From the NCBI RefSeq assembly GCF_003601985.1, contig NZ_QZXA01000001.1:186001-250000 (forward strand): a stretch of 64,000 nucleotides of DNA, given 5' to 3'. This document shows positions 1-64,000 of the stretch, piece by piece. The position numbers were made by a program, and so were the translations under genes. The notes under the pieces were generated by a model, which was not told the origin of the DNA, made no database searches, and saw only the letters and a list, made by a program, of their open reading frames with translations. This DNA is from Mesorhizobium jarvisii (GTDB lineage: Bacteria; Pseudomonadota; Alphaproteobacteria; Rhizobiales; Rhizobiaceae). Numbering within the stretch: position 1 is the stretch's first letter; every line of letters starts with the position of its first letter.

Positions 1-84
1 TGATGGCTGGGGAAAATCGCGCCTGCGTCCATTGGCGTCGCTGCGGGGATTGGCGCGGCCGAGCCTTCGGCGTAAGGTCGCCGC

Positions 85-240
85 TACTGCCTGGTGCCCG
101 TCGCAAGCGGGAGAATCGGGAACACGGTTGAATTCCGTGGCGTGCCCAACGCTGTGAGGGGGACCGCGCCGGTAAATGCCACTGTCGATGACGGGAAGGC
201 ACCGGACGCGGGTTGATCCCAAGCCAGAAGACCGGCCTGG
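85..240 (+). promoter_or_regulatory. Cobalamin (adenosylcobalamin-type) riboswitch
   Basis: The leader of bluB carries the conserved blocks of the B12 riboswitch in the right order: GGTGCC at about 93-98, AATCGGGAA near 114-122, a CGGTTGAATTCCG hairpin near 125-137, a GTGCCCAACGCTGTGA block near 142-157, GCCACTG at 178-184, GGGAAGGC at 193-200 and AGCCAGAAGACCGGCC at about 222-236 (the B12 box). It ends some 65 bases before the bluB start. When cobalamin binds, such leaders normally switch expression off, which suits a gene making the lower ligand of B12. The blocks are read directly; the edges are approximate. Confidence 0.9.
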
Positions 241-302
241 CAGGCATCGTCATCCGCATGGTCAGGCGGACGGCATTGATAGCGATCGCAAGGGGACACG
301 CG

Positions 303-1196
303 ATGCCGGAACACATGACCGCTGCTTCAGGTGACGAGTTTGACCAGATGGCGCGCGACGCGGTTTACCGCGCCATGTTCACGCGGCGCGACGTGCGCAG
401 CCATTTCCTGCCCACCGGGCTCGACGACGCGGTGCTGGCGCGGCTTCTGCTTGCCGCCCACCATGCACCGTCGGTCGGCTTCATGCAGCCGTGGAATTTC
501 ATCGTCATCCGCGACGCCGCGCGACGGGCTGATGTGCGCGACCTGTTCCTGGCCGCGCGCGAGCAGGAATTGCCTGAAATCGAAGTGGAAAGACAGGCGC
601 TCTACCGCAAGCTCAAGCTTGAAGGCATCTGCGAAAGCGCCCTCAACATCTGCATCACCTGCGACCGCGAGCGCTCAAAAAACTCGCCGCTGGGACGTTG
701 GCACAATCCGGAGATGGATCTCTACAGCACGGTCTGCGCGGTGCAGAATTTCTGGCTGGCCGCGCGTGCCGAAGGCGTCGGCGTCGGCTGGGTCAGCATC
801 ATCGAGCCGCAAGCGTTGAAGAGCCTGCTGTCCATTCCCGAGCACGTGACGCCGATCGCATATCTCTGCGTCGGCCGGGTTTCCGAGTTCGCATCCAAAC
901 CGGACCTGGAAACGCATGGCTGGGGCCGGCGGCTGCCGCTGCCCGACCTGATCATGAGCGAGACTTTTTGCGGGCAAGGAGAGACGCCACTGAAGTCAGC
1001 GGTGGCGCACCTCAACACGGTTGCTGCTGCGCAGGCGAATCCCGCCGATCAGTGCGTCGCGCCGGCCGTGCCCCAGCGCGAGCCGCCAAAGGAGGCCAGC
1101 GCCTTGTCCTTCAACTCTCGGAACTTCGACGACGCCTCGGCCAGCCGGGCATCCCAGGCCGGATCAGGCACCTGGCCGGCGATGGTCTTGAAATAG
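303..1196 (+). CDS. bluB: 5,6-dimethylbenzimidazole synthase BluB
   Basis: BluB breaks down reduced flavin mononucleotide with oxygen to make 5,6-dimethylbenzimidazole, the lower ligand of vitamin B12. The protein is a nitroreductase-fold enzyme: FTRRDVRSHF near the N-terminus, HHAPSVGFMQPWNF for flavin binding, and GVGVGWVSI further on. The ATG at 303 is chosen because AAGGGGA lies at 290-296; an in-frame start at 213 would sit inside the riboswitch. The upstream B12 riboswitch supports the function independently. Odd point: the frame gives 297 residues, while BluB proteins are usually about 220-230. The extra low-complexity tail overlaps the convergent gene by 148 bases, so the true stop or a frameshift there should be checked. 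Confidence 0.9.
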   Translation: MPEHMTAASGDEFDQMARDAVYRAMFTRRDVRSHFLPTGLDDAVLARLLLAAHHAPSVGFMQPWNFIVIRDAARRADVRDLFLAAREQELPEIEVERQALYRKLKLEGICESALNICITCDRERSKNSPLGRWHNPEMDLYSTVCAVQNFWLAARAEGVGVGWVSIIEPQALKSLLSIPEHVTPIAYLCVGRVSEFASKPDLETHGWGRRLPLPDLIMSETFCGQGETPLKSAVAHLNTVAAAQANPADQCVAPAVPQREPPKEASALSFNSRNFDDASASRASQAGSGTWPAMVLK

Positions 1197-2032
1197 ACCT
1201 GCATCAGGCAGGCGATGGCGAAGGGCTCGATGAAGGCCGCCTTGAAGGCCCAGGCAAAGACGATGGCGAGCACGAAAGCCCAGCCGGCGAGTTGCCCTGG
1301 CATGAGGAAAAGAATGGCGGCGGCCGGGGCCAGCATCAGCAGGAAGATGACGAAGGAGACACCCCACATGATGACCGCCAGCCAGACGGCGTTCTTGATC
1401 ATGGTCTTGCCGTTCTGGGCGTAGAGCACCACGCCTTGCCGAGCGGTTTCGAACGGTGAGGACGAATTGATGCGGATGTTGTAGCCGAGGATGATCTCGT
1501 CGACATAGGTGAGTGACAGGCGGATCACCGTGTTGATGAAGGAGACCAGGCCGCTCAGCCCCGGAATGGGCAGGAAGGCGGCGATGCCGCCGAGCAGGCC
1601 GGTGATGGCGCGGATGGCGCCCTTGACCAGCTGGTCGACGACGAAAAGGATGTTGGCCTCGGCGAAGCGCTCGGTCACGACCTGCCTGGCATAGGCGATC
1701 TGGTTCTGGCCGTCGGGAACATCCCGGCCATCAATCAGATGGACCATCACGGCGATATGGCCGGCCTTGACGACGTAGAGGATGTATTCGCGGATCCAAT
1801 AGACGGCGATCGAAACCACGCCGAAGCCGACCACCCCGCCCCACAGGGCAAAGGACATCGGCCCGTCAGGATCGGTGGAGATATGGCCGACGCCATAGCC
1901 GACGGAAGCGCCGGTGCCGGTCGCCATGATGTAGGCCAGCGTGATGCCGAAATAGACGATTATGCGGAAGACAATGAAAGGCCAGGTCCGCACCATGATG
2001 GACACCGACCTGCCGATATCGAAATCCCACAT
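1049..2032 (-). CDS. Multi-pass membrane protein, function unknown
   Basis: This 327-residue protein has several hydrophobic segments: about residues 18-38, 62-82, 135-160 and a long pair near 215-265. No catalytic motif is recognisable and I cannot assign a family with confidence. The start is well supported: GAGGGGAG lies about 10 bases upstream of the ATG. It is convergent with bluB and overlaps the end of that frame by 148 bases. The C-terminus is soluble and charged (FRELKDKA), which looks like real coding sequence and argues that the overlap comes from the bluB side. It lies downstream of the TetR gene on the same strand, separated by 95 bases. Confidence 0.7.
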   Translation of the reverse strand: MWDFDIGRSVSIMVRTWPFIVFRIIVYFGITLAYIMATGTGASVGYGVGHISTDPDGPMSFALWGGVVGFGVVSIAVYWIREYILYVVKAGHIAVMVHLIDGRDVPDGQNQIAYARQVVTERFAEANILFVVDQLVKGAIRAITGLLGGIAAFLPIPGLSGLVSFINTVIRLSLTYVDEIILGYNIRINSSSPFETARQGVVLYAQNGKTMIKNAVWLAVIMWGVSFVIFLLMLAPAAAILFLMPGQLAGWAFVLAIVFAWAFKAAFIEPFAIACLMQVYFKTIAGQVPDPAWDARLAEASSKFRELKDKALASFGGSRWGTAGATH

Positions 2033-2127
2033 GTCCCGAATCTCCCCTCAGAGATGGCTGGGAAGGATGCGCTCACCCCGAGGATTGTCAATCATGAGCG
2101 GTGGACAGCGGTGCGCCCAACGAGGAT

Positions 2128-2736
2128 TTAGTTCTGTTGCGAACCCGGTTTTCTGAGCAGTCCCTCGAGCAGTTGCTTGAACGCCGCAACCACTATCTTC
2201 GACGTCGCTTCGGGGTCGTTAGAATTGGCGATCCGCTGCGCCGCCTGGCTGCTCGCCCCGTTGATCAGCCGTGCGGCGGTCTCGGGGTCGACGCCCGGGA
2301 CGACCACCCCCTCCCCTTGCAGCGCGGTCAGATGATCGGTCATTGAGCCGACGCAGGCATTGGCATTCGACCATTGCGCCGGATCGCCCAAGACGGCCGG
2401 ACCGTCGCGGAACATGATGCGCTGGATTTCCGGCTCCAGCGCCATTTCGATATAGGTCGTGCATTCGTCGACGAAATGCTGCCAGCGGGTCGGCGCTCTC
2501 GACGCCACCTCATTCACCCGGGCCGCCATCTCGCCGTCGATTTCGGCGATAACCGCCTCCAGCAGTCCCTTCTTGTCGCCGAAATGGTGATAGAGGGCGC
2601 CGCGCGTCAGCCCGGCCGATGCCGTGAAATCATCCATCGACGCTTCGGCATATCCGATCGTGCCAAAGGCCTGGCGGGCCGCGGCAATCAGCTTGGCGCG
2701 CGTTTCGGCGATCATTTCCTTGCGGGGTCTGTGCAT
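2128..2736 (-). CDS. TetR/AcrR family transcriptional regulator
   Basis: The first 60 residues form a TetR helix-turn-helix (AFGTIGYAEASMDDF, then LTRGALYHHFGDKKGLL), followed by a ligand-binding domain of ordinary length (202 residues in all). The gene is divergent from an MFS transporter and the shared 119-base gap holds three copies of one palindrome. This is the standard layout in which a TetR repressor controls an exporter and itself, and is relieved by the exported compound. The ligand cannot be deduced from sequence. Confidence 0.88.
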   Translation of the reverse strand: MHRPRKEMIAETRAKLIAAARQAFGTIGYAEASMDDFTASAGLTRGALYHHFGDKKGLLEAVIAEIDGEMAARVNEVASRAPTRWQHFVDECTTYIEMALEPEIQRIMFRDGPAVLGDPAQWSNANACVGSMTDHLTALQGEGVVVPGVDPETAARLINGASSQAAQRIANSNDPEATSKIVVAAFKQLLEGLLRKPGSQQN

Positions 2737-2755
2737 TTCCGTCTGGTCCTATTCA

Positions 2756-2822
2756 CATACGTTCCGTATGCCAATTGACATACGTCGCGTATGCTCTATC
2801 TAATCTTCATACGCTTCGTATG
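2756..2822. promoter_or_regulatory. Three TetR operator palindromes
   Basis: Three 15-base inverted repeats of the form CATACGNNNCGTATG lie at 2756-2770, 2779-2793 and 2808-2822. Arms are perfect in all three; only the central three bases vary (TTC, TCG, CTT). Centres are 23 and 29 bases apart. They fill the space between the TetR gene and the MFS gene, so they are almost certainly the repressor's binding sites, and their number suggests cooperative or two-promoter control. Confidence 0.85.
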
Positions 2823-2855
2823 TAATTGTCGAACCGCCCTTTGTCGAGGAACCCC

Positions 2856-4079
2856 ATGCAAAACCCCTATTCAGAAATCTTCCGCGCCCCTGGAGCGAGG
2901 GGCTTTGCGGCCGCCGGCTTCATGGCGCGCCTGCCGATCGCCATGGCGCCGATCGGCATCGTGGCAATGCTGTCGCAGACGCGTGGCGAATACTGGTTGG
3001 CGGGTGCCGTCTCGGCGACATTCGCTCTGGCCAACGCATTCCTGGCGCCGCAAATATCAAGACTGGTCGATCGCCTTGGCCAGACGCGGATCGTCGTGCC
3101 CACGACAATCATCTCCGTGCTCGCCTTCATCACTCTCACTGCGGCCGCCAATCAGGACTGGCCGGTTTGGACGCTGTTCGTGTCGGCGCTGCTGGCGGCG
3201 GCCATGCCCAGTATGCCTGCCATGGTGCGCGCGCGCTGGACGGAGCTTTTCCGGGGCCGGCCCGAGATGAACACCGCTTTCGCCTTCGAATCGGCGGCGG
3301 ATGAACTGGTCTACATCGCCGGCGCATCGCTGTCGGTCGGCCTCAGCGCCGCCCTGTTTCCGGAAGCGGGCATGCTGGCGAGCACACTGTTCCTCGCCTT
3401 GGGGTCGACCGCGTTCATCCTGCAGAGATCGACCGAGCCGCAAGTGCGCCCGGTGGACCACGGCTCGAGCGGCTCGGCGATCCGCCTGCGGCCAGTGCAG
3501 ATCATCACCTTTGCCCTGATCTTCATTGGCGCCACCTTCGCGACGACGGAAGTGAGCACGGTGGCCATCACAAAAGAGCTCGGCCAGCCCGGCGCCGCCA
3601 GCCTCGTCATCGGCGTCTACGCGCTGGGGTCGTTCGTGCTCGGCATCATTGTCGGCGCGCTCAACCTGAAGGCTCCACTGCAACGCCAGCTTGCCATCGC
3701 GGTCGCCCTGGTCACGCTCGGCACGCTACTGCCGCTCACCGCCAGCAGCGTGCCGCTTCTGGCGTTGACCGTCTTCATCAGCGGCGTGGCGATCTCGCCG
3801 ACCTTCATCACGGCCTTCGGCCTGATCGAACGGCATGTGCCGGAAGCGATGCTGACCGAAGGCATCACCTGGGTGACCACCGGGATCGGCATCGGCATGG
3901 CGCTGGGCTCCTTCGCCGCCGGCGCCGTGGTGGATGCGTTCGGCGCCCAGAACGGGTTCTGGGTCTCGGTGGCATCAGGCACGATTGCGCTCGCCACCGT
4001 GCTGCTCGGCCAGCGCATCCTGGCCACGCAAAAATGCGAGCTGGACGGATGCGACGCTGCGGTCGTTCCCGCGGAGTGA
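2856..4079 (+). CDS. MFS transporter, probable efflux pump
   Basis: This 407-residue protein is almost wholly made of hydrophobic segments, consistent with the 12 membrane spans of the major facilitator superfamily. A long soluble loop falls near residues 185-205, as expected between the two halves. The ATG at 2856 is preceded by GAGGA at 2846-2850; the upstream in-frame codon at 2826 lacks such a site. Adjacency to a TetR repressor with operators suggests an inducible exporter of a toxic or signalling compound. The substrate is unknown. Confidence 0.87.
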   Translation: MQNPYSEIFRAPGARGFAAAGFMARLPIAMAPIGIVAMLSQTRGEYWLAGAVSATFALANAFLAPQISRLVDRLGQTRIVVPTTIISVLAFITLTAAANQDWPVWTLFVSALLAAAMPSMPAMVRARWTELFRGRPEMNTAFAFESAADELVYIAGASLSVGLSAALFPEAGMLASTLFLALGSTAFILQRSTEPQVRPVDHGSSGSAIRLRPVQIITFALIFIGATFATTEVSTVAITKELGQPGAASLVIGVYALGSFVLGIIVGALNLKAPLQRQLAIAVALVTLGTLLPLTASSVPLLALTVFISGVAISPTFITAFGLIERHVPEAMLTEGITWVTTGIGIGMALGSFAAGAVVDAFGAQNGFWVSVASGTIALATVLLGQRILATQKCELDGCDAAVVPAE

Positions 4080-4112
4080 CACGGTCGGAATGGCTTGGGC
4101 CAGTGTGACTTC

Positions 4113-4162
4113 GTCATCCACGGGCGGAGCGACGCGAAGCGGAGCGCAGACCCGAGGATGAC
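4113..4162. repeat. REP-like intergenic palindrome
   Basis: A 50-base imperfect palindrome lies between the convergent MFS and ribB genes. The outer arms GTCATCC (4113-4119) and GGATGAC (4156-4162) are complementary, with CGGGCGGAGCG facing CGCAGACCCG inside. It could fold as a cruciform or a bidirectional transcription end. Such elements are usually dispersed in many copies; only one clear copy is seen here. Confidence 0.6.
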
Positions 4163-4185
4163 GACATCGCGGAGGTTTCAGGTAG

Positions 4186-5286
4186 CTAGAGGATCTCTGT
4201 CTTGGCGATGTGGATGCCAAACCCTTCGAGGCCGACATAATGACGCTCGCGCGAGGCGATCAGGTTGATCGAGGAAATGCCGAGATCCTTCAGGATCTGC
4301 GCGCCGAGGCCGATCTCGCGCCATTCGTTTTCGCGGCGGCGCGCCTCTTCGTGATCCTCGCGGTCGCCGCTCAGCGGACGCTTGCGCTCCTGGTGCGCGA
4401 CGCCGACGGAGCCCTCTCTGAGATAGACGATGACGCCGCGCTTGCGCTCGCCCATCGCTTTCATGATGCCGTCCAGGCGATGGCTGGTGCCGAAGACATC
4501 GGTCACCACATCCTCGGAATGCAGCCGCACCGGCACGTCCTCGCCATCGCGTATATCGCCAAAAACGACAGCGACGTGATGCATCGTGTCCCAGGGCAGC
4601 GTGTAGGTGAAGACCTGCGCCTTGCCGCCAAGCGTGTCGATATCGGAGCAGGCGACACGCTCGACCAGCGTTTCCTTGCGCTGGCGGTAGGCGATGAGGT
4701 CGGCGACCGACACCTGCTTCAGGCCGTGCTCTTCGGCGAAAGCCTGCACTTGCGGGCCGCGCTTGACGGTGCCGTCGTCGTTGACCAGTTCGGAAATGAC
4801 GCCGATCGGCGGCAGGCCGGCGAGCTTGCAGAGATCGACCGCCGCTTCGGTATGACCCGAACGCATCAGGACGCCGCCTTCGCGGGCGATCAACGGAAAG
4901 ATGTGGCCGGGGCGGACGAAATCGGACGCGCCGACATTGCCGTTGGCAAGGTTGCGCACGGTCAGCGTGCGGTCGTCGGCCGAAATGCCTGTCGTCGTGC
5001 CATGCTTGAAATCGACGCTGACGGTGAAGGCGGTGGTGTGGGCGGAATCATTGTCGGCGACCATCGGCTGCAGGTTGAGCCGCTTGGCTTCCTCACGCGG
5101 CATCGGCGTGCAGACGATGCCCGAGGTGTTGCGCACGATGAAGGCCATCTTTTCCGGCGTGCAGTGAACGGCGGCGACGATCAGGTCACCCTCGTTCTCG
5201 CGCCCGTCATCATCCATGACGACGACGATCTCGCCGCGTTCGAATGCGCGGATGGCTTCGACAATCTTCTTCTGATCGTAAGGCAT
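4186..5286 (-). CDS. ribB: 3,4-dihydroxy-2-butanone 4-phosphate synthase with degenerate RibA-like domain
   Basis: The N-terminal 200 residues are the RibB enzyme, which converts ribulose 5-phosphate to the four-carbon precursor of riboflavin; the acidic DDDGRENEGDL motif near residue 25 and RSGHTEAAVDL near 142 are conserved. The C-terminal 160 residues resemble GTP cyclohydrolase II (RibA), but the zinc-binding cysteines are gone: after VRLHSE the sequence reads DVVTDVFGTSHRLDG, and the usual EGRGIGL segment is REGSVGVA. The second half therefore probably has no cyclohydrolase activity, and RibA should be encoded elsewhere. Many alphaproteobacteria have such RibB proteins with a RibA-like tail of unclear role. 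Confidence 0.92.
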   Translation of the reverse strand: MPYDQKKIVEAIRAFERGEIVVVMDDDGRENEGDLIVAAVHCTPEKMAFIVRNTSGIVCTPMPREEAKRLNLQPMVADNDSAHTTAFTVSVDFKHGTTTGISADDRTLTVRNLANGNVGASDFVRPGHIFPLIAREGGVLMRSGHTEAAVDLCKLAGLPPIGVISELVNDDGTVKRGPQVQAFAEEHGLKQVSVADLIAYRQRKETLVERVACSDIDTLGGKAQVFTYTLPWDTMHHVAVVFGDIRDGEDVPVRLHSEDVVTDVFGTSHRLDGIMKAMGERKRGVIVYLREGSVGVAHQERKRPLSGDREDHEEARRRENEWREIGLGAQILKDLGISSINLIASRERHYVGLEGFGIHIAKTEIL

Positions 5287-5354
5287 GGGATGCTCGCTTC
5301 GCTCGCAGGGATTCGGCAGTAGGCAGAAGGGAAGAAAAAGGCTGTTTCGGGCGG

Positions 5355-5382
5355 CCTACTGCCTATTCCCTACTGCCTATTC
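5355..5382. repeat. Two tandem 14-base repeats at the aroC 3' end
   Basis: The unit CCTACTGCCTATTC occurs twice in direct tandem (5355-5368 and 5369-5382). The repeat encodes the last few codons and stop of aroC on the minus strand. A related inverted copy (GGCAGTAGGCAGAAGGGA) lies just outside at about 5313-5330, so the spacer between aroC and ribB can form a hairpin. The role is uncertain. Confidence 0.5.
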
Positions 5383-6478
5383 CCTTCCCTGTCTGTCCCC
5401 TGTGCCGCAGATAGTGATCGGCAATCGCGCAGGCAACCATTGCCTCGCCGATCGGCACGGCGCGGATGCCGACGCAGGGGTCGTGCCGGCCCTTGGTCAT
5501 CACCTCGACGTCGTTGCCGTCCTTGTCGATCGACTTTCGCGGCGTCAGGATCGACGAGGTCGGCTTGACGGCGAAACGGGCCACGATCGCCTGACCTGTC
5601 GAGATGCCGCCAAGGATGCCGCCGGCATTGTTGGACAGGAACACCGGCTTGCCGTCATTGCCGATCCGCATCTCGTCGGCATTCTGTTCGCCGGTGATGC
5701 GCGCGGCCTCGAAACCATTGCCGATCTCGACGCCCTTGACGGCGTTGATCGACATCAGGCCCGACGCAATGTCCTGGTCGAGCTTGGCATAGATCGGCGC
5801 GCCAAGCCCTGGCGGCACGCCGTCGGCGACAATCTCGATCACAGCGCCGACCGAGGATCCGGCCTTGCGGATACCGTCGAGATACTGCGTGAAGACGGGA
5901 ACCGAAGCAGGGTCGGGCGTGAAGAACGGATTCTCCGCGTCGCCGATGAAATTCCAGTTCCAGTTGGCGCGGTCGATCGATTTTTCGCCCATCGAAACCA
6001 GAGCGCCGCGCACCACCATGCCGGGCACCACCTTACGGGCGAGCGCCCCTGCGGCGACCCTGGCGGCGGTCTCGCGGGCGGAGGAGCGGCCGCCGCCGCG
6101 ATAGTCGCGTGTGCCGTATTTGACGTCATAAGTGTAGTCGGCATGGCCGGGCCGGTACTGGCGGGCGATCTCGCCATAGTCCTTCGATCGCTGGTCGACA
6201 TTCTCGATCAGCATGGAGACCGGCGTGCCGGTGGTGATCATCGTCTCGCCGTCCTCGTCGAGGACGAAACCGGACAGCACCTTCACCTCGTCGGGTTCGC
6301 GGCGCTGGGTGACGAAGCGCGACTGGCCCGGCCGGCGCTTGTCGAGTTCGGCCTGGATTTCGTTGCGCGTAAAGCGGATGCCGGGCGGGCAGCCATCGAC
6401 CACGCAGCCAAGCGCTGCGCCATGGCTTTCGCCCCAAGTGGTGACGCGGAAAAGATGGCCGAACGTGTTGTGAGACAT
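5363..6478 (-). CDS. aroC: Chorismate synthase
   Basis: AroC performs the last shikimate-pathway step, turning 5-enolpyruvylshikimate 3-phosphate into chorismate with reduced flavin as cofactor. The N-terminus [20 protein letters not shown] is the family signature, and [17 protein letters not shown] near residue 127 is a second one. Length (371) fits the family. The last codons fall in a tandem repeat, so the extreme C-terminus may vary between strains. Confidence 0.97.
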
Positions 6479-6662
6479 GGAAAAGTGCCCTGCCCGGCAG
6501 CGGAGCCGGTTGAAGCCTGCCTTCTATTGGCGTTTTTTGCGGTGGTCAAACTGTCATCCCTGCCGTTTAAGTTTTGACACATTCGGCTGGTTTCTGCTTT
6601 CTTCCATCCGCCGTTGAGGATCCGCCGCCACAGTGCCGGCGCAATGACCAAAGAGGACGATC

Positions 6663-6923
6663 ATGCGTACCCTGATTGGCGCTGTTGCCGCCACCCTGCT
6701 CTATTCCACCGCCGCCTTCGCCGGACAGACCGAAGGCCTGATCAAGAAGGTCGACAAGGACGCGCTGACCCTGACGCTGGACGACGGTAAATCCTACAAG
6801 CTGAACGCCGAAACCGATCTCGACTCGCTGAAGCCGGGCATGGACATCGTCATCGCCTACGACGTGACCAATGGCGAGAATGTCGTGACCGATATGCAGT
6901 TGCCGGACAGCGACACGAACTAG
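6663..6923 (+). CDS. DUF1344-family small exported protein
   Basis: This 86-residue protein begins with a clear signal peptide (cleavage probably after AAFA near residue 20). The mature part is a short beta-rich domain (GLIKKVDKDALTLTLDDGKSYKL) typical of DUF1344, a rhizobial family of unknown role, probably periplasmic. AGAGGACGATC before the ATG provides a ribosome site. It stands alone between two minus-strand genes. Confidence 0.75.
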   Translation: MRTLIGAVAATLLYSTAAFAGQTEGLIKKVDKDALTLTLDDGKSYKLNAETDLDSLKPGMDIVIAYDVTNGENVVTDMQLPDSDTN

Positions 6924-6933
6924 GTCAGGCGGC

Positions 6934-7521
6934 TTAAAGCCACTCCAGGCTCTTGCCTTCGAGTTTGAGCACGCGATCCTGTGGTATTTCGAGGTTCGCG
7001 GCCTCGTCCTCGGCCATATCGAGCACGAAACGGAACAGGGTGCGCATGACGCCGCCATGCGTCACGCAAACCGTCTTGCGGTCGATCTCGTCGAAGCAGG
7101 GTTTCACCCGTTCGAGCAGCATCTGGTAGCTTTCCGCCCCCTCGCCCGGCGGCTGAAAATTCCATTTGTCCAATGCGCGGAACCGGCTTGCTCCGGGAGA
7201 CTGTGTCTCGAGTTCGGCAAAGGTAAAACTCTGCCAGTCGCCGAAATTGACCTCGACCAGCCTGACATCGGTTCGATAGGCGAGCGGATCGAGTTTCATC
7301 GCGGCGCGGATGCGTTCCATCGTTTCGCGCGTCCGCCGCATCGGGCTGGCGACGAAGTCGAATTCCCCGGGATCGCCGACAAGGTCGGCCAGCCGACGCC
7401 CGTTTCCGGTCGCCTGCTCGCGGCCAAGGGCATTGAGATCGGTGTCGGCCTGGCCCTGAAGCCGGAATTCGGCGTTCCACGCGGTCTGGCCGTGGCGCAC
7501 GATATAAACCAGCGGGTACAT
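6934..7521 (-). CDS. Histidine phosphatase (phosphoglycerate mutase-like) family protein
   Basis: VYIVRHGQTAWN at residues 6-17 is the RHG motif whose histidine becomes phosphorylated. A second histidine follows in VTHGGVMRTL near residue 155. Length (195) fits the single-domain branch. These enzymes act on sugar phosphates, nucleotides or cobalamin intermediates; the substrate cannot be told from the sequence. It follows fabI on the same strand with a 52-base gap. Confidence 0.85.
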   Translation of the reverse strand: MYPLVYIVRHGQTAWNAEFRLQGQADTDLNALGREQATGNGRRLADLVGDPGEFDFVASPMRRTRETMERIRAAMKLDPLAYRTDVRLVEVNFGDWQSFTFAELETQSPGASRFRALDKWNFQPPGEGAESYQMLLERVKPCFDEIDRKTVCVTHGGVMRTLFRFVLDMAEDEAANLEIPQDRVLKLEGKSLEWL

Positions 7522-7573
7522 CAGGTCTTCCGGAGGTCGGGCCAGGGCCTGGGCGGAGGATGGGCGGAGGGCG

Positions 7574-8392
7574 TTATTCCTTGACCGTCGAAATATCAGG
7601 CGCGTCGACCGCCTTCATGCCCACCACGTGATAGCCGGAATCGACATGGTGCACCTCACCGGTGACGCCACGCGACAGGTCGGACAGGAAATAGACGCCG
7701 GAATCGCCGACCTCCTCCTGCGTGACCGTCTGCTTCAGCGGCGAATTGTATTCGTTCCACTTCAGTATGTAGCGGAAGTCGCCTATGCCCGAGGCGGCCA
7801 GCGTCTTGATCGGGCCGGCCGAGATCGCGTTGACGCGGATCTTCTTGCCGCCGAGATCGACGGCAAGGTAACGCACGCTGGCTTCGAGCGCGGCCTTGGC
7901 GACGCCCATGACGTTGTAGTGCGGCATCACCTTCTCGGCGCCGTAGTAGGTCAGCGTGAGCAGTGAACCGCCCTCGGTCATCAGCGCCTCGGCGCGCTTG
8001 GCGATGGTCGTGAAGGAGAACACCGAAATGTCCATGGTGCGCAGGAAATTGTCGCGCGTCGTCTCGACATAGCGGCCGGTCAGCTCGTCCTTGTCGGAGA
8101 AGGCGATGGCATGGACGAGAAAATCGAGCTTGCCCCAATGCTTGGCGACATTGGCGAAAACCTCGTCGAGGCTCGCCGGATCGGTGACGTCGCAATGGCC
8201 GGCGACAAAGGCGCCCAGTTCCGCCGCCAACGGCTCGACACGCTTCTTGAACGCCTCGCCCTGATAGGTCAGCGCGATCTCGGCGCCATGGTCGACGCAT
8301 GCCTTGGCGATGCCGTAGGCTATCGACCTGTTGTTCGCGACGCCAAGAATAAGGCCGCGCTTGCCGGCCATCAGGCCCTGTCCACCCGCCAT
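7574..8392 (-). CDS. fabI: Enoyl-[acyl-carrier-protein] reductase (NADH)
   Basis: FabI carries out the last reduction in each round of fatty-acid elongation and is the target of triclosan and isoniazid-like inhibitors. It is a short-chain dehydrogenase with the FabI-type cofactor site GLILGVANNRSIAYGIA and the active-site stretch TYYGAEKVMPHYNVMGVAKAA, which carries the Tyr-x6-Lys pair. The ATG at 8392 is preferred because GGAGAG lies 8 bases upstream; the frame is open for 22 codons further, but without a ribosome site. Confidence 0.94.
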   Translation of the reverse strand: MAGGQGLMAGKRGLILGVANNRSIAYGIAKACVDHGAEIALTYQGEAFKKRVEPLAAELGAFVAGHCDVTDPASLDEVFANVAKHWGKLDFLVHAIAFSDKDELTGRYVETTRDNFLRTMDISVFSFTTIAKRAEALMTEGGSLLTLTYYGAEKVMPHYNVMGVAKAALEASVRYLAVDLGGKKIRVNAISAGPIKTLAASGIGDFRYILKWNEYNSPLKQTVTQEEVGDSGVYFLSDLSRGVTGEVHHVDSGYHVVGMKAVDAPDISTVKE

Positions 8393-8497
8393 GTGAGCGC
8401 TCTCCGCAAGGTTTGTGCTTTGTGGAGTGCCTATCGCACAGGCACACAGCCCCTTCAAGCGCTCAAACCGGACAGTTCGGGGGACAAGAGCGCTGGA

Positions 8498-9427
8498 TCA
8501 GCCTTTTTGACCACGCAGCAACGCTTCGAGAGCGCTGTCGCCGCCCTCCGGCAGCATGATGCGGACATGCGCGTAGAGATCGCCGTGGCCGCCGGCCTTT
8601 TCCGGCAGGCCCCTGCCCTTGAGCCGCAGGACCTTGTCCGAGCTCGACCAGGCGGGGACGTTGACCGCCAGCCTGCCGGTCGGCGTCTCGACCGGCACCT
8701 TAGCGCCGAGCACCGCATCCGCCAGCGACACCGGCAGATCGGCATGCAGGTCGCGGCCCTCGATGCGGTAGCGCGGATGCCGGCGGATATGGATCTTGAC
8801 CAGCGCGTCGCCGGGCTGGCCCGGCCCCTGCTCGCCCTGCCCCTTCAGCCGGATGGTCTGGCCATCCTCGACAAAGGCCGGCAGTTTGACCGCCACCTTG
8901 CGGCCATCCGGGAACATCGCCGTCACCTTTTCGGCGGTCGCCGCTTCCTCGATGGTGACGTCGAGCGTGACGTTCAGATCAGCCGCCGTCGCCGGCTGGC
9001 GGCGGTCGCCCATGCCGGCACCGCGCGCGCCGGAAAAGGCGTCGCCGAAGATCTGGCTGAAAATATCGCTGTTGCCGTCGAACGGATCACCGCCCGGGCG
9101 CCCCGAACGGAATTCGAATCGCGAACCGCCGGCGCCTTGCTGGCGGCGAAACCCGGCAAAGGGGTCGCCGCCACCGGCGGCGCCCTCAAAACCCTGGAAG
9201 CGCGGCTTGCCGTCGGCGTCGATCTCGCCACGATCGAAAGCGGCACGGTTCTTCTCGTCGCCGACGATCTCATAGGCCTGATTGGCCGCGGCAAAACGGT
9301 CCTTCGCCTTGGGATCATTCGGATTCTGGTCCGGATGATGTTTCTTGGCGAGTTTCCGGTACGCCGATTTTATGTCCTTGGCCGATGCGTTCTTTGCAAC
9401 GCCCAGGACCTCATACGGGTCGCGCAT
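8498..9427 (-). CDS. DnaJ C-terminal domain protein, CbpA-like J-domain co-chaperone
   Basis: Residues 1-65 are a J domain with the HPD tripeptide ([18 protein letters not shown]), which stimulates Hsp70 (DnaK) ATPase. A Gly/Phe-rich linker follows (about 75-130), then the two beta-barrel substrate-binding domains. The cysteine-rich zinc finger of true DnaJ is missing, which places it with CbpA-type co-chaperones. It lies 105 bases upstream of fabI on the same strand. Confidence 0.88.
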
Positions 9428-9530
9428 GCTTCCTGCCCTGGAAATGAGTTGAGTCCATACTTGCCCCCTATATGCGCTCGGATAGGAAGAAATTCCAGTA
9501 GCGGGTGGCCATATTGAAGGCGGAAAATCA

Positions 9531-9690
9531 GAGCCTGATCCGAAAGTCGGCGGCTGAGGCTTGGCGAGGGATTTTTGCCGATCCGGAAGGAGCCGATCGC
9601 AGCCGATATCGGGATATCGGCAAGATTGGCGACGCGCTGGGCGGCGAAAAGACCCGCCAAGCCGACCCGATCGACTTTCGGATCAGGCTC
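9531..9690. repeat. 160-base nested inverted-repeat element
   Basis: Perfect 19-base arms sit at 9531-9549 (GAGCCTGATCCGAAAGTCG) and 9672-9690. Pairing continues imperfectly inward, and the centre holds a second perfect hairpin at 9602-9621 (GCCGATATC-GG-GATATCGGC). The right arm ends on the first base pair of the lipoprotein gene's stop codon. The element may end transcription of that gene or be a non-autonomous mobile palindrome. No gene is apparent in 9428-9688. Confidence 0.7.
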
Positions 9691-10150
9691 AGAGCGCCTT
9701 GAAGCCCTGCATGCGCCAGCCGCCGGCGCTGGCCAGGCAGAGCTCGCCCTCGAACATGGCAACGCCGTCAAAGCTTTCGCGCGAAGCCTTGAAGCGGCGG
9801 CAGGTCTGGCCCCGGTCCTTCAATTCCGCGAGTTCGGTGATGGAGCCGCGTGAACCGGTGCCGGCATTGGCCCACGGCACGGCCTGGCCGCCGAGCTGCT
9901 CGATGTCGGCGGAGGACACCGCATTGCCGATCGTCGTCTGGTCGGAGTCGCGATCCGAATCGGCAGGCGCCGATTGAGGCTGCGTGCTGCTGGTCAGGAT
10001 CGAGCGGTCGACTTCGGCTTTTTCCAGGCTGAAGCCACCCGCGCCGCAGGCGGCAAGCGGCAAGGCGGCCGCCACGATCGCCGCTTTCGCGCTGGCCGAA
10101 GCGATAACGCTCCATTGCCTGCTGTCAAAAGCTTGCGCGATACGCGACAA
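9689..10150 (-). CDS. Outer-membrane surface-antigen-like lipoprotein
   Basis: I choose a TTG start at 10150 because GGGAGG lies 7 bases upstream and because any longer frame would run into the divergent pdxH gene. The 153-residue product has a signal sequence ending in the lipobox LAAC, so it is likely lipidated. The mature part (QLGGQAVPWANAGTGSRG, then CRRFKASRE and GWRMQGFKAL at the end) resembles the short 17-kDa surface-antigen-type lipoproteins of alphaproteobacteria. The start is an inference; the family is moderately sure. Confidence 0.7.
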   Translation of the reverse strand: MSRIAQAFDSRQWSVIASASAKAAIVAAALPLAACGAGGFSLEKAEVDRSILTSSTQPQSAPADSDRDSDQTTIGNAVSSADIEQLGGQAVPWANAGTGSRGSITELAELKDRGQTCRRFKASRESFDGVAMFEGELCLASAGGWRMQGFKAL

Positions 10151-10190
10151 TCGGCAACCTCCCTGATTTCGTGACAATTTGAGAAAAACT

Positions 10191-10808
10191 ATGAGTGACA
10201 CAGAGTTAACAACCAGTGACTTTACCGAAGCGGCCGAGCCGTTTCGCCTCTTTGCCGCATGGCTTGACGACGCCACCAAGAGCGAAATCAACGATGCCAA
10301 CGGCGTGGCGCTGGCGACCGTCGACGCCGAAGGCATGCCGGATGTGCGGATGGTGCTGCTGAAGGGGTTCGATGAAGGCGGGTTTGTTTTCTACACGAAT
10401 TTCGAGAGCGCGAAGGGCCAGGAGATTCTTGGCAGCATGAAGGCGGCGATGTGTTTCCACTGGAAATCGCTGCGCCGCCAGGTGCGCATTCGCGGCCCGG
10501 TGGAGATCGTCAGCGATGCCGAGGCCGACGCCTACTACGCGACGCGCCCACGCGGCAGCCGCATCGGCGCCTGGGCGTCGAAGCAGTCACGGCCGCTGGA
10601 AAGCCGCTTCGCACTGGAGAAAGCTGTCGCCGAATACACGGCGCGCTACGCCATCGGCGAGATTCCGCGCCCGAAGCACTGGTCGGGTTTCCGCATCGTG
10701 CCGAAGACGATCGAGTTCTGGCACGACCGTCCATTCCGGCTGCATGACCGGGTGGTCTTTACCCGCAACGCCCAAGGCGATTGGGACAAGACGCGGCTCT
10801 ATCCCTGA
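10191..10808 (+). CDS. pdxH: Pyridoxamine 5'-phosphate oxidase
   Basis: PdxH makes pyridoxal 5'-phosphate, the active form of vitamin B6, using FMN and oxygen. The FMN-binding segment [18 protein letters not shown], the central [13 protein letters not shown] and the C-terminal motif [13 protein letters not shown] with terminal RLYP are all conserved. Length (205) is typical. It starts 40 bases from the divergent lipoprotein gene, so both promoters must lie in or next to that short gap. Confidence 0.97.
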
Positions 10809-10820
10809 AAGGGCAAGGCC

Positions 10821-11573
10821 TCAGCTCTTCTTCCTGGTCATGAACGCGGCGAGCGCGGCGCGCGCCTCATCCGACTTCAGCCGCTCGCGAAAATGCTGGC
10901 TTTCCTCGCCGATGCGGGCAACGAGGTCGTCGCGCGAGCCGCGCATGAGATCGCGCGCGATCTTCAGCGCCTGCGGCGGCTTAGTGGCGATCTGGCTGGC
11001 GGCCGCAAGGACCGAGGCCTCCAGCGCGGCCTCCTCGACCACATCGTAGATCAAGCCGGCGGCCTTCGCGCGCTCGGCGGAAAAACCTTCGCCTAGGCCG
11101 AGCAGCGCGAAAGCGCCTTGCTGACCAAGGATGCGTGGCGCCAGCAGACTGGAGCCAGCCTCGGGCACCAGGCCAAGATCGACGAAAGGCGTCCTGAAGA
11201 CGGTGCGCGGCGTGGCGAAGGTCAGGTCGCAATGCAGGTTGATCGTCGTGCCGATGCCGACCGCGATGCCGTCGACGCCGGAGACGATGGGTTTTTCGAC
11301 CCTGGCCAGCGCCATCAGGAAATCCCAGACTTCCGTGCCGCCGTCACCGCCGGTGGCGACAACCATGAAATCGGCAAGATCGTTGCCGGAGGAGAAGGCG
11401 CCGGGCACGCCGAGGAAGACATGGACGCGGATCGCCGGATCGGCGTCACCCTCGGCAAGCGCCGCCGACATCTTTGCGTACATGGCACGCGTCAGCGCGT
11501 TCTTCTTGTCCGGGCGGTTCATGCGGATGATCTGGATGGCGCCCTGGCGCTCGACGAGGATATGGTCTGTCAC
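10821..11573 (-). CDS. Enoyl-CoA hydratase/isomerase family protein
   Basis: This crotonase-fold enzyme (250 residues) has the oxyanion-hole segment GAFSSGNDLADF and GVDGIAVGIGTTINLHCDL, followed by LGLVPEAGSSLL with a probable catalytic glutamate. It probably hydrates or isomerises acyl-CoA double bonds in beta-oxidation. It uses a GTG start with GGGAAG upstream. It lies 31 bases downstream of an acyl-CoA dehydrogenase on the same strand, so the two likely form one operon and act one after the other. Confidence 0.88.
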   Translation of the reverse strand: MTDHILVERQGAIQIIRMNRPDKKNALTRAMYAKMSAALAEGDADPAIRVHVFLGVPGAFSSGNDLADFMVVATGGDGGTEVWDFLMALARVEKPIVSGVDGIAVGIGTTINLHCDLTFATPRTVFRTPFVDLGLVPEAGSSLLAPRILGQQGAFALLGLGEGFSAERAKAAGLIYDVVEEAALEASVLAAASQIATKPPQALKIARDLMRGSRDDLVARIGEESQHFRERLKSDEARAALAAFMTRKKS

Positions 11574-11604
11574 GGTCTTCTTCCCTGGTGAGCGCTAAGA
11601 GAAT

Positions 11605-13374
11605 TCAAGCTGATATCAGCGCCTTGCCGGCGGCAGCGAGGCTCTCCGCGCCGTCGATGACACGCTCCTTCAAGGCGCGTGCCTCGCCGAGCAGGTTTTC
11701 GGCGAAGAAGCGGCACAGGGCGATGCGATCCTGATCGGCAAGAGCGCCGCGCGCCAGATAGGCGCCGCCGGCGGCAAGCGAGATCAGCCTGAGATACGGC
11801 GTCGCTCCCGCCAGCACCTCTTCCATCCGGCCGTCGGCCGACGGTTTCTGCAGGAAGCGCGTCGCTTGCGTCAGGTCGCTAAGGGCTGCGTCGAGAGCAT
11901 CGGCGGTGCGGCCGAAACCTTGCAGGTTTGAGGTCCGCACGGCGTTGGCGACGGCGGCCAGTTCGCCGATGAAGCCATGCACATGTTCGCCGCCGCCGAG
12001 CGGCAGCTTGCGGGTGACCAGATCGATCGCCTGGATGCCGTTGGTGCCCTCGTAGATCGGTGCAATGCGCGCGTCGCGGTAGAAGGCTGCTGCACCGGTT
12101 TCCTCGATGAAGCCCATGCCGCCATGCACCTGCACGCCGAGCGAAGCCACCTCGACGCCGACATCGGTCGAAAACGCCTTGGCCAGCGGCGTGAGCAGGT
12201 TGGCGCGATCACGCCAATGCACAGCCTGATCACCATCCGAGACGCGCGCCATATCGATGGCATGGGCGCAGGAATAACTGATCGCCCGCGCCGTCTGCGT
12301 CAGCGCCTTCATGGTCAGGAGATTGCGCTGCACGTCGGGGTGATGGACGATCGGCGCCATGCCGGCGTCGGCATAATCCGCCGCCTTGCCCTGGCGGCGC
12401 TCATTGGCATAGGCAATCGCCTTCTGGGTGGCGGCTTCCGCGACCGCGACACCCTGCATGCCGACGGCCAGGCGGGCATTGTTCATCATGGTGAACATGC
12501 AGGCGAGACCCTTGTTTTCCTCGCCGATCAGCCAGCCGATGGCGCCGGGTCCGGCGCCCTGGAAACCGTCGCCATAAATCATGGTGCAGGTCGGCGAAGC
12601 ATGGATGCCGAGCTTGTGCTCGAGGCCGGAACAGAAGACGTCGTTGCGGGTGCCAAGCGAGCCATCATCGTTGACGAAAAATTTCGGCACCAGGAACAGC
12701 GAGATGCCGCGTGTGCCGGTGGGCGCATCGGGCAGCCGAGCCAGCACCAGATGGATGATGTTGTCGGTGAAATCGTGCTCGCCATAGGTGATGAAGATCT
12801 TCTGGCCGAAGATGCGGTAGGTGCCGTCGCCAGCGGGCTCGGCGCGGGCGCGCAAGGCGGCGAGATCGGAGCCCGCCTGAGGCTCGGTCAGGTTCATCGT
12901 GCCCATCCATTCGCCGGAGACGAGCCTTTCGAGATATTTCGCCTTGAGCGCTTCGGAAGCGTGCTTGTCGAGCGCTTCGACCGCGCCCATGGTCAGCGTC
13001 GGGCCGATGCCGAAGGCCATGGCGGCCGAGTTCCACATTTCGAGCGCGGCGACGCCCAGCATGGTCGGCAGCGCCTGGCCGCCATACTCTTCCGGCCCCG
13101 ACAATGCGTTCCAGCCGCCATTGATCCAGCGGCGATAAAGCTCCTTCCAGCCGCGCGGCATGGTGACGGCGGCATCCCTAAGCACCGCACCTTGCTCGTC
13201 GCCGATCTTGTAGAGCGGTGCCACCTCCTCGGTGGCGAAACGGCCGGCCTCGCCAAGGACGGCGTCGACCAGGTCCTCGCCGAGATCGCCGAACCTACCG
13301 GCATCAAGGGCGGATTTCATGCCGGCAACATGCTTCAGCGTGAACGCGATATCCTCGACCGGTGCCCGATACAT
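11605..13374 (-). CDS. Acyl-CoA dehydrogenase with C-terminal extension domain
   Basis: The 589 residues exceed the usual 380 because of an N-terminal helix and a C-terminal helical domain, as in DmdC and related long acyl-CoA dehydrogenases. The FAD site is seen in MNLTEPQAGSDL and IFGQKIFITYGEHD, and the catalytic-base region is PIYEGTNGIQAIDLVTRKL. The enzyme forms the alpha-beta double bond of an acyl-CoA and passes electrons to ETF. Whether the substrate is an ordinary fatty acyl-CoA or a sulfur compound cannot be decided. Confidence 0.9.
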   Translation of the reverse strand: MYRAPVEDIAFTLKHVAGMKSALDAGRFGDLGEDLVDAVLGEAGRFATEEVAPLYKIGDEQGAVLRDAAVTMPRGWKELYRRWINGGWNALSGPEEYGGQALPTMLGVAALEMWNSAAMAFGIGPTLTMGAVEALDKHASEALKAKYLERLVSGEWMGTMNLTEPQAGSDLAALRARAEPAGDGTYRIFGQKIFITYGEHDFTDNIIHLVLARLPDAPTGTRGISLFLVPKFFVNDDGSLGTRNDVFCSGLEHKLGIHASPTCTMIYGDGFQGAGPGAIGWLIGEENKGLACMFTMMNNARLAVGMQGVAVAEAATQKAIAYANERRQGKAADYADAGMAPIVHHPDVQRNLLTMKALTQTARAISYSCAHAIDMARVSDGDQAVHWRDRANLLTPLAKAFSTDVGVEVASLGVQVHGGMGFIEETGAAAFYRDARIAPIYEGTNGIQAIDLVTRKLPLGGGEHVHGFIGELAAVANAVRTSNLQGFGRTADALDAALSDLTQATRFLQKPSADGRMEEVLAGATPYLRLISLAAGGAYLARGALADQDRIALCRFFAENLLGEARALKERVIDGAESLAAAGKALISA

Positions 13375-13588
13375 GCCGCTCGATCCTCCTGATGCACCGG
13401 CCTCGCCAATCCTAGAGCCGGCGCGGCTGCAAAACCATCCGCCTTTGGGCGGTCTCCGCGTTTCTTTTTACGTAAACGTCAAACTTTGTCACGTGGATTT
13501 TGCAATCGCGCCGGCCTGTATTAAATTCGATAGGCGCCGCATCAAGCCGACCGGCGACAGACCAGAACCAGCCGACCGGAACAAGCCC

Positions 13589-13825
13589 ATGCTCGCCAGA
13601 CCCGACGCCTATCGCTGCATCGAATGCGGCTTGCCTTACCGCGCGACAGGGTTTTGGCATCATGGCGGCCAGTTGGAGCACGGTGCGGCCTACTGGTCGG
13701 ATCGCGGCATATTGTGCTCGCCGCAATGTTCTCTTGCCCACCACCGCAAGCGCGCCGCCGAAGGCACGCTGCAGCAGGAGCCCGCGCCCGATCCGTTTGA
13801 ATTTCAGCCCTTCAGCCGGCGCTAG
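13589..13825 (+). CDS. Small cysteine-pair protein, unknown function
   Basis: A 78-residue product starts at ATG 13589. It contains CIECG near residue 10 and CSPQC near residue 46, a spacing compatible with a zinc ribbon. No family is recognised. The frame is open further upstream to 13232 but that part overlaps the antisense acyl-CoA dehydrogenase and is unlikely to be coding. It precedes the GH25 gene by 83 bases. Confidence 0.55.
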   Translation: MLARPDAYRCIECGLPYRATGFWHHGGQLEHGAAYWSDRGILCSPQCSLAHHRKRAAEGTLQQEPAPDPFEFQPFSRR

Positions 13826-13908
13826 CTTCCCAACGGCCTCTGCATCGAGAAGCATTTCCTTAACCATAGCGGTTCACCATCGGTGTTTGATCAACGGGGA
13901 CCCCCTGT

Positions 13909-15072
13909 TTGAAAACGCCGGCGCACCTTCTTCGCCGCTCAGCGATCGCTCTTGCGGCGATGATGGCGCTGATATCGGCGTCAAAGGCTTCGGATTTCTC
14001 CGAGCCGTGGAAGAACGCCGACCGCGCGCTGGTGATCGACGCCTACGAATACAATTCCATCGATTGGGCGCAGTTGGCCACCGACAAGCGCATCGCCGCC
14101 TTCATCAACAAGGCGTCGGACGGCATGCCGCCGCCCTATTTTTGTTTCGGCAGCGACACCGACGTGAAGCTCTGCAAGGCGCTGTGGAAACGCCATGCGG
14201 TGACGCGCGAACTGTTTCAGACGCGCCGGGTCGTGGCCAAAGCGCTGGGACTGAAATGGGGCGCCTATCATCTCGCCCGCCCCGGCAATCCGGTCGAGCA
14301 GGCCAATAATTTCCTCGATTTCGCCGATCCGGCACCGGACGATCTCATGGCGCTCGACATCGAGGGCATCGATCCCTCGCAATGGATGTCGCTCGACGAT
14401 GCGGAGGAGTTCGTGCGCCAGGTGCATCGGCGCATCGGCCGCTTCCCGGTACTCTACACCAACGGCAAGACCGCGCAGTACATCGCCGACAACCGCTACA
14501 AGTACCGGCTCTTGTCGCGGCTGCCGCTTTGGTACGCACGCTACAAGCCTGATATCGACGTGCATTTTCCGATGGGCAACTGGCAGGGCTACGCGCTCTG
14601 GCAATTTTCCGCGCAAGCCAATTGCGGCCGCTTCCGCTGCCCCTACAGGGTGGCCGGCACGCCCAATGACATCGACGTCAACGTCGTGCCGGCGGATGCC
14701 GCCATGCTGCGCCAGCAATGGCCCTTTGGCGGGCTCATCGACGTGCCATCCGACTATCTTGCCAGCGTGCCGGTGCCGCTGTCGCGCGAAGCAGCGCTCG
14801 CCGGCAAGACCACCCTCATCTATGCGGATGTGGCAACGCCGCCGACCTTCGAGGAAATGGTCGCGGTCCTCGGTTCGCGCTGGTCCAAATTCCGCGACGG
14901 GTTCCGCATGCCCGTTGTGAAGACGGTGCCGCGCAGGCCGGGCTTCGGCATCGTGCAATATGTCGCCTGGAAGCGGACCGGGCAACGCTCACCCGAGCAG
15001 TTGGACGCCGCGCTTGCCGCGGCCGACCCCGTGAGCACCGGTTCGACCGAAATCGATCGCGGTCAGCCGTAG
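13909..15072 (+). CDS. GH25 family lysozyme (exported)
   Basis: A signal peptide (cleavage near ISASKA, residue 27) precedes a glycoside hydrolase 25 domain that cuts the glycan strands of peptidoglycan. Seen motifs are VIDAYEYNSIDW, KASDG, WGAYHLARPGNP and the catalytic ALDIEG; ALWQF closes the barrel. About 120 extra residues follow and do not match anything I recognise. The start is TTG at 13909, set by GGGGA at 13896-13900. It is not inside the prophage, so a host cell-wall role is likely. Confidence 0.85.
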   Translation: MKTPAHLLRRSAIALAAMMALISASKASDFSEPWKNADRALVIDAYEYNSIDWAQLATDKRIAAFINKASDGMPPPYFCFGSDTDVKLCKALWKRHAVTRELFQTRRVVAKALGLKWGAYHLARPGNPVEQANNFLDFADPAPDDLMALDIEGIDPSQWMSLDDAEEFVRQVHRRIGRFPVLYTNGKTAQYIADNRYKYRLLSRLPLWYARYKPDIDVHFPMGNWQGYALWQFSAQANCGRFRCPYRVAGTPNDIDVNVVPADAAMLRQQWPFGGLIDVPSDYLASVPVPLSREAALAGKTTLIYADVATPPTFEEMVAVLGSRWSKFRDGFRMPVVKTVPRRPGFGIVQYVAWKRTGQRSPEQLDAALAAADPVSTGSTEIDRGQP

Positions 15073-15089
15073 GCCGCCGCTCCGAAATC

Positions 15090-16367
15090 TCAGCTCGCCC
15101 GCTCGCGCGCCACGGCCTGCCAGCCGATGTCGCGGCGGCAGAATCCGTCCGGCCAATCGATCCGGTCGAGCGCGGCATAGGCCCGCTTCTGCGCCTCGCC
15201 GACCGTGGCGCCGGTGGCGGTGACATTGAGGACGCGGCCGCCATTGGCGACCAGCGCGCCGCCGTTGATGGCGGTGCCGGCATGGAAGATCTGGACGCCT
15301 TCGCCCGCCGCTTCCCCGACGCCGCGGATGACCGAGCCTTTTTCCGGCGTGCCGGGATAGCCCCGCGCCGCCATCACTACGGTGAGTGCTGCCTCATCGC
15401 GCCAGCGTATGGACGTGTGCGCCAGCTGACCGTCGACGGCGGCATTGAGCAGCACCAGCAGGTCGTCCTTGAGCCGCATCATCAGCACCTGGCATTCCGG
15501 ATCGCCGAAGCGGGTGTTGTATTCGATCAGCTTCGGCCCCTTGTCTGATATCATCAGCCCGGCAAAGAGAATGCCGGCGAAGGGCGCGCCAAGCTCGGCC
15601 ATGCCGCGCATCGTCGGCTCGATGATCTCGCGCATGGTGCGCTCAATCATTTCCGGCGTCATCACCGGCGCCGGGGAATAGGCGCCCATACCGCCGGTGT
15701 TGGGGCCGACATCGCCGTCGCCGACACGCTTGTGGTCCTGTGCCGTGCCGAAAGGCAGCGCGGTCGTGCCGTCGCAGAGGCAGAAGAAGCTCGCCTCCTC
15801 GCCGGTCATGAATTCCTCGACCACCACCTCCGCACCGGCTGCGCCGAAGGAGCCCTCGAAGCAGGCATCGAGGGCCGCCCGCGCCTCGTCCAGCGTCATG
15901 GCGACCGTGACACCCTTGCCGGCGGCGAGCCCATCGGCCTTGATGACGATCGGCGCACCCGTCTTTTCGACATAGGCCTTGGCCGAGGCCAGATCGTTGA
16001 AACGGCCATAGGCGGCGGTGGGGATGTCGTATCGGGCGCAGAGGTCCTTGGTGAAACCCTTGGAGCCTTCCAGCCGCGCGGCGGCCTTCGAAGGCCCGAA
16101 GACGCGGATGTTTTCGGCGCGCAAATCGTCCGCGATACCGGCGACAAGCGGCCCTTCCGGACCGACGACGACGAGGTCGATCTTCTTCTCCCGGCAGAAG
16201 GAGGCGACAGCGGCGTGGTCGGTGATATCCATCTTAACCAGTTCGGCCTCAGCGCCGATGCCGGGATTACCGGGGGCCGCGTAAAGCTTGGTCAGCAGCG
16301 GCGAGGCGGCGATCTTCCAGGCAAGCGCATGTTCGCGGCCGCCGGAGCCCAGAAGAAGAACGTTCAT
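15090..16367 (-). CDS. purD: Phosphoribosylamine-glycine ligase
   Basis: PurD joins glycine to phosphoribosylamine with ATP in purine synthesis. It begins [18 protein letters not shown] and has the ATP-grasp segments [28 protein letters not shown], and [12 protein letters not shown]. The ATG at 16367 (425 residues) is preferred to the GTG two codons upstream because AAGAGG is then well spaced. Purine genes around it are not visible, so it is scattered from the rest of the pathway. Confidence 0.97.
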
Positions 16368-16479
16368 GGCCACCTCTTGATGCTAACCCTGGAGAGCACC
16401 CGCTATTGCTCTCCGGGCGACGGGTCAAGGCATCAGGGTGTTTTGATCCGAATTGCGCACGGGAACGTTATCCCCGGCC

Positions 16480-16512
16480 GAATATGGGCGCCGAATTCCG
16501 GCGCCCATATTC
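16480..16512. terminator. Perfect 14-base-arm stem-loop after the dioxygenase gene
   Basis: GAATATGGGCGCCG (16480-16493) and its exact complement (16499-16512) flank a 5-base loop AATTC. It begins 10 bases beyond the stop of the minus-strand PhyH gene. No long T-run follows, so it may stabilise the mRNA end or be a dispersed repeat instead of an intrinsic terminator. Confidence 0.6.
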
Positions 16513-16521
16513 TGGCCCGCT

Positions 16522-17343
16522 TCAGCCGGGAAAGACCACCGGGAACCAGTCTTCGCGCAATTTCTGCCCCGGCCGCATGCCATGGCCGTGATAGGGCGGC
16601 GAGGTACGACCCGGCCGCTCGACATAGTGGGCATCGTCGCCGACCCAGCGCAGCGACAGCGCCCGGCGCCGCGCCGCGGTTAGATTGCCGCGCGCGCCAT
16701 GCGCGGTGCGGAAGTCGAACAGGATGGCGTCGCCCGGCTCCATCTCCCATTCGAGCACTTTCATCGACGGGTCGTTGTCGGGATCCGGCACCGGCAAATA
16801 GTCGCCTTCGCCGGCATAAAAATTGCTGTCGTCGAGCCAGCGCACGGGCAGGATCATCTTGTCCCATTTGTGCGAGCCGGCGATCAGGCGCAGCGTTGCC
16901 TCCTTCACCGGATCGATGGGGATCCAGAAGCTGACCGTCTGCTGGCCATCGACGAAGTAATAGGGGATATCCTGATGCCAGGGCGTCGGCTTCTGCGTGC
17001 CGGGCTCCTTGACCAGAACGTGATCGTGGAAGAACTGCGCGGTGCGCGACTGCATCACCGCCGCCGCCAGTTCGGCGGCCGGCGACTTCCGCACCAACTC
17101 GACGAATTCGGGAATGCGCTCCCAGTTGCAGTAATCGTCGAAGAAACTGCCGCGGCCATTGGCGATGTCGGACGTGGTGGCGCTGCGGTTTTGCATGTTG
17201 CGCTCGATGCCGGCGGCAATCGTGTCGACCCAGCCCTTGAACGCGCCGCGGATACAAACCGCGCCGTCACGCTGGTAGTCGGCAATCGTCTCCGCATCGA
17301 TCAGGCTGGTGTCGATGGCGCGGGCAGCAGTCTGGGGAGCCAT
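16522..17343 (-). CDS. Phytanoyl-CoA dioxygenase (PhyH) family protein
   Basis: This is an iron(II)/2-oxoglutarate-dependent oxygenase. WHQDIPYYF near residue 127 supplies the HxD metal pair, FRTAHGARGN near residue 217 supplies the distal histidine, and the arginine 6-10 residues later would bind 2-oxoglutarate. Length 273. Divergent from a LysR regulator, it is probably induced by its substrate. Related bacterial enzymes hydroxylate small amino acids, ectoine or alkyl compounds, but the substrate here is unknown. Confidence 0.85.
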   Translation of the reverse strand: MAPQTAARAIDTSLIDAETIADYQRDGAVCIRGAFKGWVDTIAAGIERNMQNRSATTSDIANGRGSFFDDYCNWERIPEFVELVRKSPAAELAAAVMQSRTAQFFHDHVLVKEPGTQKPTPWHQDIPYYFVDGQQTVSFWIPIDPVKEATLRLIAGSHKWDKMILPVRWLDDSNFYAGEGDYLPVPDPDNDPSMKVLEWEMEPGDAILFDFRTAHGARGNLTAARRRALSLRWVGDDAHYVERPGRTSPPYHGHGMRPGQKLREDWFPVVFPG

Positions 17344-17406
17344 GGTGTCCTCCTTTCAGGATCGGGACGACTATCGCAACCCGCATTCATTCAGTAAAAT
17401 AATAAC

Positions 17407-17440
17407 TTCTCATCTGATACATAGAATCAGACTATGAGAA
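17407..17440. promoter_or_regulatory. Probable LysR binding site
   Basis: The gap between the dioxygenase and the LysR gene contains ATAG-N7-CTAT at 17421-17435, the T-N11-A form favoured by LysR proteins. It sits inside a larger broken palindrome, TTCTCAT (17407-17413) facing ATGAGAA (17434-17440), with CTGAT/ATCAG inside. The right arm covers the LysR start codon, which suggests autorepression. Confidence 0.5.
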
Positions 17441-18345
17441 TCAGCCTCACCCAATTGCGTTATCTGGTCGCTGTCGCCCGCCACGGCAGCGTCACCGGCG
17501 CGGCCAGGGCGTTGAACATTTCGCAGCCCTCGATTTCGGTGGCGATCGACGCGATCGAAAAGGATTTCGGGCAAAAACTGTTCGTGCGCCAGCGCGGCAG
17601 CGGCGTCTCGCTGACCTCCTTCGGCCGCGTCGTCGTGGCCAAGGCAAAACAGGTTCTTGCCGAGACCGACGAACTGATGAGCCTGGGGGCGGGCAATTCG
17701 GCCGTCGGCGGCGAGTTGGTGCTTGGATGTTTCGAGGATCTGGCGCCCTATTTCGCGCCGGGTCTGATCCGCGCTTTTTCCGAACGCCATCCAGACGTCA
17801 CGGTGATCGTTCGCGACGAAACGTTCGAGACGCTCGGGCGGCGTCTGACGGATGCCGCCATCGATCTCGGCCTCAGCTATGATCTTGGCCTGCCCGCGCA
17901 TTTCGCCCGCATCCTGCTGCACGAGCTGCGGCCGCATGCATTGCTGCCGGCAGGTCATGCGCTGGTGGACTATCCCGAGGTCAGCCTGGCGGATCTGGCG
18001 GCCTATCCGCTGATCACGACGGACCAGCCGCACAGCTGGCAGCACATGCTCGACCTGTTCCGTGGCCGTGGCCTCTCGCCGGGGGCCGACAGGGCGACAA
18101 GCTCGTTCGAACTCCAGCGCAGCATGGTAGCGAACGGATTTGGCGTCGCCGTCAGCTACACCCGCCCGCACGGCGACCGCAGCTATGATGGACTGCCCCT
18201 GATCTGCAAGCCGCTGTCGGATCCTCTGCCGATGCAACGCATCATCCTCACCTATGACACGCATCAGCGCGTGTCGAACGCGGCACTGGCATTTGTCGAG
18301 ACGGCGAAGGCCTGGTTTTCCACGCGCGACATCTTCGCGTCGTGA
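17434..18345 (+). CDS. LysR family transcriptional regulator
   Basis: The N-terminal helix-turn-helix is complete (LRYLVAVARHGSVTGAARAL, then QPSISVAIDAIEKDFG), followed by a substrate-binding domain; 303 residues in all. It is divergent from the PhyH dioxygenase and probably activates it in response to a metabolite. The stop lies 69 bases before the ubiA start on the same strand, but a shared function with ubiA is unlikely. Confidence 0.9.
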   Translation: MRISLTQLRYLVAVARHGSVTGAARALNISQPSISVAIDAIEKDFGQKLFVRQRGSGVSLTSFGRVVVAKAKQVLAETDELMSLGAGNSAVGGELVLGCFEDLAPYFAPGLIRAFSERHPDVTVIVRDETFETLGRRLTDAAIDLGLSYDLGLPAHFARILLHELRPHALLPAGHALVDYPEVSLADLAAYPLITTDQPHSWQHMLDLFRGRGLSPGADRATSSFELQRSMVANGFGVAVSYTRPHGDRSYDGLPLICKPLSDPLPMQRIILTYDTHQRVSNAALAFVETAKAWFSTRDIFAS

Positions 18346-18413
18346 CGGGTTGGCGGCCGTCCCTCGGCCGCTTGCCGCTTGACGGTTTCGGCGGCTGCTG
18401 CCACTCCATAGGC

Positions 18414-19397
18414 ATGGAAACCATCCAGTCGAAAGCGGCCCAGGGCCGTGTTGCCGATGCACCGAACGGCCATTGGGTCTATCGCGTGCTGCCGCGCGCG
18501 GTTTGGCCCTATGCGCAGCTCGCGCGATGGGACAGGCCGATCGGCTGGCAATTGCTTTTGTGGCCGTGCTGGTGGTCGGCGGCGCTCGCGGCAAGCGCCT
18601 ATCCCCGCCCCGGCGACCCGCTGCTCTCGCTGCTGCCGGCGCCATTGTATCTCGTGCTGTTCCTGGTCGGCGCCATCGCCATGCGCGGCGCCGGCTGCAC
18701 CTATAACGACATCGTCGACGAAGGCATCGACAACCAGGTCGAACGCACCCGCTCGCGTCCGCTGCCATCGGGCCAGACCACACGCCGTCGGGCCTGGCTG
18801 TTTCTTGTCCTGCAGGCCCTGGTCGGCCTTGCCGTGCTTCTGCAGTTCAACAGCTTCGCCATCCTGCTCGGCATCTGCTCGCTGGTGATCGTCGCTATCT
18901 ATCCATTCATGAAGCGGATAACCAACTGGCCGCAACTGTTTCTCGGCCTTGCCTTTTCCTGGGGCGCGCTGATGGGATGGGCGGTCGAGTTCGGCGATCT
19001 CGATGGCCCCGCCATCATGCTCTATATCGGCTCGATCCTGTGGGTGATCGGCTACGACACGATCTATGCGCACCAGGACAAGGAAGACGATGCCATTGTC
19101 GGCGTGCGCTCGACGGCGCGGCTGTTCGGCGACAACACCAAGGCGTGGCTGGCCGGGCTTTATGGCGGCACCCTGATCTGCTTCGCCATCGCCTTCGCCT
19201 CGGCGCAGGCGCCCGTTGTAGCGCTCGCCGGACTGATCGCCGCCGGCGCCCACATGGCGCGGCAGATCACGGTTCTGGATATCAACGATCCGGACCAATG
19301 CCTGCGGCTGTTCCGGTCGAACAACCAGGTCGGCTGGCTGATCTTCCTCGGCCTGATCGGCGGCGCATTGTGGGTGGCGCTGAAGCCGCTGGTGTAG
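18414..19397 (+). CDS. ubiA: 4-hydroxybenzoate octaprenyltransferase
   Basis: UbiA attaches the polyprenyl tail to 4-hydroxybenzoate in ubiquinone synthesis, in the inner membrane. The first aspartate-rich motif is NDIVDEGIDNQVERTRSRPL (near residue 100) and the second is GYDTIYAHQDKEDD (near residue 215). Seven or more hydrophobic segments surround them. The ATG at 18414 removes 24 unsupported codons of a longer open frame. Its substrate chain would come from the IspB enzyme at 33-34 kb. Confidence 0.93.
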   Translation: METIQSKAAQGRVADAPNGHWVYRVLPRAVWPYAQLARWDRPIGWQLLLWPCWWSAALAASAYPRPGDPLLSLLPAPLYLVLFLVGAIAMRGAGCTYNDIVDEGIDNQVERTRSRPLPSGQTTRRRAWLFLVLQALVGLAVLLQFNSFAILLGICSLVIVAIYPFMKRITNWPQLFLGLAFSWGALMGWAVEFGDLDGPAIMLYIGSILWVIGYDTIYAHQDKEDDAIVGVRSTARLFGDNTKAWLAGLYGGTLICFAIAFASAQAPVVALAGLIAAGAHMARQITVLDINDPDQCLRLFRSNNQVGWLIFLGLIGGALWVALKPLV

Positions 19398-19401
19398 TCT
19401 T

Positions 19402-19593
19402 CCTTCTCGCCGTCACTATACGGGGAGAAGGTGGCGGCAGCCGGATGAGGGGCAGCGCCAACCTTCAAGGTGAGAGGTTCAGCGGCGACACAACTCAACT
19501 AAGTCTTAAGGTAGTGACCAAACACTCAGGTCGGCGCTGCCCCTCATCGCCCTGCCGGGCACTTCGCCCCGTATAGTGACGGGGAGAAGAAGG
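19402..19593. repeat. 192-base inverted-repeat element (RIME-like)
   Basis: Left arm about 19402-19460 and right arm about 19535-19593 are complementary over most of their length: the core CCGTCACTATACGGGG recurs inverted at the right edge, and GATGAGGGGCAGCGCC faces GGCGCTGCCCCTCATC. The middle (about 75 bases) is unpaired. It fills the whole gap between convergent ubiA and the next gene and could end transcription from both sides. The arm wording resembles known rhizobial intergenic mosaic elements; that link is from memory. Confidence 0.75.
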
Positions 19594-20160
19594 CTAGTCG
19601 CGTGAAATGATCTCCTGGCCGTCGATGACCAGCCTGAGACCGAGGTTGCCGGCCCTGCGGCGGGCAAGGAAGCGCGGGCGGCGCGTGTTGGAAACGCGGC
19701 CCTTGCGGCGATCCTGCGGCGGCAGCGTCTTGATGGCGGCGCCGAGCGATTCTTCCAGGGTGCGGGCGACGCCGTCCGATTCGATCAACAGCATCGGCAG
19801 GCGGTAGGCATCGGCCCAGGCGCGCCAGTCGGCGGCGACATCGTCGAGATCGTCGGCCACCAGCAGCGGCACCGACAGCATCGGATCATTGTGCAGGAGT
19901 TCCAGGGTCACCGTGACATTGCCTTCCGGATCCTCCATCGCGCGGGCGGCGACGCCGCGGAACGCATTGGCCGGCAGGGCGATGATCGCCGGTAAGCCGC
20001 TCATCTCGAGCATGCGGCGGATCACGGCGCCACGGTGGTCGATGGTGAACGTCACGTCGCCATAATCGTCGCGCGTGGCGTAGCTGACCATCTGGGGCAG
20101 TCGGAATGGGTCGAGGCGCATGTTGCGTCCCGCCCAGACTGGCTTCAGTCCGGTGTTCAT
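19594..20160 (-). CDS. DUF6101-like protein, unknown function
   Basis: A soluble 188-residue protein without signal peptide. The N-terminal half (residues 10-100) is rich in beta strands (GDVTFTIDHRGAVIRRM), and a basic stretch GRVSNTRRPRFLARRRAG lies near the C-terminus. It looks like a conserved rhizobial family of unknown role; the DUF6101 name is from memory. The gap to the next gene (20161-20344) shows no feature. Confidence 0.65.
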   Translation of the reverse strand: MNTGLKPVWAGRNMRLDPFRLPQMVSYATRDDYGDVTFTIDHRGAVIRRMLEMSGLPAIIALPANAFRGVAARAMEDPEGNVTVTLELLHNDPMLSVPLLVADDLDDVAADWRAWADAYRLPMLLIESDGVARTLEESLGAAIKTLPPQDRRKGRVSNTRRPRFLARRRAGNLGLRLVIDGQEIISRD

Positions 20161-20344
20161 AGAGTGCCTTCCTGTCTGTCTCCTGAGAGCCGGTGTCCGG
20201 TTCTCTCCGGGCCAGTTTTCCCGGCCTCGTTATGGGGAAACAGTAGCGCGGGCTCCTTACCGCCGCGCTTAAGAAAGTCGGTTAAATTTTGCTGATCTCA
20301 GGGATGGTTATCGGAATGCCACCGGCCACAAGATGTTGAAAGGA

Positions 20345-21775
20345 TCAGATAACCTTACCGGGATTCATGATGCCGGCGGGATCAAAGGCAGCCTTTACCC
20401 GGCGCATCAGATCGATGGCCATCGGCGGCGCCGTGGCGATCAGTTCGTCGCGCTTCAACTGGCCGATGCCGTGCTCGGCCGAGATCGAACCGTGAAAGGA
20501 GCGCACGACATCGTGCACCGCCTTGTTCATAGGATGGTAGAGGGCGAGAAACGCCTCGTCGTCGCCATCGACGGGCCGCGAGATGTTATAGTGAAGATTG
20601 CCGTCGCCCATGTGGCCGAAGCAGACCACGCGGGCGCCGGCACTGACCGACGCCACCGCGCCTGCGGCCTCTTCGATGAAGCGCGGGATCGATGCGATCG
20701 GCACCGAAATATCGTGCTTGATCGAGGCACCCTCCGGCTTCTGGCATTCGGGCAGCGTCTCGCGGAAATTCCAGAAAGCGTCGCCCTGGGCAAGGCTGGC
20801 CGCGACCACCGCATCGCCAACGATGCCTTGCTCGAGACCATCCGCCAGCACCTCCTCGATCAGTTCCCGGCCATCGGCTTCCGAGCGGCCGGAGGAAACC
20901 TGCATCAAGACATACCAGGGCCAGTCGTCGGCCAGCGGCCGCACGACACCTTGACCATGCCTGAGCGTAAAATCGTAAGGTCTCTTACCGATCAATTCGA
21001 AGGCGGTCAGCGAAGCGCCGGCGCGGTCCATGGCCAGGCTGAACAGCGACAGTGCCGCTTCGGCAGACGACAGGCCGGCGAACGCGACCTCACGCCCCTT
21101 CGGCTTCGGGAACAGCTTCAGCACGGCGGCAGTGATGATGCCGAGCGTGCCTTCGGCACCGACGAACAGGTCCTTCAAATCGTAGCCGGTGTTGTCCTTC
21201 TTCAGCTTGCGCAGATCGTCGAAGACCTCGCCTGTCGGCAGCACCACTTCGACACCGAGGCAGAGTTCACGCGCATTGCCGTAGGCCAGCACGCCGGTGC
21301 CGCCGGCGTTGGAGGAGAGGTTGCCGCCGATCTGGCAGGAGCCTTGCGCGGCGAGCGACAGCGGAAACAGCCGGTCGGCGGCGTCGGCCGCTTCCTGCAG
21401 CGTCTGCAGAATGACGCCGGCCTCCGCCGTCACCGTATTGGACAGGACGTCGATCTCGCGGATGCGGTTCAGCCGCGACAGCGACAGGATGATCTCGCGG
21501 CCGGATCTGTCCGGCACCTGGGCGCCGACCAGCCCGGTGTTGCCGCTTTGCGGCACGACCGGCGTTCCGGTCTCGGTCGCCAGCCTCATGATGCGGCTGA
21601 CCTCGTCGACACTGCCCGGCCGCAGCACCAGCGACGTCGCGCCATGCCAGAGCCCGCGCCGCTCGATAAGATAGGGCGCGATGTCCTGCTCATCGCGCAG
21701 CGCGTATTTGTCACCGACGATCGCCGCAAAGCGGTCGATGAGAGCGGGATCGAGTTTTTGCAAAATTTCGGTCAT
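20345..21775 (-). CDS. FAD-linked D-2-hydroxyacid dehydrogenase (GlcD/D2HGDH-like)
   Basis: The N-terminal half is an FAD_binding_4 domain (VVPQSGNTGLVGAQVPD, then GGNLSSNAGGTGVLAYGN and GAEGTLGIITAAVLKL). The C-terminal half is an FAD-oxidase_C domain with the metal-binding segments HMGDGNLHYN and SAEHGIGQLKRDEL. At 476 residues it matches D-2-hydroxyglutarate or D-lactate dehydrogenases that oxidise a D-2-hydroxyacid to the 2-oxoacid. A glyoxylate-cycle partner (GlcE/GlcF) is not next to it, which favours a stand-alone D-2-hydroxyglutarate type. Confidence 0.88.
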   Translation of the reverse strand: MTEILQKLDPALIDRFAAIVGDKYALRDEQDIAPYLIERRGLWHGATSLVLRPGSVDEVSRIMRLATETGTPVVPQSGNTGLVGAQVPDRSGREIILSLSRLNRIREIDVLSNTVTAEAGVILQTLQEAADAADRLFPLSLAAQGSCQIGGNLSSNAGGTGVLAYGNARELCLGVEVVLPTGEVFDDLRKLKKDNTGYDLKDLFVGAEGTLGIITAAVLKLFPKPKGREVAFAGLSSAEAALSLFSLAMDRAGASLTAFELIGKRPYDFTLRHGQGVVRPLADDWPWYVLMQVSSGRSEADGRELIEEVLADGLEQGIVGDAVVAASLAQGDAFWNFRETLPECQKPEGASIKHDISVPIASIPRFIEEAAGAVASVSAGARVVCFGHMGDGNLHYNISRPVDGDDEAFLALYHPMNKAVHDVVRSFHGSISAEHGIGQLKRDELIATAPPMAIDLMRRVKAAFDPAGIMNPGKVI

Positions 21776-21806
21776 GCGGCAAAACTATGTTGTGGGGTGT
21801 GCGTTG

Positions 21807-22760
21807 TCACCGGGGGGCGGCTGCACGCGAGAGCCGGTCGTTGATGGCCTCGCCAAGACCATCAACGGGAATCTTCTCGACAGCGATGGTGCGCGCGCCG
21901 CTGCGATCGAGTTCCTGCATATAGGCGAAAAGGTTGCTCGCCGCTTCACGCAGGTCACCGGATGCTGACAGGTTGAGGAAGGTTGTAGCATTGCGCCAGC
22001 CTTCGGCCCGCTGTCCGCCGAAGCCGAGCAACGCCTCGCCCTCGCCGACCATTCCGGCATTGAGCCGCATGGCAGCACCTGGCGCATAGTGCGAGGCGAG
22101 CATGCCTGGCGCCTCGATGCCCGCCCCTCCACCGCGCAACAGCTCCATGCCGATGGCCGCCTCGATCTCCTCGGCGGCAATGCCGCCGGGCCGGAGCAGG
22201 CGCACTCCTGCCCCTTCGGCCTTGACGATGGTCGATTCCAGCCCGACCGGCGTCGCGCCGCCATCGACGACCAGCTTGATGCGGGCGCCGAGATCGGCCG
22301 CCACCGCTTGTGCCGTCGTCGCGCTGATCCTGCCGGAAGAATTGGCGCTGGGCGCGGCAAGCGGCCGGCCGAGCTTTGCGATCAGGTTGCCGCCAAAGCC
22401 CCTCGGCATGCGCAAGGCGATCGTGTCGAGCCCGGCCGTGACCAGCGGATGGATGCCGTTGCCAGGCCGCTGCGGCAGCACCAGCGTCAGTGGACCCGGC
22501 CAGAACGCCTGCGCGAGTTTCTTCGACAGCGGATCGAACAGGGCGATGCGCTCGGCCATGGCCATGTCGGCGACATGGGCAATCAGCGGATTGAAGCGCG
22601 GCCGCCCCTTGGCCTCGAAGATACGCGCCACGCCGATGCCGTTGGTGGCATCGCCGGCAAGCCCGTAGACGGTTTCCGTCGGGATGGCGACGACATCGCC
22701 GCCCTCAAGCAAAGCCAGCGCCCGCTCCAACGCCTCGCCGACGGCAAGTATCTCAGCCAC
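21807..22760 (-). CDS. L-threonylcarbamoyladenylate synthase (Sua5/YrdC family)
   Basis: This enzyme makes threonylcarbamoyl-AMP, the first step to the t6A37 base of ANN-decoding tRNAs. AIPTETVYGLAGDA, KGRPRFNPLIAHV and APSANSSGRISAT are the YrdC fold signatures; the C-terminal 120 residues form the Sua5 domain, so this is the long form. The GTG at 22760 is chosen: GAGGTG lies just upstream and the longer frame has no ribosome site. It follows a 31-base gap from the FAD dehydrogenase. Confidence 0.9.
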   Translation of the reverse strand: MAEILAVGEALERALALLEGGDVVAIPTETVYGLAGDATNGIGVARIFEAKGRPRFNPLIAHVADMAMAERIALFDPLSKKLAQAFWPGPLTLVLPQRPGNGIHPLVTAGLDTIALRMPRGFGGNLIAKLGRPLAAPSANSSGRISATTAQAVAADLGARIKLVVDGGATPVGLESTIVKAEGAGVRLLRPGGIAAEEIEAAIGMELLRGGGAGIEAPGMLASHYAPGAAMRLNAGMVGEGEALLGFGGQRAEGWRNATTFLNLSASGDLREAASNLFAYMQELDRSGARTIAVEKIPVDGLGEAINDRLSRAAAPR

Positions 22761-22937
22761 TCTCGTCACCTCGCAGATGCCGGCTGCGTAGTACGATGGC
22801 GGCTGTTGGGCAAGCCGGCTGTTCGGCAAGAGAAGGTCTTGGCGATTTATCAATCCCTAAAATGCTATGTTTGTGCGAAAGCCGGCATCAATTCCGGCCT
22901 GCTATTGAGCAGCTTCTGGGCAAGGGGAGCTATATCA

Positions 22938-23378
22938 GTGTCTGTGCGCGTATTGCTGGGAATAACTCTGGCCACGATGGCCAGCGGAGCTCAGGCCTCG
23001 TCCCTGGTCTTTCCCGGCGCCCCGGCCGCGACGCCCTCCATCCTGGTGCTGAAGGCGGCTGATATCAAGGCAAGCGATGTGGTGTCCGTCGTCGCGCTCG
23101 GCGAGCCCGACGTCACCTATGAGAAGGTTGCGGCGATCCCCAACGCGCCCGAGGCACGGCACGGCTTCATGCCAAGCCCGATGATCATCCGCGGCGGCAT
23201 CGTCGGCGGCGATTTCTCGACGCCGACGCAAGCCAAGGCACCAGCCGCGACCACCGCTGCGGCTCCGGCCCCGGCCCAGGCGACCGCCTCGGCGGCTCCG
23301 GCGTCGGGCACGCAGAGGAAGCCGGCCGCACCGGCAGCCGCACCGAAGCCCGTTCCCGGGGTCGGCAAGGTCAAGTAG
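22938..23378 (+). CDS. Exported Ala/Pro-rich protein, unknown function
   Basis: The GTG at 22938 follows AAGGGGAG by 8 bases. The 146-residue product begins with a short signal peptide ending near SGAQAS, then a conserved-looking block (residues 22-80: LVFPGAPAATPSILVL) and a long tail of Ala, Pro and Lys that is low in complexity. No enzyme motif is seen. A longer open frame runs in from 22089 but it is antisense to the Sua5 gene. Confidence 0.65.
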   Translation: MSVRVLLGITLATMASGAQASSLVFPGAPAATPSILVLKAADIKASDVVSVVALGEPDVTYEKVAAIPNAPEARHGFMPSPMIIRGGIVGGDFSTPTQAKAPAATTAAAPAPAQATASAAPASGTQRKPAAPAAAPKPVPGVGKVK

Positions 23379-23560
23379 CGGCCACGAATTGCTGGACTAG
23401 TCAGCTCGTTGACAGCTTGATGGTGCCCTGCGCACCATTGTCGCGCGAGTTCGTGCCGGCATATCTGGCTGCTCGAAGCCGCCGCCTGAATTTGGTCAAG
23501 CGATTCAGGAAAAGGGGTGGCTCTGGCAGACGAGCTTCGTCGTTTCAAAGGGGGTTGATC

Positions 23561-23950
23561 ATGAGACTATCCAAGACCGTTACCGTGGCCGGGCTTCTGC
23601 TGGCATCGCTGCTGGGCGCCGGTACAGCGCAAGCCGATGACATGCTGGGGTCCTATGTCGCGCGCATTTCCGATCGGGATCATCAGGCGAGCGACGGCTA
23701 TGCGCTGGACAGCGCCGCGCAGATGGTGCGGCAGGACCGCGCCAACTGGCACAAATTCCATCGCCGCGACAGCGACGATGAGGGTGATGCCTGGTTCAGG
23801 ACCAACGACCAGCGCGCCGATCTGCAGCGCATGCTGGAACGTCCCGGCGCGATGAGTTCGTCGACCAAGCGCGCCATCGTCAATGGCGAACCTCTGATCC
23901 AGGTCGACGTCTACGAGGACAGCGTGCGCGTCAGCATCCTGGAGAACTGA
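23561..23950 (+). CDS. Small exported protein, unknown function
   Basis: An AAAGGGGG ribosome site precedes the ATG. The 129-residue product has a signal peptide (LLASLLGAGTAQA, cleavage near residue 25). The mature part is charged (DRANWHKFHRRDSDDEGDAW) and ends in a short beta-rich block. No family recognised. A strong intrinsic terminator follows 25 bases later, so the gene is transcribed alone or with the previous one (183-base gap). Confidence 0.65.
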   Translation: MRLSKTVTVAGLLLASLLGAGTAQADDMLGSYVARISDRDHQASDGYALDSAAQMVRQDRANWHKFHRRDSDDEGDAWFRTNDQRADLQRMLERPGAMSSSTKRAIVNGEPLIQVDVYEDSVRVSILEN

Positions 23951-23975
23951 CAAGCGCCCGGGAAGACGGATAAAA

Positions 23976-24007
23976 AAGGGCGGCGCCGATGCGCCGCCCT
24001 TCTTCTC
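23976..24007 (+). terminator. Intrinsic terminator
   Basis: AAGGGCGGCGC (23976-23986) and its exact complement (23991-24001) flank the loop CGAT, with a short pyrimidine run TTCTTCTC after it and an A-run before it. The A-run would serve as a T-tract on the other strand, so it can also end transcription of the convergent acidic-protein gene. Confidence 0.85.
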
Positions 24008-24027
24008 GACAGAGCCGGATTGAAATC

Positions 24028-24372
24028 TCAGGCCGCTTCTTCCTTGTCGTCCTCGTCTTCCTCGGACGCGCTGTCTTCGGATTCTTCGTCGCCTTCGGCC
24101 TTCACGGCGTCGTCAGCGTCGTCCTCGTCTTCGTCGTCATCGCCCGAGAGCTTGGCGGCTTCAGCGCCGTCTTCGTCAGACTCTTCGCCGTCTTCGTCTT
24201 CTTCTTCGTCGTCGCCATCTTCTTCGTCGCCATCCTCCTCGTCGTCAGAGTGATCGGCGGCATCGACCGCCGTGGCAGCGGCATGGTCGAGGACGGTTTC
24301 GGAAGCGGATTCAAGCGCCTCGGCGGCGGCCGAGGTTTCTTCAGTCACTTCGATGTCGTGATCGGAATTCAT
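24028..24372 (-). CDS. Extremely acidic low-complexity protein
   Basis: The ATG at 24372 is preceded by GGAGGC. In the 114-residue product about two thirds of the last 72 residues are Asp or Glu, in blocks such as DDEEDGDEEDGDDEEEDEDG. The first 40 residues are ordinary and may form a helix (ETSAAAEALESASETVL). Such a protein is expected to be unfolded and strongly negative, perhaps binding basic proteins or metal ions. No role can be stated. The DNA is a run of near-repeated GAN codons and may be length-unstable. Confidence 0.7.
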   Translation of the reverse strand: MNSDHDIEVTEETSAAAEALESASETVLDHAAATAVDAADHSDDEEDGDEEDGDDEEEDEDGEESDEDGAEAAKLSGDDDEDEDDADDAVKAEGDEESEDSASEEDEDDKEEAA

Positions 24373-24498
24373 GGAAGCCTCCGTTGGGTTGGGGAACATG
24401 TCCCTTTTGCCACGGAGAGATCATCGTCATATGACTGTAAGCCGGCTCGAACGGCCGGCTCGCAGATATTTTTCTCAGGCCTGCGACCTTTTTATCTG

Positions 24499-24567
24499 AG
24501 CATGATCGCCGGACAAACGAAAACCGTTTGTCCGAGAAAACCGGCACCAACTTTTTTGGATCATGCT
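24499..24567. repeat. Dispersed intergenic palindrome, copy 1
   Basis: The outer arms AGCATGATC (24499-24507) and GATCATGCT (24559-24567) enclose a perfect hairpin CGGACAAACG-AAAAC-CGTTTGTCCG (24510-24534) and the phrase AAAACCGGCACCAACTTTTTT. It touches the glyS stop codon and may serve as the end of that transcript. A related copy lies at 36238-36285. Confidence 0.65.
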
Positions 24568-24569
24568 AC

Positions 24570-26948
24570 TCAGCCGGCGATTTTCGCGAAGTCCGCGACC
24601 TGACCGGTGGCCGCACGGATGCGAGCGAGCAGCGCCAGACGATTGGCACGTACGGACAAGTCCTCATCATTCACGAGAACATGCTCAAAGAATGAATCAA
24701 CAGGTTCGCGCAACGCGCTAAGCGCCAGCATGGCGGCGGAAAAGTCTTCGTTTTGAATCGCTTCGCCGGCTTGCTTCTCGGCCTGATTCACCGCCGAAAA
24801 CAGCAATTTCTCCGCATTCTCCTTGAACAGAGCCGGCTCAACGGTTTCGGCGACAGCCGTTTTCTTCTTCTCCTCGGCGGCCAGGATGTTGGCCGCGCGC
24901 TTGGTGCCGGCAAGCAGGTTCTTGCCGTCCTCGGTGTCGAGGAAGGAGCCGAGCGCTTCGACGCGGCGGACGATCTGCAAGAGATCGTCGGACTGTGGGG
25001 TGATGACGGCGTCAATGAGGTCGTGTCGGGCGCCCTGGTCGCGGAGGTAGACTTTCAGGCGGTCGTGGAAGAAGGCAACGAGGTCGGCGATGAATGGCGA
25101 CAGCGATGTATTCAGCTCCATCAGACGCTGGCCATCGAAGAACTCTCGCTCCTGATCGGCGGAGCCAAAAGTTTCTGCACTTGCGTTGGCCAGCCCGCCT
25201 TTCAACAAGTTGGAAATCAGGCCTGCTTCCGACAACAGCTGGCTTGTCCCCTTGTAATCGCGAATGCGGGAATCGAGCATCGCGACCACGCCACGGCTGT
25301 CTGCGCCCTCGCCTTTTTGTTCGTATACAGCGAGGGCCGACGAGACCGCGGCCGCAATGGCAACGCCCAGCGAAAGCTTGAGCTTGTTTTCCAGAATGGT
25401 CCTCACCACGCCCAGCGCCGCACGACGCAGAGCATACGGGTCCTTCGACCCCGTCGGCTTTTCGTCGATGGCCCAGAAGCCGACCAGCGTATCGAGCTTG
25501 TCGGCAAGCGCGACGGCGACCGACACCGGATCGCTCGGCACGTAGTCGGACGGGCCTTGCGGCTTGTAATGTTCCTCGATGGCCGCGGCCACGGACGGGT
25601 GCTCGCCTTGGAGCAGCGCATATTTGCGGCCTATGGCGCCCTGCAATTCGGGGAATTCGCCGACGACTTCAGTGGTGAGATCGGCCTTGGCGAGAACCGC
25701 CGCGCGAGCGGCGAGAGCTGGGTCAGCACCGACGGTCGGCGCCAGTTCTTCGGCGAGCCGCCTGATCCGCTCCACCCGCTCGCCTTGTGTGCCGAGCTTG
25801 GCGTGGAACGTCACATTGAGATGGTCGAGCCGGGCCATGCGCTGGTCGAGCGGCTTTTTCAGGTCGAGGTCAAACTTTTTCGCCGAGGCTTCGAGCCGGC
25901 CCAGATCAGGCAGATCGCCCTGGTCGGTCGTCCAGAAATAGAGCGCGTCGGAGAGGCGGGCGCGCACCACCTTGCCGTTGCCGTGCGCGATCTCCTTGCC
26001 ACCGTCCCTGGCCTCGATGTTGGCGGTGAGGATGAAGCGGTTGGACAGCGCTTCGCCTTCACCTTGCGGTCGGGTGACAAAGCACTTCTGGTTGGCGCGG
26101 ATGGTCAGCCGGATCACCTCGGCCGGAATGGCGAGGAAATCCTCTTCGAACTCGCCCATCAGCACGACAGGCCATTCGACGAGACCGGACACTTCCTCCA
26201 ACAGCCCTTCATCCTCGACCAAATCGAGCCCATTGGCGAAAGCGAGGTTGCGGGCGTCGGCAAGGATGATCTCCTTGCGCCGGTCGGCGTCGAGCACGAC
26301 CTTTGCCGCTTCCAGCTTGCTCACATAATCGTCGAAGCGGCGTACGGTGATTTCGCCCGGTGCCAGGAAGCGGTGGCCGTAGGTGATGTTGCCGGAGCGG
26401 ATGCCGTCGATCTCGAAATCGACCACGACCGGCTCCTCGGTTTCCGGGCCGAAGGTGCACAGGATCGATTGCAGCGGCCGCACCCAGCGCAGCGAGCCCG
26501 GCTTGGCCGAGGCCGGTCCCCAGCGCATCGATTTCGGCCAGGGGAAATTGCGAATAATGCCCGGGACCAGTTCCGCGATGATCTCTTCGGCCGCCCTGCC
26601 CGGCTTCGAAATGTGGGCGACATAGAAGTCGCCCTTCTTCGGGTCGGAATGGACATGCGCCTCGGCGACCGAGGACAGCCCCGCCTTGCGCAGGAACCCC
26701 TGGACCGCCTGCTCGGGCGCCGTCGTCGATGGTCCCTTGATCTCTTCGCGGATGTCCTTCGAGCGCGCCGTCAGGCCCCTGATGTCGAGCGTCAGGCGCC
26801 GCGGCGTCCAGTATTCGCGCGCCGCCTCATAGGTCAGCCCCGCCTCGACCAGACCGTCGGTCAGCATCTTCTTGAGATCACCCGCCGCCTTGCGCTGCAT
26901 GCGGGCGGGGATTTCCTCGGAGCGAAGTTCTAGAAGCAGGTCGGGCAT
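24570..26948 (-). CDS. glyS: Glycyl-tRNA synthetase beta subunit
   Basis: GlyS is the tRNA-binding large subunit of the bacterial alpha2-beta2 glycyl-tRNA synthetase. It opens with the family signature [14 protein letters not shown], has the central segment [19 protein letters not shown], and a C-terminal anticodon-binding (DALR) domain with NRLALLARI near the end. At 792 residues it is a little longer than enteric GlyS. It works with the alpha subunit GlyQ encoded upstream. Confidence 0.97.
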
Positions 26949-27322
26949 AGGGTCAACTCATGCGGGAGAGTGGTCCGGGCGGGGCATAGCAACTCGGCTG
27001 GCCGCTGTCACCCTTTCCGGAAATTTTGGCTGCCCTGTCGGGACGCGGCACCCCAGTCCGTCCTTGGATCAAAGATTTCCATGAACCGAACGCAGCGCTG
27101 AAGCGACCCACGCTCAGGCAGGGAACTATTGGCTGAACGACCATGAAAACAGCATCCAGACTTCTGCAGATCCTCGCGCTCAGCGCCTGCTTCACCGCGC
27201 AGGTCCATGGCGCCTTCTCGATGCCGGGTGTTCGGCAGGCATTGCGGACAATGGCTGGCCCGAGCGGCCAGATCCTGTCACCGATCAACGCTTCCCTCGA
27301 AACGATGAGGTCTGCCTGAAGC
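26949..27322. other. 374-base gap between glyQ and glyS
   Basis: GlyQ and GlyS genes are often adjacent or nearly so; here 374 bases separate them. A minus-strand frame (26953-27339) is open but has no ribosome site and no recognisable product. On the plus strand lies one plausible short reading frame, described separately. No repeat, terminator or RNA structure stands out. Confidence 0.5.
27143..27319 (+). CDS. Possible 58-residue lipoprotein
   Basis: An ATG at 27143 opens a frame of 58 residues whose start MKTASRLLQILALSACF looks like a lipoprotein signal with lipobox LSAC. The remainder is short and not recognised. There is no convincing ribosome site, and the frame is antisense to the glyQ-glyS transcript, so it may be chance. 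Confidence 0.3.
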   Translation: MKTASRLLQILALSACFTAQVHGAFSMPGVRQALRTMAGPSGQILSPINASLETMRSA

Positions 27323-28267
27323 TCAGGCAGCCAATCCACCCGCCTGCGTCTTCAAAAACGCCTCGCCGCAGGCCTTCGCCAGATTGCGCACCCGCAGGAT
27401 GTAGCTCTGCCGCTCGGTGACCGAGATCACGCCGCGCGCGTCGAGCAGGTTGAAGACATGGCTGGCCTTGATGCACTGGTCGTAGGCCGGAAAGACCATC
27501 TTGTGCATCGGCAGATTGTCGTTCGACGCCGGCGCTCCGGCCTCGAGCAGTGCCTTGCACTCAGCCTCGGCGTCTTCGAAATGCCTAAGCAGCATCGCCG
27601 TGTTGGCGTATTCGAAATTGTGGCGCGAATATTCCTGCTCGGCCTGCAGGAAGACATCGCCATAGGTCACCTTGTCGGCACCCTCACGGCCGTTGAAGTT
27701 GAGATCGTAGACATTGTCGACGCCCTGCACGTACATGGCCAGCCGCTCCAGCCCGTAGGTCAGTTCGCCCGCCACCGGCGCGCATTCGATGCCGCAGACC
27801 TGCTGGAAATAGGTGAACTGCGAGACTTCCATGCCGTCGCACCAGCATTCCCAGCCAAGCCCCCAGGCGCCCAACGTCGGGCTCTCCCAGTCGTCCTCGA
27901 CAAAGCGGATGTCATGCAGCAGAGGATCGACGCCGATCGCCGCCAGTGAGCCGAGATAGAGCTCCTGCAGGTTCGGCGGGTTCGGCTTCAGGATCACCTG
28001 GTACTGGTAATAATGCTGCAGCCGGTTCGGGTTCTCGCCATAGCGGCCATCCTTGGGGCGGCGCGAGGGCTGGACATAGGCGGCGTTCCAGCGACGCGGC
28101 CCGAGCGCGCGCAGCGTCGTTGCCGGGTGAAAGGTGCCGGCGCCGACCTCCATGTCGTAGGGCTGGAGGATGACGCAACCATAGGCCGCCCAGTAATTGT
28201 GCAAGGTCAGGATCAGCCCCTGGAACGAGCGGCTGGGGTGCACATGGGCAGGGATTTCAATCGTCAC
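27323..28267 (-). CDS. glyQ: Glycyl-tRNA synthetase alpha subunit
   Basis: GlyQ is the catalytic subunit that activates glycine. [18 protein letters not shown] near the N-terminus, [16 protein letters not shown] and PDPE-like [19 protein letters not shown] are family signatures. The GTG at 28267 (314 residues) is preferred because GAGG lies 6 bases upstream; the frame is open six codons further. The alpha gene is first and beta second on the minus strand. Confidence 0.96.
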
Positions 28268-28471
28268 GGGTGGCCTCGACAGCAAAGGCTAGCTTGCCGG
28301 CACGTCCTAGAGACACGGCGGCGAAGCGTCAAGCAAGGGCACGCCGGATGCGAGCCTCCATGGGTATGCCGCGCGGTGTTGAAGGTTTGCCGAGGGCTGG
28401 CCCATTGCCGACCTCGGGGGCCTGAGGTCTGTTCGTTCCTACAGTCCACATCAACGACGATAGGTCCAGCC

Positions 28472-28933
28472 ATGCCGAGTTCCATCATCGTCCGCCTGGT
28501 CACGCGACAGGATTTCGATCGGTGGCTGCCGCTGTGGGACGGCTACAACGCATTTTATGGCCGCTACGGCGAGACGGCGCTGGCGAGCGAAATCACGGCG
28601 ATGACATGGTCGCGCTTCTTCGATGCCTATGAACCGGTCCATGCGCTGGTGGCCGAAAGCGAGGGAAAGCTCCTCGGCCTTGTGCACTATCTCTTTCACC
28701 GCAGCACGACGGCGATCGCCCCGAACTGTTATCTGCAGGATCTTTTCACCACGGAGGCTTCGCGTGGCAAAGGCATAGGCCGGGCGCTGATCGAAGGCGT
28801 CTATGAGCGGGCGCAGGCCGCTGGCTCCGGACGGGTGTATTGGCTGACGCACGAAACCAACCAGACCGCGATGAAGCTCTACGACAAGGTCGGCGAGCGC
28901 TCCGGCTTCGTCGTCTACCGGAGGCTATTCTAG
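28472..28933 (+). CDS. GNAT family N-acetyltransferase
   Basis: The 153-residue product has the acetyl-CoA-binding motif A (LQDLFTTEASRGKGIGRALIEGV) and the following WLTHETNQTAMKLYDK segment of motif B. The fold transfers an acetyl group to an amine; the substrate is unknown. The ATG at 28472 is the only reasonable start; the longer frame is antisense to glyQ. Confidence 0.85.
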   Translation: MPSSIIVRLVTRQDFDRWLPLWDGYNAFYGRYGETALASEITAMTWSRFFDAYEPVHALVAESEGKLLGLVHYLFHRSTTAIAPNCYLQDLFTTEASRGKGIGRALIEGVYERAQAAGSGRVYWLTHETNQTAMKLYDKVGERSGFVVYRRLF

Positions 28934-28987
28934 GGTCTGCTGATATTCAGGTGATGCCGGCCTGACCTGAATCTCAACAGCCCTAGA

Positions 28988-29024
28988 CTGGAAACGAAAA
29001 CGGGGCACCTAAAGAAGCCCCGTT
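28988..29024 (-). terminator. Intrinsic terminator of the TPR gene
   Basis: Read on the minus strand, AACGGGG (29024-29018) pairs with CCCCGTT (29005-28999) around a 12-base loop, followed by TTTCGTTT. It lies 20 bases after the TPR stop codon. Confidence 0.75.
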
Positions 29025-29043
29025 CGCATTCAAACATCCGATC

Positions 29044-30819
29044 TCAGCCCTTCGGGACAGGCACCGGCTCGGGCTTGACCTTGGGTGTCTCCTGCGCCGT
29101 GTTGGATTCGATCGGCGGCAGGCCCTTCATCAGCTTCTGCTGCAAGGTGGCCAGCACGTCGGGATCGGGCTTGAGGTCGCGGGCCTGATTCCACTGGAAG
29201 GTGGCTTCCAGCTTGCGGCCGACGCGCCAGTAGGCGTCGCCGAGATGGTCGTTGAGAACCGGATCTTCCGGCTTCAGCGATACGGCGCGTTCCATCTCGC
29301 GCACCGCGTCATCGAAGCGGCCGAGGCGGAAATAGGCCCAGCCCAGGGAATCCACGATGTAACCGTCGCTCGGTCTGAGGTCGACGGCCTTCTGGATCAT
29401 CGCCAGGCCTTCCTTCAGGTTGGTGTTCATGTCGACCCAGGAATAGCCTAGATAGTTCAGCACCTGCGGCTGGTCCGGCTGCAATTCCAGCGCCTTGCGG
29501 AAATTCGGTTCGGCCTTCGGCCATTCCTTCAGCCGCTCATAGGCGATGCCGCGCTGATAGAAGATGTTCCAGTTGGCAGCGGTCGGCGTCTTCAGCGCCT
29601 CGACGGCCTTGTCGTAGAGGTTGGCGGCCGAGCGGAAATCCTCCTTCGAGGAATAGACCCCGCCAAGCGCCAGATAGGCGCGCATGTCGTTGGGATGAGC
29701 CTCGACGAAGGCCTTCAGATGAGTGATCGCCTCGTCATGGCGGTCGAGATCGGCAAGGTTGAGGCCAAGCTGCAGGTCCGAAAGCTCCTTCAGCGGCGAA
29801 GAATCGGGAATCCGCCGATAGAGCGCTATGGCACCCTCGCCGTCCTTCAGCTGCTCGGCGACGGCAGCGAGTTGCACGAGAGCCGCGTCGCTGTCGGGCC
29901 GCAGGGCGAGCGCATATTGCAGATAAAGGCGAACGAACGGCTCGCCGCCGCCCCGGTTGAGCGCGGTGGCAAGGTCGAGCAGGATTTCGGAAGCACCGTC
30001 GGACGGACCGGAAACGAAGGGCGCGATCTTGTCGCCCTTGCTGATCCTGTCGCGCAAGGCGACGATTTCGAGCTTACCCGGCGAAAACGCCTCGGCCTGG
30101 TCGAGCACCGAGATCGCCTTGGCCTTGTCGCCCTTGCGGGCCAGGAACGAAGCATAAGCCTGCGCGTTGCGCATCCAGGTTTCGGGCGCGGCACCGCCGG
30201 CGGCGGTATCCTGCATCGTCGCGGCGTAGATCGCCTCGGCCTTTTCGGGCATGTTGGAGGCATCGGCGATCAGGGCGCGGTGGAAGGATTTGAACAGGCC
30301 GAACCAGTCCGGGCCCTGAAGCTTGTCGATCGAAGCCATCGCGTCGCCGGCTTGGCCAGCACCCTGTTCGGCCCAGCCGGACATCACGCCGGAGATCAGC
30401 CGGTCAAGGTCGGATTCCAGTGACAGCTTCAGCCAGTACTGTGCCTTGGTGAAATCCTTCTTGTGGAAAGAATCGACGGCCAGCGCCAGGCGCGAGAAGC
30501 GCTCGACATCGGGCACTTCCTTGAGCTTGTCGGCATAGACCAGGGATTCGTCGAAGCGGCCTTGCGCGATCAGCGACAGCATCAGGCTCTGCTGCAGGCC
30601 GGTGTCGCTCGGATCGAAGGCCAGGGCCTGCTTGTAGTAAGCGATGGCGCTGTCGAGGTCGTTGTCGCCTTCGGCGATCCGGGCTGCCAGATAGGCGCCC
30701 GAGAACGACGAGATCTTGACCGGTTCGGTGGATTGCTTGGCATAGGCCGGCAAAGCCGAAATCGCCATGCCCGTCACAATTGCCAGCCTTGTCAGCCAGC
30801 GCGCACGTCCTTGCTGCAT
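29044..30819 (-). CDS. Exported tetratricopeptide-repeat protein
   Basis: A signal peptide (cleavage near LPAYA, residue 27) precedes 560 residues of helical pairs. Clear TPR units occur in the last third: residues about 380-560, e.g. AYLALGGVYSSKEDFRSAANLY, and YIVDSLGWAYFRLGRFDDAVRE. The tail is proline-rich. TPR proteins assemble complexes; here a periplasmic or outer-membrane-linked role is likely. The ATG at 30819 is set by AAAGGGA six bases upstream, cutting 38 codons of a longer frame. Confidence 0.85.
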   Translation of the reverse strand: MQQGRARWLTRLAIVTGMAISALPAYAKQSTEPVKISSFSGAYLAARIAEGDNDLDSAIAYYKQALAFDPSDTGLQQSLMLSLIAQGRFDESLVYADKLKEVPDVERFSRLALAVDSFHKKDFTKAQYWLKLSLESDLDRLISGVMSGWAEQGAGQAGDAMASIDKLQGPDWFGLFKSFHRALIADASNMPEKAEAIYAATMQDTAAGGAAPETWMRNAQAYASFLARKGDKAKAISVLDQAEAFSPGKLEIVALRDRISKGDKIAPFVSGPSDGASEILLDLATALNRGGGEPFVRLYLQYALALRPDSDAALVQLAAVAEQLKDGEGAIALYRRIPDSSPLKELSDLQLGLNLADLDRHDEAITHLKAFVEAHPNDMRAYLALGGVYSSKEDFRSAANLYDKAVEALKTPTAANWNIFYQRGIAYERLKEWPKAEPNFRKALELQPDQPQVLNYLGYSWVDMNTNLKEGLAMIQKAVDLRPSDGYIVDSLGWAYFRLGRFDDAVREMERAVSLKPEDPVLNDHLGDAYWRVGRKLEATFQWNQARDLKPDPDVLATLQQKLMKGLPPIESNTAQETPKVKPEPVPVPKG

Positions 30820-31002
30820 CGTATCCCTTTCAGCCAGGCGCCATCTCCGCGTCAGCGGGATCGACGTAGACTCGATCTTTCCGGGCAAAGCATGGCCTTT
30901 TTGGGGTCGCGCTTCAATCCGCCTGAAATTCACAATCGAGGCAGCCGATTAACAAACCATAGCTGGAGGTGATTTTCGACTGGGGAAAAGCCGGCGTCAA
31001 GG

Positions 31003-31440
31003 TCAGTCCTGCACGATGGGCCGCCGCACCTTCGTCTCGGCAAAGCCGCCGGCCGCAATCGCGCCGCACAGCTCGCTCCACTCGCAGCCGCCGCAAGCCT
31101 TGCGCACGCCACCAACGGAGAACGCCTGTCGCAGCCGCGCCAGGATTGCCGCGTCGAGATCAAGGCGGACGCCGGGCTGGATTGGCAGGGCCAGAACATC
31201 CCCGACATCGCGTGCGGCAAGCCGGTCCCGTTCGACGACGCTCTCGTTGCGGCAATGCGGCTCCGGCCCGTCGAGCAAAGGCGCGCAGATGTCGTCAGGA
31301 CCGGAAACGAGGAGGATGTCCTCGCCCCCGCTCAGGCGCTCCGCGATCACGTCATAATTAACGGTGAAGGCGGGGCTGTATCCCTTGCCCACATAGGTGA
31401 GCAGGCAAAGGAGATGATGGGCGCGCAGCCTGATCGTCAC
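31003..31440 (-). CDS. DUF1284-family protein with cysteine cluster
   Basis: The N-terminal RAHHLLCLLTYVGKGYS is the DUF1284 signature. Further cysteines occur in DDICAP, EPHCRN and CGGCEWSELC, so an iron-sulfur or zinc site is plausible. The start ATG overlaps the stop of bioY (ATGA), so the two are translationally coupled. The family role is unknown, but the pairing with a biotin transporter is suggestive of a link to biotin or sulfur metabolism. Confidence 0.8.
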   Translation of the reverse strand: MTIRLRAHHLLCLLTYVGKGYSPAFTVNYDVIAERLSGGEDILLVSGPDDICAPLLDGPEPHCRNESVVERDRLAARDVGDVLALPIQPGVRLDLDAAILARLRQAFSVGGVRKACGGCEWSELCGAIAAGGFAETKVRRPIVQD

Positions 31441-32030
31441 GGAGTGGCCGGCTTCGCCTTGCCGCCGCGAAGTGCCATCAGAGTCGCCGCACCAAGCGCC
31501 GACTTCAGCAAGCCGCCGACAATAAAGGGCACGAAGCCGAAGGTGATGGCCTTCTCAGTGCCGATCATGACGGCAAGCCATGCGGTACCGAGCACCAGGC
31601 AGGCAAGATTGCCGAGCAGCATGGCGGCAAAGGCAAGCACCACCCTGTTGCCGTTCCAGCCGCGTTCGGCCAGCCAGCCGACCAGGGCGCCGGTGATCGG
31701 GAAGGCGAAGAGATAGCCGCCGGTCGGCCCGACGAAATGCGCGACGCCGGCGGCACCTCCAGCCAGCACCGGAAAGCCGGCAGCGCCCTCGACAAGCCAT
31801 GCCGCGATAGTGACCGCGCCAAGCCGCCAGCCATAGAGCGCACCGATCAGCGTCACCGCGAAGGTCTGCATGGTTACGGGAACCGGCACCATCGGCACTT
31901 CGATGTAGGAAGACAGCGCCAGGAACAGGGTGCCAAGCACGACGGCTCCGACCTGCCAGGCGAGCGAGCGGTCCTGAAGCCGAAGCGGGCTGAAGGACGG
32001 CTTGCGGGGCGTGAATGCGATGTCTGTCAT
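31437..32030 (-). CDS. bioY: Biotin transporter BioY
   Basis: BioY is the membrane S-component that takes up biotin, alone or with an ECF module. The 197-residue product has six hydrophobic segments and the family pattern VPMVPVPVTMQTFAV, then GPTGGYLFAFPITGALVG. GAAGGGA lies 6 bases before the ATG at 32030; the track to 32294 is upstream noncoding sequence. A BioR box lies in its leader, so it should be repressed when biotin is plentiful. Confidence 0.95.
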   Translation of the reverse strand: MTDIAFTPRKPSFSPLRLQDRSLAWQVGAVVLGTLFLALSSYIEVPMVPVPVTMQTFAVTLIGALYGWRLGAVTIAAWLVEGAAGFPVLAGGAAGVAHFVGPTGGYLFAFPITGALVGWLAERGWNGNRVVLAFAAMLLGNLACLVLGTAWLAVMIGTEKAITFGFVPFIVGGLLKSALGAATLMALRGGKAKPATP

Positions 32031-32055
32031 GAGGGTCCCTTCGGTCGATTTGAAA

Positions 32056-32065
32056 TTATAGATAA
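32056..32065. promoter_or_regulatory. BioR box upstream of bioY
   Basis: TTATAGATAA is identical to the known alphaproteobacterial BioR operator form. It sits 26 bases before the bioY start, in position to block its promoter. A neighbouring palindrome TTCGAT-N5-ATCGAA lies at 32074-32090 and may be promoter-related. Confidence 0.85.
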
Positions 32066-32217
32066 TTTCTATTTTCGATCTATTATCGAATCCACATTTC
32101 TCGCGACATAGCAAGCCTTCCCACGACAAAGAGCGTCTGAACTGCGTCGCGATGTGCTTCGGGCCATTGCTTTGTGGATGTCGCCCCAAATTGAGGGCCA
32201 CTTTTGGGTGACAGGCA

Positions 32218-32886
32218 TCAACCAACGATCGCGAAGGCTTCACGCGTCGCGCCGGACGCCGTCTTGACCGGCTTGCGGCCAATCCACTGGACATGCCGAC
32301 CCAATGTCGCCGCGGCCGATTCGGTATTTCCCTGCCGCAAGGCGGTCAGGATCGCCCGATGGTCCTGATCGGTACGCGTTTCCCACTCCGATCGCCATGC
32401 CGCGAAAAGGAAGCGGGCGCTGGCCGCATGCAGATCGTCGATGGTGGCGAGCAGGCGCGGCATGCCGCACGGCGCCAGGATCAGCCGGTGAAAGTCGCGG
32501 TTGGCTTCCTCCCAGGATCGGACGTCGCGGGACTTGTCGCCTGCCTTGGTCGCCTCCTCGGCGAGATCGAGAATGGCTGACGTCAGATGCGGCGCGGCGT
32601 GGCGCAGTGCCAGCACTTCGAGGGCGGCCCGCATTTCGGCGACCTCCTTGACCTCGCCGAGATCAAAAGCCGCGACGCGCACGCCGCGGCGCGGTTCGCT
32701 GACGGCCAGGCCTTGCGCCTCCAGACGGCGGAAGGCCTCGCGCACCGGAACATGGCTGGTGTTGAATTCCTCGGCGACATGATCCTGGCGCAGCCGCGCT
32801 CCAGGCTCGATCGCGCCCGAGATGATGCGGTCCGCCAGCGCCTTGCTGATGCGCACCGCGATGGTGTCGTCCGTGCCCTTTGCCAT
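32218..32886 (-). CDS. bioR: Biotin regulator BioR (GntR family)
   Basis: The N-terminal winged helix (LRQDHVAEEFNTSHVPVREAFRRLEAQGL) is of GntR type and the C-terminal domain is the helical FCD ligand domain (222 residues). Two facts identify it as BioR rather than a general FadR-like protein: it lies directly upstream of bioY, and both its own start and the bioY leader carry the ten-base BioR box. It therefore represses bioY and itself. Confidence 0.88.
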   Translation of the reverse strand: MAKGTDDTIAVRISKALADRIISGAIEPGARLRQDHVAEEFNTSHVPVREAFRRLEAQGLAVSEPRRGVRVAAFDLGEVKEVAEMRAALEVLALRHAAPHLTSAILDLAEEATKAGDKSRDVRSWEEANRDFHRLILAPCGMPRLLATIDDLHAASARFLFAAWRSEWETRTDQDHRAILTALRQGNTESAAATLGRHVQWIGRKPVKTASGATREAFAIVG

Positions 32887-32889
32887 GTT

Positions 32890-32899
32890 TTATAGATAA
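32890..32899. promoter_or_regulatory. BioR box at the bioR start
   Basis: A second identical TTATAGATAA lies 4 bases upstream of the bioR start codon, where bound protein would block transcription or translation start of bioR. This is direct evidence of autoregulation. Confidence 0.85.
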
Positions 32900-32995
32900 T
32901 TTGCGGCAAGGCACCTTGTCGAGACGGCGAAGCCGTGTTCGCCAAGGTTCTCCCCAGTACAAAGCGAGGGGAAATTCGGCGAAAGGTCGGCCTTC

Positions 32996-34012
32996 TCAGT
33001 TCACCCGGCTGATGCAGAAATCGATGACGTCGATCAGCGCCGATTTCTGCGGCGTTTCTTCGAGCGGCGCCAGAGCGTCGCGGGCGATCTCGCCGAAATG
33101 ACGGGCGCGGCCGATCGTGTCGGCGATGGCGCCGTGACGAGTCATCAGGCCGATCGCCTTTTCCAGACCCGCGTCGTCGACGACATTGTCCTCGATGGCG
33201 CGCTTCCAGAAGGTGCGCTCGGCCTTGGTGCCGCGCCGGTAGGCGAGGATGACCGGCAGGGTCACCTTGCCCTCCCGGAAATCGTCGCCGACATTCTTGC
33301 CCAAATCCTTGCTGGTGCCGCCATAATCCAGCGCATCGTCGATGAGCTGGAAGGCGAGCCCGAGATTCATGCCGTAAGAGCGCAGTGCAGCGCGATCATT
33401 ACGCGTTGCCTGGGCGATGACCGGTCCAACTTCGGCGGCGGCCGAAAACAGCGCAGCTGTCTTGGCCTTGATGACGGCGAAGTGCTCGTCCTCGGTGGTT
33501 TCAAGGTTCTTGGCGGCGGCGAGCTGCATGACCTCGCCCTCGGCGATGATCGAGGCGGCGCTCGACAGGATGTCGAGCGCTTCGAGCGAGCCGACATCGA
33601 CCATCATGCGGAAGGCCTGGCCAAGCAGGAAATCGCCGACCAGCACGCTTGCCTGGTTGCCCCAGATCATGCGGGCGGTCTTCTTGCCACGGCGCATGCC
33701 GCTCTCGTCGACGACGTCGTCGTGCAGCAAAGTCGCGGTGTGCATGAACTCGACCGAGGTGGCGAGTTTGACATGGCCTTCGCCGGCATAGCCGAACATC
33801 TGCGCGGCGGCGAGCGTCAGCATCGGCCTGAGCCGCTTGCCACCGGACGAGATCAGATGGTTGGCGACCTCCGGAATCATCTCGACGTCGGAGCCGGCCT
33901 TGGACAGGATCAATTCGTTGACGCGTCCCATATCGGCCGCCGTCAGATCGATCAGATCCTTGATGGAGGCGGGCTCCCGCTTCCCGTTTTCGATGTTGAG
34001 AACGACACCCAC
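32996..34012 (-). CDS. ispB: Polyprenyl diphosphate synthase (octaprenyl/decaprenyl type)
   Basis: It makes the long isoprenoid chain for ubiquinone. Both aspartate-rich motifs are seen: LLHDDVVDESGMRRGK and QLIDDALDYGG. Product length (8 or 10 units) cannot be read from the sequence; rhizobia normally make ubiquinone-10. I choose the GTG at 34012 because GGGAG lies 8 bases upstream; the GTG at 34021 has GGAG directly against it. Its product feeds UbiA encoded at 18.4 kb. Confidence 0.92.
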   Translation of the reverse strand: MGVVLNIENGKREPASIKDLIDLTAADMGRVNELILSKAGSDVEMIPEVANHLISSGGKRLRPMLTLAAAQMFGYAGEGHVKLATSVEFMHTATLLHDDVVDESGMRRGKKTARMIWGNQASVLVGDFLLGQAFRMMVDVGSLEALDILSSAASIIAEGEVMQLAAAKNLETTEDEHFAVIKAKTAALFSAAAEVGPVIAQATRNDRAALRSYGMNLGLAFQLIDDALDYGGTSKDLGKNVGDDFREGKVTLPVILAYRRGTKAERTFWKRAIEDNVVDDAGLEKAIGLMTRHGAIADTIGRARHFGEIARDALAPLEETPQKSALIDVIDFCISRVN

Positions 34013-34214
34013 GACAATCACTCCCGTCTTGTTGTAACGCGTGCGACGGCACCCTTAATCCCTATCCAGACTCTAGGGCGGCGGACACGGCCACGGCAAG
34101 TGGCGAATTGGCGCGGCGCCGGCGACAGCCTGTCAACCGGCACGGGAGGGAGCGAGGCTCCGCCACGGAAATCCCCTGCCCGTTTACATCAATGACGCAA
34201 ACTGCGAGTTTCAT

Positions 34215-34442
34215 ATGATGATAGAACTTGTCCGTACCAACGATGCCGTGATCATCTCCTTCGTCGAATCGCTGATGCGCGACGCCGGTATCGCCTGCTT
34301 TGTCGCCGATCAGAATATGAGCATTCTCGAAGGGTCGATCGGTCTTTTGCAGAAGCGCGTCATGGTCGACGCCGACCAGGCCGATGCCGCACGTCGCATC
34401 CTCAGGGATGCCGGCATCGCCAACGAGATCCGCACAAAATAA
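34215..34442 (+). CDS. DUF2007 domain protein
   Basis: A 75-residue protein beginning MMIELVRTNDAVIISFVES, with QKRVMVDADQADAARRIL; this is the compact DUF2007 fold, often described as a putative signal transducer. Its stop codon overlaps the start of the methyltransferase gene (TAATG), so the two are coupled. Confidence 0.85.
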   Translation: MMIELVRTNDAVIISFVESLMRDAGIACFVADQNMSILEGSIGLLQKRVMVDADQADAARRILRDAGIANEIRTK

Positions 34443-35257
34443 TGTCGGCCGCGCCAGCCGCCCCTGCCCTTGACACCCTTGGCCCGGACACGCCGGCCCA
34501 TACGGTCGATGCCTTCCATCGCGGCCGGTTCTGGCTGGTGCAGCCCAAGCATGGCGGCCACCGCGCCGGCATGGATGCGATGATGCTTGCGGCATCGGTG
34601 CCGTCCGTCTTTGGCGGACGTCTCGCCGATTTCGGCGCCGGCGCCGGCGCTGCCGGCCTGGCGGTGCTGTCGCGCTGCCCGGCTGCCCAGGCCGTTCTGG
34701 TCGAACGCGCGCCGGAAATGGCCGCCTTCGCATCGGCCACCCTTGCTCACCCCGGCAATGCGCATCTCAGCGATCGCGCATCCGTGCTCGTCGCCGACGT
34801 CACGGTTTCAGGCCAGGCCCGGGTGGCGGTCGGTCTGGCCGACAATGATTTCGACTTCGTCATCATGAACCCGCCTTTCAACGCCGCCCGGGACCGCGCC
34901 ACGCCGGACCGGCTGCGAAAGGAAGCCCATGTCATGGAGGACGGGCTGTTCGAAAGCTGGATCCGCAGTGCGGCGGCGGTGGTCAGGCCGCGCGGCGGGC
35001 TTGCCGTCATCGCGCGTCCCGAACAGCTCGGCGCCATTCTCGACGCGATGTCGGGCCGTTTCGGCGATGCCGAGATGCTGGCCGTGCACCCTCGCCCCGA
35101 CGCAGCGGCGATCCGTATCATCGTGCGGGCAGCGCTCGGCGCGCGGGGAAAGCTCGCCATCCGTCCGCCTTTGATGCTCCACGCGCGATCGGGCAACGGC
35201 CCCGACGAGCGAGGCGAAATGATTGCCAACGGTCTCGCCTCGCTGTTTGAAGATTGA
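34442..35257 (+). CDS. SAM-dependent methyltransferase, TrmN6-like
   Basis: The fold carries LADFGAGAGAAGLAVL for the SAM site and FVIMNPPFN, the NPPF motif of N6-adenine methylation. With 271 residues and the N-terminal VDAFHRGRFWLVQPKHGGHRAGMDAMM it resembles the enzymes that methylate A37 of tRNA-Val. The exact nucleic-acid target is inferred. Confidence 0.85.
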   Translation: MSAAPAAPALDTLGPDTPAHTVDAFHRGRFWLVQPKHGGHRAGMDAMMLAASVPSVFGGRLADFGAGAGAAGLAVLSRCPAAQAVLVERAPEMAAFASATLAHPGNAHLSDRASVLVADVTVSGQARVAVGLADNDFDFVIMNPPFNAARDRATPDRLRKEAHVMEDGLFESWIRSAAAVVRPRGGLAVIARPEQLGAILDAMSGRFGDAEMLAVHPRPDAAAIRIIVRAALGARGKLAIRPPLMLHARSGNGPDERGEMIANGLASLFED

Positions 35258-35336
35258 GCTATTCCTGGCCGCCGCATTGCCGTTGGCCGGGAAATCCCTA
35301 CATGCCTGCAACCCATCGACCGGAGACCGCGCCCTC

Positions 35337-36197
35337 GTGAAACGCCTTTTCAACCGCCTGCTGCCGAAATCCTGGCGCTCCACCGTCGTCACCATTCCGG
35401 TCATCCGGCTGCACGGCACGATCATGGCCGGCGGTCAGTTCCGGCAGAATCTGTCGCTGGCCTCGACGGCCGGCCTCATCGAAAAGGCGTTTTCCTTCGA
35501 TGCGCCGGCGGTCGCCATCTCGATCAATTCGCCCGGCGGCTCGCCGGTGCAGTCGCGGCTGATCTTCAAGCGCATCCGCGACCTGGCGGTTGAAAAGAAC
35601 AAAAAGGTGCTGATCTTCGTCGAGGATGTCGCGGCCTCGGGCGGCTACATGATCGCGGTCGCCGGCGACGAGATTTTTGCCGATCCTTCCTCCATCGTCG
35701 GCTCCATCGGCGTGGTCTCGGCCTCGTTCGGCTTTCCCGAACTGATGAAGAAGATCGGCGTCGAACGCCGTGTCCACACCGCCGGCCAGAACAAGGCGGT
35801 GCTCGATCCGTTCAAGCCCGAGAAGAAGGAGGACGTCGAGCGGCTGAAGGCGCTGCAGCTGGAGGTGCATGAAACCTTCATCGATCTGGTCAAGGAGCGG
35901 CGCGGCACTAAGCTGAAGGACGATCCAGATCTGTTCACCGGCCTGTTCTGGACCGGCAAGAAGGGTCTGGAGCTCGGCCTCGTCGATGCGCTCGGCGACA
36001 TGCGCACGGTGCTGAAGACCCGGTTCGGCGCGAAGACCCAGCTCAGGCTGATCACCGCGCCGCGCGGTTTCCTCGGCCGTTTCGGCCTGTTCGGCTCGAG
36101 CAAGGGCTTTTCAGCGCCCGATATCGCCGCCGCTGCCGCCAGCGGCGTCATCGATGCGGCGGAAGAGCGCGCATTGTGGGCTCGCTTCGGGCTTTGA
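35337..36197 (+). CDS. S49 family peptidase (SppA/SohB-like)
   Basis: A serine/lysine protease of 286 residues. Seen motifs are SINSPGGSPVQS, DVAASGGYMIAVAGD with the nucleophile serine, and GQNKAVLDPFKPE with the lysine partner. It lacks the second repeat of full SppA, so it is the short SohB-like form, which degrades signal peptides and membrane debris. The GTG at 35337 has GGAG 11 bases upstream; the longer frame overlaps the methyltransferase end. Confidence 0.88.
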   Translation: MKRLFNRLLPKSWRSTVVTIPVIRLHGTIMAGGQFRQNLSLASTAGLIEKAFSFDAPAVAISINSPGGSPVQSRLIFKRIRDLAVEKNKKVLIFVEDVAASGGYMIAVAGDEIFADPSSIVGSIGVVSASFGFPELMKKIGVERRVHTAGQNKAVLDPFKPEKKEDVERLKALQLEVHETFIDLVKERRGTKLKDDPDLFTGLFWTGKKGLELGLVDALGDMRTVLKTRFGAKTQLRLITAPRGFLGRFGLFGSSKGFSAPDIAAAAASGVIDAAEERALWARFGL

Positions 36198-36237
36198 AAA
36201 CCGCGCAAAAGCGTCTAGCATGAAGGTTTGAAGTCCT

Positions 36238-36285
36238 ATGCATGCCGTTTTCCCAAAACCGGACACAGTTTTGGGCGACATGCAT
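36238..36285. repeat. Dispersed intergenic palindrome, copy 2
   Basis: ATGCATG (36238-36244) faces CATGCAT (36279-36285) and encloses CCCAAAAC-N8-GTTTTGGG (36252-36275). The phrase AAAACCGG and the outer GCATG arms are shared with the palindrome at 24499-24567. Confidence 0.6.
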
Positions 36286-36337
36286 CAACCGACCCGACCG
36301 GCCGCCTTCGCCGGCCCAGCGTGGTAGGAGTTGTGAC

Positions 36338-36523
36338 ATGCCGCAGATCATCTTCTTCGCCGTCGTTGGCGCCGCCGCCTATTTCGGCTACCGCACCTTC
36401 ATCCGGGAAGCGGAGCGTGTGACGGCCAAGGTACGGCGCACCGAAAAGCAGGCGGCCAATGGCGCGATGGGAACGCTGGTCAAGGACCCGAAGACCGGCG
36501 AATACCGGCTGGCCAAGGACTGA
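36338..36523 (+). CDS. Small membrane-anchored protein, unknown function
   Basis: The 61-residue product has one N-terminal hydrophobic helix (IIFFAVVGAAAYFGY) followed by a charged tail ending VKDPKTGEYRLAKD. TAGGAG lies 7 bases before the ATG. No function is known; it precedes ispE by 26 bases and probably shares its transcript. Confidence 0.7.
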   Translation: MPQIIFFAVVGAAAYFGYRTFIREAERVTAKVRRTEKQAANGAMGTLVKDPKTGEYRLAKD

Positions 36524-36549
36524 GCATCATCCCCCATACGACTGACGCC

Positions 36550-37437
36550 GTGGACACCGAGATCGGTTCGCGCACCTGGCACGCGCACGCCAAGATCAAT
36601 CTGGCGCTGCATGTCACCGGCAGGCGTGCTGACGGCTATCACCTGATCGAAAGCCTGGCGGTGTTCACGCGCTTCGGCGACAGGGTCGAGATCGCGCTCG
36701 CCGATAGCGACGATTTCGCCGTGTCCGGCCGCTACGCGCCAGCGGTTCCCGTCGACGCCAGCAATCTTGTGCTCAAGGCGCGCGATGCCTTGCGGCGAGA
36801 GGTTGGCTCCGGGCGAACTCCGCCCGTCTCGATAAAGCTGGAAAAGAACCTGCCGGTTGCCTCCGGCGTCGGCGGCGGGTCGAGCGATGCGGCGGCCGTG
36901 TTGCGCGGACTGGCGCAGGCATGGGCCCCGGACATGGACGACGCCGGCCTGGCGCGGATCGGCCTTTCGCTTGGCGCCGACGTGCCGATGTGTCTGGCGG
37001 CAAAGCCGCTGGTGGCGCGCGGCATTGGTGACGAGCTGTCGATGGTGCCGGACTTTTCGGCGCTGGGACTGGTGCTGGTCAATCCGGGCACGCCGGTCTC
37101 GACGGCGGATGTCTTCGCGGCCCTGTCCCGCCGCGACAACGAGCCCCTGCCGCCGCTGCCGCGCAGCATCGATTTCCATAGCCTGCGCAACTGGCTGGAG
37201 ATTACCCGCAATGATCTGGAGCCAGCTGCGCTTGCGCTGCAGCCCGCCATAGGCCGCGCGCTGTCATGGCTTGATAAGGCCGGATCAGGCTTTTCACGCA
37301 TGTCGGGATCAGGCGCGACCTGTTTCGGCCTGTTCGAGACCGGCAATGTCGCCAAGCGCGCGGCGGCCGAAATCCGCAGCCGCCAGCCCGACTGGTTCGT
37401 CGCGGCGACGCGCAGCATGTCATCGGAGGCTGAGTGA
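36550..37437 (+). CDS. ispE: 4-diphosphocytidyl-2-C-methyl-D-erythritol kinase
   Basis: IspE is the ATP-dependent kinase of the non-mevalonate isoprenoid pathway. It belongs to the GHMP kinases: AKINLALHVTGRRADGYH near the start, and the phosphate loop PVASGVGGGSSDAAA near residue 100, and MSGSGATCFGLF near the C-terminus. Length 295. GTG start; the ribosome site is weak. Together with ispB and ubiA it marks this section as rich in isoprenoid and quinone genes. Confidence 0.95.
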   Translation: MDTEIGSRTWHAHAKINLALHVTGRRADGYHLIESLAVFTRFGDRVEIALADSDDFAVSGRYAPAVPVDASNLVLKARDALRREVGSGRTPPVSIKLEKNLPVASGVGGGSSDAAAVLRGLAQAWAPDMDDAGLARIGLSLGADVPMCLAAKPLVARGIGDELSMVPDFSALGLVLVNPGTPVSTADVFAALSRRDNEPLPPLPRSIDFHSLRNWLEITRNDLEPAALALQPAIGRALSWLDKAGSGFSRMSGSGATCFGLFETGNVAKRAAAEIRSRQPDWFVAATRSMSSEAE

Positions 37438-37438
37438 A

Positions 37439-37984
37439 ATGGCTGGGATCAACGAGAGCCGTTCGTTCGTTCCGGTGCGTATCGCGGTGCTGACGGTTTC
37501 GGACACGCGCAGCCTTGCCGACGACAAATCCGGCCAGACGCTGGCCAACCGCATCACCGAGGCCGGCCACATACTGGCCGCCCGCGATATCGTCACCGAC
37601 GACCGCGACAAAATCCGCCATACGGTGCTGGCGTGGTCGCGCGACAAGGCCATCGATGTCGTCATCACCACCGGCGGCACCGGCTTTACCGGGCGCGACG
37701 TGACCCCGGAGGCGCTGGAGCCGATCTTCGAAAAGCGCATGGATGGCTTTTCCGAAGTGTTCCACCGCATTTCCTACGACAAGATCGGCACGTCGACGAT
37801 CCAGAGCCGGGCAACCGGCGGCGTCGTCAACGCCACTTTCGTCTTCGTGCTGCCGGGCTCGCCCGGCGCCTGCAAGGATGCCTGGGACGGCATCCTCAAG
37901 GCGCAGCTCGACTACCGCCACATGCCCTGCAACTTCGTCGAGATCATGCCGCGCCTGGACGAGCATCTGCGGCGCGGGAAGTAA
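37439..37984 (+). CDS. moaB: Molybdenum cofactor biosynthesis protein MoaB
   Basis: MoaB/Mog proteins adenylate molybdopterin before metal insertion. TTGGTGFTGRDVTPEAL is the molybdopterin-binding signature, and LPGSPGACKDAW follows. The ATG at 37439 has GGAGG upstream and lies one base after the ispE stop, so translation is coupled. 181 residues. Confidence 0.93.
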   Translation: MAGINESRSFVPVRIAVLTVSDTRSLADDKSGQTLANRITEAGHILAARDIVTDDRDKIRHTVLAWSRDKAIDVVITTGGTGFTGRDVTPEALEPIFEKRMDGFSEVFHRISYDKIGTSTIQSRATGGVVNATFVFVLPGSPGACKDAWDGILKAQLDYRHMPCNFVEIMPRLDEHLRRGK

Positions 37985-38015
37985 TACGCGGAATTGCGCT
38001 TCCAACAGTCCGCCC

Positions 38016-38990
38016 TCAGCGGATGACCGGTTCACCATGAAAGCGCCGGCGCGAGGGGCGTGAGACGCCGAAGCCGACTTCCATCATCAGCCTCGGCGTG
38101 CGCGCCGGCACGGTGCCCATGTGGAAGCCGAACGGATCCTCGACGAAGCCGAGGCCGGCTTCGCCGGTCAGCGTTACCGGACTTTGCTCGCCATAGACGT
38201 CCAGCACCTCCTGGGCGGGATGGCCGACCAACAGGGTGAGCTGGTGCTTGATGGCGCGGCGCCTGTGGCTGCCCCTGACATAGACATGCGGCCCGGTGTC
38301 GGCGTCGACCGGCTTGAGGTAGAAGAAGAACTTCAGCATGCGCCAGTCGTCGAGGTCGAAGTGATACTTGCCGAGCGAGGCAAGGTTCTTGTCGGCGTCT
38401 GAGGCTTCGCCGGTCGGAAAGCTCCACCAGACGCGCGTCGTGATCAGTTTCGCCTGAGCGCCGAGATAGTGCGCGGCAATGTCGAGAAGCAGCGGATCGC
38501 GCTGTACGGCGAGTGCGGCCGGGCAGTCGAGGATGCGCTCGAAATAGTGCCCGCTGAGCAGAGAGCGGCCGAGGCGTTTTTCGGCCTGCGCATGCTCGCC
38601 CGGCATGAATTCGAGACGGCGGTCGAAATTGCCGAAGCAAGGCGTGCGCCCCGCGAAATCCGCGATCTCTTCATGGATCTCCGAAGGCAGGGCGAGGCCT
38701 GAAAACAGGCCGTCGGAACGCAGCGCATCGACCACAGCCGCCCGCGCGACACCGGAAAACATCGTATCCCCGATATTGTTCGCAGGACGCGCGCGCTTTG
38801 CGCCCAGCCAATGCATCCGGCGCCCAGGCATGGTGCGCGCCAGCATGAACATCGGCAGCCAGGCAGGGTTTTCGCGCAGGTCCGTGAGATAGGTCGGAAT
38901 GCGCACGGCAATGCGCCGCAGCAGGCTGCCGTTGCGCGCAATGGCCTCGAGACTGGCGGCTCCGGATTTATCGGGCGTTGAAAGGGTCAT
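38016..38990 (-). CDS. PhyH-like iron/2-oxoglutarate dioxygenase family protein
   Basis: A 324-residue protein with GKYHFDLDDWRML (HxD metal pair) near residue 210 and a late histidine in FGFHMGTVP. The arrangement fits the phytanoyl-CoA dioxygenase superfamily though the distant relation to the enzyme at 16.5 kb is weak. AGAGGA precedes the ATG at 38990, four bases away. The gene is followed upstream by a small glycosyltransferase in the same direction; a joint role in surface sugar modification is possible but unproven. Confidence 0.7.
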   Translation of the reverse strand: MTLSTPDKSGAASLEAIARNGSLLRRIAVRIPTYLTDLRENPAWLPMFMLARTMPGRRMHWLGAKRARPANNIGDTMFSGVARAAVVDALRSDGLFSGLALPSEIHEEIADFAGRTPCFGNFDRRLEFMPGEHAQAEKRLGRSLLSGHYFERILDCPAALAVQRDPLLLDIAAHYLGAQAKLITTRVWWSFPTGEASDADKNLASLGKYHFDLDDWRMLKFFFYLKPVDADTGPHVYVRGSHRRRAIKHQLTLLVGHPAQEVLDVYGEQSPVTLTGEAGLGFVEDPFGFHMGTVPARTPRLMMEVGFGVSRPSRRRFHGEPVIR

Positions 38991-39135
38991 CGAGTCCTCT
39001 TCCATGAGGGTGACATCCGATGCCGCATCGGTGCCCACCACTCGCATGACCCAAACCCAATTCACCCGCCGCGAGGAAAGCTAATCTTACGTCGCATTTT
39101 GTGCAACGCACAATGAACAGAGCAGATGCAAAAAA

Positions 39136-39663
39136 TCACTTCGGCGCCCGGGGCTGCTGCTTGGGCGGCGCCACCCAGATCTCGGCTTCGAGCTTCTTCG
39201 TCGCCAGGCCACGCGCCAGCGCCTCGGCGCTGCCGGCGTTTTTCGACAGGGACGCCGCCTGGCGCTTGCTGATCACCAGCCCGTCGGCGAGCGCGCGGTT
39301 TCCCGAAAAGACCCGGGCGAGGAACGGCGCGCGGCTGCCGCGCGCGCGAGAAAACCGTGCCGCCATGGTTTGCCTCGCCGTGTGGGCGACGACCGCGTCG
39401 ATCCAGCCCTCCACCAGCCGCGCGCCCGGCTCCAGCAAGAGCAGCCAATCGCCCTTGGCCTGCCTTATCCCGGCGGCGATGCCGCCGCTTGCTACGTAGT
39501 GGCAGCCAGCATGCTCGGCGACATGATGCGTCTGGTCGGTGGAGCCGGTGTCGCAGACGATGACGTCGCGCACCACGCCCTCCACCGCGCCGCCGATCAG
39601 CGAGCCGAGCGTACGGGCGAGAGCCTCCTCGTCATTGCGGGTTTCGATGAGAACACTGAGCAT
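39136..39663 (-). CDS. Glycosyltransferase family 2-like protein
   Basis: The product begins MLSVLIETRNDEEALARTLGSL and has VIVCDTGSTDQT, the nucleotide-sugar-binding start of GT-A transferases, followed by GDWLLLLEPGARL where the metal-binding Asp pair would lie (here EPG, so activity is uncertain). 175 residues is short for a GT2. Starts further upstream (to 39741) are possible; no ribosome site decides between them. It is divergent from the radical SAM gene. Confidence 0.65.
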   Translation of the reverse strand: MLSVLIETRNDEEALARTLGSLIGGAVEGVVRDVIVCDTGSTDQTHHVAEHAGCHYVASGGIAAGIRQAKGDWLLLLEPGARLVEGWIDAVVAHTARQTMAARFSRARGSRAPFLARVFSGNRALADGLVISKRQAASLSKNAGSAEALARGLATKKLEAEIWVAPPKQQPRAPK

Positions 39664-39722
39664 ATTTAGCCGAATAGCGGAAAGCCGCGCATAGCGCCAG
39701 TTTTTGCGGCGCAGCATAAAAA

Positions 39723-39737
39723 GTTCTTGCTTTGTTC
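39723..39737. promoter_or_regulatory. SOS (LexA) box
   Basis: GTTC-TTGCTTT-GTTC is an exact match to the alphaproteobacterial LexA operator GTTC-N7-GTTC. It lies 26 bases before the radical SAM start and 60 bases before the chosen start of the divergent glycosyltransferase. The expected control is repression by LexA, lifted by DNA damage. Confidence 0.75.
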
Positions 39738-39762
39738 TCATCGGCAAAATAGGAATAATTTC

Positions 39763-40968
39763 ATGAACAGAGCGATTCGAAACAACATGGACAGTCCCTG
39801 GGAGCGGGCCAAGATGGAACCGATCGTGCGCGCCGACATTGCAGCCTTCGGGGCAGGGCGAGCCGAAATGGCCAATGCGATGATCGAGCAGAGTGGCATG
39901 CGCATCCGTCCGGACCGCAACCGCGGACGGTCGGCGGGCATCAATCCGTCCGGCCGCTTCGAACCGGTCAGCCGGCATGTGTTCGACGATGGCTGGAGTT
40001 CGCTGGAGGAACTGCCGCCGTTCAAGACCGAGGTGCAGGTGGAGAAGCCGCGCACCATCATCACCCGCAACGAATCGCCCGACATCTCCTTCGACCGGTC
40101 GATCAACCCCTATCGCGGCTGTGAACATGGCTGCGTCTATTGTTTCGCGCGGCCGACGCATGCGTTCATGGGCCTTTCGCCCGGGCTGGATTTCGAATCC
40201 AAGCTGTTCGCCAAGCCGGATGCGGCGCGGCTGCTCGACAAGGAACTATCCAAGGACGGCTACCAGCCGCGCACCATCGCCATCGGCACCAACACCGATC
40301 CCTACCAGCCGATCGAGAAACAGTACCGGATCATGCGCGAGATCCTGGAAGTGCTGGAAGCGCGCGGCCATCCGGTCGGCATCGTCACCAAATCCGCTCT
40401 GGTGACGCGCGACATCGACATATTGTCGCGCATGGCCGAACGCGGCCTGGCCAAGGTGGCGCTGTCGGTGACGACAATGGACCGCATACTGGCCAGGACG
40501 ATGGAGCCCCGCGCGTCGACGCCGACCAAGCGGCTCGAAGCGATCCGGCAGCTTTCTGACGCCGGCATTCCGGCTTCGGTCATGGTGGCGCCGATCATCC
40601 CCGGCCTCACCGACCAGGAGATGGAGCGGATCCTCGATTCGGCGTACGCCGCCGGTGCGCGCGAGGCAGGTTACGTCGTGCTGCGTCTGCCGCTGGAGGT
40701 CAGCCCGATCTTCAAGGACTGGCTGCTGCGCCACTATCCCGACCGTTACCGCCACGTGATGTCGCTGATCCGCTCGATGCGCGACGGCAAGGATTACGAT
40801 TCGGAATGGGGCAAGCGCATGAAGGGCGCTGGACCCTACGCCTGGCAGATCGGCCGCCGCTTCGAAATCACCGCCAAACGGCTTGGCCTCAATACCGAAC
40901 GGCGCACGCTGCGCACCGACCAGTTCGTCGCCGCCGGAAAGGACCAGGAGCAGCTGATGCTGCTGTGA
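39763..40968 (+). CDS. PA0069-family radical SAM protein (SplB-like)
   Basis: The cluster-binding motif CEHGCVYC lies near residue 113, in a radical SAM fold of 401 residues. PA0069-type proteins are relatives of spore photoproduct lyase and their substrate is not settled; a role in nucleic-acid repair is plausible. The ATG at 39763 follows AGGAAT. The LexA box just upstream supports a DNA-damage role. It is next to rnhB in the same direction. Confidence 0.85.
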   Translation: MNRAIRNNMDSPWERAKMEPIVRADIAAFGAGRAEMANAMIEQSGMRIRPDRNRGRSAGINPSGRFEPVSRHVFDDGWSSLEELPPFKTEVQVEKPRTIITRNESPDISFDRSINPYRGCEHGCVYCFARPTHAFMGLSPGLDFESKLFAKPDAARLLDKELSKDGYQPRTIAIGTNTDPYQPIEKQYRIMREILEVLEARGHPVGIVTKSALVTRDIDILSRMAERGLAKVALSVTTMDRILARTMEPRASTPTKRLEAIRQLSDAGIPASVMVAPIIPGLTDQEMERILDSAYAAGAREAGYVVLRLPLEVSPIFKDWLLRHYPDRYRHVMSLIRSMRDGKDYDSEWGKRMKGAGPYAWQIGRRFEITAKRLGLNTERRTLRTDQFVAAGKDQEQLMLL

Positions 40969-41121
40969 GACTGCAATTCGCCGCGGCGGTTTGAGCTGCC
41001 ACGGCGCACAAAATCCCGTCCGGCCTGCCCCGGCCTGCAGACGGTGCCCTCCCGGTCCGGCGCCCCACCCGACCCGGAGGGACTTGCGGAGAATCGGAGC
41101 CAATGCGAACCTCGCCGCAAC

Positions 41122-41817
41122 ATGGCTCGCGCGCGTTCCGATTCTCCGCTTCTCTTCGAAATCGTCGAGAAACCCGATTTCTCCTTCGAAACGAAGGCGA
41201 TGGCGGATGGGCTTTGGCCGGTCGCCGGGATGGACGAGGCTGGCCGAGGGCCGCTGGCTGGACCGGTGGTCGCGGCAGCGGTGGTGCTCGACCCAGCCAA
41301 CATCCCCGAAGGCCTCGACGATTCCAAACGGCTCAGCCATTTGCAGCGCGAGGCGCTGTTCCTGCGCATCCTCGGCTCCGCACAAGCGGTCTCGATGGCC
41401 TCGATCAGCGCCGAGGGCATCGACGGCAGCAACATCCTCAAGGCGAGCCTCGAGGCGATGCGCCGCGCTTTGGTTGGGCTGTCGGTTCGCCCGAAGCTAG
41501 CGCTTGCCGACGGCCGCGACGTGCCGCCTGGACTGCCGTGCGACGGACGCGCCTTGATCAAGGGCGACCAGCGCTCGCAATCGATCGCCGCCGCCTCCAT
41601 CGTCGCCAAGGTGATGCGCGACCGCATGATGTGCGGCTGCGGCAGCTACCACGACCGCTACGGCTTCGAGGTCCATATGGGCTATGCCACGGCCCGCCAC
41701 CGCACGGCGATCGAGGCGCATGGCCCGGTTGCACGGCTGCACCGCGTGTCGTTCGCGCCGTTCAGGCTGGGCGGGGCGGAAGTGACCGAAGAAGAGAGCT
41801 TCGCAGAGCTCGATTGA
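41122..41817 (+). CDS. rnhB: Ribonuclease HII
   Basis: RNase HII removes ribonucleotides from RNA/DNA hybrids. [21 protein letters not shown] holds the first catalytic Asp and Glu; ALADGRD supplies another acidic residue, and [15 protein letters not shown] follows. The start at 41122 gives 231 residues; the longer frame from 41044 has no ribosome site. Confidence 0.94.
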
Positions 41818-41890
41818 GCAAACTGGCCGAGTGGGCGATCTCCGCTCTCGTTCGGAGATCGATAGCGTTGACCTCAGCGCTGAAACAAAA

Positions 41891-41916
41891 AAGCCGCCAG
41901 GTTGCCCCGGCGGCTT
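41891..41916. terminator. Bidirectional intrinsic terminator
   Basis: AAGCCGCC (41891-41898) pairs with GGCGGCTT (41909-41916) around a 10-base loop. On the minus strand it is followed by TTTTTTGTTT, so it is a strong terminator for the F0 operon; for rnhB it would act with a shorter T-run. Confidence 0.85.
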
Positions 41917-41939
41917 TCTGATTTCCAAATGTTGTCAGC

Positions 41940-42431
41940 CTAGTTCAGCTTGGCCTTCACATCCGCGAGCGAAGCCTTGAACAGGTCGGCTCCGGCCTTG
42001 ACGTCGACCTTCGCGGCGAGCAGCGCGCGGGCGGCTTCGACGGCGATGTCGACGGCACTGGCGCGCACCTCGGCGACCGCGTCACGCTCGGCCTGACCGA
42101 TCTTCTGCTCGGCAAGTGCCGTGCGCCGGGCAACATAGTCTTCGGTCTTCTTGTGTGCTTCGGTGGCGAGCATTTCGGCCTCGCGCTTGGCGGCCGCGAC
42201 GATGTCGGCAGCCTCCTGCTCGGCTTCCTTGCGCTTCTTCTTGTACTGGCCGAGCAGTTGCTGGGCCTCGTCGCGCAGTTTGCGGGCCTCATCGAGTTCG
42301 CTGCTGATCCTGGCAGCGCGGGCGTCGAGCGCCTTGGCGATAAGACCGGGCACCTTGATGTAGATGGCGACGCCCAGGAAGATGATCAGGGCAATCGTGG
42401 CCCAAAGCGTTGCGAGAGATGTAGCGTCCAT
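41940..42431 (-). CDS. atpF: ATP synthase F0 subunit b
   Basis: The 163-residue protein has one N-terminal membrane helix (ATIALIIFLGVAIYI) and a long charged coiled coil (residues 40-140), as expected for the peripheral stalk. It is the last gene of the F0 operon, 10 bases after the b' gene. Rhizobia carry two unlike b-type subunits. Confidence 0.93.
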   Translation of the reverse strand: MDATSLATLWATIALIIFLGVAIYIKVPGLIAKALDARAARISSELDEARKLRDEAQQLLGQYKKKRKEAEQEAADIVAAAKREAEMLATEAHKKTEDYVARRTALAEQKIGQAERDAVAEVRASAVDIAVEAARALLAAKVDVKAGADLFKASLADVKAKLN

Positions 42432-42441
42432 GATGCGCTCC

Positions 42442-43041
42442 TCACCGGGCCACGGATTTGACCGCGGCCGCGATCTCGGCCTTGCTGGCCTTGCCGCCGA
42501 CCAGGGCCTCGACGATCGCCGAAGCAGTGTCCTCGGCGATGCTGCCGACTTCCTTCATGGCGTTGGCCTTGATGGAAGAAATGCGCGCCTCGGCTTCGCC
42601 AAGCTTCTCGTCGAGCGCGGCCTCGATCTTCTTGCGTGCGGTCTCCGCTTCCGCCTTGGCAGCATCGGCGGCCTGCTGGCCGATCGAGCTGGCGTTCTTC
42701 TTGGCTTCCGCCAGTTCCTGCTCGTAGGCAGCAACGGCGGCGTCGGCCTCGCCCTTCAACTTCGCTGCCTGATCGAGGTCCTGGCTGATGCGATCGTTGC
42801 GGACATCGATGATGCCGCCGACGCGCGGCACCACGACCCGCTTCAGGAAGAGGTAGAACAGCCCGAAAGTGATCGCCAGCCACAGAAGCTGCGACGGGAA
42901 GGTCGCAGGATCGAAGGGCGGAAATGCGCCATGCGCTTCGGCAGGCACGCCGGTACCGGAGTGCGTATCGGCTCCGATCGCAGCATGGCTGGTATCGGCT
43001 GATGGCGCGGACTCTTGCGCGAAGGCAGATGTCACGAACAT
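42442..43041 (-). CDS. ATP synthase F0 subunit b'
   Basis: The 199-residue protein begins with a soluble stretch rich in Ala/Ser, then one membrane helix (LLWLAITFGLFYLFLKRVVVP) and a coiled coil. The sequence differs from the neighbouring b subunit and pairs with it as a heterodimer in the peripheral stalk, typical for photosynthetic and alphaproteobacterial synthases. Confidence 0.9.
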   Translation of the reverse strand: MFVTSAFAQESAPSADTSHAAIGADTHSGTGVPAEAHGAFPPFDPATFPSQLLWLAITFGLFYLFLKRVVVPRVGGIIDVRNDRISQDLDQAAKLKGEADAAVAAYEQELAEAKKNASSIGQQAADAAKAEAETARKKIEAALDEKLGEAEARISSIKANAMKEVGSIAEDTASAIVEALVGGKASKAEIAAAVKSVAR

Positions 43042-43108
43042 AGACTATCCCCAGATATCAGGCCCGCCGCTCGCGCGGCCGGCCTGTCCAATCTTCCCAA
43101 AGCCTGGC

Positions 43109-43333
43109 TCAGCCGAACAGGGCCAGCAGCGCGATGAGAAGCGAGAAGATGCCCAGAGCTTCGGTCACGGCGAAGCCGAAGATCAGGCGGCCGAACTGGC
43201 CATCAGCAGCCGACGGGTTGCGCAGCGCGCCCGACAGGTAGCTGCCGAAGATGTTGCCCAGGCCAATGCCCGCGCCACCCATGCCCAGGCAAGCGATGCC
43301 GGCGCCGATGTACTTTGCTGCTTCTGCGTCCAT
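43109..43333 (-). CDS. atpE: ATP synthase F0 subunit c
   Basis: A 74-residue hairpin of two membrane helices: [24 protein letters not shown] with the glycine packing motif, and [21 protein letters not shown] with the proton-carrying Glu. AAGGAG lies 8 bases before the ATG at 43333. The ring rotates as protons pass at the interface with subunit a. Confidence 0.97.
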
Positions 43334-43409
43334 TTGTTCAACTCCTTTGGATCTGAAATTCCGTTGCGTTTCCATCCGGCGCCGACGTCGTTGGGCCGGA
43401 AACTTTTCC

Positions 43410-44168
43410 TCAATGCCCGGGATGCAGGGCGTCGTTGAGATACATGCAGGTCAACACCGCGAAGACGTAGGCCTGCAGGAAGGCGACCAGCAATTCAAGC
43501 GCCGTCAGCGCCACCGCCATGGCCAGCGGCAGGACCGAGCCCGCGACGCCGACCGCGCCGAGAGCGGAAAGGCTGACGACGAAGCCCGAAAACACCTTCA
43601 GCGTGATGTGACCGGCAAGCATGTTGGCGAACAGACGAACCGAGAGGCTGACCGGCCGCGAGACGAAGGAGATGACTTCGATCAGCACCACCAGCGGCAG
43701 CAAGAACACCGGCACGCCATGCGGCACGAAGAGTTTCAGGAAGCCGAGACCGTGCTTCATGAAGCCATAGACCACCACGGTTCCGATCACCAAGGCGGCG
43801 AGGCCGAAGGTGACGATGATGTGGCTGGTGACGGTGAAGAAATAGGGGAACAGGCCGAGCAGATTGGCGACCAGCACGAACATGAACAGCGAGAACACGA
43901 AAGGGAAGAACTTCATGCCCTGCGTGCCGGCGGCATCGCGCAGCATGTTGCCGACGAATTCATATGCCATCTCGGAGATCGACTGCAGGCGGCCGGGAAC
44001 CAGGCTGCGGCTCGATGTCGTGAGGAACAGGAACGCGGCAGCGACGACCACGGTCGCGACCATGAACAATGCCGAATTCGTGAAGGACAGGTCGTAGCCG
44101 CCGATGTTAATCGGAACCAGCTTGATGATATGGAACTGGTGGATCGGATCGACCTTGTCAGCTGCCAC
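43410..44168 (-). CDS. atpB: ATP synthase F0 subunit a
   Basis: The 252-residue protein has five to six membrane helices and the essential arginine in [16 protein letters not shown] near residue 180. With subunit c it forms the proton path. GTG start with GGGG upstream. The F1 genes (atpHAGDC) are not in the window, as is common in Rhizobiales. Confidence 0.96.
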
Positions 44169-44252
44169 GTTCTAACCCCGTCAATGCCGCGTACGGCCAA
44201 ATTACCATTGCCGCACGAGGGCGGCTATTTCCGAATGCCGCCTGAAGGGCGG

Positions 44253-44660
44253 TCATTTGCTGTCGTCCCGGCCAGAGCGCGATTTATCGCCCTGTCCGAA
44301 TTCTGCCACAACGCCCGCTGAACGCATGACATTGAGCACGCCGGCGCCAAAACCAAGCAGCAGGAAAACGATCAGACCCCACGGCGATGTCCCCGCCATA
44401 CGGTCGATGATCCAGCCGATGCCGGCGCCCACCACCACACCAGCGATAAATTCACTGGAGAGTTTGACCGCCTGGCCATAACCGGCCGCACTGCCCGCTT
44501 TCGCGTCGTCTTTCCCCTCGAGCCGGTTCGGCCGCCTTGTCGCAAGTGATGCTTCAAGTTCACGCCGACGTCGCTCAAGATCGTCGTCGCGGATGCCGGT
44601 TTCATGCTGCTTGCCGCGGCCGGTTTCTCCGGTTCCGTCTGGCCCATTCTTGTCGGCCAT
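44253..44660 (-). CDS. atpI: ATP synthase F0 assembly protein I
   Basis: AtpI helps assemble the c-ring. The first 65 residues are charged and probably cytoplasmic; two hydrophobic helices follow (IAGVVVGAGIGWIID, and WGLIVFLLLGFGAGVLNV). 135 residues. It is the first gene of the F0 operon; the 256 bases upstream show no other gene. Confidence 0.88.
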   Translation of the reverse strand: MADKNGPDGTGETGRGKQHETGIRDDDLERRRRELEASLATRRPNRLEGKDDAKAGSAAGYGQAVKLSSEFIAGVVVGAGIGWIIDRMAGTSPWGLIVFLLLGFGAGVLNVMRSAGVVAEFGQGDKSRSGRDDSK

Positions 44661-44916
44661 CGCAACCCCCCTGCCCGGTCAGACCGTCACCGTCCGTCCG
44701 CTTCTAAAGTCGCCGGCAACATAGTTAGAGGGTTTGCGCCCGTCAAGCCACGGGCGGAAGATCATTGCCATGTATTTTAGGCAATAAAATCAACAAATTA
44801 GAGAGGTGCGACATCGTGCCCGTCGCGATGATGTGGATGCGCCGCACGAATCCCCCCGGCAACGGCTCCCTGATCGAGCCTGTGGCCGGCGCAAAAGACC
44901 ATCGGCCGGCGAGCCC

Positions 44917-46101
44917 TCAGCTCCAGCCGCCGCCATAGGTGCGGTAGAAGATATGCAGGCCGATCTTCGTCATCTTCTGCATGGTGCGCGCCCAGCCCGG
45001 ATGGACATATTGGGCATAGTAGTGGGTCGACGATCCGACCTCGGGAATGAATATCTTGCCGGCGGTGACGGCCATGGCGATATCCTGCGCGGTCTTGTAA
45101 GCGGCAGGGCTGTCGATGCGCTTTCTCCTGCCGTCGCAGGCGAAGGAGAACTGGCAGCGGTTGAACCAGCTGTCATTCTGGTAGACCACACCGCAGATCG
45201 AATTGGGATAGGCCGGATTGCGCACGCGGTTGAGGATGACCTGGGCAACGGCGGCCTGGCCGCGCACGGATTCGCTCCGCGCCTCGAAATAGATGCCATT
45301 GGCCAGGCACTTTTGCTCAGGCTTGGAGAAGACGCTGGCCGGAAGCGGGTTCTGGATCCATGAATGGTCGCCCTTGGCCATCGGCGGAATAAAGCGGCCG
45401 CTATTGGGCTGCTCATCCTGCAGCAGAGCTTCGAAGGGCGAGGCCTTGGCATAGTCCGGCTCGGATTGCGCGTAGGCCGTCGCCAGAACATCCGGATGAT
45501 CGTTGTTGACCAGGGCGGCAAGCATGGCCGGCACGCCGGGATCCGGCTTCTTGTCCTCACGCGCGTGGAATTCCGCGGCGATCTGGATTTCCTTGCCTTT
45601 GATCTGCGGCTTGGCGAAAGCCATCTTCAGGCCGCCGTCCATGCTCGGCCGCATCAAGGAAGAGGTCCGCTGGAAGATCGAACCGGCGTTGAAGTTTTTC
45701 GGCGGCGCAACGGGAGACACCTGGACGATGCGGCCTTTCTTGTCGGCGCGCACCACGCGGTCCTCGTCGGGCGAGCCACTGACCTTGCCGCCCTTGCCGC
45801 GAAACGACACGTTGCCGACGCCAGCCAGATGAATGCCCGATCCGGAGATCGAGCCGGTGACGTCGGAATCGACAAAGGGCATCTCGGCGGCATGGGTCGA
45901 ACCGGCGACGGATCTCTCGACATAGGAATTCCAGCGCGCGGTCGGCGATTCGAGGCCGGAGACGAGACTGGTCATGTCCTGATAGGCGGCAACGGTAGGG
46001 AAGCCGATCCAGATGCCGAGGCCGATGATGAAAGGAGACACAAAATTGCGTTTCTTCTCACCGGCGGCGGCGACAAGCCGCTTCAAGACGCGTCGATGCA
46101 C
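44917..46101 (-). CDS. Cell wall hydrolase (SleB/CwlJ-like, Hydrolase_2)
   Basis: A short N-terminal membrane anchor (VSPFIIGLGIWIGFPTVAAY) is followed by about 230 residues of unrecognised low-conservation sequence. The C-terminal 130 residues are the Hydrolase_2 domain: CLANGIYFEARSESVRGQAAVAQVILNRVRNP, with the catalytic Glu. The GTG at 46101 is chosen because GGAGAGAG lies just upstream. It probably cuts peptidoglycan during growth or division. The promoter is AT-rich and holds a CtrA-like half site. Confidence 0.85.
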   Translation of the reverse strand: MHRRVLKRLVAAAGEKKRNFVSPFIIGLGIWIGFPTVAAYQDMTSLVSGLESPTARWNSYVERSVAGSTHAAEMPFVDSDVTGSISGSGIHLAGVGNVSFRGKGGKVSGSPDEDRVVRADKKGRIVQVSPVAPPKNFNAGSIFQRTSSLMRPSMDGGLKMAFAKPQIKGKEIQIAAEFHAREDKKPDPGVPAMLAALVNNDHPDVLATAYAQSEPDYAKASPFEALLQDEQPNSGRFIPPMAKGDHSWIQNPLPASVFSKPEQKCLANGIYFEARSESVRGQAAVAQVILNRVRNPAYPNSICGVVYQNDSWFNRCQFSFACDGRRKRIDSPAAYKTAQDIAMAVTAGKIFIPEVGSSTHYYAQYVHPGWARTMQKMTKIGLHIFYRTYGGGWS

Positions 46102-46201
46102 GGAACTCTCTCCAGGAACGCTACTGACCCCACTGGAGAGCAAAATGATGCATTAACCTTGATGGGGTGTTAATTTCTGGAGACTTTAATCATTGATTTT
46201 G

Positions 46202-46216
46202 TTAATCTTTTGGTAA
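46202..46216. promoter_or_regulatory. CtrA-like site, one mismatch
   Basis: TTAA-N7-GTAA at 46202-46216 differs in one base from the CtrA consensus TTAA-N7-TTAA. It lies about 100 bases upstream of the cell wall hydrolase. Several other TTAA words lie nearby, but not at the right spacing. The region is AT-rich, so chance is possible. Confidence 0.3.
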
Positions 46217-46301
46217 TAAACGCCCGCACCGGAGGCACCGAAGTGACCCTTGATTCCATTGAAGAAACCGGCATGGCGCCCGCACCTTGGAGATAGCAAA
46301 A

Positions 46302-47192
46302 ATGACTGAGTGGAAACCAGACCTCTGTATCTATCACGGCGGTTGCGATGACGGCTTTGGTGCCGCATGGGCTATCTGGAAGAAATGGGGCAACGAGGTT
46401 GCCTATGTCCCTGGCTACTACGGCAAGCCTTTGCCCGATGGCGCTGGCCGCAATGTGCTGTTCGTGGATTTCTCAGCCAAGCGGCCGGAATTGGTGGCGA
46501 TGGCGGATAAGGCAAAGAGCATCTTCGTGCTCGACCACCACAAGACCGCTGAGGCCGAGCTCGCCGACTGGAATGGACCGATGCCGGCGCTTGCCGATAT
46601 CGAGCTTTTAGCGGCGAAAGCATGTACCGAAACCGGATCACCCATCGTCGCCGTGTTCGACATGCAGCAGTCGGGCGCAACCCTGGCTTGGCAGTTTGCC
46701 ACCCAGACAAACAGGCAGGATGATCCTTGCCCGAACATCCTGTCGCTGATCGAGGACCGTGACCTTTGGCGGTTTGCTCTCGGCGACCGCACGAAGCAGT
46801 TTTCGGCGGCTCTGCGAACCTATCCCATGGATTTTGCGGTTTGGGATGAGATCGCCGCCCATCCTGACGATTTGATCTTCGAAGGCGTCGCCATCCTCCG
46901 CGCTCATCAGGCGAATATTGGCAAGATTTTGCAGGAGGTCTATTTCTCCGATGTCGGCGGCCATCTCGTGCCGACCGTCAATGCGCCATATCATTACGCT
47001 AGCGATGCCGCACACGAGATGCTGGCGAAATTCCCTGGCGCGCCGTTCACGGCTTGCTGGTTTCGCCGCGCTGATGGACAAATCCAGTATTCGCTTCGCT
47101 CCGAAGACGACCGCCTTGATGTGTCCGAGGTCGCAAAAACCTTCGGCGGCGGTGGGCATCGCAACGCAGCGGGCTTTCAGGTCGCAGCCTGA
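46302..47192 (+). CDS. DHH/DHHA1-type phosphoesterase
   Basis: HGGCDDGFGAAWA near residue 12 and FVLDHHKTAEAEL near residue 74 are metal-binding motifs of the DHH superfamily; FGGGGHRNAAGF at the C-terminus is the DHHA1 domain signature. Relatives degrade short RNA, cyclic dinucleotides or nucleotides. The ATG at 46302 follows GGAG at 46289-46292. It sits at the edge of the prophage beside a typical phage small gene, so it is likely phage-borne; a role in removing nucleotide signals (for example in anti-phage signalling) is only a guess. Confidence 0.8.
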   Translation: MTEWKPDLCIYHGGCDDGFGAAWAIWKKWGNEVAYVPGYYGKPLPDGAGRNVLFVDFSAKRPELVAMADKAKSIFVLDHHKTAEAELADWNGPMPALADIELLAAKACTETGSPIVAVFDMQQSGATLAWQFATQTNRQDDPCPNILSLIEDRDLWRFALGDRTKQFSAALRTYPMDFAVWDEIAAHPDDLIFEGVAILRAHQANIGKILQEVYFSDVGGHLVPTVNAPYHYASDAAHEMLAKFPGAPFTACWFRRADGQIQYSLRSEDDRLDVSEVAKTFGGGGHRNAAGFQVAA

Positions 47193-47213
47193 CGTTTCTC
47201 AAAGGAGAGATGC

Positions 47214-47450
47214 ATGGACGAGATACCCGAGGACATTCAGCAGACGGCAACCCGGTTCGCTGGCGAGTACCTGGCGCGCGACATCTCATGCGAGAGGCTA
47301 TATCGCGATGTTGCTGCGCTGCTGGTTGCCGAACGTGAGCGGTGCGCCAATATCGTTGAGGGAATCGGGGATGTTGGCCGCGATTGGGCGCTAACCAGCT
47401 TCATGGGCAACCTGAGACGTGACATCGCTGCCGCCATCCGACGTTCCTAA
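47214..47450 (+). CDS. Small phage protein, unknown function
   Basis: A 78-residue, helix-rich soluble protein (DIQQTATRFAGEYLARD, then LVAERERCANIVEG). It lies 21 bases after the DHH gene and has AAAGGAGAGATGC just before the ATG. No function known; the AERERCA phrase is seen in many phage small proteins. Confidence 0.65.
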   Translation: MDEIPEDIQQTATRFAGEYLARDISCERLYRDVAALLVAERERCANIVEGIGDVGRDWALTSFMGNLRRDIAAAIRRS

Positions 47451-47534
47451 CCCTCCGCATGTTCGCACCACAGGATAGGAGCCCCATCATATTGCTCGTC
47501 TGAGGGAAATGATGGGATTGTATGTGATGGACCC

Positions 47535-47639
47535 ATGATACCTCCCCGCGTCATCCTCACCCTTGCCGTGATCTTCGGGATTATCGTCATGCTTGGAGAG
47601 GTGGTGTATTGGGGGATTGAGATGGCGGGGTGGAGTTGA
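47535..47639 (+). CDS. Possible 34-residue membrane peptide
   Basis: From ATG 47535 runs MIPPRVILTLAVIFGIIVML followed by a short polar tail ending MAGWS. It is one hydrophobic helix. No strong ribosome site is seen. The following 322 bases (47640-47961) hold no gene apart from the terminator-like hairpin listed next. Confidence 0.35.
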   Translation: MIPPRVILTLAVIFGIIVMLGEVVYWGIEMAGWS

Positions 47640-47830
47640 GGCGGTCGGGGCGCTACTCCCGAGAACGGAACATATCGGTGGCGTAGTTTGTGGCTCTTCT
47701 CCAGCCTGGCGCCAGTCAGTTTCCCGTCCGAAACCCCGAGTTACACCGATATACCAGCATGAAAGAACGGTTCGCGCTCTCTCGCCGCCTCGCTGATTTA
47801 TAGCATGCCTCCAGACGCACGAAAAGAGCC

Positions 47831-47866
47831 CGCCCGGCGTGAGCCGAACGGGCGTGTTGATTTTTG
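47831..47866 (+). terminator. Intrinsic terminator
   Basis: CGCCCG (47831-47836) pairs with CGGGCG (47849-47854) around a 12-base loop, followed by TGTTGATTTTT. It ends the small plus-strand group before the HNH gene. Confidence 0.6.
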
Positions 47867-47961
47867 CGACTGGATTGGAGGCGGGCGTGCTATACAAAGC
47901 GGGCCGGCTTGGTGTTTCAGCACCAGACCAGCCCTGACCGAAACGATCATGGAGTGATCGA

Positions 47962-48558
47962 ATGGCTACCTCTCGGATATGCTCGATTGAAGGATGCGAC
48001 AAGCCCCATCATGCGCGCGGCCTATGCGCTGGCCATGCCCATCGGCTGAAGAAGTATGGTGACCCGCTCGCTGGCGAAACATCCAAGGGGCAGGCCAGGG
48101 CGTTCTTTGAGAAGGCGCTTGCCTATGAAGGCGACGAGTGCCTGTTCTGGCCGTTTTGGCGCAACAATATGGGGTATGGAGAAATCAAGACAAAATCGAG
48201 CGTCAAGCAGAGTGGCATGGAGTACGCACATCGCAGAATGTGCATGGAGGCCCACGGCGAGCCGCCGAACCCGAAAGACGAAGCCGCCCATAGTTGCGGC
48301 AACGGAAAGCACGGGTGCATCACCAAGGGGCATCTGTCGTGGAAGACGCGCATCGAAAATCAGGCCGATCGGCTGACCCATGGCACCGCGCCGCGCGGGA
48401 CAAGGTGCGGAACGAACAAACTGTCTGAGGCTCAAATCCACCAGATAAGAGCCATGAGCGGGAAGGTGCGCCAACGCGACATGGCCGACCAGTATGGCGT
48501 CAGTCAGTCGCTCGTCAGTGTCATCTGCTCGGGCAAGCTGTGGGCTTGGCTGGCCTAG
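47962..48558 (+). CDS. HNH endonuclease with C-terminal helix-turn-helix
   Basis: An N-terminal cysteine/histidine cluster (CSIEGCDKPHHARGLCAGHAHR) may bind zinc. The HNH nuclease core is AHRRMCMEAHG, DEAAHSCGNGKHGC and GHLSWKTRIENQADR. The last 45 residues form a helix-turn-helix (MADQYGVSQSLVSVICSGK). This is the layout of free-standing homing-type endonucleases of phages. GGAG lies 7 bases upstream of the ATG. It overlaps the convergent next gene by four bases. Confidence 0.85.
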   Translation: MATSRICSIEGCDKPHHARGLCAGHAHRLKKYGDPLAGETSKGQARAFFEKALAYEGDECLFWPFWRNNMGYGEIKTKSSVKQSGMEYAHRRMCMEAHGEPPNPKDEAAHSCGNGKHGCITKGHLSWKTRIENQADRLTHGTAPRGTRCGTNKLSEAQIHQIRAMSGKVRQRDMADQYGVSQSLVSVICSGKLWAWLA

Positions 48559-48875
48559 CGTCGCCTTGGTGGTTGCCGCCGCGGCCGCTGCGCTTCCTGC
48601 TCTTCACGGCGATCTAGCCGTTCAAGTAGAGCTTTATGCATATCTTCCATCTCTTCGGTACGGCGATCGGCCAGAACCTCGAGCGCGAGACGGCATCCAC
48701 GCACCTCGACGATCAGCCGTTCCTGCTGTTCCTTGTCGCCATAGCCTATGCCGATTCCGGTGAGAACCGGATGGTCTGGCTTTGCCGCCGGCCATCGTTT
48801 CGAATAGCCGACATATGCCGCGGTTGCCGCGCCCAGGAAGACGCCCGCCAATGTGATTGCATTAGTCCAGTCCAC
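48555..48875 (-). CDS. Small phage membrane protein
   Basis: With a GTG start at 48875 the product has 106 residues: one N-terminal membrane helix (AITLAGVFLGAATAAYVGY), then a soluble charged helix likely to form a coiled coil (LLERLDRREEQEAQRPRRQ). The gene overlaps the end of its upstream neighbour by 14 bases. It ends the lysis-type cassette; a holin or accessory role is possible. Confidence 0.6.
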   Translation of the reverse strand: MDWTNAITLAGVFLGAATAAYVGYSKRWPAAKPDHPVLTGIGIGYGDKEQQERLIVEVRGCRLALEVLADRRTEEMEDMHKALLERLDRREEQEAQRPRRQPPRRR

Positions 48876-49332
48876 TGCCCTTACCCCGCGCCAAGACGTC
48901 ATTGACGGTGCGGGCATCCCTCGCTGCACGCATGATGTTCACGATATCTGTGAGCAGCCATCCGCATGCCATTACGAAGGCAAAGCCGAAAGTGGGCTGA
49001 AAAGAGAGGACCAGTTGGGTCCAGAAGAAGCAACTAAGGAACGCCATCACGGCGCGCGCGATCGGACTTCGTCGCCAGGCGCCGTTGATGAGCAGGATGG
49101 CCAGCCGGAATGACCCGAACACGGTGAGCGTCGTTGCCCACACGCTCTGGCCTGCTATCTCCAGCAAGAACTCGTACCCCTTGCCGTAGCCGTTGGCGAC
49201 CGAGGAGACCATCAGGTTTGTATTGACGCTCAGCATCATCCCGATGCCGAGGAGCACGAATGCGGCGGACCATTCTGCCCACCTGGGGAAGAACGCCGCG
49301 GTGAAATTGTCCCTTATGTGGGCAACTATCAT
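48862..49332 (-). CDS. Phage membrane protein with about four spans
   Basis: This 156-residue product has hydrophobic segments near residues 20-38, 60-90, 105-125 and 125-140. No family recognised. The ATG at 49332 has GAGACGG upstream; a start nine codons earlier is also open. Its position in the cassette suggests a membrane or lysis function. Confidence 0.6.
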   Translation of the reverse strand: MIVAHIRDNFTAAFFPRWAEWSAAFVLLGIGMMLSVNTNLMVSSVANGYGKGYEFLLEIAGQSVWATTLTVFGSFRLAILLINGAWRRSPIARAVMAFLSCFFWTQLVLSFQPTFGFAFVMACGWLLTDIVNIMRAARDARTVNDVLARGKGSGLD

Positions 49333-49411
49333 TGTGACCGTCTCTAACCTTACCATCATCGCCCATTGCCCATGCGTATGCGATTAAGATGCCCGGCGTG
49401 AATTGGCTTCG

Positions 49412-49573
49412 CTAGTACCTGACGACGCCGAGCAACAACAAAACGAGCAGCGTCACGATGACGATCGCACTGACCAGCCAGGACGGCAGCCGATTGGGGA
49501 CGATGCCCGCCGGCCAGCCTGTGATGGCCAGCACAAGCAGAACGATCAGGAGGATATCGAAGCGGGTCAGCAT
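49412..49573 (-). CDS. 53-residue membrane protein
   Basis: The product has two hydrophobic helices (FDILLIVLLVLAITGW, and WLVSAIVIVTLLVLLLLG) around the short turn PAGIVPNRLP. GGGAGG lies 9 bases before the ATG, within the end of the DUF3309 gene. Its size and pattern mirror the neighbour, so they may be paralogues or act together. Confidence 0.65.
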   Translation of the reverse strand: MLTRFDILLIVLLVLAITGWPAGIVPNRLPSWLVSAIVIVTLLVLLLLGVVRY

Positions 49574-49576
49574 AGC

Positions 49577-49735
49577 TCAAATCCTCCCGAGCAGTAGCAA
49601 CACCACCAGGACGATGAGGATCACACCGACGATGCTGCCCGGAGCTGCTCCCCAAGATTGAGAGTACGGCCATGTCGGCAACGCGCCGATCAGGACCAAT
49701 ATGAGAAGGATGACGAGGACGGTTCCGAGTGACAT
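49577..49735 (-). CDS. DUF3309-like 52-residue membrane protein
   Basis: MSLGTVLVILLILVLIGALP, then TWPYSQSWGAAPGS, then a second helix IVGVILIVLVVLLLLGRI. This is the DUF3309 pattern: two helices around a Trp/Pro/Gly turn. AAGGA lies 8 bases before the ATG, inside the end of the Rz1-like gene, so it is coupled to it. Role unknown; DUF3309 occurs widely in chromosomes, so its place in a phage lysis cassette is unusual. Confidence 0.75.
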   Translation of the reverse strand: MSLGTVLVILLILVLIGALPTWPYSQSWGAAPGSIVGVILIVLVVLLLLGRI

Positions 49736-49737
49736 GA

Positions 49738-50010
49738 TCAGGTTCCTTTATCCCACTGGTTGATCTTTTTGATCTGGGCCGTGCAGACCCGAAGGCCGGC
49801 TTCGTTGACATCGCCCCTGTCAAGCAGATCGCCGGTGACCTGTGGCCCGCCAGGCTTGGACCAGATCGGCGGCGGCTGGCGCTTCAGCGATGCAGGGATA
49901 TGCCGCTCGACGGTGACGTACTTAATGACCACCTGCGGCTTTGGGGTTGCCATACAGCCCGCGAATAGCATCGGGGATAGGCAAACGGAGATAAGCATCA
50001 ACGTCCGCAT
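49738..50010 (-). CDS. Rz1-like outer spanin lipoprotein
   Basis: A short signal with lipobox FAGC (residue 19) would anchor the protein in the outer membrane; a proline-rich stretch (RQPPPIWSKPGGPQ) follows. The start lies inside the Rz-like gene in another frame, overlapping its last 89 bases. Overlapping Rz/Rz1 frames are typical of spanins, which fuse inner and outer membranes in the last step of lysis. Confidence 0.8.
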   Translation of the reverse strand: MRTLMLISVCLSPMLFAGCMATPKPQVVIKYVTVERHIPASLKRQPPPIWSKPGGPQVTGDLLDRGDVNEAGLRVCTAQIKKINQWDKGT

Positions 50011-50311
50011 TTTTTGCCCTCAGATCGGCCAAAGCCTTGGCCATGTTCAGCGTTGAATTGTTCGCCGCTTCGACTTCATCGGCGAGATCGCCCGCCAGCT
50101 TGTCGACACGAACGTTTTCGGCCGCTTGCGCCGTCATGGTCTTTTCGTTGTCGGCGTTGACATCCAGCGCTGTCTTCAGGCTGCGTTCGGCTGCCTGCTG
50201 TGCCGCGACTGCATCGCGCGCCTCAACCTTGTAGTGATAGGCGACGAGGCCGGCGCCCATGGCGATGATCAGGCCAAGGATGGCGGCATACCCGGTGATG
50301 TTCACGCCCAC
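49922..50311 (-). CDS. Rz-like inner spanin
   Basis: One N-terminal membrane helix (YAAILGLIIAMGAGLVAYHY) is followed by a long coiled coil (residues 28-105) and a short C-terminal tail YLRLPIPDAIRGLYG. This is the usual inner spanin layout. GTG start at 50311 (or 50305). It overlaps the Rz1-like gene. Confidence 0.8.
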   Translation of the reverse strand: MGVNITGYAAILGLIIAMGAGLVAYHYKVEARDAVAAQQAAERSLKTALDVNADNEKTMTAQAAENVRVDKLAGDLADEVEAANNSTLNMAKALADLRAKNADVDAYLRLPIPDAIRGLYGNPKAAGGH

Positions 50312-50370
50312 ATCCCATAGATCGCGGCAGCAATGGCGAGCGTGACGGCGGCTTTGGTGAGGCTGCGCAT
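50302..50370 (-). CDS. Possible 22-residue membrane peptide
   Basis: MRSLTKAAVTLAIAAAIYGM followed by WA. Its ATG overlaps the stop of the previous small gene (TAATG) and its stop overlaps the start of the Rz-like gene. The tight coupling on both sides suggests translation, but the product may only carry ribosomes to Rz. Confidence 0.4.
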   Translation of the reverse strand: MRSLTKAAVTLAIAAAIYGMWA

Positions 50371-50480
50371 TACCGATTGGCCGTGCTAATGAACCAAACG
50401 CCGACGATGAGGCTGACGAGGCCAGAGACCACCTCGATGGCCATCAGGACGCCACCGACGGTGATTGCATGGTCCATCAT
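50370..50480 (-). CDS. 36-residue membrane peptide
   Basis: It starts at the ATGATG doublet overlapping the end of the holin-like gene and ends in TAATG. One hydrophobic helix (VVSGLVSLIVGVWFIS) makes up half of it. Coupled on both sides; possibly an antiholin or holin partner. Confidence 0.5.
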   Translation of the reverse strand: MMDHAITVGGVLMAIEVVSGLVSLIVGVWFISTANR

Positions 50481-50815
50481 GGTCCTTCTCCGGGCGGCGG
50501 TGGCATGGCCGGGCCTGTCGGCACCTCTGGCGGCACAACCGTCCGCTGATAGGTCTCTTGCATCGCGCCGCCACCGCCGATGTTGTTGAGCCCGCCCTTG
50601 TCGTCCCAGACGGCGCCGAAGACATAGGAGCCGATGACCGATGCCATCAGCAGCAGCAGGCCGTTGACGGCGGTTTCGGAAAGCTGGATCGGCCGGCCTA
50701 GGATCGCCAGATAGGTCACCATCGCACCGCACCAGACCAGCACAATGATGATGATCCTCCGGCGCACCAACCACGACGAGCGGAACGCATTGCGCGCGGT
50801 GCTGCGCGGGTTCAT
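50477..50815 (-). CDS. Holin-like phage membrane protein
   Basis: Two hydrophobic helices (IIIIVLVWCGAMVTYLAIL, and NGLLLLMASVIGSYVFGAVW) with a short turn between, then a soluble proline-rich tail PPEVPTGPAMPPPPGEGP. The gene starts one to two bases after the endolysin stop. Place and topology suggest a holin, although no family was recognised. Confidence 0.6.
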   Translation of the reverse strand: MNPRSTARNAFRSSWLVRRRIIIIVLVWCGAMVTYLAILGRPIQLSETAVNGLLLLMASVIGSYVFGAVWDDKGGLNNIGGGGAMQETYQRTVVPPEVPTGPAMPPPPGEGP

Positions 50816-50816
50816 G

Positions 50817-51308
50817 TCAGCCAACCCATTCGCCCGTCAGGGCTTGGTCGTAGTGCTGCGCGATGACGGCAATCTCCTGCGCGCGATCGGTGCCGTTGAT
50901 GATGCGGCGCGCGTCGACAAAGTCGGAATGCTGCAGGTCGATATAGTCTGCGAGCTTGCGGCCGGTGAACCAGCCCTCGCGCATGCCGGTCACGGCGATC
51001 TTGGCTGCGTTGGCGGGATCGAGCGCAAGCGTCGGATCCTGGTCGCAGGCGATGCCGAGCTCGCGTGCGGCCCGCTGGTAATTGGCTTGCCAGGTCAGTT
51101 GGACGAATCCGCGGCCGTACCACGGATAATAGCGGAGATTGTTCCGGCGCCAGTTTTCCGAAAGCCAGTAGGCCTCGACGACGGGCCGCATGGTATGCGC
51201 GGTCTCCCAGAACGACGTCGCTAGCACATAGGCGCACTGATTGCGAAGCAGACCCTGCGCCTTGCTCTCGTCGATAAGCATGCGCGTGCAACCGAGGGAC
51301 AGGTCCAT
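50817..51308 (-). CDS. GH19-like endolysin
   Basis: The 163-residue protein has the chitinase-19/lysozyme-like fold: SFWETAHTMRPVVEAYW with the proposed catalytic Glu, and YYPWYGRGFVQLTWQANYQ. Phages use such domains to cut peptidoglycan. No signal peptide is seen, so release depends on the holin. AAAGGAA lies 5 bases before the ATG at 51308; the longer frame upstream is not supported. Confidence 0.85.
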   Translation of the reverse strand: MDLSLGCTRMLIDESKAQGLLRNQCAYVLATSFWETAHTMRPVVEAYWLSENWRRNNLRYYPWYGRGFVQLTWQANYQRAARELGIACDQDPTLALDPANAAKIAVTGMREGWFTGRKLADYIDLQHSDFVDARRIINGTDRAQEIAVIAQHYDQALTGEWVG

Positions 51309-51610
51309 GGCAGTTCCTTTCCGCCCTCGCGGGCAGGTTGAATAACGGGGTATATCGATGGGAATGGCGACCCAGCCGGGTGGCGCTGCGCTGCGGGCCA
51401 ACTCACCCTATGGTTAAGCTGCCAAAAATCTCTTTTGAATCACTAGCTTACGGGCCGGAGTATGACAGGCCAAAGTAGATGGTAGTTAAGCACTTGTTAA
51501 AATAACGTTGACACCTCTCGGGCCCAAGAACAGGATTATCGACGGGACCGGGGGATGAGCTTCACAACAAGCACCTCTGTCCGGGTAAATGGGTAAACAG
51601 GGGAATTGGC
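51309..51610. promoter_or_regulatory. Divergent control region between endolysin and pilin genes
   Basis: The 302 bases hold no gene. The middle is AT-rich. A candidate plus-strand -35 hexamer TTGACA lies at 51508-51513, with weak -10-like words (CAGGAT at 51531, GATTAT at 51534). The minus-strand promoter for the lysis genes must also lie here. Nothing else is distinct. Confidence 0.4.
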
Positions 51611-51775
51611 ATGAAAAATCTTCTCAAGCAGTTCCGCGACGACGAAAACGGCGCCGCGATGGTCGAATACACGATCCTTCTGGGCATCATCACGATTGCA
51701 GTCATCGCCAGCGTCATCACCGTCGGCGCCTGGGTCAGCGGTCGCTGGGCGCTCCTCGCCACGACGCTCCCGTAA
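51611..51775 (+). CDS. Flp-type (type IVb) pilin, copy 1
   Basis: The 54-residue product is a short prepilin: a charged leader MKNLLKQFRDDENG, then AAMVEYTILLGIITIAVIAS. The predicted cut is after Gly14, which puts Glu at mature position 5 and Tyr at 6, as in Flp pilins of tad systems. No prepilin peptidase, TadA ATPase or secretin gene is near, so assembly would need the host machinery. Located in the prophage on the strand opposite to the late genes. Confidence 0.88.
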   Translation: MKNLLKQFRDDENGAAMVEYTILLGIITIAVIASVITVGAWVSGRWALLATTLP

Positions 51776-51800
51776 GCCGAGGCTTTTCGGGAGAACTCAA

Positions 51801-51974
51801 ATGAAAAATCTCATGACGATCACACGGCGCTTCAGTGCCGATGATGACGGCGCAGCGATGGTGGAGTACACCATTTTGCTCGGCATCATCACCATCGCGG
51901 TGATAGCATCGATCATTACAGTCGGCGCTTGGGTTACCGGCCAGTGGGGCGGTCTTGTGGCCGTATTGCCGTGA
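51801..51974 (+). CDS. Flp-type (type IVb) pilin, copy 2
   Basis: The 57-residue product has the same layout (leader MKNLMTITRRFSADDDG). In the 33-residue core from the cut-site Gly to the final Trp it matches copy 1 at 30 positions, yet 19 of those 30 shared residues use different codons, which shows long separate evolution under strong selection on the protein. GGGAG lies 7 bases before the ATG; 25 bases separate the two genes. Confidence 0.88.
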   Translation: MKNLMTITRRFSADDDGAAMVEYTILLGIITIAVIASIITVGAWVTGQWGGLVAVLP

Positions 51975-52018
51975 ACGAACAAAGCGTCGGGCCGTCGATT
52001 GAACCCGATCCTGACGCA

Positions 52019-52058
52019 GTGCCGGCGGTTTCGTCGCCGCCGGCACATCCCTTTTTTT
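52019..52058 (+). terminator. Possible terminator after the pilin genes
   Basis: GTGCCGGCGG (52019-52028) and its exact complement (52037-52046) flank an 8-base loop. A run of seven Ts follows after five bases (52052-52058). The offset T-run makes it less than ideal. If active it separates the pilins from the following membrane gene. Confidence 0.6.
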
Positions 52059-52072
52059 GGGAAAGGCTGCAC

Positions 52073-52291
52073 ATGGACTTCGCCCGAGAGACATTTGATT
52101 GGTCCGTGAACAAGGTCAGAACCGACCCCTTTACGTTCGTCCTGTGCATCTATGCGATAGGGTTGCTGCCAGCCGCACTTACTTCTCTCCTTTTGACCTT
52201 TGTCAGAAATGCCGATGCGCCATGGCTGTTCGCGACGGTGCAGGCCTTGACCGATGCCGCCATTTGGCCGCTGAAGGTTGCCGGTTTTTAG
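52073..52291 (+). CDS. Small membrane protein of the pilin cassette
   Basis: With ATG 52073 (GGGAAAGG upstream) the product has 72 residues: a short charged start, then a hydrophobic segment FVLCIYAIGLLPAALTSLLL and a second weaker one near the end. A longer frame from GTG 51971, overlapping the pilin stop, would add 34 Pro-rich residues but runs through the hairpin. No family recognised. Its stop overlaps the stop of the convergent fibre gene. Confidence 0.6.
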   Translation: MDFARETFDWSVNKVRTDPFTFVLCIYAIGLLPAALTSLLLTFVRNADAPWLFATVQALTDAAIWPLKVAGF

Positions 52292-53061
52292 GCTCCGATC
52301 CAGCTCTTGAAATTGTTGATGATGGTCGCGCGGTCGCCAGAGGATGGCACAGTCGAGAACGCCGCGAATTCGAACAGCTTGCCATCCATAAACGCACCAG
52401 AGCCAGCATAGCCGAGCCGCATCTGTCCGGTCATGACTTGCGTGTTGCCGGTGGCAGTCGCAGCGCTTTCGACGCCGTTGACGCCAATATAAAGGTTTCC
52501 GCCCTCATGACGCCATGTCAGCACATAGGCGGTCGATGCAGCAACTGAAGCCTGCGCGTAGTCTTCAGTTCCATCGTAGTTGTAGGCATAGACCAGAGGT
52601 GACCCGCCGTTCGACCGCAGCGTCATGCCCGCATAGAGAGCGGCATCCATGAAGACGCCGGAATTGCTATATTTTGTAGCGCTATCCGTCGGGAACGTGT
52701 CAATGAGGACACTGGCGATGACAAATCCGGCATTGTTGGCGATGATGGTCGACAGAGCGAACGCCCCATCGAGAGCATCATTGACGCCATCATAATCCGC
52801 GCACTGTCGACTATTCGGACCAGCAGTGCTGACCGTCGGTCTATTGGCGCTCGTACCCTGTGCGAAGTTTCTGGAAGCGCCGGATTGGTCATTGAGCAGC
52901 GAGACCGCGCCGGATGAATTCGTGAATCTCGCCCCGCCGGCATAAGTGGACAGCAGATCGCGCGAGAGCGAACATGCCAATGTCGGCGAGAGCCCATCCA
53001 AAGGGTAGACGATGGGACTGACCGAAGCCTGACCGAACAATTGCCCCGTTGAGAGCAGCAT
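52288..53061 (-). CDS. Phage tail-fibre-like protein, LamG-type fold
   Basis: The 257-residue product is rich in beta strands. AYVLTWRHEGGNLYIGVNGV with a following GYAGSGAFMDGKLFEFAAF is typical of concanavalin/LamG-like domains that bind sugars, and the last lines close the sandwich. The start overlaps the stop of the upstream gene (TGATG). Probably a receptor-binding or host-range protein. Confidence 0.65.
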   Translation of the reverse strand: MLLSTGQLFGQASVSPIVYPLDGLSPTLACSLSRDLLSTYAGGARFTNSSGAVSLLNDQSGASRNFAQGTSANRPTVSTAGPNSRQCADYDGVNDALDGAFALSTIIANNAGFVIASVLIDTFPTDSATKYSNSGVFMDAALYAGMTLRSNGGSPLVYAYNYDGTEDYAQASVAASTAYVLTWRHEGGNLYIGVNGVESAATATGNTQVMTGQMRLGYAGSGAFMDGKLFEFAAFSTVPSSGDRATIINNFKSWIGA

Positions 53062-54026
53062 CAGATTGCCGTCCCTTTGAGCGTGGCGGCGATGTTGGCG
53101 ACAGATGCCTCGGCCGGAGAATTTGACGGTGCAAAGAACTCGATGCGATGACCGGCCGAAACAGTCTTTGCTGTGCCGCTCGATGTCGTGAAGGTGAATG
53201 CCCCGCCAGTCGATATCGAGATGGTGCCTATCGATGAGCCATTGTCCTGCACATCGATCGCGAATGTTGCTGCAGGATTGGTGCCGACATGGCCGGACGA
53301 TCCGGAGAAATTCGCGGCCAGCGCGATGTCGCGAACGGCGATGAGCTTGCCCATCAACTGACCAGCGGTCGGCGTTCCTGCAAAGCTCAGCGGCACGTCG
53401 TATGGCAGATCTGACCATGCCGGTGCAGCAGAGCCAAGCGTCTTCAGGAATTGCCCACTGGTGCCACCAACCAGTTGTTTCCAGCCTGCCGGTGAGTTGC
53501 TGTCGTAATACAGGATATTGCCCGCAGCCGCGCCGGCGAAGGCGTCAACGGTTATGACCGTACCCGATCCCGAGATGGTGACATCGCCATAGTCGCCATC
53601 GGCGAGCGAGCCGCCGCTTGTGGCCACAGAGGCACCATAGAGGCCCGGGGACGAGCCGTTGGTGTAGCCGATGAAGAATGCCCCAGGCGCCACTGCCTTG
53701 GTCAGGGCGGTCTCTGGCGAGGCGCCGTCCGTGCTTTTCAGCGTGACGGTGTAGGTGGCATCTGAGTTGTGGAAGATGAACGGCCGCTTGACCGCCGGGA
53801 GGATCAGCGTGCGCGCCGCGGCGAGCGCGGCGGCCGGCTTGTAGATCATGGCCGAACGGAACTGAGCGGCGGTCAGTGTGACGTTGCCGGCCGAGAAGTC
53901 GACGCCCGTACCGCCATAGATATCTGACAGCGCATTTGCCAATTGGGTCAGGCCGTCATTCGACGACTGCCATTGCCCGTCGGCCTGACTGTCTGCAATG
54001 AGCGTCAGGTTGAGATCATTCGCCAT
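53061..54026 (-). CDS. Phage tail fibre/tip protein
   Basis: The 321-residue product has a long beta-rich, Gly/Ser/Thr-rich sequence without enzyme motifs, e.g. GDVTISGSGTVITV and GGTSGQFLKTLG, as in fibre shafts. GGAGCC precedes the ATG. Located between the hub and the LamG-like gene, it is likely the shaft or collar part of the fibre. Confidence 0.6.
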   Translation of the reverse strand: MANDLNLTLIADSQADGQWQSSNDGLTQLANALSDIYGGTGVDFSAGNVTLTAAQFRSAMIYKPAAALAAARTLILPAVKRPFIFHNSDATYTVTLKSTDGASPETALTKAVAPGAFFIGYTNGSSPGLYGASVATSGGSLADGDYGDVTISGSGTVITVDAFAGAAAGNILYYDSNSPAGWKQLVGGTSGQFLKTLGSAAPAWSDLPYDVPLSFAGTPTAGQLMGKLIAVRDIALAANFSGSSGHVGTNPAATFAIDVQDNGSSIGTISISTGGAFTFTTSSGTAKTVSAGHRIEFFAPSNSPAEASVANIAATLKGTAI

Positions 54027-54034
54027 GGAGGCTC

Positions 54035-57000
54035 CTAAAGGGTGACGGTCGTTTCACGCGTCGGGCAGATGACGCCGGTTCCAGACACCTGCCGGACATC
54101 GAAGGTGAGGTTGCTCCCCGTGGTCAGCGGAGAGCCGAAATCCGTCGTCTGAAGATTTCCTGGATAGTCGTAAAGCGTGGCGTTGTTCACGGTGACGGTG
54201 CGCAGCACCGTGCCGGCGGGACCGCTCTTGATGCGCACGATGAATTGTTCCAACGTCTCGCCGAGCGGGGCGGTATATGCGTCCTCGCCATCATCAGCCC
54301 AAAAGGAGCCGATGCGGGAACGACGCACCCAAGACAGCCGCACATCGGAAGGGCTTCCAATAGATGCCTTGAGGTTGCAAGGCTTCGGAATCTTCTCAGC
54401 CTCGCCCGTGACGGTTCGGTTGACGGACGGCGTATTGTTGATGTTGCCGCCGAGACCGACCGGCTTGAAATCGAAGGCATCATCAAGCGAGGCGATCGTG
54501 TAGTCGATGCGCTGGACGTTCTCCTCCGAGAGCCAGACAACATAGTCACCGATTGCATGGAGAGCGGTGTATTCCTCCGAGGATTTGCGGCCGCGGCGAA
54601 GCCCTTCGAAGGTATAGGTGCCGTTAGCGTTTACGGTGATGGACATCACCTGGCAGACTTCCCACCTGCCCGGCTGGCCGATGGCGAAGAAGTTCGCGCC
54701 ATTCACCATCTCGAGATAGGTCGCTGAGGTCAGCGTCGTCGGGTCGCCCGAGATGAAGGCAACATTCAGCGTGCGCGTGAATTCTGTGGCGTAAGGGATA
54801 TCCCAATTCGGAAGAATTCCCAGAGCGACTCCGACAATGCCATTGGTGGTCTGGCCTGCCACCGCCTGATAGGTGCCTGACGAGTCCTTGCGGTAGAGCG
54901 TAGCGCCATCCCAATAGGGCTGCCCGGCCGAGGCCAACACATGATACTGCACCAGGCCGGAGCCCGCGAGATCGTGGCTATCGGACAGCAGCGGAATATC
55001 GAGATGGTAATAGCGGCTTGCCGGGGTGCCGATGGGCTCGGGTTCAATTGGTCTACCGACCGCGCCAGAGATAGACACCGAAACGCTTGACAGGAATTCC
55101 GTAGCGAGCACGTCGAGCAAGTAGTCGGGCCGCACGGTCGTTTCCGTGATGCGCGCGGTGATCAGGCGGTTGGCGAAGATGAACCGGGCGATATCCTCCG
55201 GCTCGACGTCCCCATATTTGGCGCGCAGCGTCATGGTGAACTCATGACGCTCGATCGCCATCCGGTTCACCTTCTGCGTGGCCAGTGTCTTGATCGTATC
55301 GGCATCGGCGATGATCGGAATATCGGCCTTCACCGACCAGTCAGCCGGCGCTACCGGCAGAGGAAGGGTCGGAATTTCCCCGAATTGCGCGCGCGTCTGG
55401 TATATCTGGTCAGGGTCGCGATAATTGATGCCGTAGCGGGAAACGAACTCCTCCGGGTTAAGGCGCCTGGCCTTGATCGCCTGTCCGCCACTGTCGGCAA
55501 TGTCGCCAGAAGAGGAGAGCGTCAGATCAACGGCAAACGAGGCGTCAGTCAATGCCCGCTTGAAGATGATGACGCCGGAGCGTTCAAAGATGGCGATGGA
55601 ATAGGGCTCGCAGGTCGCTCGCGCAATGTCTCGCACGCCTGCCGTCACATCGATCACAGCCCCCTGCACCTGATCATCAACATTGATGGTTTCGATCTGC
55701 GCTGGTTCGAATCCCCCTGCCGCCATCAATGCTTCCAAGAAATCCGACAGGTTGCGCAGAGACCCACTGCCTGCCACGTCAAACTGCCGGCGCTGCGGCA
55801 CCGTGTTGTCTGTCGTTATGGCGATGCTGGAATCGGCGTCGTAGACATACCGCCCGCTCGACACATCGGCATTGGAGACCGTTCTGGTGGTCCCATCAAT
55901 AAGACTGGTGAAATAGTAGGAAACGCCGGACTGGAAGAAGAGCGTGTCATTCAGATTGCTTGCATCAGCCGTTCCCAGGCGGCGCGATTGTGCGACTTCG
56001 ATCTGGTAAGGGACGGAAACAGTCCAGACGGTGGCGCCTGTTGCGCCATCAATGCGGATGGCCTGAGCGTTGTCGTCCCAAACGATCACGTCATCATTGT
56101 AGAAGACCGCATAACGAAGATTATGTGCAAAGGTCGCGAAAGAGGTGATGCTTAGAACCTGTCCGAGCGCGTTGACGACGGCCTTGTAAAGCACCGTCCC
56201 GACGCAGACCCAGACGTCGGCGTTATCCGCGCGGATGTCGCCAATGGAAATGGATTCCGGCACCCCTCGTCCGTCCCATGACGCGCCAGAAAGGCTGACC
56301 CGAACGATTGAGCTTGCATTAAACGTGAAGAGAGAGACATAGCCGAGGTGATAACTTCCGACGATCAGGACGCCGGCACTGCCGATCTGAAAGGCACCTG
56401 CAGCATTGAGCAACTGACCGGTGCCGCCGATATCCAGACCTTCGGAGATCGCAACTCCCGTGACGGGGTTGAACAGGATCGGATAGGTTCCGCCGGAAAT
56501 ACCCGGCACGAAGCCAAAACCGATGAGCCTGTCGATATTGGGGAAATAGCGGAAATAATCCTCGACAATAGTCGAATAGGCACGGCCGAGGCCACTGACC
56601 GGGATGGCATAAATCTCTCGCAGAAACCCCGTCGAGAAGCGGCGGATCATCCCTGAATTGTTCGAAAACCCATACCAGGTGTTGCTCTCCCAATCTCCAG
56701 CGGCAACGGTGTCTACCGGATCCGATGAGAATCCGACGAAGTTCTGGACCGATACCGCGTCGCCGAGAGCCTGAACGAACTCCGCCTCGAACACTGGTGG
56801 GGAGCCAAACCCGAACACGTCATAGTCTTGGACGACGATATCGAGATAGCCGCGATGGGCTGAGACGTTGGCCTCACCCTCTTCGCTCACCATGGCGGGG
56901 TCACGGCCTTGCGTGCTGCGGCCATCGTAAAAACGGAAATTAAGGCCGTCGGCTCGATATCCGGTGGTCCCGTCCCAGATCAGCTTACCATTGGCGTAGA

Positions 57001-57298
57001 GTTTGCGTATCGACCATTGCGAATCCGGCACCAGAGGACGTGCAAAGCGAAGCCTGGCCGTCAACCCGGTCGTTGTCGTGGTGACGGTATCCCAGAACTC
57101 CTGATGCGTTGAAGTGATGGTCAGGATCGGCGCGCACCAGATATAGGCGGCCGGCAATCTAGCTAGGCCCCAAATAACCGGGATCGTCTGGCCATAGGCC
57201 GAGGTCGGCAAGGTGGCCTGGAAAGGCGGGACATCCGCAACCGTCGGCGTGGCCGGCGGCGGTCCCCCGATGTAGAGGATCGGACGCTTGATGCCCAT
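54035..57298 (-). CDS. Phage tail hub/tip protein
   Basis: At 1087 residues this is the largest gene in the window. The N-terminal part (VPPFQATLPTSAYGQTIPVI, and RFYDGRSTQGRDPAMV) matches central tail-hub proteins of siphophages, analogous to lambda J or the GTA gp15 protein. The C-terminal quarter has fibronectin-like beta sequence. It organises the baseplate and probably holds the fibres. Confidence 0.75.
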   Translation of the reverse strand: MGIKRPILYIGGPPPATPTVADVPPFQATLPTSAYGQTIPVIWGLARLPAAYIWCAPILTITSTHQEFWDTVTTTTTGLTARLRFARPLVPDSQWSIRKLYANGKLIWDGTTGYRADGLNFRFYDGRSTQGRDPAMVSEEGEANVSAHRGYLDIVVQDYDVFGFGSPPVFEAEFVQALGDAVSVQNFVGFSSDPVDTVAAGDWESNTWYGFSNNSGMIRRFSTGFLREIYAIPVSGLGRAYSTIVEDYFRYFPNIDRLIGFGFVPGISGGTYPILFNPVTGVAISEGLDIGGTGQLLNAAGAFQIGSAGVLIVGSYHLGYVSLFTFNASSIVRVSLSGASWDGRGVPESISIGDIRADNADVWVCVGTVLYKAVVNALGQVLSITSFATFAHNLRYAVFYNDDVIVWDDNAQAIRIDGATGATVWTVSVPYQIEVAQSRRLGTADASNLNDTLFFQSGVSYYFTSLIDGTTRTVSNADVSSGRYVYDADSSIAITTDNTVPQRRQFDVAGSGSLRNLSDFLEALMAAGGFEPAQIETINVDDQVQGAVIDVTAGVRDIARATCEPYSIAIFERSGVIIFKRALTDASFAVDLTLSSSGDIADSGGQAIKARRLNPEEFVSRYGINYRDPDQIYQTRAQFGEIPTLPLPVAPADWSVKADIPIIADADTIKTLATQKVNRMAIERHEFTMTLRAKYGDVEPEDIARFIFANRLITARITETTVRPDYLLDVLATEFLSSVSVSISGAVGRPIEPEPIGTPASRYYHLDIPLLSDSHDLAGSGLVQYHVLASAGQPYWDGATLYRKDSSGTYQAVAGQTTNGIVGVALGILPNWDIPYATEFTRTLNVAFISGDPTTLTSATYLEMVNGANFFAIGQPGRWEVCQVMSITVNANGTYTFEGLRRGRKSSEEYTALHAIGDYVVWLSEENVQRIDYTIASLDDAFDFKPVGLGGNINNTPSVNRTVTGEAEKIPKPCNLKASIGSPSDVRLSWVRRSRIGSFWADDGEDAYTAPLGETLEQFIVRIKSGPAGTVLRTVTVNNATLYDYPGNLQTTDFGSPLTTGSNLTFDVRQVSGTGVICPTRETTVTL

Positions 57299-57299
57299 T

Positions 57300-58358
57300 T
57301 TACTTGCCAGCCCCGATCAGGAACGCCAAGCCGGGCAGCAGGTTTTCACCACGGAAGTTTATCGAGTTGGCAAAGCGATCCCTGCACATGGTGAACGTCT
57401 TGTCGCAGCCGGGGACGATTTCGAACGTGTCATTAACGGCGACCGGCCAGCGGGCGGCACCCCAAAGCTGGATGCGTGACGTGGATTGCGTCCAGGCGCG
57501 CACCTGGTTGTACAGCCCGATATTCTGGCCCGAGGTCCATTTGATGACGCCATTGGTGAACCAGCCATCGACAGCACGGCTTTCGGTCAGGGTCGCGGTG
57601 AAGTCGCCATCATCGGTATGCGTCGCCACAACGCCGGAACGCACCCATGCCTCGGCCGCCGTGAAGACCGCCGTTCCGTCGGTCGTGGTCGCGGCTACGG
57701 TGTAATTGTAAGATGGAGCCGAGCTCGCTGTCGTTCCCGCCGTCGTGCATCGGAACATGCGGTTGTGATAGTTGCCAGCATCCGAGACACGTACATAATC
57801 GCCGACGGCATAGGCAGTGCTGCGCGCCACATTATTGGGATAGAGCGGCAGGGTGCAGAAGCCGGGGCGCGGGTCGCCGAGATCGGAACGGCAGGCGACC
57901 GACAGTTCCTCGACAGTGATCTCCTTGGCGCGCTGCAGGATGCCGCGCACCTCGAACACGGCAATCTTGCCTCTATCGTCATAGTTGATTTCGGAGACCG
58001 TGTAGGGGCCAAGCTGCATGCCGCCGTCTGACGGGCTGTCGAAGCTCACTACGAACAGGGTGATTTCCATCCCCTCGAACGTGCCGGCATAGACATCCTC
58101 GGCGTCATAGGCATCGGAGATCGCAGCAGGTGCCGTCACCTCGCCATCAGGGACCGAGCCATCACCGGTGAACTTCAGGGTCGAGCCCTTGAAGCTCTTG
58201 TCAGCCGTCCAGGTATGCGAGTTGAACGATTGATCCTGCCCTGTGCCTGAGACGCGAATGGTGGTTCCGTCGAGAAACACGAATTGACCAAGCCAGCCGA
58301 GCGTGTGCGGCGTGGCCGACATTGCAGCCTTGAGGCCGGCAGAGGTGAGCCTGCTCAA
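57300..58358 (-). CDS. DUF2163 / phage BR0599-family tail protein
   Basis: The 352-residue product has an N-terminal DUF2163 domain (LGQFVFLDGTTIRVSG) and the C-terminal cysteine block GCDKTFTMCRDRFANSINFRGE of the BR0599 family, with an earlier Cys pair CRSDLGDPRPGFC. In gene transfer agents the counterpart is the hub protein gp13, whose cysteines bind a metal or cluster. Start: TTG at 58358 overlapping the previous stop; a later ATG (58322) is an alternative. Confidence 0.85.
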   Translation of the reverse strand: MSRLTSAGLKAAMSATPHTLGWLGQFVFLDGTTIRVSGTGQDQSFNSHTWTADKSFKGSTLKFTGDGSVPDGEVTAPAAISDAYDAEDVYAGTFEGMEITLFVVSFDSPSDGGMQLGPYTVSEINYDDRGKIAVFEVRGILQRAKEITVEELSVACRSDLGDPRPGFCTLPLYPNNVARSTAYAVGDYVRVSDAGNYHNRMFRCTTAGTTASSAPSYNYTVAATTTDGTAVFTAAEAWVRSGVVATHTDDGDFTATLTESRAVDGWFTNGVIKWTSGQNIGLYNQVRAWTQSTSRIQLWGAARWPVAVNDTFEIVPGCDKTFTMCRDRFANSINFRGENLLPGLAFLIGAGK

Positions 58359-58960
58359 CGGAAGCGCTCGACGAGAACGAAGGGCCCGGCCGAGGCGACT
58401 GGACGGGTATTATTCAGGGTGACCGGGAACGTGATTGGATTGTAATCCAGTTCGAAGCGGACGCGCGCAAACCAGTTGCATGACCCGACGGCTATAGCTT
58501 GTCCAGCCGTCGGGATATGTCCGCCCGTAAAGGTGACCACGCCATCGGCTTCGGTATAATTGGCCGTGATCACTCCTGCGACCTTCATGACAAGGCTATT
58601 TACGATGGTGATCGGACGACGGTATGGCCGATCGACGTCTGGGTAGGTTTTATAGATTTGGAATGACGCCGTGGTGCCGTCGCCAGTGCCGATGTTCTCG
58701 TCGGTCAGCGTGCTGTATTGCGGATCGCGCAGTGGGAATAAATTTGCCGCGCCGCGACGACCTAGCAAAAACGCCTCAAACGCCTGGATTTCGGCGATCG
58801 GCCTATTGATCAGGCTGGCCTCATACTTCCAAAGTGCTATGGGCCAGTCTTGGTTGCGATCCTCGAAACCACCGAGCAACGGAAGGGATGTTGTTTGAAA
58901 GACCGGCCCGCAGCGAAGCCCGAGCGCGAACTTGTCATTGATGGCGACGGTATCGACCAT
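58355..58960 (-). CDS. DUF2460 distal tail protein
   Basis: The 201-residue product has the DUF2460 pattern (GLRCGPVFQTTSLPLLGGFEDRNQDW and RRGAANLFPLRDP). It corresponds to GTA gp12, which forms the ring at the distal end of the tail tube. Its start overlaps the tape-measure stop (TAATG). Confidence 0.87.
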   Translation of the reverse strand: MVDTVAINDKFALGLRCGPVFQTTSLPLLGGFEDRNQDWPIALWKYEASLINRPIAEIQAFEAFLLGRRGAANLFPLRDPQYSTLTDENIGTGDGTTASFQIYKTYPDVDRPYRRPITIVNSLVMKVAGVITANYTEADGVVTFTGGHIPTAGQAIAVGSCNWFARVRFELDYNPITFPVTLNNTRPVASAGPFVLVERFR

Positions 58961-60870
58961 TATGCCCTCGCCGCCGCAGTCGTCATTGTGTAGTACATGT
59001 CGAGCGCCTGTTGCTTTGCGGTCTCATTGCTCACGCCCGGCGCCGCGGTATAGTTGAAGGTGATCGGATTGCCCGGCTGCTGGACATTGACCGAGGTGCC
59101 ATAGTTCCCGTCGCTCGATGTCGTCGGGAATTTGACGCTCGGCCGCGTGGTTTTCCCGACACCCCAGCTTGAGATGTAGCTGCCATATTGGGAATCGAAG
59201 GAGTCCCCGAACATGGTTTTGCCGGTGCCCGTAGCGCCGCTGTCATTGTTGTGGACCAGGGCAGCCAGGGCATAGGAGTTGAGCTGCTGCATCGAAGCGC
59301 CAACGACCTGAGAAAGCCGACTGATTGCGATCGATTGCTGCTGTGAATAGCCGCCGATGTCGCGGCTCAAACTGCTGAGGTAATCCTTGGTGTTGGAGTC
59401 GAGTTTCGAAACGTTGTCGGCGGTCTGCTGGGTATAGGAAGCCGTACTCTTCGAAGAATCGAAAATCTTAGCGCCGTATTGATCGGTGTGCTCGGTTAGG
59501 AAATTGGCTGGGTTGCTCTGATACCCCCCGTACTTTCGTACCCTTACGCCGTTTACGACGGTATCGTCTGACCTAGATGACCGATCGATCAAGCCAAGGT
59601 CAGAAGACCCGGGGCCGTACTGCGTGACGCTTGGCGGACCGGATGTCCCACTCCGGTAGCCGGTGACTGTCGGCAGCGACTTGGGTGCGGCAGCGCCAAT
59701 ATTGCCCATCGACTTGAGCATTTCGTCGAAGGCACCAGACGCGTTGTTGGCTGCGGCTTGAGCGGCAATGCTGGTACGGCGCAACTCCTCCTGCAGCGCC
59801 TTCAAGTCTTCCTGCGCGCGGTCGGTCTGGACGGTAACATCGAGGCCGACCGCAGCATCCTTTCGCAGATTGTCGAGCGTCTGCTGCACCTGCTCGATAT
59901 CGGCTTGGATGGCGGCTGTGCTGCGATGCGACGATTCCGCCAGCCCGTCGAGGCCGTTCTTGATGCTGCCCTCGCCAAAAATCTTGGCGAAGTTAGCGAG
60001 GCTCGGATTGTTGATGAAGTTGTCGATGACGGCGGCGGTGTTGTTCAATTCCTTGGAGAAATCGGCAAAGCCCTGGATCGAGCCTACCAGGATAGGCGCC
60101 AGATTGATCAGCGCCTGTCCCAACTGGACGCTGATGACCTTGGAGAGCAGATCGAGTTTGTCGTCGAGTTCGCCGGCGCGCTGCAGCAATTCGTCGGGAA
60201 TGATGATGCCCATCTCGCGGGCCGACTGCTTGAACTTTTCGATCGAGGCGCGACCCTGCTCAAGGATGCGGGCCATCTCGATGCCGCCCTTGCCGAAGAT
60301 GACCGTCGACAGCGCCGCCCTCTGTGTCGCGTCGCTGGTATTCGCCATCGCGTCGGATACAAGCTTGAGCCGTTCCTCCTGATCCTTGGTGTTCAGGATG
60401 GCCTGCAGCAGTTGCGGGTTGAGGTTTTTCAGGCCGGCATAGAGTGCGCCCTGTCCCCTTTCCGCTAGACCGGAGTTCTTGGCGAAAATATCGAGCGACG
60501 AGTTGAAGCTGTCGTACTCGATGTTTGCCTGTTTCGCGGCAAAGGCCAGCGCCTGGAACGTGTCGGTCTTCAGCCCCGTCGTCTTGGCATCGCTGGCTAT
60601 CTTGTCGTATTCGGAGATGGTCTCCTTCAGCTTGTCGAATGCGCCGCTGAGCGATGCAATGGCGGTCAGGCCTGCACCAGCCGCCAATCCCGCGCCGAAA
60701 TTCTTGAGCGTGGCGCCGACCGAGTTGACGCCCTTCTCAACCGTGCCGACGGCCTTGGCCATGCGCGCCGACTGCTGCTCGACCGTAGTCGCTGACGACT
60801 TGAAGCCATCCGCAAACTTGGCAGCATTTGTGGAGAGATCGATCGAAATCGATCCGACGGTTGCGACCAC
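58960..60870 (-). CDS. Tail tape measure protein
   Basis: At 636 residues the protein is helix-rich with a central hydrophobic part (GAGLAAGAGLTAIASLSG, near residue 60) and repeated Gln/Asn/Ala-rich helices. Its place between the tail chaperones and the distal tail genes fits a tape measure. At about 0.15 nm per residue the tail would be about 95 nm. GTA tape measures are far shorter. GTG start with GAGG upstream. Confidence 0.8.
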   Translation of the reverse strand: MVATVGSISIDLSTNAAKFADGFKSSATTVEQQSARMAKAVGTVEKGVNSVGATLKNFGAGLAAGAGLTAIASLSGAFDKLKETISEYDKIASDAKTTGLKTDTFQALAFAAKQANIEYDSFNSSLDIFAKNSGLAERGQGALYAGLKNLNPQLLQAILNTKDQEERLKLVSDAMANTSDATQRAALSTVIFGKGGIEMARILEQGRASIEKFKQSAREMGIIIPDELLQRAGELDDKLDLLSKVISVQLGQALINLAPILVGSIQGFADFSKELNNTAAVIDNFINNPSLANFAKIFGEGSIKNGLDGLAESSHRSTAAIQADIEQVQQTLDNLRKDAAVGLDVTVQTDRAQEDLKALQEELRRTSIAAQAAANNASGAFDEMLKSMGNIGAAAPKSLPTVTGYRSGTSGPPSVTQYGPGSSDLGLIDRSSRSDDTVVNGVRVRKYGGYQSNPANFLTEHTDQYGAKIFDSSKSTASYTQQTADNVSKLDSNTKDYLSSLSRDIGGYSQQQSIAISRLSQVVGASMQQLNSYALAALVHNNDSGATGTGKTMFGDSFDSQYGSYISSWGVGKTTRPSVKFPTTSSDGNYGTSVNVQQPGNPITFNYTAAPGVSNETAKQQALDMYYTMTTAAARA

Positions 60871-60888
60871 TGGATTACCTCAAATTCT

Positions 60889-61224
60889 TCAACCGCCAGG
60901 CCGGCCGAAAGCGGCGGCCAAGGCAAGAGCAGGATCGGGAGCTTGCTCCCAAATGGACGAGGGGGTTTTCGGGAGTTTCTTCGGATCGTGCCATGCGAAG
61001 ACGTTCAGCTTGGAAGCGCACCATGCGAGCGTCCAAATGTCCTCGACCTGCTGCTGGAACGTGATCTCGATGCGCTGCCGAAGCGCACAAAGGGTTGACG
61101 ACCAGAACTGATCGTCAGATATGCCGGCGCGGATGGCGGCCTTGTAGGCCTCGGCTACAATACCTCCGCGCCGTCCGGAGGGGGGTCGTCGGCCTCTTGC
61201 GGCTCGTTTGTCGATGCCGCCCAT
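60889..61224 (-). CDS. Tail assembly chaperone, downstream frame (T-like)
   Basis: The frame is open from 61224 but no proper start or ribosome site is apparent; the region 61155-61224 also codes for the end of the upstream chaperone. The useful part begins after a slippery CCCCCCT at 61185-61179 (minus strand), in the -1 frame: SGRRGGIVAEAYKAAIRAGI. Typical content is FWSSTLCALRQRIEITFQQQ and KLNVFAWHDPKKLP, resembling phage tail chaperones. A -1 shift would join it to the upstream gene as one 219-residue protein. Confidence 0.7.
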   Translation of the reverse strand: MGGIDKRAARGRRPPSGRRGGIVAEAYKAAIRAGISDDQFWSSTLCALRQRIEITFQQQVEDIWTLAWCASKLNVFAWHDPKKLPKTPSSIWEQAPDPALALAAAFGRPGG

Positions 61225-61547
61225 TCCTCATAGGGCTTGCCGTAGATCGCCATGGTGATGGCGTCCTGGCACTTCTTCGCCAAGAGAACGAACGGCTTGT
61301 CGAGCGGCCATTCGGGCATCGCATCTCCGCTTGAGAACAGCGTTCCCTTGTTATTGCGCAGGCTGGCCTTGAGGACCGCATTCATCTTCGATGCCGAGAC
61401 CATCGACAGGCCAAGGAACAGCCTGTTCGACCATGTGAACTCACCGAACTCATCCTCGAGCGCGGCGAGCCCTGCCATGTCGAGACGCAGGACCACGCCG
61501 CCGCCGAACTCCGAGGCCGAAACCTCACCGATATGCCTGTTTGCCAT
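61155..61547 (-). CDS. Tail assembly chaperone (GTA gp10-like, G-like)
   Basis: The 130-residue product has GEFTWSNRLFLGLSMVSASK and the preceding FGGGVVLRLDMAGLAALEDEF of the GTA-gp10 / phage TAC family. It lies between the tail tube and tape measure genes, where lambda has G and G-T. The start overlaps the tube-protein stop (TAATG). The end contains the slippery site listed next. Confidence 0.82.
   Translation of the reverse strand: MANRHIGEVSASEFGGGVVLRLDMAGLAALEDEFGEFTWSNRLFLGLSMVSASKMNAVLKASLRNNKGTLFSSGDAMPEWPLDKPFVLLAKKCQDAITMAIYGKPYEEWAASTNEPQEADDPPPDGAEVL
61179..61185 (-). promoter_or_regulatory. Candidate -1 ribosomal frameshift site CCCCCCT
   Basis: In the frame of the upstream chaperone the bases read GAC-GAC-CCC-CCT, so the heptamer C-CCC-CCT has the X-XXY-YYZ form. 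It lies 24 bases before the upstream stop and inside the overlap. A -1 slip leads into the downstream frame, which has no start of its own. Whether a stimulating structure follows was not tested. Confidence 0.65.
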
Positions 61548-61996
61548 TATGGGCCAGTGCTCCAGGTGACAGCGCCGGAGACTTCCAGCGTAACGTCACG
61601 CGTGATGATGGTATTCGGCGCGCCTTGGATCGGCCCGAGATTTACATAGGCCGAGAACGACACCAGGTTGTTGGTCGCCCAGATGGCCGTGAAGTCCAGC
61701 CGGAAGTTGGTCAGCACCTTGCTGTCGAACTTCGATTTGAGACCAGTCGCCGCGTCATGCGTGGCGTTGGTTGGATCGAAGTGACAGGTCAGCGAGACCT
61801 GCCCGCCGTCCTTCATGCCGGGGATCTTCTCCATGAACTCGCCGGAGTTCAGGTGCGTCCCGTCGAGCATGGTCATGCTCTCGTTGGGACCATTGAAGCT
61901 CGCCACGTTGGCAATGGCGGTGAAGATTTCCGGGGAGCCGGCATCGCCCATTTTAAGCAGCGTGCCGCGCCCGGCTTTGCCGGTTGTTGCAACCAT
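61547..61996 (-). CDS. Major tail tube protein
   Basis: The 149-residue product is rich in beta strands (GGQVSLTCHFDPTNATHDAATG, ending ITRDVTLEVSGAVTWSTGP) as expected for the tube fold. It lies just before the chaperones and after DUF3168. AAGGAA before the ATG gives a strong start, as expected for the most abundant tail protein. Confidence 0.82.
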   Translation of the reverse strand: MVATTGKAGRGTLLKMGDAGSPEIFTAIANVASFNGPNESMTMLDGTHLNSGEFMEKIPGMKDGGQVSLTCHFDPTNATHDAATGLKSKFDSKVLTNFRLDFTAIWATNNLVSFSAYVNLGPIQGAPNTIITRDVTLEVSGAVTWSTGP

Positions 61997-62070
61997 TTCG
62001 AGAGTTCCTTTTCAGGCAGCAAAAGCCCGTCGGGATTGACGGGCCGGGGAAGCGCTTTGAGGGGCGCGGG

Positions 62071-62469
62071 TTATCGCCAGCGGACGGCGAAACTCATGAC
62101 ACGACGATGGGTGGACAGATCGTCGGCGAAATCAGTGAAGTCGACGGGCTCCTTGGTGAACCAGGCATCATCCGTCGGCGGCGAGTTGGTGCCGGCCCAG
62201 TGCAGATCGCGCAGGGCAATCTTGACCGCTTCGCCGATATCGATGGCTTCGCTCGCTTTGAGCGCGATGCAGTGGATTTGCACCGTCGCCTCCGGGTATT
62301 GAGAGGCGCCGGCGAGCAGGTATTCCTCATCCTCCGCCGACATGGCGACGGCGATAGCCGGCAGCGCAAGGCCCTGTGGCAATGGAAGCGGCTTGATCCG
62401 GGTCGAGACCAGCGCGGTCACGCTCGCCTGCGCCAGAAGCGCGTTGATGGTCAGGGAAACCGCGCTCAT
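62071..62469 (-). CDS. DUF3168 tail completion/terminator protein
   Basis: The 132-residue product has the DUF3168 pattern (PLPQGLALPAIAVAMS, ATVQIHCIALKASEAIDIGEA). It caps the tail near the head. The start overlaps the head-closure stop (ATGA). The 74-base gap to the tube gene holds only its ribosome site. Confidence 0.85.
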   Translation of the reverse strand: MSAVSLTINALLAQASVTALVSTRIKPLPLPQGLALPAIAVAMSAEDEEYLLAGASQYPEATVQIHCIALKASEAIDIGEAVKIALRDLHWAGTNSPPTDDAWFTKEPVDFTDFADDLSTHRRVMSFAVRWR

Positions 62470-62792
62470 TCAACCAGGCTCGCTTGGATTTTGAGGAACT
62501 TGCGGCGATCGATTTCGCGAGGCCGGCCGACGATGCGATAGGTCTTGTCCTCGAAAACCAGTTGGTGATTGGGCTCAAGGCCGGTGCGATACCGGATGGT
62601 GAAATACAGGCCCATCTCCGCATATTGCCGAGCCGAAGCCTCGCCCTCCACAGACGTATGGAACTCCATCTTCGCCCAGACGGTGGCATAGGTCGACCAC
62701 GCCTGAACGTCCTCATTGTAGGCGTTGGTCGTTGTGGTGTAGCTTTGAAGCTCGACGCGGCGGTCGAGTTCCCCGGCGCTGATTGAGGCCAT
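62466..62792 (-). CDS. Phage head-closure / head-tail joining protein
   Basis: The 108-residue product begins MASISAGELDRRVELQSYTT and has KTYRIVGRPREIDRRKFLKI, the head-tail joining pattern of HK97-type phages. It closes the connector before the tail attaches. Its start is one base from the start of the plus-strand zinc-ribbon gene. Confidence 0.85.
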   Translation of the reverse strand: MASISAGELDRRVELQSYTTTTNAYNEDVQAWSTYATVWAKMEFHTSVEGEASARQYAEMGLYFTIRYRTGLEPNHQLVFEDKTYRIVGRPREIDRRKFLKIQASLVE

Positions 62793-62793
62793 T

Positions 62794-63093
62794 ATGCTGT
62801 TCGCCCTTTACCTAGCGCTGTCATTCATTGTCGGTCTGGCCGCGCAGAACTATCGCGGCCGGCGTGGCATGCCCTGGTTCCTGCTGTCTTTTGTTGCATC
62901 GCCGGTGATCGGCGGCTTGCTATTGCTCGCCTCGAAAGACTTGCGGACTGCTCATGTCGCGGTGACGGTCACCGGGCCAGCCGAGCCGCGCTTCACCAAT
63001 GGTCCGATCTTCGAAAAGACCTGCCCGCAATGTGCCGAGCAGGTTAAGGTCGACGCCAAGATTTGCCGGTTCTGCCGGCACGAGTTCACTTAG
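62794..63093 (+). CDS. Membrane protein with C-terminal zinc ribbon
   Basis: The N-terminal half has two membrane helices (LFALYLALSFIVGLAA, and WFLLSFVASPVIGGLLLLA). The C-terminal half has two CxxC pairs: TCPQCAEQV and ICRFCRHEF, a zinc ribbon. GAGG lies 6 bases before the ATG, within the head-closure gene. It is on the plus strand inside a minus-strand operon, so it is a separate cargo gene. Confidence 0.8.
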   Translation: MLFALYLALSFIVGLAAQNYRGRRGMPWFLLSFVASPVIGGLLLLASKDLRTAHVAVTVTGPAEPRFTNGPIFEKTCPQCAEQVKVDAKICRFCRHEFT

Positions 63094-63571
63094 GCAGTTT
63101 CGCAGCCAGTTTCGCCGCTCGCTTTTCCATCTCCGGGCCGATCTTGTCGCCGAAGCGCTTCACGACCTGATCGCGGGTCGAATAATAGGCTGGCGCCATG
63201 AATGGATGCGGCGCCGAGCCAGGATGAACGACACCCCTGCCCGGCTGGTAATGCGGCGCCGTGCCGAACTCGACCAGATGAGCGTATTTGACCGGCCGGC
63301 GTGGACCGAATTCGGTGTTGCGCTGGAAGCCAGCGTTCGGGCCTACCTGAAACGTCGGATTGAGCTTTGATGTGCGCGGCTTCTGCCTGATAACCAGCGA
63401 TGCCGCCAGCGTCCCGGTGCTTTCCTTCAGCGGCAGCGCCTTGGCATTGGCTCTTGCTGCCTTCAGCGTGGGCTGCAGAGCAAAGCGTGAGGTCACGCCA
63501 AGCGGAACCGCCACCTGCTGCGAAAGCGCCCGCAGTGCCCTTGCTGTTTCCTTGTCGCCGCGAACTGGCAT
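63086..63571 (-). CDS. HK97 gp10-family phage protein
   Basis: With ATG 63571 the product has 161 residues. The gp10-like region is YAHLVEFGTAPHYQPGRGVV followed by HPGSAPHPFMAPAY. It functions in head-tail joining or tail completion. The longer frame from 63796 overlaps the connector gene and is not supported. Confidence 0.85.
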   Translation of the reverse strand: MPVRGDKETARALRALSQQVAVPLGVTSRFALQPTLKAARANAKALPLKESTGTLAASLVIRQKPRTSKLNPTFQVGPNAGFQRNTEFGPRRPVKYAHLVEFGTAPHYQPGRGVVHPGSAPHPFMAPAYYSTRDQVVKRFGDKIGPEMEKRAAKLAAKLPK

Positions 63572-63573
63572 GG

Positions 63574-63921
63574 TCAGGCCAACGTAGGATCGCGCATCGG
63601 GTAAAGCAGCGCTGTCACTGGCTTCGGAAGCTGCCCCACATCGAAGAACATGCCGTCCGGGTCGCCGTCGCGCTCCTTCAGCAGGATGCCGGCCAGCATC
63701 AGGACCGCCATCGCAACATCGTCGACCACATTGGTCAGATCGTCCGGCGGCGAGTTCGGCGGGCTGTCGATGATGAGAATGCTGCCGGCCTGCCATTTGA
63801 GATAGCGCACCACGGCGCGCGAGGATGCACTGAGCGCCCGCGAAATGACGGCATCGGTCTCAGCATCGTCGAGATGAAGCCAGTCCCGTGCTTCCTGGAT
63901 GGTGACGATGAGGAACGCCAT
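63574..63921 (-). CDS. Head-tail connector protein (gp6-like)
   Basis: The 115-residue product (TIQEARDWLHLDDAETDAVI, and VAMAVLMLAGILLKERDG) is the small all-helix adaptor placed between portal and tail in siphophages, equivalent to HK97 gp6 and GTA gp6. It follows the partial gene at the right edge by one base. Confidence 0.85.
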   Translation of the reverse strand: MAFLIVTIQEARDWLHLDDAETDAVISRALSASSRAVVRYLKWQAGSILIIDSPPNSPPDDLTNVVDDVAMAVLMLAGILLKERDGDPDGMFFDVGQLPKPVTALLYPMRDPTLA

Positions 63922-63922
63922 G

Positions 63923-64000
63923 TCAGTCGACCTTTACCGGCGTGATTTCGCGCGCGGGTTTTATGATCCCATCTTTGCCATCCCGCCCCTTTTTGACCGC
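63923..64000 (-). CDS. C-terminal end of a phage gene, cut by the window edge
   Basis: An open minus-strand frame of 25 codons ends at 63923. The last residues read KKGRDGKDGIIKPAREIT and then PVKVD. The GKDG repeat hints at a collagen-like or disordered tail. It is too short to identify; its place would suit a capsid or neck gene. Confidence 0.5.
   Translation of the reverse strand, partial: AVKKGRDGKDGIIKPAREITPVKVD

Follow-up and report, generated by a model that had tools for sequence, protein, structure and literature searches.

Phage morons, or lysogenic-conversion genes, include for example O-antigen acetylases, and a moron that alters a surface structure is a known kind of gene. In Caulobacter, pilA is activated by CtrA, whose consensus is TTAA-N7-TTAA (PMC11264516, in part), and the signal peptide of the Tad pilus is described as 14 residues long in the available sections of PMC11067988. 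CtrA sites of alphaproteobacterial pilus-tropic and related phages, including one of Mesorhizobium, are reported to bind CtrA and to alter reporter transcription (PMC9437464, in part). These CtrA-responsive phage genes (of phiCbK, vB_BsubS-Delta and Mesorhizobium phage Cp1R7A-A1) resemble the locus described here in having CtrA sites upstream of phage genes. According to the sections of PMC9437464 that are available, binding and the effect on expression were determined there by gel shift and reporters; the tested genes have no assignable function, whereas the gene here is a prophage pilin. The main text of PMC9437464 contains neither 'pilin' nor 'pilA'. A Flp pilin has been annotated in another rhizobial prophage group, the phiLM21-like prophages of Sinorhizobium meliloti (PMC12429752). 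In the available part of that source it occupies one table line (COG3847), which is the sole mention of 'pilin', and comes with no promoter, host matching or function. Among the matches listed in our search of the open-licence literature, some of them available in part, there was no phage-carried Flp pilin beyond this table line, nor any pilin that both matches the host allele and has an apparent CtrA promoter.

We found Flp-type prepilin genes in a prophage of Mesorhizobium jarvisii, within the window (the whole 64-kb stretch of DNA analysed; Table 1). Compared with phage morons, the cassette is alike in its own promoter, its strand opposite to the late genes and its optional presence at the junction where it lies, but it differs in encoding a copy of a host surface subunit that matches the host allele type in Mesorhizobium. 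Compared with the major pilins of Tad/Flp (type IVb/IVc) pili, represented by the tandem pair on contig C3 of the same genome, it is alike in its G|AAMVEY prepilin layout, tandem arrangement, CtrA-box promoter and mature core. It is unlike them in lying in a prophage that has no tad machinery, in its leader peptide and 5' leader, and in synonymous sites that are nearly saturated.

Table 1. The pilin cassette and the genes on both sides of it (positions in the window)
Feature	Position	Strand	Description
CtrA box TTAAGCACTTGTTAA (TTAA-N7-TTAA), by consensus	51486-51500		sole such site in the 64-kb window
Putative promoter core	51508-51539	+	TTGACA at 51508-51513, GGAT-type -10 at about 51533-51539; aligned with phage and host promoters
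5' leader region	51544-51610	+	GGGACCGGGGGATGAGC, GCACCTCTGTCC and a Shine-Dalgarno-like AGGGG at 51599-51603
Flp-type prepilin 1	51611-51775	+	54 aa, 14-aa leader, cleavage site G14|AAMVEY
Flp-type prepilin 2	51801-51974	+	57 aa, 17-aa leader
Small membrane protein, orphan	51971-52291	+	106 aa, GTG start overlaps the stop of prepilin 2
Endolysin (GH19-like), lysis side of the junction	50817-51401	-	matches a PHROG endolysin family
Distal fibre-like gene, tail side of the junction	52288-53418	-	ORF overlaps the next fibre gene, 53061-54026
Tail genes	54035-60870	-	Rcc01698-like, BR0599, DUF2460, tape measure

The coordinates in Table 1 bear out the sequence-only reading that preceded this work, which had placed two tandem plus-strand prepilin genes between endolysin and fibre genes, followed by a gene for a small membrane protein. 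Its comparison of the two 33-residue cores came out the same on recomputation, with 30 identical positions, 19 of which use different codons. It had also called the genes prophage cargo, and this holds: to the right of the fibre and tail genes are portal, major head protein/protease, terminase and tyrosine integrase genes, mostly outside the window. These genes identify the prophage and its extent, which is roughly 38-39 kb (about 46.2 to 84.9 kb when numbered from the start of the window), with the left limit set by gene content. No att sites were found as exact repeats of at least 14 bases in the stretches tried. The third gene of the cassette encodes a single clear hydrophobic stretch, and neither a search of 100 other genomes nor the scan of viral contigs turned up a relative; we therefore dropped it as a component of the general system. 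Two further observations concern the same prophage. By eye, overlapping minus-strand genes at 49738-50311 resemble an Rz/Rz1 spanin pair. A run of glycosyltransferase-/methyltransferase-like genes, also recognized by eye, occupies 67537-73717 (L007 3537-9717), between the portal and head-protein genes and beyond the window, an unusual place for cargo within a prophage.

The machinery for a pilus is found elsewhere in the genome. When ten tad proteins were compared with the window, no TadA, secretin or peptidase was matched, as had been claimed; there was one weak TPR-type match (TadD, 29%, at 29.1-29.4 kb). The suggestion that the products would depend on a host tad system is in keeping with the complete tad locus on contig C3, where Pfam identifies a leader peptidase, a TPR protein, two T2SSF proteins, a T2SSE ATPase, RcpC/CpaB, a secretin, Tad and TadE/G proteins and a CpaE-like AAA protein. 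The nearest relatives of the prophage pilins in their own genome are the tandem pilins of this locus (C3:36803-37282; 74-79% identity). This genome has three further Flp genes, all distant. Among 50 homologous loci fetched from the same genus (L041-L090), 45 are in tad loci and five (L056, L060, L065, L077 and L090) lie outside. The residues GAAMVEY (G14-Y20), followed by a hydrophobic helix, are invariant in 11 aligned phage pilins, including both pilins here. With 26.3 and 17.8 bits, the two proteins stay below the curated gathering cut-off of Pfam Flp_Fap (PF04964; 32.2). The host tad pilins on C3 (27.0 and 24.1 bits) are likewise under it, so this failure does not exclude membership of the family.

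Small hydrophobic proteins adjoining an endolysin might instead be holins, or other lysis proteins that are merely pilin-like. We rejected this identity as very improbable. The pilin genes lie on the strand opposite to the late genes, they have a host-type tad promoter and the conserved GAAMVEY cleavage site, and their products are 74-79% identical to host tad pilins. Moreover, holin-like genes, recognized by eye, adjoin endolysins elsewhere, for example in L112 (9443-9697) and in L253.

The promoter region resembles that of host tad pilins. The TTAA-N7-TTAA sequence lies upstream of the promoter and starts 125 bases upstream of pilin 1; among the 45 host tad pilins whose upstream region is complete, 43 have a box between -130 and -135. 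The phage promoters and those of 12 host loci can be aligned over the box, TTGAC, the -10 region and a GGGGGATG element, with element names assigned by eye. Protein similarity identified 20 cassettes, and every one of them carries TTAA-N7-YTAA no more than 150 bp from its first pilin. L221 and L112 are one prophage, as are L150 and L098 (100%), and this census counts each of the two once; L219, L220, L222 and L223 were not counted as promoter evidence because they had been found with a pattern containing the box. In 395 kb of loci there are 46 matches to TTAA-N7-YTAA (both strands, palindromic sites twice) compared with 2.0 in Markov shuffles. CtrA is predicted to bind this box, and the cassette promoter is putatively CtrA-regulated. 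The phage 5' leader is strongly conserved across 13 aligned phage cassettes. Its conserved elements GGGACCGGGGGATGAGC, GCACCTCTGTCC and AACAGGGG (51544-51603 and homologues) could pair in two ways around the Shine-Dalgarno sequence. A search for an RNA hairpin over the Shine-Dalgarno sequence, in 7 sequences folded singly, gave z-scores of -0.98 to 2.06, nothing beyond chance.

The search for prophage-borne Flp pilins elsewhere, proposed with the sequence-only reading, found the pair or a single copy in other prophages and in phage contigs. Scans of IMG/VR viral contigs yielded 5, 19 and 19 loci, all in 19 contigs, 16 of them distinct (L108, L110 and L113 duplicate L107, L109 and L111 at 99.9-100%, and L117-L132 are already-included contigs again; none of these was counted, and L091 was left unclassified). 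Neither of the two pilins was matched in 50,697 phage records. The phage-type pattern occurs in at least 11 of 146 Mesorhizobium genomes, at no fewer than 13 places, one of which (G102:C1:1909245) is inside a host tad locus. In the family, at least 5 of 394 genomes (109 genera) have it, in 3 genera and at 7 or more places, three of them inside tad loci (G274, G292:C13 and G471). These counts are lower bounds, because cassettes with other spacing are missed.

The carrier phages are diverse in their genes. Where there is any match, the tail genes are 25 to 85% identical to those of the M. jarvisii prophage; L056, L060, L090 and L100 have no tail-gene match to it, and L060 has a short endolysin match only. 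The 5'-side lysis genes, picked by eye, were tested in 12 of 24 loci, and 12 of 12 match lysis families, with the GH19 matches of the M. jarvisii prophage (21.5 bits against a Pfam cut-off of 25.5) and L104 just under the cut-off. The M. jarvisii prophage and L105 have 3'-side genes with matches to tail or virion families, and tail genes follow farther on in L098, L099 and L101. The fibre-position genes of L060, L101, L223, L219 and L222, which have no match in PHROGs, were named fibre-like from position and by eye.

The arrangement has traits of a moron. The cassette has its own promoter, and of the 23 loci with a 3' gene of at least 100 aa, 20 have the nearest such gene on the opposite strand (24 loci, mechanical scoring; the exceptions are L114, L220 and L056). 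Against a moron orientation, just 14 of the 24 loci have an opposite-strand gene as their nearest 5' neighbour, often with small, maybe spurious ORFs between. The cassette is optional at this site, judging from one case: a related prophage in G053 (L253; BR0599 85%, Rcc01698-like 60%) has a fibre-like gene, a holin-like gene (by eye) and the endolysin consecutively at the junction, with no pilin and no CtrA box.

In Mesorhizobium, the mature pilin of the cassette matches the tad pilin type of its own host. We compared the 30-residue mature core in the 14 genomes in which a tad pilin occurs together with a pilin of phage type or an orphan one; in four of these (G043, G034, G102 and M. huakuii) no nameable phage gene stands beside the pilin. 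The mean identity to the own host is.95 (best pair per genome, n = 14), and the medians to the other 81 host genomes are.60-.73. None of 100000 label permutations reached the observed mean, the maximum being.876. No other host is better in 11 of the 14 genomes; 3 hosts are better than the own host for G039, 3 for G175 and 11 for Pseudaminobacter CB3. All 12 Mesorhizobium genomes with an intact gene have an own-host core identity of.93-1.00, against medians of.63-.73 to other hosts, and the M. huakuii copy, which is broken after the core, has.87. Addition of G292 (best.77) gives a mean of.938 over 15 genomes, again with 0 of 100000 permutations reaching it. Restricting the set to the 11 genomes with phage-type genes adjoining the pilin also gives 0 of 100000, and the 9 Mesorhizobium genomes among them give 2 of 100000, both equal to the observed value. 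A set of 8 genomes gives 7 of 200000, which is about the chance rate of drawing the true labelling. In the variable C-terminal tail, the own host comes first in 7 of 12 Mesorhizobium genomes, and in the remainder 1-4 of 84 others are better. The three prophage pilins in two genomes of genus g148 are mismatched (Pseudaminobacter CB3,.73; G292,.77 and.57).

The match could be a by-product of phages tracking host lineages, of recent copying from the host or of gene conversion within the genome. We consider this unlikely, while lineage does contribute. The same pilin type is shared by 1 of 1 host pairs with a mean tad identity of at least.97, 7 of 9 at.95-.97, 21 of 55 at.92-.95 and 39 of 494 at.88-.92 (81 hosts, full loci, 3 duplicates removed). 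Since close hosts (tad identity of.95 or more) often share a type (8 of 10 pairs), the match partly follows lineage. Tandem host pilins match one another too, and for 5 of the 12 prophages the nearest other host is an equal (3) or better (2) match. The own host is better in the remaining 7, with means of.975 for the own and.900 for the nearest other host. Over all pairs of the 81 hosts, however, tad identity predicts pilin identity weakly (Spearman.25). In all 5 genomes whose nearest other host by tad proteins is of a different pilin type (G034, G000, G102, G103 and G121), the prophage goes with its own host, so lineage alone is insufficient, and lineage tracking as the source of the match is weakened. 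In the pairs G000/G111 and G103/G121, full loci show TadA at.987, CpaC at.95 and TadC at.83-.85; by the latter two values, these are related but not near-identical hosts.

Recent capture is disfavoured by synonymous divergence. One prophage copy is close to its host in DNA (G029, pS.11). The median pS is.51 to the own host,.54 to other hosts of the same type and.38 between same-type hosts. Because own-host pS is about as high as that to other same-type hosts and exceeds that between same-type hosts, most copies are old and recent copying is unlikely. The sequence-only reading had argued that selection kept the protein for a long time, and the pooled comparison of prophage and host copies agrees with this: pS is.548 and pN.039 over 19 comparisons, from which M. 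huakuii (frame altered after the core) was excluded. These values indicate purifying selection with synonymous sites nearly saturated, and they likewise speak against a match brought about by gene conversion or by recent capture.

The leader peptide, in contrast to the mature region, is distinctive. The host leader is almost invariant, and predicted phage leaders differ from it. Of 30 phage-type first genes, 14 have a predicted 14-aa leader (13 of 28 once two doubly counted prophages are taken out), as do 0 of 85 hosts. As both leader peptide and 5' leader differ consistently, amount or processing may be adjusted by the phage. The mature surface gives a different picture. Phage-host and tandem host pilins have similar identities in the core (.96 vs.98) and in the tail (.71 vs.72, P.92), with 18 comparisons of the first kind and 26 of the second. 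Each phage pilin was scored against whichever host pilin matched it better, a choice that favours similarity. Since the phage-host difference about equals that between tandem host pilins, an altered surface is unlikely to be the purpose, and the proposal that the phage pilins 'dress' host pili is left unsupported.

We propose that these loci are CtrA-timed lysogenic-conversion (moron) cassettes whose subunits join the host Tad pilus, with a probability of roughly 55%. Such a cassette would consist of a CtrA-box promoter and one or two Flp pilin genes that border the late genes of a temperate tailed phage, typically where lysis and tail-fibre genes meet. Host CtrA would turn it on in the lysogen together with the host tad pilins, host prepilin peptidase would remove the leader, and the mature phage subunits would enter the host Tad pilus. 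Four features suggest that the subunits are made together with host pilins and for the same pilus: a promoter like that of the host, an intact cleavage site, a mature region of the same type and purifying selection. Pilus amount, timing or composition would then be partly under prophage control. Co-assembly would need phage subunits of the host's pilin type, and the failure of the type match in genus g148 (Pseudaminobacter CB3 and G292) counts against the proposal. So does the difference between predicted phage leaders and the host leader, although 14 residues is also the length of the Caulobacter Tad signal peptide. Overall, the data suggest that such prophages take part in building or managing host Tad pili. 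As to what is gained, a better-piliated lysogen seems about as likely as control over the entry of pilus-dependent phages.

One possible purpose, a special case of this proposal, is superinfection exclusion, in which pilins from the prophage obstruct, deplete or alter the Tad pilus and thereby block pilus-dependent phages. It remains tentative. Phage late genes border the cassette, those 3' of it being mostly fibre or tail genes, and several reports, each available in part, fit: phiCbK and phiCB13 require Tad pili (PMC7911016), the pilin group sets sensitivity to PP7 (PMC5820433), and focused CtrA sites mark pilus- or flagellum-tropic phages of Alphaproteobacteria (PMC9437464). The contacts of phiCb5 on the Caulobacter Tad pilus are given as Val29, Val30, Val32, Thr33, Lys48 and Thr51 in the available part of PMC11067988. 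Taking pilin 1 numbering as equivalent, positions 33, 48 and 51 are among the most variable in host pilins, 29 is moderately variable, and 30 and 32 hardly vary; the variable positions thus include some that align with contacts (mean entropy 1.45 vs.96). However, the mature surface is altered no more than between host tandem paralogues, and a co-expressed sensitive pilin made PP7-resistant strains sensitive, which is the opposite effect (PMC5820433, in part).

We regard it as equally tentative that extra same-type subunits sustain or raise piliation and aid root attachment and nodulation, so that the phage gains through lysogen fitness. The phage pilins resemble another paralogue of the host set and have a host-like promoter, and Flp pili are reported to influence nodule formation and competitiveness in S. 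meliloti (PMC10934763, in part). This purpose explains neither the location beside fibre and tail genes in diverse phages nor the phage-specific leader. A broader idea, to which we also give less than even odds, is that temperate phages of Mesorhizobium carry their own receptor subunit beside their fibre genes, a host-type Tad pilin that is long kept and CtrA-timed, and that the prophage thereby manages the pilus used for entry. Phage and host would then share a set of pilin alleles, and phage distribution would be tied to pilin type. If the moron proposal is correct, a phage-borne pilin cassette matched to the host allele is run by the master cell-cycle regulator of the host, and this may be why tad pilins within one bacterial genus are of many types. 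Effects of rhizobial Flp pili on nodulation suggest that prophages may influence root colonisation, and natural prophage/host pairs are at hand for testing how phages use or control Tad pili.

The neighbours of the pilins vary among the loci. Unrelated small genes follow the pilins in several cassettes, as in the M. jarvisii prophage. In L220 (10561-12298), a PAP2-superfamily protein and a second protein with no Pfam match are encoded after the pilin pair on the same strand. A subtilase-family (Peptidase_S8) protein, possibly a tail protease, takes the fibre position beside the cassette in L099 (9762-10955). Orphan or prophage pilins have O-acetyltransferase (Acyl_transf_3) and fatty-acid-hydroxylase-like genes as neighbours in L090 (6310-7467 and 8622-9470) and L077 (1113-2159), assigned by profile, and in L056 (8408-9301), assigned by eye; a similar-looking gene (by eye) lies beside the host tad locus at C3 30812-31639. 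Finally, G292 carries two prophages (L231 and L234), each having a CtrA-box pilin of a different type, and their fibre-side genes are similar by eye (L114 and L116).
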